A DNA stretch of 43,317 nucleotides from contig CALENB010000354.1 of assembly GCA_937910235.1 (NCBI GenBank), forward strand, positions 1 to 43,317. Direction: 5' to 3'. Positions 1-43,317 of this stretch are shown here, piece by piece. The stretch is from an uncultured Myxococcales bacterium (GTDB lineage: Bacteria; Myxococcota_A; UBA9042). The position numbers and the translations under genes were made by a program. The stretch's first letter is position 1. Each line of letters begins with the position of its first letter. The notes beneath the pieces were generated by a model. The model made no database searches. It was not told where the DNA came from and saw nothing but the letters and a program-made list of their open reading frames with translations.

Positions 1-191
1 TGCCCCATGAACTCGGATCCCATGGGGGCGTGGGACCTGCCAAGAAACATGCCGGCATCCGTGAAGATGTGCAAGCAAAGCGTGGAGATTCTACACAGTC
101 AAGCGGCGTCGCAACGCGCGCCACAACGACCGGATCGGCTTGATTTTGAGCCTTTGGTGGCCGCCATCTCGGGGTCGAGGCGCTGCGAAAG

Positions 192-1328
192 TCACGGGTT
201 ACGCGCGAGACGCCACGCTAACCCAGCGGCGATCACCGAGAGTCCAGCCGCGACGAGGAAGAGCTGGGGCAGCGTGATCACGCGCAGCAGCCAGGTCGCG
301 GCGAGCATCATGCACAGGGGGCCGACGCCCGCGCTCGCTGCCATCAGCGCCGCTTGGCCTGAATTCCGGAGGCTGTGGGGTGACCGCGCCGCGATGAGCG
401 CGACCGCGCCCAGCCAAAATGCACCGAAGCTGACGCCGTGCAGCGCTTGAACGGCGGCGATCAGGGCCGTGGGCAGGGCGAGGCCGGTCAGCAAGAATCG
501 CGGGACGGCGGTGAACACCGCGAGGCGAATCATCCCCGTCGCGCCGAGCCGTCGCAACAAGGCTGGCGCCATCGCCATCAGGGTCACCTCCACCGTCAAC
601 CCGGCGACGAACGCGGCCGTGGTCTGCCACGTCGGCGCGCCGAGTCGCTCCATGTGCAGCGAGAATAGGAAGTCGTACGTCGCGTGGGCGAGGCCGTGCA
701 GCACCGCGATTTGCAGCACACTGCGCAACGTCGGATCTCGGATCAGCGCGCGCAGCTCGGTCAGTGTCGCCCTCGGCGCGTCAAGTCGCGCGCGTGGCAA
801 GGCCCAGGTCATCGCGGCCGTTCCCGCGAGCAGCACCGCGGTGATACCGAGGGGCGCGTCCGGCCAATGGTCGATGAGCGCGCCCACCGAGAACACGGCG
901 GCGGCGAACGCCACGGACCCCCACGCTCGGACGCGGCCGTAGTCCCCGCTGTCCTCTCCCAGCGTGCGCATCGTGAGCGTGTCGACCAGCGGGATGAGGG
1001 GCGCCCTCGCCAAGGCGAGCCCGGCGAGCCCGGCGACGAGCCCGGGCAGCCCGGGCGCGAAGACCGTCACCAGGCCAAAGACCGCCGAGATGACCGCCGC
1101 GGCGCGCATCCAGCGACCGGACTGGCCGGACGCGTCCGCCAACCAGCCCCATAGCAGTCCGGCGGTGAGAAACCCGGCGGGAAACAGCGCCAGCACCGCC
1201 GCGGTGTCTTCCGGCGACAGCCCGTTCTTGCCGAGCGCCATGGCCAGAAAGGGGTGCAACGCGCCAAGGCCGCCGATGGCGAGGGCGTACCAGATCGAGA
1301 GGCGCGTGCGAACGGAGACGGTGGGCAT
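192..1328 (-). CDS. MFS permease, MFS_1-like (HcaT/nucleoside-permease type)
   Basis: A 378-residue integral membrane protein, almost entirely hydrophobic helices broken by short Arg-rich loops, as expected for a 12-helix major facilitator. The segment YGRVRAWGSVAF in the middle of the N-terminal half matches the Y-G-x-x-R-x-W-G-S signature of the HcaT/MFS_1-like branch; the known members move phenylpropionate, nucleosides or related small solutes by proton symport. A second six-helix half begins near residue 200 (TLRSVLQIAVLHGLAH). The start is the ATG at 1328, where the hydrophobic N terminus begins after a short MPTVSVRTR stretch. It is transcribed away from the window start, with 133 bp between it and the protease gene upstream on the same strand. 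The substrate cannot be read from the sequence and there is no neighbouring pathway gene to suggest one. The family call is good; the transport role is inferred. Confidence 0.8.
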   Translation of the reverse strand: MPTVSVRTRLSIWYALAIGGLGALHPFLAMALGKNGLSPEDTAAVLALFPAGFLTAGLLWGWLADASGQSGRWMRAAAVISAVFGLVTVFAPGLPGLVAGLAGLALARAPLIPLVDTLTMRTLGEDSGDYGRVRAWGSVAFAAAVFSVGALIDHWPDAPLGITAVLLAGTAAMTWALPRARLDAPRATLTELRALIRDPTLRSVLQIAVLHGLAHATYDFLFSLHMERLGAPTWQTTAAFVAGLTVEVTLMAMAPALLRRLGATGMIRLAVFTAVPRFLLTGLALPTALIAAVQALHGVSFGAFWLGAVALIAARSPHSLRNSGQAALMAASAGVGPLCMMLAATWLLRVITLPQLFLVAAGLSVIAAGLAWRLARNP

Positions 1329-1461
1329 AGGCGGCGGTGGTCCCAGTCAGCAGGGGGTGGCGTCAACAAGCGTTGCGGTTGGCGAGGGTCCGGGTGAAGC
1401 AGGGTTCTGAGTCAAGCACCGGTCTGGATCAGGTACGAGCGCACGCGCGGTCGCTCCGAAC

Positions 1462-2583
1462 CTACGGGCGGTCGCCGAGCGCCAGTCGGGACCAAAGCCG
1501 CTCGCCAACGCTGACGATGGCGTTCTCGAACCCGACGCCAAAGCGGCGGCCGACCGTCTGCGGCGGCTCCCATTTCACGCTGATCAGCTCATGATCTTGG
1601 TGCCGCGCGAGCAGCCAATCGTCGCTGGTCAGCAGCTCGTCAACGAGGCCCAAATCGACCGCGCGATCCGCCGTCCAGTGCGCGCCAGTGGCCACTTGTG
1701 CGATGTCGAGCTGCGGGCGGTGCCGTCCGACGTGCTCTTTGAACTGCTGGTGCATGTCGTCGATGTCGGCCTGAAAATGAGCGCGACCCTCGTCCGTATT
1801 TTCGCCCAACACGCTCAGGGTGCGCTTGTGGGTTCCGGCCGTGAGCTGCTCCACGTCGACGCCACGCTCCAGCAGCAGACGCCGCACATTGGGGATCGTC
1901 GCCACGACACCGATCGAACCCACGACGGCGAAAGGCGCGGCGATGATGCGGTCGGCGACACACGCCATCATGTAGCCGCCGCTCGCCGCGACCTGATCGA
2001 TCGCCACCGTCAGCGAGATCTTGCGTTGCGACAGCCGCCCCAGCTGACTTGCGGCGAGACCATAGCCGGTCACGGCGCCGCCAGGGCTGCTCAAACGCAA
2101 CAGCACCTCGTCGTTCTCGCTGGCCCCCGTAACGATGGCCGTGATCTCTTCACGCAGGTGGTCCACCCGCCGCGCGCGTATGTCGCCGTCGAAGTCGAGG
2201 ACGAAGACGCGCTTCATCATGGCGCCAGCTCCTTCGCCGCCGGGCCCAGCAGTGCCCGTGGCGGCGCCGCTATCGGCCGCCTCCGTCTCGACTTGCGTCG
2301 CCTCGATCTGGAGCTGCGCGGTCTGCTTCTTCTCGATCTTGTCCGCGCGTTGATCGGACTTTCGAGCCGCTTTCAAGGCCTTTCCGCGCAGCCCGGCGTG
2401 CCGAATCTGGCGACCAGCGTGCCGCAGCTGGGCGTTGAGCCGTCGCAGCACCAGCCGGCCGCGATGGCTGGGTCGCTGCCGCGCGGCCAGCGTCGCGACG
2501 ATGCCGGCGATCGCCGCAAACGCGAGCACGATGGTGCCTGCCTTCAGCGCAAAGCCTAGGGTCTCAAGAAGCAGCTCGATCAT
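1462..2583 (-). CDS. sohB: S49-family signal peptide peptidase-like protease (SohB type)
   Basis: A 373-residue membrane protein with one N-terminal transmembrane helix (about residues 5-33), a basic region rich in Arg, Lys and Ala that looks helical (about 40-110), and an S49 peptidase domain. The domain shows the SSPGGAVTGYG loop, the nucleophile region AASGGYMMA with its Ser, and a downstream TAGTHKRTL that supplies the general-base Lys, the Ser-Lys dyad of SppA/SohB enzymes. The length and single catalytic domain fit SohB (about 350 residues) better than the tandem-domain SppA. Such proteases degrade leftover signal peptides and membrane-protein fragments at the inner membrane. I chose the ATG at 2583; a GTG lies directly upstream at 2586, and GAGGTGA precedes both. 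The charged insert after the membrane helix is typical of SohB. Function is inferred from the family. Confidence 0.85.
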   Translation of the reverse strand: MIELLLETLGFALKAGTIVLAFAAIAGIVATLAARQRPSHRGRLVLRRLNAQLRHAGRQIRHAGLRGKALKAARKSDQRADKIEKKQTAQLQIEATQVETEAADSGAATGTAGPGGEGAGAMMKRVFVLDFDGDIRARRVDHLREEITAIVTGASENDEVLLRLSSPGGAVTGYGLAASQLGRLSQRKISLTVAIDQVAASGGYMMACVADRIIAAPFAVVGSIGVVATIPNVRRLLLERGVDVEQLTAGTHKRTLSVLGENTDEGRAHFQADIDDMHQQFKEHVGRHRPQLDIAQVATGAHWTADRAVDLGLVDELLTSDDWLLARHQDHELISVKWEPPQTVGRRFGVGFENAIVSVGERLWSRLALGDRP

Positions 2584-2688
2584 CACTCACCTCGTCGCGG
2601 CCCGTAGCGGCGCGAGCGCCAAGGAAACACGGCGAGACAGCGACGCAAGCGAAACGCCTGAGAATGTCGAGACTCAGCGGCCTCGCGG

Positions 2689-2733
2689 CTCGGGGCACTG
2701 CGGCTAGGGGCACTGCGGCTAGGGGCACTGCGG
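2689..2733. repeat. 15-bp tandem repeat x3 across a stop codon
   Basis: Three consecutive 15-bp units with core GGGGCACTGCGG, at 2689-2703, 2704-2718 and 2719-2733. The last unit holds the final codons and TAG stop of the lipoprotein gene ending at 2719. The middle unit repeats the same TAG in frame; the first unit has CTC at that position. Confidence 0.9.
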
Positions 2734-4266
2734 GTTGTCGTCCGCCCGCAGCCCGAGCACCAACAAGTCCGGCGCGGCCGGGTGGTGCACGATCTCGACG
2801 ATGCCCGCGATCGGGTGATTCACCCACGTCAGCTTGGCCCCAGGTGCGCCGTCATCGTAGCGGTACAGGTTGGTGCCATAGCCCGAGAAACACGTGCCAA
2901 ACGCCCATCGGACGACGTTGGCGTCGGTGGCGTCGGGCCGCAGGTGGACGCCGTTCGTCAGCGTCACGTCGTTAACCTGCAGGTGGGCCACGACCTTTGA
3001 AAACGAGCCGCCCCCGTCGGTCGAACGCCACAGGTACTTGCCGTTTGTCTTCGATGGGATCTGAAGCGACTCATTGAGATCGATCGCCATCGCCCAGACG
3101 GTGGACTCCTCCACCGGCGAAAACGCGACGTTCATGCCGTTGAGATTTTGCGGCGTGATCGCGCCGACGAAGTTGGCGGCCGCCCACGACTTCCCGCCAT
3201 CCGTCGTCAGAAAGAGCCCCTTCGTCATCGCGCCGTAGATGACCCTGTCGAGGTTGAGTGGGCTGAACCCGACGCGGTAGCCGGTGCCGCCGCTCACGGC
3301 AGCCTTGCCGATCTGCTGCCACAATCCGCTGCCCGCCGTCGTGTTCTGCCACAGCTGCCCGGTTGTGCCTCCGACGCGCACCACGTCCGCCTGCTTCGGA
3401 TGCACCCCCAGGCCGAGCAGATTGGCGGTGGGGGCCGTGAGCGTGGTCACCGTGGCGTTATCCAGCCGCACGAGGGTTTGGCCATTGTCGTAGAACGCGT
3501 ACGCGCGGTGCCCCGGCGCGCCGATCATCCGCAAGGGGCTCGTGGGCGCGCTTCCGATCGGCGTCCACGCGCATCCGGCGTCAGTGGAGTGATAGACCGT
3601 GCCGGCGTGTTCTGCGTACAGCACGTTCGCCGCACCCACGGCGGTCAAGCCCATGGTGTACGTCTTGCCAAGCTGCACGGCCGCGGTAGAGATCTGCAGC
3701 GTCGCCCCGCCCTTCGGTCCGAACGCGACGCCCGGCGCGCCGGTGGGTGTCGTACACGTCGGCAAGGTCCACGACGTCGGGCCGGCATCGAGCGTGTCGG
3801 ACGCCGCATCGCCTGACACATCGCCCGCGCCGCCGCCATCCGACCCAGCAGCGTCCGACCCAGCAGCGTCCAAACCAGCAGCGTCCAAACCAGCGGCATC
3901 GGCGCTTGAAGCGTCCTGGTTTACGGGGTCTGCGTCAGCCGCGTCTGCGTGAGCCGTGTCTGGTCCAGCGACGTCCGCGTCGGCCGCGTCTGGGGGGTTC
4001 ACGTCTGGGGCGGCCACGTCCACAGCGACGCCGTCCGTGCTCTGGGCGGCGTCCGCGTCTGCTGCCACGTCCACTGCCACGTCAGTGGTGACAGGCGTGG
4101 TGGCCGCTTCGCTGCAGCCCGCGGCCAGCGCGGCCAAGAGCCACACAGTCGCCCAACCACCTAGCGTCGTCGCCCGATCAGACGGCCAACCGCGCCGCGC
4201 TGTCGGCAGTGAGTCAGCGGCCCAAGCGCGGCAGCGTGGGCGCATGTCTAGTGTGGGCTGTGTCAT
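2719..4266 (-). CDS. Surface lipoprotein with sortilin/BNR-like propeller
   Basis: A 515-residue predicted lipoprotein. From the ATG at 4266 there is a rather long basic n-region, a hydrophobic core (WATVWLLAALAAGC) and a lipobox LAAGC. A low-complexity Asp/Ala/Val linker of about 100 residues follows, part of it made by a 15-bp DNA repeat. The folded part, about residues 165-515, has repeated turns such as STDAGCAWTP, TTDGGKSWAA and STDGGGSFSK, the Asp-box/BNR signature of sortilin-like and photosystem-assembly-like beta-propellers. It is therefore probably displayed at the cell surface or periplasm with an unknown ligand. It diverges from the ATPase gene with about 105 bp between starts. 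A second propeller with the same motifs is encoded at 39013-40437. An alternative upstream start at 4317 adds 17 polar residues and is less likely. Confidence 0.75.
   Translation of the reverse strand: MTQPTLDMRPRCRAWAADSLPTARRGWPSDRATTLGGWATVWLLAALAAGCSEAATTPVTTDVAVDVAADADAAQSTDGVAVDVAAPDVNPPDAADADVAGPDTAHADAADADPVNQDASSADAAGLDAAGLDAAGSDAAGSDGGGAGDVSGDAASDTLDAGPTSWTLPTCTTPTGAPGVAFGPKGGATLQISTAAVQLGKTYTMGLTAVGAANVLYAEHAGTVYHSTDAGCAWTPIGSAPTSPLRMIGAPGHRAYAFYDNGQTLVRLDNATVTTLTAPTANLLGLGVHPKQADVVRVGGTTGQLWQNTTAGSGLWQQIGKAAVSGGTGYRVGFSPLNLDRVIYGAMTKGLFLTTDGGKSWAAANFVGAITPQNLNGMNVAFSPVEESTVWAMAIDLNESLQIPSKTNGKYLWRSTDGGGSFSKVVAHLQVNDVTLTNGVHLRPDATDANVVRWAFGTCFSGYGTNLYRYDDGAPGAKLTWVNHPIAGIVEIVHHPAAPDLLVLGLRADDNPQCP
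3842..3901. repeat. 15-bp tandem repeat x4 in lipoprotein linker
   Basis: Four 15-bp units, the first two identical (GACCCAGCAGCGTCC) and the last two diverged at their ends. Read on the minus strand they encode the Asp-Ala-Ala-Gly-Leu/Ser part of the linker after the lipobox of the BNR lipoprotein. Confidence 0.85.
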
Positions 4267-4370
4267 GATTGGCTCCACTGAGCCCCTCTCCGAGCCTGCA
4301 GAGTCGTAGGGTGTCATCTGCCGCTGGGCTCGTCGACAGAGACGTCCACTTCTTCACGCCGAGGCTGGCC

Positions 4371-6089
4371 ATGGCTGCTGCACCCGACGACATCACAGGC
4401 CTCACCGCGCGGCTGCGTGGCATCGATGGTCGCAACTACGGCGCCTACAAGACGCTCGCCGGGGTGTGGCGCCTCGATAACTGCGATCTGCGTATCGACC
4501 ACGTGCAAGGCGATCCCTTTGCGTCGCCCTCCCGCGTCACGTTGCTGGTGGACGCGAGGACTGCTGTCTTGCCAGATTGGGCGGTGTCGACCCCACGGCG
4601 CCGCGTGAGCACCGCAGACTTCTTGCTGCGTCGCCTCGTGATCGTCGCCCGCGACCTCAGCCGACACCGTGGATCGGGCGGATCGGGCGTGATCTCGGTG
4701 ATCCAGCCCGGCCAGGAGGTGCTTGAGCGCTCCGCGATGATCGTCCGCGCCGATGGTCGGGTCGAGGCGCGTGTGCGGATCGGACTGCCGGCGTCAGGTC
4801 GCCGCGTCTTGAGTCGCGAGGCCCTCGCGCTGCTGCTCGACGACCTGCCCGATCTCGTCGAACACGCCCTGCGCGCGGACACGCTGGATCAGGGTGCGCT
4901 GCGTCGCCAGGTGTATAGCGTCGAAGACCAGCAGGCCCTGCGCGATCAACTCGAGGCGCGCGGACTCGTCGCGTTTGTGGCCGATGGCGCCATCTTGCCG
5001 CGCCACAGTGGCGTCGATCCCCGGCCTATGAGCGGCGATGTCGTCGCCTTCACCGCGCCAGCTACGCTCGCCGTCGTGCTGGAGACCCCCCACGCCGGTC
5101 CGCTCCGCGGGATGGGGCTGCGGGAGGGCCTGTCGCTCATCGTTGGCGGCGGCTACCACGGCAAGTCGACCCTGCTGCGCGCCCTTGAACTCGGGGTCTA
5201 CGACCATATCCCTGGCGACGGTCGCGCGGCGGTTGTGGCGCGGGGCGACGCCGTCAAAGTACGCGCCGAGGATGGTCGGGCCGTCAGCGCGCTCGACATC
5301 TCGCTGTTCATTGGCGAACTGCCCGGCGGCATCGACACACGCACCTTCACCACGCGCGACGCCAGCGGCTCCACGTCCCAGGCGGCGGCGATCGAGGAGG
5401 CGCGCGCCGTGGGTTGCCAGCTGTTGCTCATCGACGAGGATACGTCCGCGACCAACCTGCTCGTGCGCGACGACGTAATGGCGGCGCTGGTCGGCGCCGA
5501 CAAGGAGCCCATCACGCCCCTCGTGTCTCGCATCGCCCATCTGCGCGAGTCCGGCTGCTCGCTGATCGTCGTGATCGGGGGGACAAGCGACTACTTCTCG
5601 CAGGCTGACACAGTGGTGTGGATGGACCAGTGGCGCGCCGTCGACGCGACGGGTGCGGCCCATGCCCTGGTTGACGCGGCGCCGGCGCAGGCAGCAGCGT
5701 CAGTCAGGACAGCTCGCGCCCAGCCGCCACGCGAACGAGCCACGCCGTGGCGACTTCCGGCGGACGCCATCGACCTGCACGACGACAAAGGCCGCCTCCG
5801 CGTGCGCGCCGACGACGTGCGGCGGCTAGACCTCGGGCGCGGCGAAGTCGATCTGCGCGCTATCGGCCAGCTGGTCGCGCCCGGGCAGGCCCTCGCGGCG
5901 GGGCTCGCGCTGGGTCTGGTGCGCGCGGCCTTGGCGGCGGGCGCGGTGGACGTGCGCGCCGCCGTCGAGACGGCCGCCCAACGGCTGAACGCCGATGGAC
6001 TCGATGCATTGAGCGCCACGCCACGCGGCGATCTCGTTCGACCTCGACGGTATGAGATCGCCGCGATTCTTGGCCGTCTGCGCGCCTGA
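4371..6089 (+). CDS. Predicted ATPase of the ABC class (ABC_ATPase family)
   Basis: A 572-residue soluble protein of the conserved predicted ABC-class ATPase family (Pfam ABC_ATPase), which databases sometimes mislabel as isopentenyl-diphosphate isomerase. It shows the family Walker A GGGYHGKSTLLRAL near residue 260, a Walker B region LLLIDEDTSATN near residue 352 with the catalytic Glu after the Asp, and the downstream IVVIGGTSDYF strand near residue 400. The N-terminal opening LRGIDGRNYGAYKTL is also characteristic. The biochemical role of the family is not established; RNA-related functions have been proposed. The ATG at 4371 has GAGG just upstream; an in-frame start further upstream would run into the promoter region shared with the divergent lipoprotein gene. 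It stands alone, with 125 bp to the next start downstream. The family call is strong. Confidence 0.85.
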   Translation: MAAAPDDITGLTARLRGIDGRNYGAYKTLAGVWRLDNCDLRIDHVQGDPFASPSRVTLLVDARTAVLPDWAVSTPRRRVSTADFLLRRLVIVARDLSRHRGSGGSGVISVIQPGQEVLERSAMIVRADGRVEARVRIGLPASGRRVLSREALALLLDDLPDLVEHALRADTLDQGALRRQVYSVEDQQALRDQLEARGLVAFVADGAILPRHSGVDPRPMSGDVVAFTAPATLAVVLETPHAGPLRGMGLREGLSLIVGGGYHGKSTLLRALELGVYDHIPGDGRAAVVARGDAVKVRAEDGRAVSALDISLFIGELPGGIDTRTFTTRDASGSTSQAAAIEEARAVGCQLLLIDEDTSATNLLVRDDVMAALVGADKEPITPLVSRIAHLRESGCSLIVVIGGTSDYFSQADTVVWMDQWRAVDATGAAHALVDAAPAQAAASVRTARAQPPRERATPWRLPADAIDLHDDKGRLRVRADDVRRLDLGRGEVDLRAIGQLVAPGQALAAGLALGLVRAALAAGAVDVRAAVETAAQRLNADGLDALSATPRGDLVRPRRYEIAAILGRLRA

Positions 6090-6214
6090 TTGGGTGGTTC
6101 GTGCGCGTCACGCGGCGCGTGGCGGCGCCCATCTCATTGCGCCGTAGACCGCAGCGTCCATTCGCGCGTCTGTGCATCTCGCGGCCCACGAATTCGGGCT
6201 GTCGGGAGGGCATC

Positions 6215-8239
6215 ATGGCGACACGGGCGACACGACGAACGATGACAACAGTAGGGCTCGGGGGCCTGTTTTGCTTGCTCGCAGGCCTAGCCTGGGCCGA
6301 CGGCAGCGTCGCGCGGGTGACGGGTCAGGTGCGTGTCGCTGGCAACGGTGCGCCGATTCCTGGCGCGACCGTTTCACTGTCGCCTGGCGGCGCGACCACC
6401 CAGACCGACCGGGCAGGGCACTTCCAGCTCAGCACCACGCAGACCGGTCGGGCGACGCTGACGGTCGGCCATCCGCGCTTCAAGTCATGGCGCGGTGCGG
6501 TGTCCCTGATGTCGGGATCCGTGCAGCACGTGCAGGTGCGCTTGTCGCCCATTCATGCCGTCGCCAAAGAGCCCGAAGCGACACCGACGGTCGCCGCGCA
6601 GAGGCCAGCGAAGCCCTACGAGCGCGCCCGGCCGGCGTCCGACCGTGCGTCGCGTCGGCCCCGAGCTGAGAAGCGGATGAAGCACCACGGAAAGATGGCG
6701 TATGGCGTCGGCGCTGGCCTCATGGTCACGGGCCAGGGCGCAGGTGGCGGCTACCGCTCGCACGGCTACGGTCATGGTCGGCCCGCGCCCATGATGCGTC
6801 GCGACCAGAGCACCTCACGCGAGGGGTACGAGCACACGCCTGACGGCGACTTTCATCAGGCCAGCCAGCGGCCGCTGTCGACGTTCTCGATCGACGTCGA
6901 CACCGCCAGCTTCAGCAACGTCCGCCGCTTCATCGTACAAAACCGCCGCCTGCCGCCCGCCGACGCGGTCCGCATCGAGGAGCTGCTCAACTATTTCCCC
7001 TACAACACGCCTGAACCCTCCGGGAACGCGCCATTCGGCGTCGCCGTCGAGCTGACGCCCGCGCCGTGGAATCCCGCGCACCGCCTCGTGCGCATCGCCG
7101 TTCAGGGTCGCAAGGTCGCCGTGAAGAACTTGCCGCCCGCGAACCTCGTCTTCTTGGTGGACGTCTCCGGGTCGATGCACAGCGCGGACAAGCTGCCCTT
7201 GCTCAAGCGGTCGCTGGCCATGTTGAGTCAGCAGCTGCGACCCCAAGATCGCGTCTCGATCGTGGTCTACGCTGGCGCGGCCGGGCTCGTGTTGCCGCCG
7301 ACCAGCGGTGATGAGCAGCAGACCATCCTACGGGCGCTGAGCAGTCTGCGTGCAGGCGGCTCCACGGCCGGCGGCGCGGGGCTGCGGCTGGCCTACAACG
7401 TCGCGCGTCGGGCGTTTCGCAAAAATGGCAACAACCGCGTGATCCTCTGCACAGACGGTGATTTCAACGTCGGCCAGAGCTCAGACGGGGCGCTGGTGCG
7501 CATGATCGAGCAGGAGCGCAGCAGCGGCATCTTCCTGACGGTGCTCGGGTTCGGCTCTGGCAACTACCAGGACGCAAAAATGCAGAAGCTCGCCGACAAG
7601 GGCAACGGCAATCACGCCTACATCGACAGCCTGATGGAGGCCCGCAAAGTGCTCGTCGAGCAGATTGGCGGAACGCTGCTCACGATCGCCAAAGACGTGA
7701 AGATCCAGGTCGAGTTCAACCCCAGCCGCGTCGCGTCGTACCGCCTCATCGGCTACGCCAACCGCAAGCTCGCGGCGCGGGACTTCAACGATGACAAGAA
7801 GGACGCAGGCGAGCTCGGCGCCGGACATCACGTGACCGCGCTCTACGAGATCGTGCCCGCGGGCGGCGAGGCCGCCGGGAGCGGCTTGCGCTACCAGAAG
7901 CGCCGGTCGACCTCGGCCGCAGCCAGCGGGGAGCTGATGCACGTGAAGCTGCGGTGGAAGTCGCCGCGTGGCAGCAAGAGTAAGCTCGCGAGTTTTCCGG
8001 TCTCGGACCTGCCGGGCAGCTTGGCGCAGGCCTCTGAAGATCATCGCTTCGCGGTCGCCGTCGCCGGCTTTGGCATGTTGTTGCGGAAGTCGAAACACAT
8101 CGGATCGTGGCGCTGGTCAGAGGTGTTGGCGCTCGCTCAAGGCGCCACTGGTGCCGATTCTGGCGGCCACCGGGCCGCGTTCGTCCAGCTCGCGCACGCC
8201 GCTGCGCGGTTGTCAGGCGTCAGGCCGACCGATGATTAG
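6215..8239 (+). CDS. Exported YfbK-type von Willebrand factor A protein
   Basis: A 674-residue secreted or envelope protein. From the ATG at 6215, preceded by GGGAGGG, it has a signal peptide (MTTVGLGGLFCLLAGLAWA). A carboxypeptidase-regulatory-like beta domain follows (VTGQVRVAGNGAPIPGATVSL, about 35-105), then a basic and Gly/Tyr/His-rich spacer. The YfbK N-terminal domain comes next (PLSTFSIDVDTASFSNVRRF, about 220-300), then a VWA domain with intact MIDAS motif DVSGSMHS near 310, and a C-terminal DUF3520-like part (about 485-674). This order is the standard YfbK/VWA_N arrangement, except for the extra N-terminal regulatory-like domain. Such proteins are thought to bind partners through a metal ion; no substrate is known. 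An upstream in-frame start at 6101 gives a polar extension before the signal peptide and is unlikely. Confidence 0.85.
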   Translation: MATRATRRTMTTVGLGGLFCLLAGLAWADGSVARVTGQVRVAGNGAPIPGATVSLSPGGATTQTDRAGHFQLSTTQTGRATLTVGHPRFKSWRGAVSLMSGSVQHVQVRLSPIHAVAKEPEATPTVAAQRPAKPYERARPASDRASRRPRAEKRMKHHGKMAYGVGAGLMVTGQGAGGGYRSHGYGHGRPAPMMRRDQSTSREGYEHTPDGDFHQASQRPLSTFSIDVDTASFSNVRRFIVQNRRLPPADAVRIEELLNYFPYNTPEPSGNAPFGVAVELTPAPWNPAHRLVRIAVQGRKVAVKNLPPANLVFLVDVSGSMHSADKLPLLKRSLAMLSQQLRPQDRVSIVVYAGAAGLVLPPTSGDEQQTILRALSSLRAGGSTAGGAGLRLAYNVARRAFRKNGNNRVILCTDGDFNVGQSSDGALVRMIEQERSSGIFLTVLGFGSGNYQDAKMQKLADKGNGNHAYIDSLMEARKVLVEQIGGTLLTIAKDVKIQVEFNPSRVASYRLIGYANRKLAARDFNDDKKDAGELGAGHHVTALYEIVPAGGEAAGSGLRYQKRRSTSAAASGELMHVKLRWKSPRGSKSKLASFPVSDLPGSLAQASEDHRFAVAVAGFGMLLRKSKHIGSWRWSEVLALAQGATGADSGGHRAAFVQLAHAAARLSGVRPTDD

Positions 8240-8321
8240 CCGGCGTCGCAACCGGGAAATGTGACAAATACGTGACAACAGCGGTCAGGCTCCGTAGGCT
8301 GCGCGATCTGGAGATCGACCT

Positions 8322-9806
8322 ATGGGGCACAGAGCGACGTTCGACTTGACCGACCCAATCCTGAAAGTGGCGACCGGCGATGCGGTGGCGCCGCCTGCCA
8401 TCGAACGGTCGGCAAGTCAGGTCGTCGTGACGCCTCGCCCCAACACCGGCGGCTATCGGCTCGACGTCAGCATCCACGATGCGACTCGGATTCAGTGGGT
8501 GGCGTCGGCCCCGCTCGCAAAGGCCGGTGAACGTCGCAGCTACACCATCGAGTTCACGATCGACGTGCCCGAGCAGCTCTGGGCTCCGCATCCGGTTTGG
8601 GAGGCGTTTCGCGCCCGAACCCGCCTGCAGACCCCAGATCGCGCGGTCCGCACGATGCGCGCTCGCTCGCTGATCGATGACATCCGGCACGAAGCCCTGC
8701 GCACCGGCCGGCGCCTCAAGCGGTTCGAACGTAAGGTCAGGTTGGTGGCGGAGCGCGGCGATGACGCGGTGCCCACGCTTGAGCGATTGGTGGCCGACAT
8801 CGGCGCCCGCCGCGGCGTGGTGTTGCGCACGAGTGAGGGCGGCACCGAGGGTGTGCAGACCGAGGCGCGCCTCGCCGCGGAGTACCTCTCCGTAGAGCTG
8901 CTCTCCACGTTCGCCCGGCTGCACGACAGTCTGGCCCCGGAATCCGCCGCGCTGGTGCGTCTCACCGCCGCGATCGCCCAAGAGCGCTCGTATCGTCGCG
9001 CCCAGGGCTGGCCGACGCCGCGCGGCGATGGTCGCCGCGGATTGGAGGGGTGGCTGCGCCGCCGCAGCGCCTTGAAGAAGCACTTTCACCAGCTCCTCTG
9101 GCTCGACGCGGACTCGTTCAAGCCGGATGACCGCCTCGGCCACTGGATCGCCGCGCTCGTGGCGGTGATCGCCTCCACGTGGGCGTTTGCATGGCAGCTG
9201 GCCTACATGAATCAACTCGTCACCGGCGGCATGTCGATCGTCACCATGCTCATGGCGGGCGCCATCGCAGGTGTGCTGTACGCCGTGAAAGACCGCATCA
9301 AGGAGGTCGGTCGTCGGTGGTTGACCCGCCGCGTGCGCGACGGGATCGCCGACAAGATCGTGCATCTGCACCTGCAAAAGCGCATCGACGAGCGGCGCGG
9401 CCGGCTGCTCACCTCGCGCGAGAACCTTCGTGCCGAACGCGCGCTACGATCGGACGCCCTCAACCCAGCGCTGGGTAAGATCGTCAGCGTCATGGCGCTG
9501 ACGGCGTCGCTCCGGCTCGACCAACACGGCCTCGCGGTGCCGGGAGACTGGGGCGTCGGCGGGGTGAAACACGTCATGCGGTATGATCTCAGCGCGCTGC
9601 TACCCCGGTTGGATCACGGCCGGCGGGACGTACCCGTGACACGTTCGGACGGGCGGGTCCACATGGCCTCGGTCCGTAAGCTCTACGATCTGCGGGTGCA
9701 CTGCACCTTGCGGGATGACGCTGGCGGTGTGCTCATCACGCACAAGTGCGAGCTGCTGATCGACCGCGACGGCCTCCGGCAGCTGCGCGTCCTGACGCCA
9801 ACCTGA
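8322..9806 (+). CDS. Unknown two-TM protein with cytoplasmic helical hairpin
   Basis: I do not recognise this 494-residue protein. It starts at an ATG with GGAG nine bases upstream. The N-terminal 100 residues look like a beta-rich domain (RIQWVASAPLAKAG, YTIEFTIDVPEQL). Residues about 110-260 are helical and rich in Arg and Glu. Two hydrophobic segments follow, near 272-292 (HWIAALVAVIASTWAFAW) and 300-320 (GGMSIVTMLMAGAIAGVLYA), with a short loop between them, so both ends should face the cytoplasm. A strongly basic helix (DRIKEVGRRWLTRRVRDG) follows, and a C-terminal beta-rich region. It is single-copy between the VWA gene and the ankyrin gene and has no obvious operon partner. Coding character is convincing: codon third positions are GC-rich and there is no competing frame. 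The role is unknown. Confidence 0.7.
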   Translation: MGHRATFDLTDPILKVATGDAVAPPAIERSASQVVVTPRPNTGGYRLDVSIHDATRIQWVASAPLAKAGERRSYTIEFTIDVPEQLWAPHPVWEAFRARTRLQTPDRAVRTMRARSLIDDIRHEALRTGRRLKRFERKVRLVAERGDDAVPTLERLVADIGARRGVVLRTSEGGTEGVQTEARLAAEYLSVELLSTFARLHDSLAPESAALVRLTAAIAQERSYRRAQGWPTPRGDGRRGLEGWLRRRSALKKHFHQLLWLDADSFKPDDRLGHWIAALVAVIASTWAFAWQLAYMNQLVTGGMSIVTMLMAGAIAGVLYAVKDRIKEVGRRWLTRRVRDGIADKIVHLHLQKRIDERRGRLLTSRENLRAERALRSDALNPALGKIVSVMALTASLRLDQHGLAVPGDWGVGGVKHVMRYDLSALLPRLDHGRRDVPVTRSDGRVHMASVRKLYDLRVHCTLRDDAGGVLITHKCELLIDRDGLRQLRVLTPT

Positions 9807-9883
9807 GGCGTGCCGCTTCACCTGCGGTCGCCGGCGGCGTGTGCGCTCCAACGTCCCTCGCCCTCAACGCGCCTCCGTGGCGG

Positions 9884-10726
9884 TCAGGCCTGAGCCACGG
9901 GGCCAGGCTGGTGGCGCCGGAGCAGCATCAGCGAGGACTCAAAAGCAGGCTCAGCCTCGTCGAGATCGTACGGTCCGAACCCATCTCCAGCTCCGAAATC
10001 GGCCGTCGTGTCGAGTCGTGACCGGTCCGACTGCGCCATACCAACCTCGAACATCTCCATCTCCAGCGCGTCGAGCGGCGTCATCCCGTCGATGTCGAGC
10101 TGCGTCGGGTCGACGCCCTGCTTGAGTGCCCAGCGCAGCATCGCCTTGTCGCCCCGCAGCGCCGCGAGATGCAGAAGATTGCGCCCTTCTCCGTCGACGC
10201 GCTGCAGATCTGCGCCGTGCGCCAGCAGCAGGTCGGCCCACTCGGCGGTGCAGCCCGTCTGGAGCAACATCGTGTCGCCGAAGTGATCGCGGGCGTCGGC
10301 CTTGGCGCCCCAAGCCAGCAGCAACGCCGCCGCCTGGAGCTTGTCGCCCGCGAGGGCGTGCATCACCGGGGTGCGCCCCGCTTCGTCACCAGCGTCGATG
10401 GTCGCGCCGCGCTTGAGCAGCCAGCCCATGACCTCCCGACGATCGAAAAACGCAGCGCTGTGCAGCGCCGTGGCGCCGTCGTGGGCATCGGGCGTGTCGA
10501 CGGACAGGCCAGCGTCGAGCAAGGCGCCGAGCAGCGCGATCGCGGTGACGCTGTCTTCGTGCATCGCGGCGCAATTGAGCGCGCCGAACCCGTCGAGATC
10601 TCGGTCGTCGGGGCTCGCCCCGCGGCGCAGCATCCAGCGCAGCGCGCGCACTTGTCCGGTCATCACGGCGAGATGCACCGCGCTCTGGCCCTGAACGAGG
10701 GGTCGATTGAGTACCTTAGTCCACAT
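9884..10726 (-). CDS. Ankyrin-repeat protein
   Basis: A 280-residue soluble protein made of about seven ankyrin repeats from residue 14 to about 235. They are seen as repeated openings such as GQSAVHLAVMTGQ, GATALHSAAFFDR, GRTPVMHALAGDK and GRNLLHLAALRGD, followed by the LLxxGAxxDxxD turns. There is no signal peptide or membrane segment. The C-terminal 45 residues are acidic and low in structure. Ankyrin arrays bind other proteins; the partner is unknown. The start is the ATG at 10726 with GGAG upstream. It is divergent from the SDPK-repeat gene, with 309 bp between starts, and lies tail to tail with the membrane protein gene at 8322-9806. Confidence 0.85.
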   Translation of the reverse strand: MWTKVLNRPLVQGQSAVHLAVMTGQVRALRWMLRRGASPDDRDLDGFGALNCAAMHEDSVTAIALLGALLDAGLSVDTPDAHDGATALHSAAFFDRREVMGWLLKRGATIDAGDEAGRTPVMHALAGDKLQAAALLLAWGAKADARDHFGDTMLLQTGCTAEWADLLLAHGADLQRVDGEGRNLLHLAALRGDKAMLRWALKQGVDPTQLDIDGMTPLDALEMEMFEVGMAQSDRSRLDTTADFGAGDGFGPYDLDEAEPAFESSLMLLRRHQPGPVAQA

Positions 10727-11035
10727 GGTGTGCTCCGTCCCGCGCCGTCATCCCGCGGTGGCGCCACCATCCGGTAGCGCTGGCGGTGACATGGGTGGCG
10801 ACCGGTACGAGTTAGGGGCCCAGCGCCGCTCCGTCAATAGAAATCTCATGCCGACCGCGCGATCCGCGCTTGTTTGCGGGGCTGGCGTTCCGCTTGCACG
10901 CGCGCACACCGCTCACGCAGCTCAAGTCGCAACAAATCCTGTGAATGTGGCCGAGATTCTGCGACTCTACCGCCGTTCAGGTCCCGGCCGATCCAGCCGA
11001 AGCACAGCCCGGAGCTCAGCTCCACAGGAGGCCCC
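10727..11035. other. Divergent intergenic region, no gene seen
   Basis: This 309-bp gap separates the start of the ankyrin gene (minus strand) from the start of the SDPK-repeat gene (plus strand), so both promoters should lie here. I see no convincing -35/-10 pair, hairpin or small gene. The coding frame of the SDPK gene extends upstream to 10874, but only the ATG at 11036 has a good ribosome binding site. Confidence 0.5.
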
Positions 11036-12955
11036 ATGGCCCGCAGCTCCATCGACCGCCGGCAGGAAGGCCGTTACCCAGCGCTCGTGGCGGTGCTCAA
11101 CCGTCGCCGTGAGGTCTTCGGCCTCTGTGATCGCGAGCTCGCAGAGCGCACGCGCAGCCGCTTTGGTGCGTCGAAGAACGTCAGCCAGATCCATCGAATT
11201 TTGCATGGTGACTCCGGCACGCGGCAACGCTACGCCGAGCAGCTCGCCAACGTCGTGGACGTGGGTCGCCACGTCACGCGCCTGCTTATCGAGTTCGAAG
11301 ACGACCTGATGCCGCTCGAGTTCTCTGACGTGGCGCCGACCCGCGCTGAAGCGGACGAGGTGGTGGAGGCCTACGATCTCGACGAGGACATGTATGCGCT
11401 CCAGGGCGCCGTGCGGCTGTACGAGCGGGCCATGGGCCACACCGACCGCAACAGCCTGCACATCCGCTCTGACATGAGCTTGCTGATCGGCAAGTTGGTC
11501 CGCCTCCACGGCACCTACCCCGGTTTCATCGACGACGCGCTGCGGTTTGTCGACGACGCCATGAACCTCTATCTCGAGCTGCAGCCGGGCCACGACACGG
11601 ACTTGGAGGCCTCCGTGGTCGCCGCTGAGATTGAGCGCGCGACGATCTATCGGCGTCGTGGTCACCTCGATATGGCGCTCCGGGTGCTGACCGAGAGCCG
11701 CGCGCTGCACGCTGATGTCCTGACGCGCTCGCCGCGTTTGGACGGCAAGTGCTGGCACGGGTTTGGCGACCTCTATGAGCAGAAGAGCCTGCAATTGCAG
11801 GGCGCTCACTTCGCTGATCTGGCGCGTGAGGCGTACGGCAAGGCGCTCTCAGCCTACAAACAGGTCTCCGGCCTTCACACGCGGGTCGACGAGCAAGCCA
11901 TCGCGACCGACTTGGCGATGCTGGAGATCAGAGCCGGTGAGTTCGACGCCGCGCATCTGCGCCTCGACGCGCTGGTCGAGCGCCGCGAGCTTCCGCCGAC
12001 CGTTGAAGCCCGTCTCCACAATCGCCGCGCGTGGGCCTACCTCGGTCAGGGCGACATCATGAAGTGCCAGCGCTTCGTCAAGAAGGCCGCGCAGGCCGCG
12101 AGCGCAGCTGGTGATCCGTTGCTGATGAGCATGGCAGAGGTGTTGCGATTGGCGTTCTACGAGAGAGTGGGCATGCAGAAAAAATCCGATGTGCAGTATG
12201 ACGCCGTGCTCGATTGGGTGTACCGCGACGGGATTCGGCACGCCGAGGTGCTGCAGCCTGTCGTCAATCGCGCTCGTGACGGCGACCCAGATCCCCGTTC
12301 AGCGCGACTGGGTTGGCTGCTGCGCGCCCCGTGGCTCAACTCGCTGGTCCTCATCATGGCCGCCGCCTGGCTACCTGCCTGCACGGCCTCCTACGATCGG
12401 CTGACGTACGACGCCAACGGCGCCTCGGTCTCATTTGACGACGTTGAGCTCGACATCAACGGCCTCGTCAGCGCCGGACAGATCGCTAGCGATCCGAAGC
12501 GCGTCGCGTCGGATCCGAAGCGCGTGAGCTCCGATCCGAAACGGGTCGCATCGGACCCCAAGCAGGTGAACTCGGACCCCAAGCAGGTGAACTCGGACCC
12601 CAAGCAGGTGAGCTCGGACCCCAAGCAGGTGAGCTCGGATCCGAAGCAGGTGAGCTCAGATCCGAAGCAGGTCGCTTCTGATCCGAAGCAGGTGAGCTCA
12701 GATCCGAAGCAGGTCGCTTCTGATCCGAAGCAGGTGAGCTCAGATCCGAAGCAGGTGAGCTCAGATCCCAAGAAGGTCGCGTCTGATCCCAAGACCGCGG
12801 TTCACGCCGCCTGCGCCGGCAAAACGACCACCGCCGCCAAGGCGCCCGCGGCCGATGACTCCGATTCCAAAGCGCCCGTCACCGACAAGACGGGCGTGAC
12901 GCCCCCCGTGAAGGACGAGTCAGATCCCAAGGCGCCGATCGACACCTGCGCCTAG
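11036..12955 (+). CDS. HTH-like/helical-repeat membrane protein with SDPK heptads
   Basis: A 639-residue protein with four parts. Residues about 20-75 (CDRELAERT, NVSQIHRILHG, RQRYAEQLANVVDV) look like an XRE-like helix-turn-helix. Residues about 90-420 are helical and resemble tetratricopeptide-type repeats (AHLRLDALVERREL, RRAWAYLGQGDIMK). A hydrophobic segment spans 433-449 (WLNSLVLIMAAAWLPAC). An exported tail then carries 15 perfect-length heptads of type SDPKQVx (484-588) and an Ala/Lys/Asp-rich end. The predicted topology is cytoplasmic N terminus and outside C terminus, like a membrane-bound sensor or anti-sigma arrangement. AGGAGG precedes the ATG at 11036. LPAC at 446-449 resembles a lipobox, and an in-frame GTG at 12248 could start a separate lipoprotein with a normal signal peptide, so this may be two products or a gene fusion. 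Function is unknown. Confidence 0.75.
   Translation: MARSSIDRRQEGRYPALVAVLNRRREVFGLCDRELAERTRSRFGASKNVSQIHRILHGDSGTRQRYAEQLANVVDVGRHVTRLLIEFEDDLMPLEFSDVAPTRAEADEVVEAYDLDEDMYALQGAVRLYERAMGHTDRNSLHIRSDMSLLIGKLVRLHGTYPGFIDDALRFVDDAMNLYLELQPGHDTDLEASVVAAEIERATIYRRRGHLDMALRVLTESRALHADVLTRSPRLDGKCWHGFGDLYEQKSLQLQGAHFADLAREAYGKALSAYKQVSGLHTRVDEQAIATDLAMLEIRAGEFDAAHLRLDALVERRELPPTVEARLHNRRAWAYLGQGDIMKCQRFVKKAAQAASAAGDPLLMSMAEVLRLAFYERVGMQKKSDVQYDAVLDWVYRDGIRHAEVLQPVVNRARDGDPDPRSARLGWLLRAPWLNSLVLIMAAAWLPACTASYDRLTYDANGASVSFDDVELDINGLVSAGQIASDPKRVASDPKRVSSDPKRVASDPKQVNSDPKQVNSDPKQVSSDPKQVSSDPKQVSSDPKQVASDPKQVSSDPKQVASDPKQVSSDPKQVSSDPKKVASDPKTAVHAACAGKTTTAAKAPAADDSDSKAPVTDKTGVTPPVKDESDPKAPIDTCA
12485..12799. 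repeat. 21-bp tandem repeat x15 encoding SDPK heptads
   Basis: Fifteen uninterrupted 21-bp units without any length variation, encoding x-S-D-P-K-(R/Q/K/T)-V. Early units carry Arg at position 6, middle and late units Gln, the last two Lys and Thr. Codon variants GATCCGAAG, GACCCCAAG and GATCCCAAG occur in blocks, which suggests recent local copying. Confidence 0.95.
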
Positions 12956-13019
12956 GCTGAACCCAACCAGACGCCCGCACATCGCCCGCAGGCACGCCCG
13001 CGCGCGCAGGAAGTCTGTG

Positions 13020-13502
13020 ATGGCCGCCAGACGCACCGTTGTGATCATCCCCTGCAGCAAAGAGAAGTGCTGGCAGACGGCGCCGCACCTTGGCGCCGTC
13101 CGCGCCCGCGACGCGTACACGAGCCCGCTGCACAAGAGCGCACAGCGCTTCGCCGCCGCAAATCCGGGCCAGTGGCTCATCTTGTCTGCGCTGCACGGGT
13201 TGTTAGCGCCAGATGACACGATCCCCGGCCCGTACGATGTGACCTTCAGCCGCCCCGATGATCCGGTGATCTCGGCCGTCGAGCTAGCCGCCCAGGCGCG
13301 AAGGCTCCGGCTGGCCGCCGCCGACGAGCTGATCTTGCTGTGCCCAGATGACTATTGTGACCATCTGCGCGCTGCGATTGGGCCAACGTCGGCGCGTGTG
13401 CAGCTACCCTTGGCCGGCGTCGCGCTGTCGGACTTGGCGCGCATGCAACGCCGAATCGATGCGCTGCCACGACCATCGGAGCGCCGCCGCGGCGACGCTT
13501 GA
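13020..13502 (+). CDS. DUF6884 family protein
   Basis: A 160-residue soluble protein. It shows the pattern of the DUF6884 family: an opening strand ending in IPCSKEK, then YTSPLHKSAQRFA, then LILSALHGLLAPDDTIPGPYD, and a central LILLCPDDYCDHL strand. The family occurs in bacteria and phages and has a Rossmann-like fold; I know of no established reaction. The start is the ATG at 13020 with AGGAAG seven bases upstream; a GTG lies one codon earlier. It follows the SDPK gene by 64 bp on the same strand and could be cotranscribed with it. There is no membrane segment. Family recognition rests on motif spacing that I remember, so it should be confirmed by profile search. Confidence 0.75.
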   Translation: MAARRTVVIIPCSKEKCWQTAPHLGAVRARDAYTSPLHKSAQRFAAANPGQWLILSALHGLLAPDDTIPGPYDVTFSRPDDPVISAVELAAQARRLRLAAADELILLCPDDYCDHLRAAIGPTSARVQLPLAGVALSDLARMQRRIDALPRPSERRRGDA

Positions 13503-13868
13503 TCCCGCTCGACGTGTCTGGGCTGGTGGTTTCGACCACAACAGGCGTTGCCCATGCGCGAGCTGAACACGGATGGTCAGACCGTCGAAGCCAGCGCGTC
13601 GATGGCGAGACTGGCGATGCTGAAGATGGGTCCGCTGACGCCGGCGAGCCGCCGCTTGCGGTGCCCACATGCCCGCCGACGCCTGGCGTAGCGGCGGCCT
13701 GCTGGATCCCCGCACGCATCACCGCACCGTCAACGCCGCCTTGCGACAGGTCATCGGCCCCTGTGTTGACCCGCTGCTCGACGAGCCGGTCTGGCGTCAG
13801 TTGGACCGTCGCGCCCGGCTCGATGGCGCCGATTCGCTGGCGACCACGTCGACCACGTCGACCACGTC
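13503..13868. other. Convergent region with possible broken small gene
   Basis: A 366-bp stretch between the DUF6884 gene and the 3' end of the C45-like hydrolase gene. It holds a 45-codon reading frame at 13554-13691 and a second frame from about 13669 to the end, listed separately, plus a 9-bp triplicate next to the hydrolase stop codon. I see no clear terminator. Confidence 0.5.
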
Positions 13869-13893
13869 CTACGCCGCGAGGTCACACAGCTGA
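13554..13893 (+). pseudogene. Possible frameshifted small gene, unknown
   Basis: An ATG at 13554 opens a 45-codon frame with protein-like composition (MRELNTDGQTVEASASMARL, then a basic end) that stops at 13691. In the +1 frame, reading continues from about 13669 as DPRTHHRTVNAALRQVIG and LLDEPVWRQLDRRARL, before running into the Thr/Ser repeat that overlaps the hydrolase 3' end. Joined at a shift near 13660-13690, the two halves would make a protein of about 105 residues. No family is recognised. It may be a decayed gene, a sequencing error, or chance open frame in GC-rich DNA. The weakest gene call in the window. Confidence 0.25.
13842..13868. repeat. 9-bp tandem repeat x3 next to a stop codon
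   Basis: Three perfect copies of GACCACGTC that end exactly one base before the stop codon (13869-13871, minus strand) of the C45-like hydrolase gene. Confidence 0.85.
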
Positions 13894-15668
13894 ATCTGAA
13901 CCCGTGTGCGGTCGAGTCGTCGGCGGGAGAACGGTCGCCGTAGCTCGTCCCGCGCCGCCTGCTGATAGTGGCCGATGTGGCTGTGTTTCAGGGCGATCAG
14001 CTCTTCGCGCCACGTCCGCGCCTCGGTCGTGAGCCCCTGCGACTCCGCAGCCCGCGCCGCCCACAACAGCAGGCGACCGCGATAGAACGCGCCGTGTTCA
14101 TGAGCGAGCCCCATCCGCAGATGGTCTAGGGCCGCGGCGGGATCTCGCTGGCGCAGCTTGCAGCCGGCGGCCAGCAGCCGATAGGTCGCCTCCTCGGGAT
14201 CGAGCCGACAGGCGTCCTCGAGCGCGCGCCGGGCGTCGTCGGCCGCGCCGGACATCATCTCGATGCGAGAGGCCTCCAAGAAACGCGCGTAGGCACGGCC
14301 CGTAGTTCCGGCGCGATAGCGATGTGCGCCAGTTGGGCGATGCGCCTGCCGCAGCTCGCCGAGATCTACGGTCCGCAGGGCGGCGGTGTCGGACCATCGC
14401 CACGGCACACGCAGATACGGCCCCTGCGCGACGGGCACCTCACCGACCGAGACGTCCACAGCCTGGAGCTGCGGATCGATCACGACCGAATGCACGCCGT
14501 TACACTGCGCCAAGATGCCGCCAGCCGCTCGCAATTGGTCCTCTCCCTCGCCGTGTCCACCCAACAGCCGCTGTAAGGCGAGCGGGTCTGCGCTCGTGCC
14601 GTCACGGGCCGCGGCCGCGTATCGCTCCAGACTCTGCCACCGACCATCGCTGTGCATGCGGAACCCGGGGCTCGGCTCCAGCTCGCCGCCCTGCAGCGCC
14701 GGAGCGCGGTAGCGGTTTGTGCAACTCAACCAAGGCTCGTCGGCGTCCGGGCGCGTCACCACGACCCGCCCGGCGGTCATCTCTACCAACGCCGCGCTGC
14801 GTTCTTGGCCGGACGAGATGAGGATCCCCCAGGTCGACGCGCTCCGCCGCGCGCTGAGCAGCTGCACCGCCTCCTCCAGCGTCGTCGCCTTCATCGCGAC
14901 CTCGTGGCACAGATCCATCACGACACCCGCGGTGAAGTTCACCTCCTTGTGGAAGCGCGTGTGCGTAGACAGCGAGATTCCGGCCTCATTGAAGACGCTG
15001 ACCACCGGCGCGTCGGCCCCGCGGGTCGTCACAAAGCCGTAGCGCACCCCTTCCGTTGGCGTGCAGAACACCACCGTCGGTGCCATCTCCCACACCCCAG
15101 CGCCCGGGAAGTCGAAGTTGCGGGCGTGCAGCAAGCGGCCGTCCTCGGTCGCGTCGCCCCAGATGGCCAAGCTCGAACAGGCCGGCGCCGCGCGCTCCAT
15201 GGCCCGCGTCGTGATGTCGGCGACGCCGAGACGGCCCGCGACGCCGATGAGGTTCTGCAGCACGTCCATGACGCCGAGGTACCGCGCGTTCTGCGCCGGT
15301 AGGCCCAGCCCTTCATAGAACGCCTCAGAGCGCGCCCGCAGCGTCGCCGGCCGGTTGCGGTGCAGGCCGCTGAGCGCCAACCCAACCATCGGTCGCAGCG
15401 CCAGCGGCAGGGCGGCTTGCAGCGCATGCTCACGTTTGCCCACCACCATGCACTCCACCATGCGCGGGTAGTACGCCACCGCTGGCTGCCATCCCCCCGC
15501 CTGCCGCAGCAGCTCGCCATGCTGCCGGCCCATCTCCACCTGTGTGCCGGCCAGCGAGATCACGGCCAACGGCAAGCTGGGCTTGAGCCCTGTCACCGTC
15601 TGAGGCGCACGCGTGGCGCTGCGATCCGTCACGGCCAAAAAACTCAACGGCATCTTCGCAATCGACAT
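13869..15668 (-). CDS. C45-like Ntn hydrolase with helical C-terminal extension
   Basis: A 599-residue protein. Residues about 30-440 match the C45/choloylglycine-hydrolase-like superfamily: APACSSLAIWG places the nucleophile Cys at 164, followed by the family HARNFDFPG and the conserved SVFNEAGISLSTHTRF and SCTNRYRAP segments. In this family Cys becomes the N-terminal nucleophile after removal of the leader, and the enzymes cleave linear amide or acyl-peptide bonds. Residues about 470-599 look like tetratricopeptide-type helices (ARRALEDACRLDPEEATYR, AALDHLRMGLAHEHGAFY), an unusual addition. No clear Sec signal is visible. Its ATG at 15668 comes one base after the TetR stop codon and is preceded by GAGGAG, so it is coupled to the regulator. 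The substrate is unknown; a lipid or N-acyl amide is possible. Confidence 0.8.
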   Translation of the reverse strand: MSIAKMPLSFLAVTDRSATRAPQTVTGLKPSLPLAVISLAGTQVEMGRQHGELLRQAGGWQPAVAYYPRMVECMVVGKREHALQAALPLALRPMVGLALSGLHRNRPATLRARSEAFYEGLGLPAQNARYLGVMDVLQNLIGVAGRLGVADITTRAMERAAPACSSLAIWGDATEDGRLLHARNFDFPGAGVWEMAPTVVFCTPTEGVRYGFVTTRGADAPVVSVFNEAGISLSTHTRFHKEVNFTAGVVMDLCHEVAMKATTLEEAVQLLSARRSASTWGILISSGQERSAALVEMTAGRVVVTRPDADEPWLSCTNRYRAPALQGGELEPSPGFRMHSDGRWQSLERYAAAARDGTSADPLALQRLLGGHGEGEDQLRAAGGILAQCNGVHSVVIDPQLQAVDVSVGEVPVAQGPYLRVPWRWSDTAALRTVDLGELRQAHRPTGAHRYRAGTTGRAYARFLEASRIEMMSGAADDARRALEDACRLDPEEATYRLLAAGCKLRQRDPAAALDHLRMGLAHEHGAFYRGRLLLWAARAAESQGLTTEARTWREELIALKHSHIGHYQQAARDELRRPFSRRRLDRTRVQIQLCDLAA

Positions 15669-15669
15669 C

Positions 15670-16431
15670 TCAGTCCTCCTCAAGCCAGTCGGCGTTCGTT
15701 CGCGCGCGCGTCGGCGCGTGTGGTCCCACCTCAAGATTCGTTGTACGCGCCGTGGGGCCGCCGTCAGCGCGGGCGTCCGTACCCGGGCCAGCTGGGCGGC
15801 GCAGCGGCTCCAGCACGCAGCGCGCGAAGTGCGCCAACACCGGCCCGACCGCGAGATTGCGGCTGACGCGATGCACCAGCGCGCCGTCGATCATCGTCGC
15901 GCACAGATCCACGATCACGTCCGCGTCACACGGCGCGACCGTGCCGTCCGCCATCCCGTCTTCGAGCAACGTGATCGCCGCTTGTCGTAGCGGCTCAAAC
16001 TGCGCCAACGCGTGCGCGATCGCGGCTTCGGGCTCGGCGGGTCGGCCCACGGCCCACAACTGAATCAACACCGGCAGCAGCGCCGGATCGTCGCCGTAGA
16101 AGCGGTGGACGCCGTGAATCCACGCCAGAAGCTGATCGATCGGGTGGCTGTGTGCCGCGACCTCGCCCGCGACAAAGATGGCCTGCTGCTCCAACACAAC
16201 CTGCAGCACCGCCTCAAAGAGCTCACCGAGGTTGCCGAAGTACCAGTACAGCGTCGATCGCTTCACCCCGACATCTCGGGCGATCCGCGCCATGCTCAGC
16301 CCAGCCACCCCTTGCGTCTTCACCGCAGCGAAGGCGCGAAGCGTCATCTGCTCGTGCTGGTCGTGATCGATCGTGCGTGCCACTGCGGTTGCTCCGGTGT
16401 CGGTCGCGCCGAGATGGGCCGAACCATTCAT
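15670..16431 (-). CDS. TetR-family transcriptional regulator
   Basis: A 253-residue regulator. The helix-turn-helix lies near residues 44-66 (GLSMARIARDVGVKRSTLYW, then YF), a textbook TetR recognition helix. The rest is a variable helical ligand-binding domain, with a low-complexity C-terminal tail after residue 215 (Pro/Gly/Thr/Arg). The ATG at 16431 is preceded by no good ribosome binding site; a GTG two codons upstream at 16437 is the alternative, and the message may be nearly leaderless. It ends one base before the hydrolase ATG, so the two are a coupled operon. Repeats at 16430-16468 overlap its start and suggest autorepression, probably relieved by a substrate or product of the hydrolase. 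The ligand is unknown. Confidence 0.88.
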   Translation of the reverse strand: MNGSAHLGATDTGATAVARTIDHDQHEQMTLRAFAAVKTQGVAGLSMARIARDVGVKRSTLYWYFGNLGELFEAVLQVVLEQQAIFVAGEVAAHSHPIDQLLAWIHGVHRFYGDDPALLPVLIQLWAVGRPAEPEAAIAHALAQFEPLRQAAITLLEDGMADGTVAPCDADVIVDLCATMIDGALVHRVSRNLAVGPVLAHFARCVLEPLRRPAGPGTDARADGGPTARTTNLEVGPHAPTRARTNADWLEED

Positions 16432-16468
16432 CGACACAGTGACGATATTATTTTATCGACACAGTGTC
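16430..16468. promoter_or_regulatory. Candidate TetR operator pair
   Basis: ATCGACACAGTG occurs twice, at 16430-16441 and 16455-16466, 25 bp apart. The second copy forms the near-perfect palindrome GACAC-A-GTGTC at 16458-16468; the first is GACAC-A-GTGAC. The AT-rich spacer between them is exceptional here. They lie over the start codon and just upstream of the TetR gene, where an autoregulator binds. TTGACA on the minus strand (16464-16469) may be the -35 element. Confidence 0.6.
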
Positions 16469-16514
16469 AATGAATTTCGTGGCCGCACCAGTCGCCATGA
16501 CGCGGGGCGATGGC

Positions 16515-17147
16515 CTACGCATCCAACGTCGTGGGGACCCGCAGGACCTCGGCTCGGGCGCGCAGCAGCTCCATTTGTCGCGCCTCTTCGGGCTCAAAAT
16601 GTCGGCGGCAACGGGCCTCGTAGCGCTCAGACGAGCCCAGCTCGACTGTGCTGTCGCCACCCTTGATGCGTTGGCTGAAGCTCGCCGGTGCGCCGCATTC
16701 CATGCACACCGCTTGGATCTTCGTGACGATCTCAGCCACCCCCAGCAGCCGCGGCATCGGGGCGAAGGGTAGCCCGCGATAGTCCATGTCGAGCCCGGCC
16801 ACGATGACGCGCATGCCGCGGTTGGCGAGGCTGTTGCACACGGCGACGAGCTCCTCGTCGAAGAACTGCGCTTCGTCGATGCCGACGACCTCGGTGCGCG
16901 GGTGAATCGCGGCGTAGAGGTCTCGCACGGTCGCTACGCAGGACGCGTGCAACCGCACGTCGCTGTGGCTCACCACGTGAGACTCGCTGTAGCGCGTGTC
17001 GATCGCCGGCTTGAGCACCTGCACGCGCTGCCGGGCGATGATCGCGCGGCGGACGCGGCGGATGAGCTCTTCGCTTTTGCCGGAGAACATCGGCCCGCAG
17101 ATGACCTCGATGCGGCCTTGAGGAAATCCGAAGCCGTGCACAGTCAT
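16515..17147 (-). CDS. tdk: Thymidine kinase
   Basis: A 210-residue type II thymidine kinase that phosphorylates thymidine with ATP for the dTTP salvage route in the cytoplasm. It shows the P-loop GPMFSGKSEELIRR near residue 19, the DEAQFF motif that supplies the catalytic Glu, the VIVAGLDMDYRGLPF strand and the Zn-ribbon cysteines (CMECG and a later CRRH in place of the second CxxC pair). The length is in the usual 190-215 range. The start ATG at 17147 has AGAGG upstream; the in-frame extension to 17258 is basic and not conserved in the family. It lies upstream of the TetR gene on the same strand with 83 bp between, which contains the operator pair. Confidence 0.93.
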   Translation of the reverse strand: MTVHGFGFPQGRIEVICGPMFSGKSEELIRRVRRAIIARQRVQVLKPAIDTRYSESHVVSHSDVRLHASCVATVRDLYAAIHPRTEVVGIDEAQFFDEELVAVCNSLANRGMRVIVAGLDMDYRGLPFAPMPRLLGVAEIVTKIQAVCMECGAPASFSQRIKGGDSTVELGSSERYEARCRRHFEPEEARQMELLRARAEVLRVPTTLDA

Positions 17148-17345
17148 GGAGAAGCCTCTGGGGTAGAACCCACTCGAAGTACGTCCGGCGCAGCGCGTCA
17201 AGCGGCGAGCGTTGGGGGATGGGCGTCGGAACCTAGCCCTGCGGCCGAGTGCTGACAAGGGGATTTGACTGCCCCTATGCGCTGACCGACGGGCTGTTAT
17301 GCTGCCACGGCACGGGCCGCCGACCGGTCTCTGCGGGAGTGCGCC

Positions 17346-17750
17346 ATGCCACCTTCAGACGCCGCTAGCCCCACCGACGCAAGCGCGAGCCTCGCCCGCT
17401 TCGAGATCGCCCGTTTCGGCGCCGCCCTGCTGCATGGCGCCGAAGAGGAGTCCGCCGACGCGCAGGCGGCGACGTACAAAGTTCACGCTAAGTTTCAGGC
17501 CTTGGCGGACTTCTATCGCGCGATCTATGGCCAGCAGAAGGGCATGGTGGTCGAGGTCGAGCCAGCGCCGCCGATGATCTGCGTCGCGGTCGGCGCCGCC
17601 GTCGAAAACGCCGATTTCTCGACCCTCATGGTGACGCCGCATCCCGCTGGCGAACCCAATCGTTTTCAGGTCCTGGTGATGCCGCGCGGCGAGGTCGACG
17701 CCGATGACGAGGCGTATCCTGACTCCAGCCCGTGGACAGACTTGGGTTGA
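17346..17750 (+). CDS. Unknown small acidic protein
   Basis: A 134-residue protein I do not recognise. It has an acidic Ala/Ser-rich N terminus, a helical middle (FEIARFGAALLHGAEEESAD, ATYKVHAKFQALADFYRAIY) and a beta-rich C-terminal half (MVVEVEPAPPMICVAVG, NRFQVLVMPRGEVDADDE). There is no signal peptide or membrane helix. The ATG at 17346 has GGGAG upstream. It is followed directly by the MATE gene, whose possible ATG at 17704 lies inside this gene in another frame, so the two may be coupled. Codon use is like that of the neighbours. Confidence 0.6.
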   Translation: MPPSDAASPTDASASLARFEIARFGAALLHGAEEESADAQAATYKVHAKFQALADFYRAIYGQQKGMVVEVEPAPPMICVAVGAAVENADFSTLMVTPHPAGEPNRFQVLVMPRGEVDADDEAYPDSSPWTDLG

Positions 17751-19205
17751 TTGGGTGACCGCTCAGCCGCCGGCCCCGCTTGCACCGGCCCCGCTCGCGC
17801 CGGCCCCACTCCCGCCGGCCCCACTCCCGCCGGCCCCACTCCCGCCGATCAGTCATCGCACGATCCTCGCGATCGCCGTCCCGATCATGGTGTCGAACGC
17901 GTCCACCCCGCTGCTCGGCCTCGTCGACTTGGCCGCGGTCGGTCGGATCGGCGGTGCCGCACCTATCGCCGCCGTCGCCCTAGGCGGCCTCGTCTTCACC
18001 GCGGTGTTTGGGGCTTCAACTTCCTGCGCATGGCGACCACCGGCCTCACGGCGCAGTCCGTCGGCGCGCGTGACTCCGAGGCGCTGGCCGATCATCTCGG
18101 CCGCGCCTTGCTCGTCGCCGTCATCGTCGGCTGTGTGCTTTTTGTGCTGCAGTGGCCCATCGCAGCGCTCGGTTTCGCCTGGCTGGAGGGCTCGGCCGAG
18201 GTCGAGGCGCTCGCGCGAGACTACGTCGCGATTCGCTTCTGGTCGGCTCCTGCGACGCTCTGCAATTATGCGCTGCTAGGCTGGTTTATCGGCCTGGGTC
18301 GCGCCCGCGTCGCCCTCGCGCTGCAGCTCGTCCTCAACCTCACCAACATCGTTTTGGACGTGGTTTTTGTCGTCGGCCTTGGCTGGGGCGTCCAGGGCGT
18401 CGCCGCGGGCTCGCTGATCGCGGAGGTCGTCGCCACGGTGGTCGGGCTGCGCCTCGCCGCCGGCGTGCTGCGTGGTCACGGCGTCGCGCTGTCGTGGCGT
18501 CGGGTTCGCAGCCCCGCGGCGCTGCGCCACACCCTCGCCGTCAACGCCGACATCATGGTCCGCTCGCTGTCGCTCATGGCGGTCTTCCTGTGGTTCACAG
18601 CGCAGGGCGCTCGGCACGGCGACCTCGTCTTGGCAGCCAACGCGCTCCTCATGCAGCTCGTCGGCGTGGCGTCGTATGTGCTCGATGGTGTCGCGTTTGC
18701 CGCCGAGACGCTGACTGGGCAAGCCGTGGGTGCCCGCGATCCGGCGCGCTTGCGGCGTGTGGTCACCCTGTCGAGCGCGTGGGCCGGGTTCGCCGCGCTG
18801 CTCTTGACCGGGCTGTTCCTGCTCGCGGGCGAGGACTTGATCGCGCTGTTGACCACCGATCCGGCGCTACGCCAGCTCGCGCGCACCTACCTGCCGTGGG
18901 CGGCCTGCGTGCCGATCGCCGGCGTCACCGCCTTTCAGCTCGACGGTGTCTTCATCGGCGCGACGCGCGCGCCGGCCATGCGCAACGCGATGCTGCAGTC
19001 GCTCGTCGTCTTCGCCGTCGCTTGGTGGCTGCTCCGGCCCTGGGCCAATCACGGCCTGTGGGCTGCCCTGTACGCTCACTACGCGGCGCGGACGGTGACG
19101 TTGCTGGCGCGCTACCCCGCCCTCGCGCGGGTCGCGCACCACAACCCGGCGTCACACCACCCCGCCGTGTCCGCGCCTACTTCGCCGTCATCGCCGTCCA
19201 GCTGA
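17704..19205 (+). pseudogene. MATE-family multidrug exporter, frameshifted
   Basis: A DinF-like MATE transporter that needs two reading frames. The first frame, from ATG 17704 or GTG 17755, carries a Pro-Ala-Leu repeat and then the first helix (ISHRTILAIAVPIMVSNAST, LLGLVDLAAVGRIGG) up to AVF at 18009. The family continuation WGFNFLRMATTGLTAQSVGA is one frame away and runs to 19205 with the remaining helices (GWFIGLGRARVALALQLVLN, FQLDGVFIGATRAPAMRNAM). One missing T in TTTGGGG at 18007-18013 restores a full-length protein of normal size. The gene is otherwise intact, so a sequencing error or very recent mutation is likely. MATE proteins export cationic drugs using Na+ or H+. Its 3' end overlaps the convergent lipoprotein gene by 29 bp. 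Confidence 0.8.
17770..17844. repeat. 15-bp tandem repeat x5 at MATE N terminus
   Basis: Five 15-bp units, CCGGCCCCGCTTGCA and CCGGCCCCGCTCGCG, then three identical CCGGCCCCACTCCCG. They encode PAPLA, PAPLA, PAPLP, PAPLP, PAPLP ahead of the first transmembrane helix of the MATE protein. Confidence 0.92.
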
Positions 19206-20226
19206 AGCCGCCGCAGCCCTTGCCCGTCAGGTCCGTGTCATCCGCGGTTTTGCTGGTCTTCTGCGCCGCGGCGAGGCTGTCGAGGCCGAAATCGACCGTG
19301 CAGAAGTGCCACTTGCCCGCCACCGGCTGTGTCCACACGATCTTGTTCCATGTACCCGGGCCGAACTTGGCGTCGTCGGGATTGCGCGAATAGGCGACGT
19401 TCTTGCTGTTGTCGAAGGCTTCGAGCCACGCGTACCCCCAAGCCTGCCTGTTGATCGTCTCGCCGCTGCCGAAGTTGGTCTGCCACTGCCCGACCGTCTC
19501 CAAGGCCGTCAGGGTCGTCCACGCAAAGCCCGCACAGCCCGATTTCTCGGGCGCGCCGTCGTTGGCCGTCTTGGTGCTCTGCTCAGCGAGCGCCAGGCTG
19601 TCGAGGCCAAAATCGACGATGCAGTAGTGCGTCGTCCAGACCTGGAAGCCACCGACCGCGCTCTGCTTGGGCGCCGTCCACTGCAGCTTGCTGAACTTGC
19701 TTGGGTTGTACTGATCATCCTTGGCGTTCTGGGCGAAGAGCACCCGCTTGTCGTTGTCGAACTTCACGACGCTCGCCGCACCGAATGGCGTGGTCCAGGT
19801 CGCGTCGGTGAGACGCTCGTTGCCGCCGAAGTTGCTCTGCCATAGCCCAGCGATCTCGATCTTCTGCGCCGTAAAAGGCCGAAGACTCGGGCTCCCAGCG
19901 TCGCCGGACATCGCATCTCCCGCCGCCGCATCTCCCGCCGCCGCATCTCCCGCCGCCGCATCTCCCGCCGTGGCGTCGTCCGATCCGCCGTCCTTCGCGG
20001 CCTCGCCAGCGTCGCTGCCCGCGCCGTCGTCCGTGGTGCCGCTGTCTGCGCCGCTGTCTGCGCTGGAGCCGTCGCCTCCCGCGCTGTCGAGCGTCACGCC
20101 GTCTGTGCCGCCGTCTGTCGCCGCGGAGGTCGTCGTCTCGCTTCCGCAGCCAATGAGCGAGGTGAGCAGGGCGCACATGAGGAGCGCGCGGCTCGGATTT
20201 GAACGCTGGATCGTGAGGGTCGTCAT
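19177..20226 (-). CDS. Lipoprotein with duplicated Cys domain, B12-riboswitch controlled
   Basis: A 349-residue predicted lipoprotein. From the ATG at 20226 there is a signal peptide (NPSRALLMCALLTSLIGCG) with lipobox LIGC, then an Asp/Ala/Gly/Ser linker of about 85 residues, partly built from 15-bp repeats. Two homologous domains of about 115 residues follow. Each begins with G-x-W-Q-(S/T)-N-F-G, has a conserved F-D-N-(D/S)-K core, a C-x-VDFGLDSLA segment, and ends in K-(S/G)-GC-(A/G)-GF-(A/S)-WT. So each domain has two Cys that may form a disulphide. I know no named family. The first gene downstream of the cobalamin riboswitch on this strand is this one, 144 bp from the aptamer, so B12 probably represses it. 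A role in binding or capturing cobalamin is a hypothesis only. Confidence 0.75.
   Translation of the reverse strand: MTTLTIQRSNPSRALLMCALLTSLIGCGSETTTSAATDGGTDGVTLDSAGGDGSSADSGADSGTTDDGAGSDAGEAAKDGGSDDATAGDAAAGDAAAGDAAAGDAMSGDAGSPSLRPFTAQKIEIAGLWQSNFGGNERLTDATWTTPFGAASVVKFDNDKRVLFAQNAKDDQYNPSKFSKLQWTAPKQSAVGGFQVWTTHYCIVDFGLDSLALAEQSTKTANDGAPEKSGCAGFAWTTLTALETVGQWQTNFGSGETINRQAWGYAWLEAFDNSKNVAYSRNPDDAKFGPGTWNKIVWTQPVAGKWHFCTVDFGLDSLAAAQKTSKTADDTDLTGKGCGGFSWTAMTAK
19906..19980. repeat. 15-bp tandem repeat in lipoprotein linker
   Basis: Three perfect CGCCGCCGCATCTCC units at 19921-19965, flanked by one degenerate unit on each side. On the minus strand they encode repeated Gly-Asp-Ala-Ala-Ala in the linker between lipobox and the first folded domain. 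Confidence 0.9.
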
Positions 20227-20342
20227 CGGTGGTCTCCACAACAGTTCGCTCGGCGAGCGCGCCAAGCGTGGTGAGAGCAACCGATGAGAGCACCTTGGGT
20301 GGATGACGAGTTCGTCAGCGGCTCGTGCGCTGTGGTGAACGA

Positions 20343-20395
20343 CAAGTCGGGCCCTATGGTCGCGAGGGCAGCCCATCCAAGGAGTTCCCGACTTG
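20343..20395 (-). promoter_or_regulatory. Switch hairpin of the cobalamin riboswitch
   Basis: The 9-mer CAAGTCGGG (minus strand, 20395-20387), which is the conserved 3' strand of the aptamer, is perfectly complementary to CCCGACTTG at 20351-20343. The downstream copy can therefore steal this strand from the aptamer, which is a usual design for an expression platform. No U-run follows, so control by translation or by a later structure is more likely than a simple terminator; a second hairpin (20249-20266) lies just before the ribosome binding site. Confidence 0.6.
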
Positions 20396-20500
20396 CGTGC
20401 ACCATCGGTTTGATCCGGGTGATGCCAGCTCACGGTTGCGCGTCAGCCCCGGATTTGCACCGGGTTCCTCCTATGCCACGACGCCCCAACCAGGGGTGCG
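20370..20500 (-). ncRNA. Cobalamin riboswitch aptamer
   Basis: On the minus strand the core reads ATAGGAGGAA, then CCCGGTGCAAATCCGGG, then GCTGACGCGCAACCGTGAGC. This matches the conserved centre of the cobalamin element (A-G-G-G-A-A, G-G-T-G-C-A-A-A-T-C-C, G-C-T-G-x-C-x-C-G-C-A-A-C-x-G-T). The string GCTGACGCGCA also occurs in the E. coli btuB leader as I recall it. Further downstream, CAAGTCGGGAACTCC corresponds to the 3' conserved strand (G-A-G-T-C-x-G-G-A-x-A-C-C-T-G-C-C in other members). The aptamer precedes the lipoprotein gene ending at 19177 and is head to head with the desaturase gene. The boundaries are approximate. I am confident of the class and less sure of the helices outside the core. 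Confidence 0.85.
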
Positions 20501-20595
20501 TAGCGATCGCGGTGTACGTCAGGCGATCGGCGGAGGCAAGGGGGCGTCGCTCCGTCCCGTCGCCGAGCAGCGCAGTTCGCTTGGGGATCTCTCTG

Positions 20596-20610
20596 TTGAC
20601 CAATAGTCAA
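20596..20610. promoter_or_regulatory. Inverted repeat before desaturase gene
   Basis: TTGAC-CAATA-GTCAA, a perfect 5-bp inverted repeat with a 5-bp spacer, lies 20 bp before the desaturase ATG in an AT-rich patch. It could be an operator or part of the promoter; the regulator is unknown. Confidence 0.35.
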
Positions 20611-20629
20611 TAACGTCTACCCTCTCGTC

Positions 20630-21484
20630 ATGATCGCATCTCAACCCATCTGGAAGTCCTTCGCCCGTCGCGTCGCGTGGCGCACGGTGGCGTTGGCGGC
20701 GCTCGTGCTCGCGGGCTACATCACCTTGGTCCGCTTCGCGCTGAGCGGCGACGTGTCGTGGTGGCTCGCCGCGCCAGGTCTGACCGCGCTGGCCTACGTC
20801 GCGTTCACGCCGATGCACGAGGCTTCCCACGGCAACGTGTCTGGCGGCGTCAACGGTTGGCGGTGGCTGGATCCCGTCGTCGGCTGGGGCATGAGCCTCG
20901 TCTTTGCGGCCCCGTTTCCGGCTTTTCGCGCCGTGCATCTACGCCATCATGGCCGGACCAATCACCGCGATGACGATCCCGACGCCTGGGTCGCGGGCGA
21001 CTCGTGGTGGCAGGTGATCGCGCGCTGTTGGACCATTTTTCCGCACTACGACTGGGTCTATCTTCGTCGGCTCATGTGGCTGACGCCCGCGGCGCAGCGG
21101 GAGGGCTGGCGTGTCGTCGCGGCGTTTGTCGCCACCGGCCTGGGTCTGGTCGCGCTCATCGCACAAGGCCACGGCGCCGCGCTGTTCGCGCTGTGGCTGG
21201 GACCAGCGTGGGCCGCCAGTGGGCTGCTCGCCCTGGCGTTCGACTGGCTGCCCCACGTCCCGCATCAGCGGACCGGACGCTATGTCGACACCCGCGCAAT
21301 CGACGTGCGTTGGCTGGACGCGCCGCTGCTGGGCCAGAACCTGCACGCCATTCATCATCTCTATCCGAGGGTGCCGTTTTATCGCTACCGCGCCACGTTC
21401 GACGCCATGGCCCCCGAGCTGGAGTCGAGGGGCACCGAGGTCGTGCGATTTCGCCGCGGCGGCAGAAGCGCTAGGATGCCGTGA
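20630..21484 (+). CDS. Membrane fatty-acid desaturase / carotene hydroxylase-like
   Basis: A 284-residue di-iron membrane oxygenase. It carries the three histidine boxes of the family: HEASHGN (HxxxH-type) near residue 64, HLRHHGRTNH (HxxHH) near residue 103, and HAIHHLYP (HxxHH) near residue 240, with four hydrophobic segments placed as usual. Members insert double bonds in acyl chains or hydroxylate carotenoid rings using O2 and a reductant. The short length and box spacing resemble the CrtR/beta-carotene hydroxylase side as well as short desaturases, so the substrate is open. The start is the ATG at 20630, shortly after the inverted repeat. It has no coupled neighbour; dapF follows by 73 bp on the same strand. 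Confidence 0.82.
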   Translation: MIASQPIWKSFARRVAWRTVALAALVLAGYITLVRFALSGDVSWWLAAPGLTALAYVAFTPMHEASHGNVSGGVNGWRWLDPVVGWGMSLVFAAPFPAFRAVHLRHHGRTNHRDDDPDAWVAGDSWWQVIARCWTIFPHYDWVYLRRLMWLTPAAQREGWRVVAAFVATGLGLVALIAQGHGAALFALWLGPAWAASGLLALAFDWLPHVPHQRTGRYVDTRAIDVRWLDAPLLGQNLHAIHHLYPRVPFYRYRATFDAMAPELESRGTEVVRFRRGGRSARMP

Positions 21485-21557
21485 ACGCGGCGCGCGCGCT
21501 CCTTGCCCAAGACCAGAGCGTTCGTTTACGTCGCGAAGCTACCCACGCGAGCCCATC

Positions 21558-22511
21558 ATGACGCTGCCCTTCTCGAAGTATCACGGCCTCGGCAACGACT
21601 TCATCGTGCTGGATTTGCGTGACGCCGCGCGCGCCGATGCGGCGACGCCAGCGCCTCACACAGACGATTTTGTCGGCGCCACAGCCGTTCGCCTCTGTGA
21701 CCGCCACCGCGGCGTTGGCGCCGACGGCTTGCTGCTCTTCACCGGCAGCCCCACCGAGCCGCGCATGCGCGTCGTCAACGCCGACGGTTCGGTTCCCGAG
21801 ATGTGTGGCAACGGCTTGCGCTGCTTCGTCAAACACGTGGTGGATCGCTTCGGCATCACCGGTAGCTCGGTGACGGTCAGCACCGACGCCGGCGCGCTGG
21901 CCTGCACGTTCGACCGCGGCGCGGACGGCCGTGTCACCCACGTCTCCGTGGCCATGGGAACGCCGAGCTACGCACCGGAGCGGGTCCCCACCGCGACCGC
22001 CACGCCTCTGATCGACCACGCGCTTGAGGTGGACGGCGTCACGCTGCACATCACAGGCGTGGGCACCGGCAACCCGCATCTGGTGCTCTTCGACGCGCTG
22101 ACCGATGCCCAGCGTCAGCGCTTGGGCCCCGTGTTGTCGGCCCATCCGCTCTTTCCGGCGCAGGCCAACGTGGAGTTTTGTACGGTTCTCAGCCCTGCCG
22201 CCGGCCCTGCCGCCGAAACCAGCCCTGCCGTCGAAACCAGCCCCGCCACCGAAACCAGCCCTGCCGCTGTCGCCAGTCCGACGCAGCTACGCTGCGATGT
22301 CTATGAGCGCGGCTGTGGCTGGACCCAGGCCTGCGGCACCGGGGCGACCGCCGCCGCGACCGTCGCCGTGCGGCTGGGTCGTGTGCCGCAGGGGCATCCC
22401 GTGCACGTACGCTTGCCAGGGGGATGGCTCGTCATCGACGTATCGCCCGAAGGCGCGGCCATCATGACCGGTCCCGCTGAACACGTCTTCGACGGCGTAT
22501 TACCGGGCTAG
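21558..22511 (+). CDS. dapF: Diaminopimelate epimerase with repetitive insertion
   Basis: A 317-residue enzyme that converts LL- to meso-diaminopimelate for lysine and peptidoglycan synthesis. It opens with SKYHGLGNDFIVLDL, has the first catalytic Cys in PEMCGNGLRCF and the second in GWTQACGTGATAAA. Both conserved motifs are intact. The usual length is about 275 residues; the surplus is mainly an insert of about 35 Ala/Pro/Ser/Thr/Glu residues (about 212-245) between the strand NVEFCTVL and the strand LRCDVYERGCGW. The insert holds three TSPA-type 18-bp repeats. The start is the ATG at 21558. It is convergent with recA, with 25 bp between the two stops. The function is secure; the insert is odd. 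Confidence 0.93.
   Translation: MTLPFSKYHGLGNDFIVLDLRDAARADAATPAPHTDDFVGATAVRLCDRHRGVGADGLLLFTGSPTEPRMRVVNADGSVPEMCGNGLRCFVKHVVDRFGITGSSVTVSTDAGALACTFDRGADGRVTHVSVAMGTPSYAPERVPTATATPLIDHALEVDGVTLHITGVGTGNPHLVLFDALTDAQRQRLGPVLSAHPLFPAQANVEFCTVLSPAAGPAAETSPAVETSPATETSPAAVASPTQLRCDVYERGCGWTQACGTGATAAATVAVRLGRVPQGHPVHVRLPGGWLVIDVSPEGAAIMTGPAEHVFDGVLPG
22212..22265. repeat. 18-bp tandem repeat x3 inside dapF
   Basis: Three 18-bp units encoding AETSPA, VETSPA and TETSPA, with degenerate half-units on both sides. They lie in frame in the loop before the second catalytic Cys. Confidence 0.88.
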
Positions 22512-22536
22512 ATGACGCCGCGGCACGCCGCCAGCG

Positions 22537-23628
22537 CTACCCCTGCGCGATCGGCGCCACGACGCTGGCCTCTTCGGCTTCTTCATCCGAACCAAAGACC
22601 AGGGCGCGTACTTGGTCGTCGATACGCGCGCGCAGCTCGTCTTCTTCCTTGAGCAGGGTACGCACACGCTCGCGACCCTGACCGAGGCGCTCACCGGCGT
22701 AGCTGTACCAAGCGCCCGACTTCTCAATGACGCCAAACTCCACCGCTTGGTCGATCAGATCGCCCACCGAGCAGATGCCCTCGCCGTACAGGATGTCGAA
22801 CTCGACCTTCTTGAACGGCGCCGCCACCTTGTTTTTCACCACTTTGATGCGGGTGCGGTTGCCGATGACGTCTTCACCGCTCTTGATCGCGCCGATCCGT
22901 CGCACGTCGATGCGCTGCGAGGCGTAGAACTTCAGGGCGTTGCCACCACTGGTCGTCTCCGGGCTACCAAACATCACGCCGATCTTCATGCGCAGTTGGT
23001 TGATGAAGACCACTGTGCAGCGGCTCTTGGAGATGCTCGCCGTCAGCTTTCGCAGCGCCTGGCTCATGAGGCGGGCCTGCACACCGACGGACGAATCGCC
23101 CATCGCACCCTCAAGCTCGGCCTTGGGCACCAGCGCCGCGACGGAGTCGACCACGATGATGTCGACCGCGCCTGAGCGCACCAAAGTGTCGGTGATCTCG
23201 AGGGCCTGCTCGCCGTTGTCGGGCTGGCTCACCAGCAGCTCGTCGGTCTGAATGCCCAGCGCGCGGGCGTAAGCGACGTCGAGCGCGTGCTCAGCGTCGA
23301 TGAACGCCGCGATGCCGCCGGACTTCTGCGCCTCTGCGATCAGGTGCAGCGTCAGCGTCGTCTTGCCGCTCGCCTCAGGGCCGTAGACCTCCACGATCCG
23401 GCCACGTGGCACACCGCCGATACCCAGAGCCATGTCGATGCCCAGGCAGCCGGTGGAGATGGCTTCCACCTCACCGAACGCCGAGCCGTCCCCGAGCCGT
23501 ACCAGCGCGCCCTTGCCAAAGGTGCGCTCGATGGTCGACAGGGCGGTCGTGATCGCCTGATTCCGGACGTCGTTGTTGGTGATGTGGGCGGTGGCGGTCT
23601 TCTTGGTCGAGTTGGGGGCGCGTGCCAT
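22537..23628 (-). CDS. recA: RecA recombinase
   Basis: A 363-residue RecA, the ATP-dependent strand-exchange protein that also triggers LexA self-cleavage in the SOS response. It shows Walker [10 protein letters not shown] at residues 83-91, the Walker B strand [20 protein letters not shown], loop 1 and loop 2 regions ([31 protein letters not shown]) and a short acidic C-terminal tail. The start ATG at 23628 is in the family position, with [10 protein letters not shown] before the conserved N-terminal helix. Its leader of about 150 nt contains a triple 9-bp repeat, a perfect 21-bp palindrome and a LexA-type box, so SOS control is likely. It is divergent from the kinase gene. Confidence 0.97.
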
Positions 23629-23660
23629 GGTAGGGCTCCTGTGTGGGGTCGGGCTTTTGT

Positions 23661-23687
23661 CACTTGGGTCACTTGGGTCACTTGGGT
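23661..23687. repeat. 9-bp tandem repeat x3 in recA leader
   Basis: Three perfect copies of CACTTGGGT (ACCCAAGTG on the recA strand), ending about 33 bp upstream of the recA start codon. Confidence 0.9.
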
Positions 23688-23739
23688 GCCGAGTGGCGGC
23701 TTGGCCGGCCTCAGCGCTGATGGCTACTCTTGGGCAGGC

Positions 23740-23760
23740 ATAGGACTTGTTCTGTCCTAT
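23740..23760. promoter_or_regulatory. Perfect palindrome upstream of recA
   Basis: ATAGGAC-TTGTTCT-GTCCTAT: a perfect 7-bp inverted repeat with a 7-bp spacer, about 112-132 bp upstream of the recA ATG and 22 bp from the LexA-type box. It is either a protein-binding site or an RNA hairpin in the recA leader. Confidence 0.6.
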
Positions 23761-23781
23761 TGGTCCCGCGTGGTCACATGT

Positions 23782-23798
23782 CCTGTACGGATGTTCAG
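23782..23798 (-). promoter_or_regulatory. LexA-type SOS box
   Basis: On the recA strand the site reads CTGAACATCCGTACAGG. Against the Myxococcus LexA consensus as I remember it (CTRHAMRYBYGTTCAGS) it agrees at 16 of 17 positions; only the second T of GTTCAG is A. It is also an inverted repeat CTGAAC-N4-GTACAG with one mismatch. It lies about 155 bp upstream of recA and 130 bp upstream of the kinase start. Confidence 0.7.
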
Positions 23799-23927
23799 TG
23801 AAGTTTAGATCGATTGCAAGTTCTCGCCGCGGTTATCTCCCCATTCCCCGAGCGGCGTGGCGCTGCTAGTCTCCATTCGCTGCGAGCGCCCCCCGCGGCC
23901 GGCGTCTTCGCCGCTCCTGGAGCCATC

Positions 23928-26900
23928 TTGTCTGATCCTCTCGACCCAGCGAACCCCGAGAAATCGGCGTCTGAGCCCGTGCCGCCGGCCCGACAGCGGA
24001 GGGGGCGCGCCGCCGATATTACGAAGGTTCAGCGCTTTCGTACGACCGCGAGCATGGATCAGCGCGCCATCAACGCAGGCCTGGAGGCGGCGCTGCTCAC
24101 GTCCAGCGCGGGGAGCGCCGACGATCCTGGCGCGTCGCAGACCCCTGACTCGCCCAAGCTGCAAACCACGGACCCGCGCGCGGTTCAGACCGCTGACGCG
24201 ACCTTGCTCGTCGACCCAAACGCCGTTCGACCGGAGGCGCCGACCCGCCTCGATGACGGCGCCGATCACGAGATGAGCTACGTCGATGAGGGCGAAACGG
24301 CCGCCGATGCGCTGCGCAACCTCACCTCCGCCGCTTTCTATGAGGCCGACGGCGAGTTTGAGCTGAACGGCACGACCGAGCACGACGGTCGCTACGCCGA
24401 GGTCGACGAGCTTGGCCGGGGCGGGATGGGCCGCGTCATGCGTGTCACAGACGAGTGGCTCGGTCGCGACGTCGCCATGAAGCTGCTGCACAGCGAGAAG
24501 AAACACAGCCCCGAACACATCATGGCGCTGCGCCGTGAAGCGCGCATTATCGGCGGTTTGGAGCATCCGAGCATCATCCCAGTCTACGAGATGGGCATGC
24601 GCGCGGACGGCTCGGCCTACTACACGATGAAGCTGGTGGCGCACACCTCTCTCGGCGAGGTGCTCGATCGCCTCGCCATCGGCGATCCCGACGTCCAGGC
24701 GACGTACGGCATCCGCGCGCTGGTCGGGATCTTCGTCAAGATCGCGCAGGGCCTCGAGTACGCCCACAACGCCGGCGTGGTGCATCGTGATCTGAAGCCG
24801 GAGAACGTGCTGATCGGTGGTTTTGGTGAAGTGCAGGTCATGGACTGGGGCATCGCCAAGCGGCTGGGCGGCACCCGGCCAGACGGCGCGGAGGGGCTCG
24901 TCGTCGGCACGCCGGCCTACATGAGCCCAGAGCAGGCCGCCGGGCATGACAGCCTGACGGACCACCGCTCGGACATCTATAGCCTCGGCGTCATGCTCTA
25001 TGAGGTGCTGGCCCTGAGGCGCCCGCACACCGGCGAGAGCAGCCAGCAGCAGCTTGAGGCGACCAAGAACGTCACTCCGCTGCCGCCATCGAAGGTCGCG
25101 CGTGATCGGGCGGTGCCGCTGGAGCTCGACACGTTGGTGATGCAGATGCTGGCCAAGGAGCGCGACGCGCGACCGCAGCGCATGCGCGAGGTCTGGCAGG
25201 CGCTCGATCGATTCCTCGCCGGTGAGCTGGAGCGAGAGCGTCGTCGCGAGCGGGCGGCAGAGTGCTACAGCCGGGCGCTAGCGGAGCTGGGTCGCTATCG
25301 AAAGATGCAGACGGATCGGGCTTTTTTGCTGCAGGAGGCCGAGCATCTGCAGCGGATGGTGCGGCCGTGGGATGAGCAGCGCAGCAAGCAGCAGCTGGTT
25401 GATTTACGCCATCGCTTGCAGGTGCTCGACGTCTTGTACGCCCACGGTTTCGGTACCGTCACGGAGCTGTTGCGCGCCGCGATCGAGGCAGACGGCCACC
25501 AGGATGCGCGCCGCACCCTCGTGGCGTTGTATTGGGAGCGCCACGACGACGCGGAGACCCAGGAAGACAGCGCCACCAAGCTCTTCTTCGCGCGCCTAGC
25601 CCACGATCTTCAGCGCGAAGGCAGCCCGGATGACGACGCGCAGGTTGGCCACGTCCACATCCGCAGCCAGCCAGCGGGCGCCACCGTGTACGCCGTGCCG
25701 TTCTCTGAGTACCGCGACGGCGAGACCTTGTCGCCGCGCTACGAGCTCGGTCGCACCCCCTTGGTCGAGGTCGAGCTGCCGGTCGGACCCTACGTGCTCG
25801 TCGCCCGCATCGACGGTCATCGCGACGCGCAGGAGACCTTCTACGTCCGCGAGAAAGCCCACGATCTGCTGCTGCTGTGCGATCCGTGGACCAGCGACTT
25901 CCCGCTGATCGGCCGCGAGGTCGAGCTCGCCCGGCTCTGGAGCTTGCTCGACGACATCGAAGTGCGCTCGCGGCCCATCACCTGCTTGGTCGCCGGCGCG
26001 CCGGGCATGGGCAAAAACCTGCTGCTCGACAGCTTTCGCGCCTCGGTCAAGGCCCATCCGACGCGACTCTACCTGCTGCTGGAGGTGCGGTGCGCGCCGC
26101 TGCGTCGCGATCTGCCCTACGCCGTCGTGGTCGAGATCGTGCGGTTGCGCGCGGCGGTGATGGTCAGCGACAGCGTCGATGTGGTGCGTCAGAAGGTGCG
26201 GCGCATGGTCTCGCAAGCGTTCTCGCGGCTGGGCCAGCGGGAGCTCGGCGAGCGTGAGCAGGAGGAGGCCGACCAGGTCGCGGACACCATCGCGGCGCTG
26301 CCGGCCTTTGATCTGGACGATCCCGCCCGCACCACCTTGCATCGTGAGCTGAGCGAGTCCGGTCGCAACGCCTTGATGCACGCGCTCGCCACGTATTTTC
26401 AGCGCCTAGCGATGGGCGCGCCGGTGCTGATGCTGTTGCGCAACGCCCAGTTCATGGACAGCGCCAGCCGCGACTTTTTCCGGGACCTCCTGGCGTTGGT
26501 TCGCGGCGCGCCGATCCTCGTGCTCGCGAGCGCGAGCGCGCTGGGTCGCGATGATCAGCCGCGGCCCGGCGTGGTTCGGCAGAGCCGCCCCAACGATCCC
26601 CCGCTCGCCTTCGATGAACATCTCGCGCTCATGCCGTTGCGGCCCCTGTCGCTCGATCAGCTGGTGCGTGAGCTGCTGCTGGCGCCGGTGAACCCGAAGC
26701 TGCTGGTGTGGCTGCGCGATCACGCCGACGGCAATCCGTTCCTGGCGGCGGAGCTCATCGCGGTGCTCGCCCAGCGCAAGGCCATGGTTTTTGAGAGCGC
26801 GGAGTGGCGACTGCAGCGCTCGATGCTGCCGGACATCAAGCCGGGTGACCTGGATAGCGCGGTGCGGCTGCTGATTGAGACGTTGTCTGAAGGTGCGCGT

Positions 26901-27425
26901 CATGTCCTGTCCGTCGCCGTCGTGGTCGGGCGCGCGTTCTGGGCTGGCGCCCTGCGTGAGATGATCGGCACAGGCGTCGACGTCGCGCTCGACGAGCTGG
27001 AGCAGCGCGGTTTTGTCAGCCGGAAGGCGACCAGCCGCTACGGCGACGAGATCGAGTACCGGCTGACGTCTTCGCTGCGTTGGCGCGTGGCGTATGATCT
27101 GCAGCCGCCGCAGCGCAGGCGCTCGTTTCATCGCCAAACCGCGGCCTGGATGGTGGGCCATGGCCGCACCGATCTTGAGGAGGCGTTGGCGATCGCCTAC
27201 CACTTGGAGATGGGCGGTCAACCCGAGCCGGCGGCCATCCTGTTGATTCGCACCGCCCGCGCCGCGCAGTCAGCCGGCGCGCTCGAGGAGGCCGCGCGCC
27301 TGTTCACGCGGGTGCACATCCTGACCGACGATCCCGGCGTTCAAGACGCGGCGGAGCTGGCGCTGCGCACGCTGCAGGCTCGGATCAGCAAGCGTCGTCG
27401 TCGTCGGCGCGAGACGCTGTATTGA
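23928..27425 (+). CDS. Ser/Thr protein kinase - PEGA - AAA-like ATPase fusion
   Basis: A 1165-residue signalling protein counted from the TTG at 23928 (GGAG five bases upstream). A disordered N terminus of about 150 residues precedes a Hanks-type kinase (about 155-435): Gly loop GRGGMGRV, VAMK, catalytic HRDLKPENVLIG, DWGIAKR in place of DFG, and GTPAYMSPEQ. A helical coiled region follows (about 430-560), then a PEGA domain (VHIRSQPAGATVYAV, GYP-type turn VGPYVLVARIDGHRD, about 573-640). The rest is an AAA/STAND-like module that opens LIGREVELARLWSLL, with Walker A GAPGMGKN where Ser/Thr is expected and a B-strand PVLMLLRNAQF without the acidic pair. The ATPase may be inactive. The C-terminal helices resemble signalling-hub regions. 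The stop overlaps the GNAT start as TGATG, so they are coupled. Confidence 0.87.
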   Translation: MSDPLDPANPEKSASEPVPPARQRRGRAADITKVQRFRTTASMDQRAINAGLEAALLTSSAGSADDPGASQTPDSPKLQTTDPRAVQTADATLLVDPNAVRPEAPTRLDDGADHEMSYVDEGETAADALRNLTSAAFYEADGEFELNGTTEHDGRYAEVDELGRGGMGRVMRVTDEWLGRDVAMKLLHSEKKHSPEHIMALRREARIIGGLEHPSIIPVYEMGMRADGSAYYTMKLVAHTSLGEVLDRLAIGDPDVQATYGIRALVGIFVKIAQGLEYAHNAGVVHRDLKPENVLIGGFGEVQVMDWGIAKRLGGTRPDGAEGLVVGTPAYMSPEQAAGHDSLTDHRSDIYSLGVMLYEVLALRRPHTGESSQQQLEATKNVTPLPPSKVARDRAVPLELDTLVMQMLAKERDARPQRMREVWQALDRFLAGELERERRRERAAECYSRALAELGRYRKMQTDRAFLLQEAEHLQRMVRPWDEQRSKQQLVDLRHRLQVLDVLYAHGFGTVTELLRAAIEADGHQDARRTLVALYWERHDDAETQEDSATKLFFARLAHDLQREGSPDDDAQVGHVHIRSQPAGATVYAVPFSEYRDGETLSPRYELGRTPLVEVELPVGPYVLVARIDGHRDAQETFYVREKAHDLLLLCDPWTSDFPLIGREVELARLWSLLDDIEVRSRPITCLVAGAPGMGKNLLLDSFRASVKAHPTRLYLLLEVRCAPLRRDLPYAVVVEIVRLRAAVMVSDSVDVVRQKVRRMVSQAFSRLGQRELGEREQEEADQVADTIAALPAFDLDDPARTTLHRELSESGRNALMHALATYFQRLAMGAPVLMLLRNAQFMDSASRDFFRDLLALVRGAPILVLASASALGRDDQPRPGVVRQSRPNDPPLAFDEHLALMPLRPLSLDQLVRELLLAPVNPKLLVWLRDHADGNPFLAAELIAVLAQRKAMVFESAEWRLQRSMLPDIKPGDLDSAVRLLIETLSEGARHVLSVAVVVGRAFWAGALREMIGTGVDVALDELEQRGFVSRKATSRYGDEIEYRLTSSLRWRVAYDLQPPQRRRSFHRQTAAWMVGHGRTDLEEALAIAYHLEMGGQPEPAAILLIRTARAAQSAGALEEAARLFTRVHILTDDPGVQDAAELALRTLQARISKRRRRRRETLY

Positions 27426-27979
27426 TGCGCGCCCCGCCTGCCCCTGAGGGGCCCTTCGCTGCCGCGCCGGCCGGGCTATTTCTGCGCGCGGCCCGGACCA
27501 AAGACGCCGCGGCGCTGCTCGCCTTCAAGACCGTCGTGCTGAGCGAGACCGAGTTTCTGCTGCAAGGGCCGGAGGACGTCTCAGACCAAGTGAGCGAAGA
27601 GCGTGGCCTGATCGAGAGCTTCCAGAGCCATGAGCGCTGTCTGCTGCTGCTGGCCTGGGAAGGCGCGGCGGTGGTGGGCATGGCGACGGTCGTCGCCGGC
27701 AGTCTGGCGCGGTCGCGGCACGTCGGTCACACCGGGATGGCGGTGCGGCGCAGTCATTGGCGTCGCGGTGTCGCCTCGGCGCTGCTGCACGCGACGGTGC
27801 GCTGGGCGACCGAGATCGTGGGGTTACATAAGCTCAGCCTGCAGGTTCACGCCGCCAACCAGCCCGCCCGCCGGCTCTACGAACGGCACGGATTTGAGTA
27901 CGAAGGGACCCTGCGCGGCGAGGCCAAGCTCGAGGGCGTCTACGTCGATTTGCTGGCCATGGGGCGGTTCCTGACGTAG
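27425..27979 (+). CDS. GNAT N-acetyltransferase
   Basis: A 184-residue acetyl-CoA-dependent acyltransferase of the GNAT superfamily. The order is typical: N-terminal strand LFLRAARTKDAAALLAF, central strands around LLLLAWEGAAVVGMATV, the acetyl-CoA pyrophosphate loop RRSHWRRGVASALLHA (R-x-x-G-x-A), and the end LYERHGFEYEGTLR, EGVYVDLLAMGRF. It resembles the RimJ/RimL-like or YhhY-like branch in its late G-F-x-x-E-G-x-x-R motif; the acceptor is unknown. The ATG at 27425 overlaps the kinase stop codon, so translation is coupled, and the kinase may relate to its control. Confidence 0.87.
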   Translation: MRAPPAPEGPFAAAPAGLFLRAARTKDAAALLAFKTVVLSETEFLLQGPEDVSDQVSEERGLIESFQSHERCLLLLAWEGAAVVGMATVVAGSLARSRHVGHTGMAVRRSHWRRGVASALLHATVRWATEIVGLHKLSLQVHAANQPARRLYERHGFEYEGTLRGEAKLEGVYVDLLAMGRFLT

Positions 27980-28028
27980 GCATGAGGCGATGGCGAAGCC
28001 GAGGAGCGCATTCGATCCCCGTGACGCC

Positions 28029-29411
28029 ATGAGGAGGCTCTTGCTCGTGTTCGGATTGTCTCGCCCTCAGCCGCGCCGGTGCCGCCAGCGCGTCGCCGCC
28101 TCCCTGCGGGTCGCCCCAGCGCCGCTGCTCGCCCCAGCGCTGCTGCTCGCCCCAGCGCCGCTGCTTATTTTTGGGCTGCTACTTTCCGCCGGGTGCGCTG
28201 AGCCGTCGTCGGGCGGTCCCACCGCGACGGCGTCTGCGGACCAGAAGACGCCGGGCAAGGCCGGCGCGCGCCACCACGCGCCGAAGGCTGCGGGCGAAGC
28301 GGCCCCAGCGGTGCCCCTGCCACCCAAAGTGACCCCAGGCGATGTGTTGCCACCGGTGCCACCGCTGCCTCGCCGCCTCGCTGGCCCGGGCGCCGTCGCG
28401 GGAGCTGGGCCTCAGTTGCCGGCGATCTCGTGCGTACGCATGGCGCCGGATGGGAGCTTCAAGGTGTCGCGGCACATTGAGGTTGCCCGCCTTGGCCGCG
28501 ACGTCGCGACAACCTTGAACACGCCGACGCCACGGCCGCCAGACAAGCAGAAGCCCAGCAACAAGGACCCCAGCGAGAAGAAGAACGCCGCCGCCAGCAA
28601 GTCCAGCACGAGCACCGGCGTCTTGGAGCTGTGCCTGTTCCATAAATGGCGCACTCGAGAGGCGGGCGAAAATCGCACCCACACCGGCCGCGTGCATCAC
28701 TTTGTAGCCGCTTTTCCGGGCTCAGACGTGACCTCTTGGACCGCAGACGAGCTGCATCGCACCCCCGAGACGCTGCCCGCCGACGCAGCCTGGCTCTCGG
28801 CCGGCTGGGCGAGCCTGTTGCCGACCGGCCTCCCGGATAGACCGGCGCTGGCCGTCATCTCCGGTCGTTTTTACGATGGCAAGCTCGGAGAGGAGGTCCA
28901 CTACGTCCGCAGGGCCCGCGTCTTGCAGATGCACAATGGCCGCTGGGCTTGGGTGCCGTGGATGAACCGCACGTACAAGACGCTGGATATCGAGCATCTG
29001 CGCACCGCCTGCGAGCGCGGCAGCACCCCGGGCTGCCGCCGCGCGGCCGCACGCATCGCCTCGGCCCAGGCCGGCGCCACCAAGCGGCTCAAGCAGCGTG
29101 AGGCGCGCCTCGGCGGTCGTGGCCACAACAAAGTCACCAACGACACGCCCGATCCGCAGAGCGCCTGGATCGCGCAGGGCCGCAAGATGCTGCGGGAGGG
29201 CCGCTGGAAAGAGGCGATCGATGTCGCCTTGCGCGCCGAGGTGGTCTGCGGCGAAGCGGTCAGCGACGCACGGCGGGTGATGGGCCGCGCGCTGCAGATC
29301 GGTAAGGTCAAGGCTGAGCAGTCGGAGCCGCCGGTCAATCGCCGACCGCTATGCGAGCCGCTTGTGGACAAGGCGCCGCCGCGGACGCGAAAGATCGGGC
29401 AGAAAGACTGA
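28029..29411 (+). CDS. Unknown lipoprotein
   Basis: A 460-residue predicted lipoprotein that I do not recognise. From the ATG at 28029 it has a basic n-region, a long hydrophobic core that contains three 18-bp repeats (APAPLL units), and a lipobox LLSAGC near residue 54. A Pro/Ala/Lys linker follows, then a central domain with LELCLFHKWRTREAG, VHHFVAAFPGSDVTSW and LAVISGRFYDGKLGEEVHYV segments. The C-terminal part is helical (LRTACERGSTPGCRRAAARI, AWIAQGRKMLREGRWKEA) and may contain one tetratricopeptide-type repeat. An alternative start at 27990 adds a polar N terminus. It follows the GNAT gene by 49 bp and precedes the sucA operon by 153 bp. Confidence 0.65.
   Translation: MRRLLLVFGLSRPQPRRCRQRVAASLRVAPAPLLAPALLLAPAPLLIFGLLLSAGCAEPSSGGPTATASADQKTPGKAGARHHAPKAAGEAAPAVPLPPKVTPGDVLPPVPPLPRRLAGPGAVAGAGPQLPAISCVRMAPDGSFKVSRHIEVARLGRDVATTLNTPTPRPPDKQKPSNKDPSEKKNAAASKSSTSTGVLELCLFHKWRTREAGENRTHTGRVHHFVAAFPGSDVTSWTADELHRTPETLPADAAWLSAGWASLLPTGLPDRPALAVISGRFYDGKLGEEVHYVRRARVLQMHNGRWAWVPWMNRTYKTLDIEHLRTACERGSTPGCRRAAARIASAQAGATKRLKQREARLGGRGHNKVTNDTPDPQSAWIAQGRKMLREGRWKEAIDVALRAEVVCGEAVSDARRVMGRALQIGKVKAEQSEPPVNRRPLCEPLVDKAPPRTRKIGQKD
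28113..28166. repeat. 18-bp tandem repeat x3 in signal peptide
   Basis: Three 18-bp units (GCCCCAGCGCCGCTGCTC and two near copies) that encode APAPLL, APALLL and APAPLL, extending the hydrophobic core of the lipoprotein signal peptide. Confidence 0.9.
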
Positions 29412-29564
29412 GCCACCCAACAGCGACGCCGCTCTTCAGCAGCAAAGCGACCGCGAGACGCAAACCTACGCGACCCGCGGTGGACAACCCCGGCAGCGTA
29501 CGCCACCCTGCGCGCCCCGCCCGGACCCCCCCACTTTCCCCGGGAAAAAGGAGTGGCGCCAGCG

Positions 29565-32855
<3,291 letters not shown>

Positions 32856-32965
32856 CCCGGAAAACCGGAGTTTTAGCTCGACACACGACCGGCCAGGGGG
32901 CAGAGAGAGCCCCGCCGGAGACACGCCCCACCCCCAAAGCGGTGGCGGCACGCAGGAGCAGCGTT

Positions 32966-34216
32966 ATGGCTGGAGAGATCATCGTCCCCTCCGTGGGGGA
33001 GTCCATCACCGAGGTGATTATCGCGCAGTGGTTGAAACCCGTGGGCAGCTGGGTGGATCTCGATGAGCCGATTGTGAGCCTCGACACCGACAAGGTGAGC
33101 GTCGAGGTGCCAGCGCCGGTCGCGGGCTATCTGCGCGAGGCCCTCAAGGACGTCGACGACACCGCCACGGTGGGCGAGGTCATCGGCCGGATCGAGGCCG
33201 CCGCGCGAGCCGACGCACCGGCTGCGACAGCGCCAGAAGCTGCGCCAGTTGCCGCCGTCGCCGCGCCAGCCCCGTCCACGGCCGCACCTGTGCTGATGCC
33301 TGCCGCGGCCCGCGCTGCGGCGACCAGCGGCGTCGATCTGAGCCGGATCACGGGTACCGGCAAGGGCGGTCGAGTGCTCAAAGAGGACGTGATGCGCGTC
33401 GCCAACTCGGTCTCCGCCCTCACCGCGACCGGCACGACGAACACGATCGCGCCGGCCGCCATGGCCAAGTCTATCGCCGCTCCGCCGCCCATCGCGCCGC
33501 GCGCGTCTGCCGGCAACCGCGAGGAAGAGGTCGTTCCGATGACCCGGCTGCGTCGTCGCATCGCCGAGCGTCTGGTGCAGTCGCAGCAGAGCACGGCGTC
33601 GCTTACGACGTTCAACGAGATCGACATGAGCGCCATCATGGCCCTGCGCGCGACGCATCAGGCGGCGTTTCTCGAGCGCCATGGCATCAAGCTCGGTTTC
33701 ATGAGCTTCTTTGTGAAAGCGGTGATCGATGGGCTCAAGCTCGTCCCCGAGCTCAACGCCGAGATTCGCGACGACAGCGTCGTCTACAAGAACTACTTCG
33801 ACATCGGTATCGCCGTGGGCGGCTCCAAAGGGCTCGTGGTGCCCGTCGTCCGTAACGCAGAGCGCCTGAGCTTCGCCGAGGTCGAGCTGTCGATCGCGGA
33901 TCTGGGGCGCCGCGCCCGCGACAACCAACTCAAGGTCGACGAGCTGATGGGCGGCACGTTTAGCGTCAGCAACGGCGGGATCTACGGTTCGATGATGTCG
34001 ACCCCCATCCTGAACCCGCCGCAGTCCGGCATCCTCGGTATGCATAACATCATCGAGCGGCCCGTCGGCGTCGACGGCCGCATCGAGCTGCGGCCGATGA
34101 TGTACGTGGCGGTGACGTATGATCACCGCATCGTCGACGGCAAGGGCGCGGTGACGTTTCTCAAGCGCATCAAGGACTGCTGCGAAGCGCCTGAGCGCAT
34201 GCTGCTCGAGATTTAG
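32966..34216 (+). CDS. sucB: 2-oxoglutarate dehydrogenase E2, succinyltransferase
   Basis: A 416-residue dihydrolipoyl succinyltransferase, the core of the 2-oxoglutarate dehydrogenase complex. Residues about 2-75 are a lipoyl domain with the lipoylated Lys in LDTDKVSVEV. An Ala/Pro linker and a peripheral-subunit-binding domain (SGVDLSRITGTGKGGRVLKE, about 113-145) follow. A second Ala/Pro/Thr linker leads to the catalytic domain from about 180 (VPMTRLRRRIAERLVQSQQS), which ends with the active-site YDHRIVDGKGAV His and Asp. All parts are standard. The ATG at 32966 has AGGAG upstream. It lies 110 bp after sucA and 38 bp before lpdA in one operon. Confidence 0.95.
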   Translation: MAGEIIVPSVGESITEVIIAQWLKPVGSWVDLDEPIVSLDTDKVSVEVPAPVAGYLREALKDVDDTATVGEVIGRIEAAARADAPAATAPEAAPVAAVAAPAPSTAAPVLMPAAARAAATSGVDLSRITGTGKGGRVLKEDVMRVANSVSALTATGTTNTIAPAAMAKSIAAPPPIAPRASAGNREEEVVPMTRLRRRIAERLVQSQQSTASLTTFNEIDMSAIMALRATHQAAFLERHGIKLGFMSFFVKAVIDGLKLVPELNAEIRDDSVVYKNYFDIGIAVGGSKGLVVPVVRNAERLSFAEVELSIADLGRRARDNQLKVDELMGGTFSVSNGGIYGSMMSTPILNPPQSGILGMHNIIERPVGVDGRIELRPMMYVAVTYDHRIVDGKGAVTFLKRIKDCCEAPERMLLEI

Positions 34217-34254
34217 CGGACCCAACGCGTCACCAAGTGTGGGAGCGAACGATC

Positions 34255-35703
34255 ATGAGTCAACCTGTTGAAGTGGATGTGGTGGTGATCGGTGGCGGCC
34301 CCGGCGGCTACGTCGCCGCGATCCGGGCCGCCCAGCTTGGCCTCACCACCGCCTGCATCGAGAGAGAGTCACGGCTCGGCGGCACGTGTCTGCGCGTCGG
34401 CTGCATCCCGAGCAAGGCCCTGCTCGAGAGCAGCGATCGCTACCTCGAGGCCCGCACTCACCTCGCTGATCACGGCGTGACGGTGTCCGGAGTCGGGTTC
34501 GATCTGGCGAAGATGATGGCGCGCAAGGACGGCATCGTCGCCGGCCTCACCGACGGCGTCGCCTACCTGTTGAAGAAGAACAAGGTCCAACGCTTTCACG
34601 GCCACGGCAAGCTGCTCCGCCGCGGTGATGACGGTCGGGTCCACGTCGCGGTGCAACCCGCGCCGGAGGCCGAAGATCCGGGCGCTGAGCTCGAAGTGGT
34701 GGCGCGTCACGTCATCCTCGCGACGGGCAGCCAAGTGTCGACGCTGCCTGGCCTGGAGATGGACTGGGACCGCATTGGCGGCTCCACCGAAGCGCTGTCG
34801 TGGCCCGAGGTGCCAGACCATCTCGTCGTCATCGGCGCGGGCGTGATCGGGCTGGAGCTGGGCTCGGTGTGGAAGCGCCTGGGCAGCAAGGTCACCGTGC
34901 TGGAGTACGCCGACGCGCCGCTGTTCGGCATGGACGGCGAGGTGCGCAAGCGGATGGCGCGCATCTTCAAGAAGCAGGGCCTCGACATGCGTTTTGGCGT
35001 GCGTGTGACCGGCGCGCGGCTGGCCACGACGGAAGATCCCGACGACGGCGGCCCGTGTGTCGTGCAAGCGGAAGGCCAAGCGCCGATTCGCTGCGATCGT
35101 GTGCTCGTCGCCGTCGGCCGCAAACCCAACACGGAAGGGCTCGGCTTGGACGCCCTAGGTATCGAGACCGACAAGCGTGGCCGCGTTCCGGTCGACGCCC
35201 ACCTCGCCACCAGCGCGGCCAATGTGTACGCCGTCGGCGACGTGATCGCCGGTCCCATGTTGGCGCACAAAGCCGAAGAGGAAGGCGTCGCAGCGGCGGA
35301 GTTCATCGCGACGGGTTACGGCCACGTCGACTACGACGCGATCCCAGGTGTGGTCTACACGGAGCCCGAGGTCGCCTCGGTCGGCAAGACCGAAGAGGAG
35401 CTGAAAGAGGCCGGGATTCCGTACCGAAAGGGCGCTTTTCCCTTCGCGCCCAACGGTCGCGCCAAGGCGCTCGGGCAGACGGAAGGGTTCGTCAAGATCC
35501 TCGCCCACGCCGAGACAGACCGTGTCCTCGGTGTGCACATGATCGGACCGCGTGTTGGGGAGCTGATCGTCGAAGCGACCATGGCCATGAGCTTCGCAGC
35601 GAGCAGCGAGGACATGGCGCGCATCTGCCACGCGCACCCATCTTTGCATGAGGTGGTGAAGGAAGCGGCCCTGGCGGTAGACGGCCGGGCGCTCCATAGC
35701 TAG
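34255..35703 (+). CDS. lpdA: Dihydrolipoyl dehydrogenase, E3
   Basis: A 482-residue FAD enzyme that reoxidises dihydrolipoamide on SucB and passes electrons to NAD+. It has the FAD Rossmann motif VVVIGGGPGGY, the redox-active disulphide in GGTCLRVGCIPSK, the NAD-binding VIGAGVIGLELGSVW, the second FAD motif (NVYAVGDVIAG) and the C-terminal dimer motif HAHPSLHEVVKEAAL that supplies the active-site His and Glu. The length is usual. The ATG at 34255 has GGGAG upstream; an in-frame GTG at 34237 adds six residues. It is the last gene of the sucA-sucB-lpdA operon, so this E3 probably serves that complex and perhaps others. Confidence 0.95.
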   Translation: MSQPVEVDVVVIGGGPGGYVAAIRAAQLGLTTACIERESRLGGTCLRVGCIPSKALLESSDRYLEARTHLADHGVTVSGVGFDLAKMMARKDGIVAGLTDGVAYLLKKNKVQRFHGHGKLLRRGDDGRVHVAVQPAPEAEDPGAELEVVARHVILATGSQVSTLPGLEMDWDRIGGSTEALSWPEVPDHLVVIGAGVIGLELGSVWKRLGSKVTVLEYADAPLFGMDGEVRKRMARIFKKQGLDMRFGVRVTGARLATTEDPDDGGPCVVQAEGQAPIRCDRVLVAVGRKPNTEGLGLDALGIETDKRGRVPVDAHLATSAANVYAVGDVIAGPMLAHKAEEEGVAAAEFIATGYGHVDYDAIPGVVYTEPEVASVGKTEEELKEAGIPYRKGAFPFAPNGRAKALGQTEGFVKILAHAETDRVLGVHMIGPRVGELIVEATMAMSFAASSEDMARICHAHPSLHEVVKEAALAVDGRALHS

Positions 35704-35757
35704 CGCCGCCGGCGCCAGGAACTGATCCAATCTCGATCGTGTCGGTTAGAAACAATC

Positions 35758-35785
35758 TTGCTTTTCACTGGGGTTTGTGCACAAT
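35758..35785 (+). promoter_or_regulatory. Weak promoter candidate for envelope operon
   Basis: TTGCTT and CACAAT separated by 16 bp lie in the most AT-rich part of the gap after lpdA, about 105 bp before the Cys-rich lipoprotein start. The match to the standard sigma-70 pattern is only partial. Confidence 0.3.
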
Positions 35786-35890
35786 TCCGCGACTTATTTT
35801 CGTGATCGACGTCGCCTTGCACGAACGTCGGTCTCCCAGCGGGCACCCAGTCATCCGGCGGGCGCCCCACGTGCACCGAGGCCGTCCATC

Positions 35891-37558
35891 ATGTTCCTGC
35901 GATCATCCGCCCCCAACGCGATCTTGACCCTGACCTTCACCGCCATCCTCGCGAGCCTCGCGCTCGGCGGATGCGGCACCGACACAGGCAACACGGGCAC
36001 CGGCGGCAACCTGCTCCCTGACGCAAACGGCACCGTCGACTCCGGCGGCGCCGCGGGCGACACGGGCGCGGTCGGCACAGATAGCGGCGCGACGGGCGCT
36101 GACACCGGCGCCGCAACGGGCGATACCGGCGCGGCGACAACCGACGGGGCCGTCGTCACGACCGACGCAACCACCAGCGCTGATTCGACCGTCGTGACCG
36201 ACGCCGGCACAAGCCCGGACGCGGGCACGAGCAGCGACGCCGCCGTCACTCAGGACGCCGGCAGCGGCTCGGACGCGACCAAGCCCGACGGCACCAGCGG
36301 CGGCGGTTCATGCGCGGCCGGTGACTGCAAGTATGTGAGCGGCAACAGCTGCCAGTGCGACTCCTACTGCGAATCCGCCGGTGATTGCTGCGCCGACTAC
36401 GCAAAATACTGCAAGAAGCCCGACTGCAAGACGGACACCGACTGCGACGACAAGAACGCCTGCACCAAAGACACCTGCGAGGGCGCCACCACCTGCAAAC
36501 ACGAGCCGACCAATGAGGCTGGCGCGTGCGACGATGGCCGCGTCTGCTCGGACGACGACAAGTGCACCAAGGGCGCCTGCAAGGGCACCAACAAGCCGAC
36601 GGACTCCCCCTGCGACGACGACAAGGTCTGCACGGAGGGCGATAAGTGCAGCAGCCTCGGCAACTGCTACGGCGTGTCAAAAGACTGCGACGACGGCAAG
36701 CCCTGCACCACCGACAGCTGCGACGCCAAGACGGGCACGTGTGGTCACGAGGTGAAGAAAGACACCTCATACTGCAGCGACGACAACCCCTGCACATCGG
36801 ACACGACGTGCAAGGCCGGCACCTGCAGCGGCCCGCAGAACGCGTGCGACGACGACAACCCCTGTACGATGGACTCGTGCACCAAGAAGACGACGTACAG
36901 CAAGGAGTGCAAGAACGCCGCGATGGCCGCTGGCGCCGCCTGTGACGACGGCGACCCGTGCACCGCCGGCGACGCCTGCGCCGACGGCAAGTGCGCTTCG
37001 AAGCCGTCGGGCAAGTGCAAGGACGCCCTCCAGGACAGCTTCGCCTGTGGCAGCAACGGTAGCTGGGTGTTTGCGCCCGCCTCCGACGACGCCAAGAAGG
37101 TCGTGGGTTGGGGCATCGACGACACCCCCGCTGCGCCGGTGGCGCCGTCGCCCAAATGTTCGCTGAACTTCAACAACGGCACGGATTTTGACGCGAAAGA
37201 CGCCGCTGGCAAGTCGATCGCGGCGAAGGGCACCGCCACGAGCGCCGAGATCGACCTCAGCACCGCCGCCGGCGCCAAGATGACCTACCAGTCGTATTTT
37301 CACACCGAGACGTCGAGCTTGGGGGATTGGTTCTATGTCGAGGTGTCTGTCGATGACTTCAAGTCGACCGCCAAGAGCTGGAAGCTGACCAAGAACAACG
37401 CTGACTTGAAGAAGTGGGTCACCGGCAGCCACGATCTCACCCCGTGGGCCGGCAAGAAGATCAAGCTTCGTTTCCGCTTCGATTCGGGCGACACGATCAC
37501 CAACACCGGCGCTGGCTGGTTTGTCGATGACCTCAAGGTCGAGATGGTGCCGAAGTAG
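35891..37558 (+). CDS. Cys-rich lipoprotein with somatomedin-B-like domain
   Basis: A 555-residue lipoprotein. The signal peptide from the ATG at 35891 ends in a lipobox LALGGC, then a Gly/Thr/Asp/Ala linker of about 110 residues. Near residues 138-173 lies a 37-residue segment with eight Cys in the spacing of the animal somatomedin B domain (SCQCDSYCESAGDCCADYAK and the flanking Cys). About seven Cys-rich repeats follow (for example CDDKNACTKDTCEG, CDDGKPCTTDSCD, CDDDNPCTMDSCTK), as in the Dictyostelium/myxobacterial CTDC type. The C-terminal 170 residues look like a jelly-roll or MAM-like beta domain (TMTYQSYFHTETSSLGDW-type, GAGWFVDDLKVEM). It is probably surface-exposed and disulphide-rich, perhaps for binding. 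It ends 10 bp before the peroxidase gene. Confidence 0.8.
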   Translation: MFLRSSAPNAILTLTFTAILASLALGGCGTDTGNTGTGGNLLPDANGTVDSGGAAGDTGAVGTDSGATGADTGAATGDTGAATTDGAVVTTDATTSADSTVVTDAGTSPDAGTSSDAAVTQDAGSGSDATKPDGTSGGGSCAAGDCKYVSGNSCQCDSYCESAGDCCADYAKYCKKPDCKTDTDCDDKNACTKDTCEGATTCKHEPTNEAGACDDGRVCSDDDKCTKGACKGTNKPTDSPCDDDKVCTEGDKCSSLGNCYGVSKDCDDGKPCTTDSCDAKTGTCGHEVKKDTSYCSDDNPCTSDTTCKAGTCSGPQNACDDDNPCTMDSCTKKTTYSKECKNAAMAAGAACDDGDPCTAGDACADGKCASKPSGKCKDALQDSFACGSNGSWVFAPASDDAKKVVGWGIDDTPAAPVAPSPKCSLNFNNGTDFDAKDAAGKSIAAKGTATSAEIDLSTAAGAKMTYQSYFHTETSSLGDWFYVEVSVDDFKSTAKSWKLTKNNADLKKWVTGSHDLTPWAGKKIKLRFRFDSGDTITNTGAGWFVDDLKVEMVPK

Positions 37559-37567
37559 CGAGGGACG

Positions 37568-39016
37568 GTGGTCTGTGCGAGTTGCCCAAGCGGTCCGCAG
37601 CACGGTGCAGAGCCGAGCAGCCTACCTGTGCTCGCGTCACGCCTTGACCCACCGCCGATTGCGGTTCACGCCAGCGTCGCGCTGACCGTCAGTGCGCTGT
37701 TCACCGCTGCGCTAGTTCCCGTTGCGCTGATCACCGTTGCGCTGATCACCGTTGCGCTCGGCAGCCTCACGGGCTGCTCAGAGGCACCCGACGCACCATC
37801 GGTTGAATTCTCCGCGGGCGAGCGCGCCGTGCTGTTGAGCCTGTCGCCTGTGCCACCACCGCCAGCGTCGCCGTCGAACCGGTGGGCCGATGATCCGGCG
37901 GCCGCGGCGCTGGGACACGCGCTGTTTTTTGAGCAGCGCTTCAGTCCGACCGGTGAGGTGGCGTGCGCGACGTGCCACAAACCAGAGGCGTGGTTCACCG
38001 ACGATCGGCAGACCGCGAAAGGGTTGGCTGTCACGCCGCGCCACACCCCAACCGTGCTTGGCGCCGCCCACCTCCAGTGGCTGTTTTGGGACGGACGCGC
38101 GGACAGCTTGTGGGCGCAAGCGCTTGGGCCGTTGGAGAACCCCAAGGAGCACGGTACGAACCGTCTCGCGGTGCTCCACGTCATCGCGACGCACCACCAC
38201 AAGGCTTGGGAGGCGGCGTTTGGGCCGTTGCCCGATCTGAGCGATTCGTCGCGATTTCCCCCGAACGCTCGGCCTGTCGCCGACGATGGCGCCCACCCGG
38301 AGGCCATCGCTTGGGCCGCGATGACCGCGACTGATCGGGCGTTGGTCGACGGGTTGTTCGCCAACGTAGGCAAAGCCATCGCCGCCTACGAGCGGTTGCT
38401 GACCCCAGGTGAGGCGCCTTTCGACCGCTTCATCGCCGCAGTTCGGGCCGGCGACGCCGCTGGTGCGGGCCACCTCAGCCTGGCAGCCCAGCGTGGTGCG
38501 CAGCTTTTTGTCAGCAGCGACAACCGCTGCGTCTCGTGTCACGCCGGGCCACGATTCACCACCGACGTGTTCTTCAACATCGGCGTCGGCCAGCCAGCTT
38601 GGTCCTCCGCGCTGGACCGCGGCCGCTACGATGGCGGCTCGATCGTGCTGCAAGACCCGTTCAATTGCCTCGGGTCCCACTCGGACGCCGACGCCCAGGC
38701 CGGCCAGTGCAAACACCTCGGTTTCCTCGATCCCAACGCGTCAGGTACCGTCGCGGCCTTCAAGGTGCCGAGCCTGCGCAACGTGGCCGACACCGCGCCC
38801 TACATGCACGCAGGGCAGTACGCGTCCCTCGACGAGGTCATCGACCATTACAACGACGTTGGCAGCCACCACTCCGCCGCCGGGATCAAGGAGCCGTTCT
38901 TGAAAGACCTAGACCTCACCGCGCGCGATAAGGCCGACTTAGTGGCGTTTTTGCGCAGCCTGAGCGCGCCGGCACCCAGTGGAACGTGGGCCCACGCGCC
39001 GGGGGTCACGCCATGA
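37568..39016 (+). CDS. Diheme cytochrome c peroxidase-like lipoprotein
   Basis: A 482-residue exported diheme protein of the bacterial cytochrome c peroxidase/MauG superfamily. It binds two c-type hemes at CATCHKPE (near 133) and CVSCHAGPRF (near 320), with the family LFFEQRFSPTGEVACATC opening, FWDGRADSLWAQALGPLENP, and the C-terminal PSLRNVADTAPYMHAGQY with its candidate Met/His ligand near 412. Such enzymes reduce peroxide or oxidise protein residues. A long hydrophobic signal containing VALIT repeats ends at LTGC, so it is likely a lipoprotein. GTG 37568 follows the previous stop by 10 bp with AGGG upstream; GTG 37628 would give a more ordinary signal. The stop overlaps the next start as ATGA. 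Confidence 0.82.
   Translation: MVCASCPSGPQHGAEPSSLPVLASRLDPPPIAVHASVALTVSALFTAALVPVALITVALITVALGSLTGCSEAPDAPSVEFSAGERAVLLSLSPVPPPPASPSNRWADDPAAAALGHALFFEQRFSPTGEVACATCHKPEAWFTDDRQTAKGLAVTPRHTPTVLGAAHLQWLFWDGRADSLWAQALGPLENPKEHGTNRLAVLHVIATHHHKAWEAAFGPLPDLSDSSRFPPNARPVADDGAHPEAIAWAAMTATDRALVDGLFANVGKAIAAYERLLTPGEAPFDRFIAAVRAGDAAGAGHLSLAAQRGAQLFVSSDNRCVSCHAGPRFTTDVFFNIGVGQPAWSSALDRGRYDGGSIVLQDPFNCLGSHSDADAQAGQCKHLGFLDPNASGTVAAFKVPSLRNVADTAPYMHAGQYASLDEVIDHYNDVGSHHSAAGIKEPFLKDLDLTARDKADLVAFLRSLSAPAPSGTWAHAPGVTP
37721..37758. repeat. 15-bp tandem repeat in peroxidase signal peptide
   Basis: Two perfect copies of GTTGCGCTGATCACC plus half of a third, encoding VALIT, VALIT, VAL. Two diverged copies appear just upstream. 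They lengthen the hydrophobic core of the signal sequence. Confidence 0.88.
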
Positions 39017-40437
39017 CCAGATCGCGACGAAGCCATCGCGGGGCCTCGGTTTCGCTCGCTCGTCTGCGGTTTGGCGTCGCGCTGGCGGCGACTGTGGCGA
39101 CTGTGGCGACTGTGGCGACTGTGGCGCGCATCGCCCCCGCCGCGGCTCACAGCGCCGTCAACTCCGTGCACAGCGTCGCGTTTGGCGCCGACGGCAGCCG
39201 CGTCATGATCGTCAGCTTTGGTGTCATCCACCGCGCGCCAAACGCAGCGCCGTCCTGGCAGTGCCCCGCGGCGTTTGGTGCGTCGGCGGACGCGTTGAAT
39301 CGGACCGTCACCGCCCACCAGGGCGGCTTCCTTCTGCTCTCAGACGGCGGCGTGCGCCGCTCTAACGACGGTCGCTGCGCCTGGACACCCGAGGTGCTGC
39401 CCAACGGTCTCGCGCTGCAGCTCGCTGCGACCGGAGACGCGCTGTGGCTGCTGCTCGACGACAACGGCACCTCGACGCTGCTGCGACGCCAGATCGCCAC
39501 CTGGGTCCCGACCGCGACGCCCGCAGGTCTCGTGATCGAGGGGGTTCACGCTGGACCCGGGAGCCAGCGGCTATGGCTGGCAGGGCAGCTCGACGGCAAG
39601 GGGGTGGTGGCGCTCAGCGACGACGCCGGGATCACCTGGCGAACGCGCGCGCTGCCGCCGGCGACGTTTGAGCAGACGCGCTTCTCACCGCTGGCGGGCC
39701 ATCCAAGCCAGCCCGACCTGCTGCTCGTGCGGGCCCACTCCGCGCTGAAGGTCGACAGGCTGCTGCGTTCTCTCGATGACGGGGAGACCTGGGCCGAGAT
39801 CCTCGCCCCAAACGCTGGGATCGATGTGTCCGCCGCCGTCTGGCTACCCGGCGCCGCGACTGGAACCCTCCTCGTCGGCGGCGCGTCCGCGGGGATCTGG
39901 CGCAGCGTCGACAGCGGCAGCACGTTCACCAAGATCTCGAACGGGCCCCGCGTCGGCTGCCTCCTTCGCGACGGCAAACGCGCGTACGCCTGCGCCGACG
40001 AGTTCGCTTGGGGCGCGGCGCTGTTGGTGAGCGACGACGACGGCAAGACCTGGGCACCGGACTTCTGCTTTGCCGCGATCACCGGACCGGCCGCCTGCCA
40101 GCCGAGCTGCGCCGCCGGCTGGCCCGCCGTCGTCGCGGCCCACGGCATCCAGACCGGCCACGCCTGCGGCCTCGGCGGCGTCGCCGCGCCTGACAACGAC
40201 GCCGGCAGCGACACCGCCGCCAGCGGCGACGCCGCGCTGGGTGACACGGCCGCCAGCGACCCCGATCAGATCACGGCGGCGCCGAAACCGCTCGTCGCCC
40301 GCGCCCAAAACACCGGCTGCCACAGCGGCGCGTCGCCCGGTCGCGGCCGTCCGTGGTCTGCGCTGCTCGTCGTCGCCACGGTCTACCTGCTGATCCGCCG
40401 CCGTCGCTCGCCCACTATGAGAGGTCCCTGCGCATGA
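39013..40437 (+). CDS. BNR/sortilin-like propeller with C-terminal anchor
   Basis: A 474-residue exported protein. The ATG at 39013 overlaps the peroxidase stop as ATGA. The signal peptide contains four ATV units from a 9-bp repeat and ends near APAAAHS. The body is a beta-propeller with Asp-box turns (SNDGRCAWTP, SDDAGITWRT, SLDDGETWAE, SVDSGSTFTK, SDDDGKTWAP). After a Cys-rich turn and an Asp/Ala linker, the C terminus has TGCHSG, then a hydrophobic helix (WSALLVVATVYLLI) and RRRR. This Cys-helix-Arg order resembles MYXO-CTERM-type sorting signals used for surface anchoring. It sits between the peroxidase and the YtkA-like lipoprotein and is coupled to both. A ligand or substrate-presenting role is inference. 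Confidence 0.8.
   Translation: MTRSRRSHRGASVSLARLRFGVALAATVATVATVATVARIAPAAAHSAVNSVHSVAFGADGSRVMIVSFGVIHRAPNAAPSWQCPAAFGASADALNRTVTAHQGGFLLLSDGGVRRSNDGRCAWTPEVLPNGLALQLAATGDALWLLLDDNGTSTLLRRQIATWVPTATPAGLVIEGVHAGPGSQRLWLAGQLDGKGVVALSDDAGITWRTRALPPATFEQTRFSPLAGHPSQPDLLLVRAHSALKVDRLLRSLDDGETWAEILAPNAGIDVSAAVWLPGAATGTLLVGGASAGIWRSVDSGSTFTKISNGPRVGCLLRDGKRAYACADEFAWGAALLVSDDDGKTWAPDFCFAAITGPAACQPSCAAGWPAVVAAHGIQTGHACGLGGVAAPDNDAGSDTAASGDAALGDTAASDPDQITAAPKPLVARAQNTGCHSGASPGRGRPWSALLVVATVYLLIRRRRSPTMRGPCA
39088..39123. repeat. 9-bp tandem repeat x4 in signal peptide
   Basis: Four perfect copies of GCGACTGTG, encoding Ala-Thr-Val four times inside the hydrophobic core of the propeller signal peptide. 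Confidence 0.95.
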
Positions 40438-40961
40438 ACGCTCGCTTCACCGCCCGCTCCACCGCCTGCTTCACCGCCCGTGCCACACGCTGGTCGGCCG
40501 GATTAGCGGCCCCGTTGCTCGTCTTCGCGCTGATGTCGGGATGCGGTGGCGTCGACGAGGCGACGCCGAGCCCGGACGCTAAGTCCGATCACCAGGCCGC
40601 CGCGCCAGAGACCCGGTTGAGCGGCCCAAGCGTCGCTGGGCGCTACCATGTGACCGTGACCCTCTCGCCCGCCGCGCCCGCAGTGGCGACGTATTTTGAC
40701 CTGCGCGCCGAGGTGTTCGCCGCAGACCTGAGCGCGCCCGTCACGGTCACGGATGTTGTTGTGGACGGCTGGATGCCCATGCACAAACACGGTATGGAGG
40801 GCGTCTCGCCGAAGACGACGCTCAGCGCCAGCCAAGTCGGCGTGATCGAGACGGCGGGGCTGTTTTTCAACATGCCAGGCCAGTGGCAGCTTCGCGTCAA
40901 CATCAAAACCGGCGCCCTTGGCCCGGATACCGCCGTCTTCCCGTTCTTCGTCGGCCCCTAA
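40434..40961 (+). CDS. YtkA-like lipoprotein with Met/His motif
   Basis: A 175-residue lipoprotein. The ATG at 40434 overlaps the propeller stop as ATGA. The signal peptide has a repeated Thr/Ala/Arg n-region (FTARSTACFTARATR) and a lipobox LMSGC. The domain after residue 60 matches the YtkA/FixH-like beta-sandwich (YHVTVTLSPAAPAVATYF, VTVTDVVVDGWMPMHKHGME, FFNMPGQWQLRVNI). The MPMHKHGM segment has Met and His spaced like metal ligands, which suggests copper binding. It is the last of four closely spaced genes with the diheme peroxidase, so copper or heme-related maturation or delivery in the periplasm is plausible, though unproven. Confidence 0.78.
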   Translation: MNARFTARSTACFTARATRWSAGLAAPLLVFALMSGCGGVDEATPSPDAKSDHQAAAPETRLSGPSVAGRYHVTVTLSPAAPAVATYFDLRAEVFAADLSAPVTVTDVVVDGWMPMHKHGMEGVSPKTTLSASQVGVIETAGLFFNMPGQWQLRVNIKTGALGPDTAVFPFFVGP

Positions 40962-40992
40962 ACGCGGCCGCGCTCACCCAGTCAGGAGACCC

Positions 40993-42057
40993 ATGGCACC
41001 GCCATCCAGCTCAGCACCCCCAACCAACGCGACACCTGCGCCCGACCTGGCATCGGCGCTGCAGCTCCCGCATCGCCCGCGTCGCAATCGCAAGTTGCCC
41101 GCGATTCGGGGCTTTGCGCAGGAGACCTGGCTCGCGCCGCAGCACTTCATCTACCCGCTCTTTCTCCACGACGGCGTCGGCAACCTCCCCATCGCCTCGA
41201 TGCCCGGATGTCAGCGGCTCGACATGGACGGCCTGCTCGCTGAGGCCGAGGCGGCGCTTCGTGACGGTGTCGGCGCGGTGGTGTTGTTCCCAGCGACCCC
41301 CGAGCACCTCAAGACCGCGTTCGCCGAGGAGGCCTATAACCCCAACGGCCTAGTGCAGCGGGCGATCCGCGCGCTGAAGTCGCGCGTGCCACAGCTGATC
41401 GTCGTCACCGATGTCGCGCTGGATCCCTATTCGACGGCCGGCCACGACGGCTTGGTCGGGCCCGACGGGCGCGTGTTGAATGATGAGACCGTCGCGGTGC
41501 TCTGCAAGCAGGCCCTGAGCCAAGCAGAGGCGGGCGCCGACATCATCGCACCCTCCGACATGATGGACGGCCGGGTCGCCGCGATCCGCGCCACCCTCGA
41601 CGCGGCCGGCTACACGGATGTCTCGATCCTGAGCTACACCGCCAAGTATGCGTCGGCGTTCTACGGTCCATTTCGAGACGCCCTCGACTCCGCGCCCAAA
41701 GCTGGCGACAAAAAGACCTACCAGATGAACCCCGCCAACGCGCGTGAGGCCATGCGGGAGCTGGCCCTCGACGAGCTCGAGGGCGCGGACATGGTGATGG
41801 TCAAACCGGCCGGCCCGTACCTCGACGTGATCCGTCGCGTGCGCGAGGCGACGTCGCTGCCCGTCGCCGCCTATCAGGTCAGCGGCGAGTACGCGATGTT
41901 GAAGGCGGCTAGCGCCAACGGCTGGCTGGACGAGCGCGCCGTCGTGCTGGAGAGCCTCATGGCGATTCGCCGGGCCGGCGCGGACGTCATCCTGACGTAT
42001 TACGCACGTGAGGCGGCGCGTTGGCTGCGTGAGGATGATTCGCCTCCTGCGGGATGA
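40993..42057 (+). CDS. hemB: Delta-aminolevulinate dehydratase (porphobilinogen synthase)
   Basis: A 354-residue cytosolic enzyme that condenses two 5-aminolevulinates to porphobilinogen in tetrapyrrole synthesis. It has the first Schiff-base Lys region SYTAKYASAFYGPFRDA, the second in ADMVMVKPAGPYLDVI, and IIAPSDMMDGRVAAIR. The metal loop reads TDVALDPYSTAGHDGLVG, with Asp and no Cys triad, so it should be the magnesium/potassium-type rather than the zinc type. The N terminus is about 25 residues of Pro/Ser/Thr-rich extra sequence. The ATG at 40993 has AGGAG upstream; an in-frame region before it overlaps the YtkA gene and is not family sequence. It supplies the heme needed by the neighbouring diheme peroxidase, but no operon link is proven. 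Confidence 0.95.
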   Translation: MAPPSSSAPPTNATPAPDLASALQLPHRPRRNRKLPAIRGFAQETWLAPQHFIYPLFLHDGVGNLPIASMPGCQRLDMDGLLAEAEAALRDGVGAVVLFPATPEHLKTAFAEEAYNPNGLVQRAIRALKSRVPQLIVVTDVALDPYSTAGHDGLVGPDGRVLNDETVAVLCKQALSQAEAGADIIAPSDMMDGRVAAIRATLDAAGYTDVSILSYTAKYASAFYGPFRDALDSAPKAGDKKTYQMNPANAREAMRELALDELEGADMVMVKPAGPYLDVIRRVREATSLPVAAYQVSGEYAMLKAASANGWLDERAVVLESLMAIRRAGADVILTYYAREAARWLREDDSPPAG

Positions 42058-42063
42058 ATCGTC

Positions 42064-42092
42064 TTGACAGCCATGGAGATGAGCGGCATGGT
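42064..42092 (+). promoter_or_regulatory. Promoter candidate for rplU-rpmA
   Basis: A perfect TTGACA at 42064-42069 is followed after 17 bp by CATGGT at 42087-42092, a half match to the -10 element. It lies about 120 bp before rplU, leaving a leader of about 110 nt in which an L21-type control structure could form. Confidence 0.4.
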
Positions 42093-42210
42093 CCGCGCCC
42101 CGTCCTGCCTGCGCAAGACGGCCCGGGCTGAGTCGTCGGCAACTGCCACGCCGACCTCGCACCGGACGCCCCCACCTCACTAACCTCCCGGGGGCATCGA
42201 GGAGAAGAAG

Positions 42211-42528
42211 ATGGCGAACTACGCAATTATCCGTACTGGCGGTAAGCAATACCGTGCCGAGCCGGGCGCACAGCTGACGATCGAGAAGATCGAAGGCGAG
42301 CGCGGCGGCAGTGTTTCGTTCGAGGACGTGCTGTTTGTGCGCGCCGAAGACGCGATTCAGATCGGCGCGCCGCTGTTGGCTGGCGTCATGGTCAGGGCCA
42401 CGATCGTCGAGCAGACGCGCGACAAGAAGGTGCTGATCCACAAGCACAAGAAGCGAAAGAAGTACCGGAAGACCCAGGGTCACCGGCAGTGGATTACGCG
42501 CGTGCGAATCGAAGAGATCGTCGCCTGA
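42211..42528 (+). CDS. rplU: Ribosomal protein L21
   Basis: A 105-residue large-subunit ribosomal protein. It begins MANYAIIRTGGKQYRAEPG and ends HRQWITRVRIEEIVA, with the basic KHKKRKKYRKTQGH loop that contacts 23S rRNA. The length is usual (about 103). GAGGAGAAGAAG precedes the ATG. It is followed by rpmA in the standard order, 99 bp apart. Confidence 0.97.
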   Translation: MANYAIIRTGGKQYRAEPGAQLTIEKIEGERGGSVSFEDVLFVRAEDAIQIGAPLLAGVMVRATIVEQTRDKKVLIHKHKKRKKYRKTQGHRQWITRVRIEEIVA

Positions 42529-42627
42529 TTGGAGCCCTTTCCCGGCTCATAGCACCCAGAAGACAAGAACGGTACCTGCGCGACGCGACCAGCTGATCGC
42601 CCGCCAACCGGGACCGAGGAGAGACAC

Positions 42628-42879
42628 ATGGCTCACAAAAAGGGACAGGGTTCGTCACGGAACGGCCGCGACTCCAACGCCCAACGCCGCGGCATGAAGA
42701 AGTACGGCGGACAGAAGGTGCTCTCGGGCAACATTCTCGTTCGTCAGGTTGGCTCGACCTTCCACGCCGGCCGCAACGTCGGCACCGGCAAGGACTACAC
42801 GCTCTTCGCGATGGCTGAGGGTGTGGTCACTTTCGGCAAGCGCTGCGGCCGCAAGTACATCCACGTCGATCCAAGCTGA
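42628..42879 (+). CDS. rpmA: Ribosomal protein L27
   Basis: An 83-residue ribosomal protein at the peptidyl-transferase centre. It starts [20 protein letters not shown] and continues with [17 protein letters not shown] and the end GRKYIHVDP. It has no Firmicute-type cleavable N-terminal extension. GAGGAGAGA precedes the ATG. The gene usually found next is obgE, but here a different coding start follows after a large hairpin. Confidence 0.97.
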
Positions 42880-42902
42880 TCCTCGTCGAGAGACGCCAGT
42901 CG

Positions 42903-42946
42903 ACCCCTCACGGCGATCGCCTTCATCGGCGGTCGTTGTGGGGGGT
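42903..42946 (+). terminator. Large hairpin after rpmA
   Basis: The arms 42903-42921 (ACCCCTCACGGCGATCGCC) and 42928-42946 (GGCGGTCGTTGTGGGGGGT) pair over all 19 positions, four of them G-T, around a 6-nt loop. It starts 23 bp after the rpmA stop codon. The T-run behind it is poor (TGACTACATTTTG), so it may be a weak or Rho-assisted terminator or an mRNA-stabilising structure. Confidence 0.65.
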
Positions 42947-43149
42947 TGACTACATTTTGCCGCGGTTCGAGCCACGGTTCGATGCAGGCCGTTGCGGGCC
43001 ATGAACCGAGGGTGATCTGCCACTGGAGATGCTGATCCGGCGTTTCGTGGCGTTGTCGGCGCTCTCGATCTATGCTACGCCGAGGGGCATCAAGTACCCC
43101 GTTTGGCTTGCGTCGCGAAGGCTCGACGCGCACTGTCGACGAGGGAGCC

Positions 43150-43317
43150 ATGAGCGAAAGGCGACGCGGAATGGGATTTGGCAACGGTCACCGGAACGAC
43201 CCGGGGCAATCAAACGATTACGATGAGTTTGAAGACGACAACGTCGACGCGACGCGTGCGATGGACGTCTTCGACGACGAGATGCCACCTCCGACGGAGA
43301 TGGTGATGGCGCCAGCG
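43150..43317 (+). CDS. N terminus of an unknown acidic protein (partial)
   Basis: An ATG at 43150 with GAGGGAG just upstream opens a frame that runs to the end of the window (56 codons). It begins MSERRRGMGFGNGHRNDP and becomes acidic (DYDEFEDDNVDATRAMDVFD) and Met/Pro-rich. No family can be named from this part. The clear ribosome binding site and the position after the rpmA hairpin support a real gene; it is not the usual obgE, which starts with a glycine-rich Obg fold. Confidence 0.55.
   Translation, partial: MSERRRGMGFGNGHRNDPGQSNDYDEFEDDNVDATRAMDVFDDEMPPPTEMVMAPA

Follow-up and report, generated by a model that had tools for sequence, protein, structure and literature searches.

The question raised by this locus is what a cobalamin riboswitch controls when the first gene behind it encodes a lipoprotein of no assigned family, and whether that lipoprotein could itself take part in the acquisition of vitamin B12. 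The locus lies within 43,317 nucleotides of DNA from an uncultured Myxococcales bacterium (hereafter the window), whose initial annotation had proposed a cobalamin aptamer core on the minus strand and a 349-residue lipoprotein with two homologous cysteine-containing domains as its target. We find that the riboswitch is real, that its coupling to this type of gene recurs across the phylum, and that the relatives' gene neighbourhoods agree with a role in B12 uptake, while the binding of cobalamin by the protein remains an inference.

An Rfam search of the 43-kb window returned a single match to any family, the cobalamin riboswitch aptamer RF00174 at 20511-20362 (positions 20362 to 20511, minus strand), aligned over the full length of the model by cmscan with 37.5 bits (E 4.2e-6; gathering score 31.5); no other RF00174 match was returned from the 7.1-Mb genome. 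With a score above gathering and the conserved core motifs in place, the test of membership in RF00174 is met. Compared with typical members of the family the aptamer is low-scoring and its 5' arm matches poorly, and it shares with them the full-length match and the conserved core. Stem covariation supports the assignment: in an alignment with the leaders of ten relatives, 8 of 20 consensus pairs keep their pairing through changes on both sides and the core is invariant, these counts coming from the alignment without the G016x version, a sequence from which an insertion had been removed by hand. The proposed aptamer core, including the quoted motifs, was thus upheld; the Infernal score, which would have spoken against it had it fallen below threshold, did not, and only the end coordinate of 20500 proved slightly short.

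The aptamer ends 135 nt before the ATG at 20226 of the lipoprotein gene (19177 to 20226, minus strand; 349 aa), which was delineated from its open reading frame and a distant match to NF047669 as encoding a LIC13354-like double-domain lipoprotein, and which is, as had been proposed, the first gene behind the riboswitch. A longer reading frame from a GTG at 20433 reads back through the aptamer and is unlikely to mark the start. The gene is monocistronic, lying between a convergent MatE transporter gene (17751-19205, plus strand) and a divergent fatty acid desaturase gene (20630-21484, plus strand). Its first part (20146 to 20226, minus strand) encodes, as read from the sequence, a signal peptide and the lipobox LIGC (residues 24-27) with the lipidated Cys27, so that the test for a bacterial lipoprotein is met, and most homologues in the family likewise carry a lipobox. 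A linker of 95 Ala, Gly, Asp, Ser and Thr residues with AAAGD repeats follows (19861 to 20145, minus strand), and then the two predicted tandem domains, delimited by profile matches and an AlphaFold2 model: domain 1 at 19507 to 19860 (minus strand; residues 123-240; 147.7 bits) and domain 2 at 19180 to 19503 (minus strand; residues 242-349; 152.1 bits). They share 49 identities over 106 aligned positions and contain two cysteines each, in agreement with the initial description; in the domain alignment G5, both cysteines (80 and 109) and W114 are invariant and W61 nearly so, and homologues carry from one to three copies per protein.

Sequence comparison places this protein outside named families. 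No Pfam family matches it, and a search of the PDB with the domain profile gave no match up to E 1, so that membership of the BtuG, BtuH or BtuJ (DUF4465) families by sequence is not met. The NCBIfam model NF047669 (LIC13354 family) scores it at 50.3 bits (E 3.3e-13), far below the curated cut-off of 130; the protein is a distant homologue of LIC13354 and not a member by the curated rule. The window genome also holds a paralogue with three domain copies, behind a hybrid histidine kinase gene (G000:C39:94-1413, locus L003), and no riboswitch was detected in front of it.

A first objection is that the match reflects a chance or decayed riboswitch-like sequence without any bearing on the lipoprotein, a possibility favoured by the modest 37.5 bits and by several family members lying just below the gathering threshold. 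Within the window's family, sampled through 22 genomes, the lipoprotein domain protein is present in 17, and in 16 of these the gene is preceded, on its own strand and contig, by an RF00174 match, at or above gathering in 11 and below it (22-31 bits) but in place in five; the seventeenth genome (G018) shows only a weak partial match (18.8 bits), cut off by the end of the contig. A riboswitch is therefore usually found before the homologues, and the outcome that would have refuted the original proposal, homologues never led by a riboswitch, was not seen.

The arrangement also holds beyond the family. The domain profile matched 118 of 379 genomes of the phylum; for the search of named contigs (most of them from MAGs of Myxococcota, together with the cultured Lujinxingia vulgaris TMQ2, L123) an alignment of closer sequences was used, the window protein alone having matched nothing and a wide alignment being too diverse. 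RF00174 is found with 62-91 bits in 12 of the 13 high-scoring loci L094-L106, the remaining one (L103) beginning at a contig edge, and in 17 of 18 and 8 of 13 loci of two further sets of named contigs. So as not to test only the best homologues, weaker and often multi-domain ones were sampled as well (39 loci from many families, 176 kb): RF00174 reaches gathering in 29, in each case on the strand of the gene and at a distance of 115-1095 nt before the first domain; the rest of the 176 kb is free of such matches. Outside the window's family, a full-score RF00174 match precedes 53 of 64 non-redundant testable domain genes on the same strand, with 60-119 bits in many loci, and 11 of the 64 have no match at threshold. 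Two loci of spirochaete MAGs without RF00174 at threshold have, just before the gene, a match to the AdoCbl riboswitch RF01482 (L126, 41.2 bits, E 3.4e-4; L145, 33.2 bits, E 0.025), which is below the gathering score of 50 and only suggestive. These counts rest on MAGs, and some loci share a genome; the figures on 64 genes and, below, on 70 genes are non-redundant.

The coupling of riboswitch and domain is accordingly shown at the scale of the phylum, and the conserved arrangement among homologues, which is what we ask of a B12 regulon, is met, with the control itself not measured. Against the chance explanation stand the constant placement and orientation of the riboswitch (16 of 17 genomes inside the family, 53 of 64 testable genes outside it), the high scores of many homologous loci and the compensatory changes in the stems; the comparative data therefore already refute it, and we regard it as all but excluded. 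That the riboswitch is genuine and controls the lipoprotein gene is very likely, neither this control nor the binding of cobalamin by the RNA having been measured. Two side observations concern individual loci: in L120 the riboswitch in front of the main copy is itself directly preceded by a second single-domain paralogue (3959-4534), and myxococcal-type loci occur in two MAG records under the titles Klebsiella pneumoniae and Bifidobacterium breve (L132 and L136), labels that look wrong.

How the switch might act can only be inferred. Downstream of the aptamer, a putative anti-aptamer strand of the expression platform, CCCGACTTG (20343 to 20351, minus strand), is the exact 9-nt complement of CAAGTCGGG (20387 to 20395, minus strand), a candidate switching partner inside the aptamer that belongs to its conserved 3' arm, and a relative (G002) keeps 7 of the 9 complementary positions. 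It is possible that this pairing, between 20351-20343 and 20395-20387, forms the ligand-free state. The candidate Shine-Dalgarno sequence GGAG (20234 to 20237, minus strand) is placed by pairing probabilities in a predicted hairpin with the ATG. No intrinsic terminator was found downstream of the aptamer, which leaves a terminator-based switch unsupported; the lack of a terminator, together with a ribosome-binding site and start codon in a predicted hairpin, therefore favours translational repression by cobalamin as the probable mode, the sign and level of regulation not having been shown. On this model, plentiful cobalamin would bind the nascent 5' leader, which would hide the ribosome-binding site and start codon and keep lipoprotein synthesis low; under cobalamin shortage, the leader would refold, the 9-nt downstream strand would pair with the conserved 3' arm of the aptamer, and the lipoprotein would be produced.

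The neighbours of the domain gene in relatives bear directly on function. A partner gene, often downstream and encoding a second lipoprotein that belongs or is related to the LIC_13355 family, is adjacent to, overlaps or is fused to the domain gene at 66 of the 95 loci, or for 45 of the 70 genes left after removal of duplicates, a partner operon that we consider shown, and the five family genomes without the domain protein are also without the partner. Against the LIC_13355 family model (NF033170, cut-off 120), the partners of L146 and L145 score above the cut-off, at 150.5 and 222.6 bits, and the copy in L123 below it, at 50.2 bits. A PDB sequence search with the partner profile gave no match. 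The AlphaFold2 model of the partner, built from 15 sequences (pLDDT 90.4), has as its top match the B12-binding domain of BtuH2 (7biz, Z 14.1, 153 residues, 2.6 A), followed by the corresponding part of BtuG1 (BtuGH; 8blw, Z 13.8), the next unrelated rows starting from 10.7; Foldseek independently ranked 8blw first (E 8.5e-5). The 8blw protein of B. theta is a fusion of BtuG and BtuH, both parts of which bind cobalamin (PMC12751083). The BtuH-like fold of the partner is thus established as a prediction.

TonB receptors complete the picture. L146 has the order riboswitch, domain, partner, TonB receptor, and among NCBIfam models the last is matched best by TIGR01779, that of the vitamin B12 receptor, with a score far below the equivalog cut-off. 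L145, from Leptospiraceae, carries between 4614 and 9239 a LIC13354-like domain, LIC_13355, DUF4430, DUF6580 and a TonB receptor, possibly a complete B12 uptake operon; DUF4430 also occurs in transcobalamins, in their C-terminal part (PMC4350170). Taking a TonB receptor and/or a BtuH-fold partner in the operon as the mark of B12 uptake, L146, L127, L145, L199, L200 and L216 qualify. As separate observations, domain and partner are fused in one long riboswitch-led protein in L199 and L200, where a same-strand TonB receptor frame overlaps, and in L140 (2940-6639) the riboswitch leads an unassigned lipoprotein whose sequence looks propeller-like, followed by a protein that fuses domain and partner and by an ATP-pyrophosphatase of the DUF71-like family PF01902. 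A role in B12 salvage has earlier been proposed for this family. In the window's genus the partner is unlinked (on contig C504 in the window genome), not led by a riboswitch, and found behind an enoyl-CoA hydratase-like gene in two of four genomes; there, the lipoprotein is therefore the gene that kept the switch.

The B12 physiology of the family points the same way. CbiC, which is needed for corrin ring synthesis, is absent from all 22 family genomes, and the domain of the B12-dependent methionine synthase MetH is present in 19, including the window genome, so that these bacteria must scavenge B12; their gene content is that of B12 scavengers. The family's other riboswitches precede TonB receptors at 14 of the 16 loci inspected, the two exceptions being one that ends at a contig edge (L053) and a 26-bit match before no B12 gene (L015), and the three riboswitch-led receptors checked in NCBIfam match, among other models, that of BtuB. 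The weak RF00174 match in G002:C130 (26 bits), which precedes no B12 gene, was dropped. The initial statement that no btu or cob gene lies nearby held locally; a BtuB-like receptor exists elsewhere in the window genome, on contig C519 and not near the lipoprotein, and no riboswitch was detected with it.

These data also bear on a further alternative, that the gene encodes a B12-independent replacement enzyme or a cobalt-handling protein. Cobalamin riboswitches do control genes of both kinds in other bacteria. Against this reading, the window lipoprotein has no match to an enzyme family in Pfam, it consists of two small domains of mostly beta structure, the conserved neighbours of its homologues are the BtuH-fold lipoprotein and, in some loci, TonB receptors, and the window genome retains the B12-dependent MetH; we hold it to be very unlikely.

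Whether the domain itself binds cobalamin is less certain. The two domains are confidently modelled by AlphaFold2 (pLDDT 95.3), each with a high content of beta strands, and the model of domain 1 finds only weak matches, to lipocalin-like folds with Z up to 7.6 and avidin-like folds with Z of about 6. Common arrangements also reach scores in this range (Z 6-7.6), and the resemblance serves as no more than a hint, which could fit a small ligand-binding barrel. No convincing fold match to any solved B12-binding protein was obtained for the domain; BtuG, BtuH and BtuJ are absent from the listed fold matches of the window model, an absence that does not exclude them, and from these predictions the domain may be calycin-like and different from theirs.

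It must hence be considered that the lipoprotein is a non-binding accessory of a B12-uptake system, a scaffold for the partner or receptor, or a vesicle-release factor like BtuL. In support, two B. theta lipoproteins encoded in B12-uptake operons, BtuL and BtuK2, show no detectable binding of cobalamin (PMC12751083), the BtuH-like fold belongs to the partner and not to the window domain, and the number of domain copies differs between proteins, from one to three. Against it, the riboswitch in the window's genus drives the lipoprotein gene alone with the partner elsewhere and without a riboswitch, and several Trp and aromatic positions of these small barrel domains hardly vary, which is what a ligand site would lead one to expect. 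On balance this alternative seems to us clearly the weaker of the two, and we lean, without binding data, toward an inferred direct binding of cobalamin by the domain.

Our preferred reading is that the lipoprotein is likely a phylum-wide, B12-repressed, outer-surface protein of B12 acquisition, its surface location, regulation, cobalamin binding and hand-over to BtuB all being inferred; the role in acquisition is itself very probable, its necessity for uptake an inference. In this scheme the protein would be exported, lipidated at Cys27 and tethered through a long linker that is flexible; cobalamin would be caught by the small beta-barrel domains, one to three in number, or by the BtuH-fold partner with their help, and would then be handed to a BtuB-like TonB receptor. 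The initial proposal of the lipoprotein as the riboswitch's target and a candidate B12-binding or B12-scavenging surface protein is supported by the conserved riboswitch, and its acquisition reading agrees with the operon partners of the relatives (the BtuH-fold lipoprotein, BtuB-like TonB receptors and DUF4430), direct binding being inferred only. A bolder version, which we would as readily doubt as defend, is that the domain is a B12-binding module of a class not described before, built as a small calycin/avidin-like barrel without relation to BtuG, BtuH, BtuJ and BtuF, which in one to three tandem copies would be a main surface B12 trap of Myxococcota, with distant relatives in spirochaetes, whose LIC13354/LIC13355 pair has been investigated solely with regard to interaction with the host.

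The closest known systems are the BtuG, BtuH and BtuJ proteins of Bacteroides (PMC8941943, PMC10404256, PMC12751083, PMC13398666), which are likewise surface lipoproteins of B12 scavengers, led by cobalamin riboswitches and encoded beside BtuB-type receptors; the likeness to BtuH extends to the predicted fold of the operon partner. Unlike them, the window domain has no sequence match to solved proteins, and its carriers are Myxococcota and not Bacteroidota. Detailed knowledge of surface B12 capture being confined to gut Bacteroides, the present locus would represent a second, independent system across Myxococcota, whose carriers include many lake and sediment bacteria as well as the cultured genus Lujinxingia, and would offer a candidate new B12-binding fold. 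A search of the open-access literature found no paper linking myxobacteria, cobalamin riboswitches and lipoproteins.

The inference extends to Leptospira, whose LIC13354 (NF047669) and LIC_13355 (NF033170) are distant homologues of the window protein and of the operon partner, respectively, and are adjacent in the Leptospiraceae genome. In host-adapted cells of Leptospira interrogans the two rise together, LIC13354 by 3.77-fold and LIC13355 by 3.72-fold (PMC3953431), and LIC_13355 has been reported as an adhesin in a paper without any mention of B12 (PMC11891782). We infer that the pair likely belongs to a B12 system, which gives two families that lack a functional name and have been discussed as adhesin or surface antigens a function that can be tested.

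Elsewhere in the window, an open reading frame at 10874-12955 (plus strand) has an N-terminal part that looks like a regulator with TPR-like repeats and a C-terminal part in which SDPK(Q/R)V is repeated many times in tandem (12391-12792) and which may serve as a spacer or surface region.
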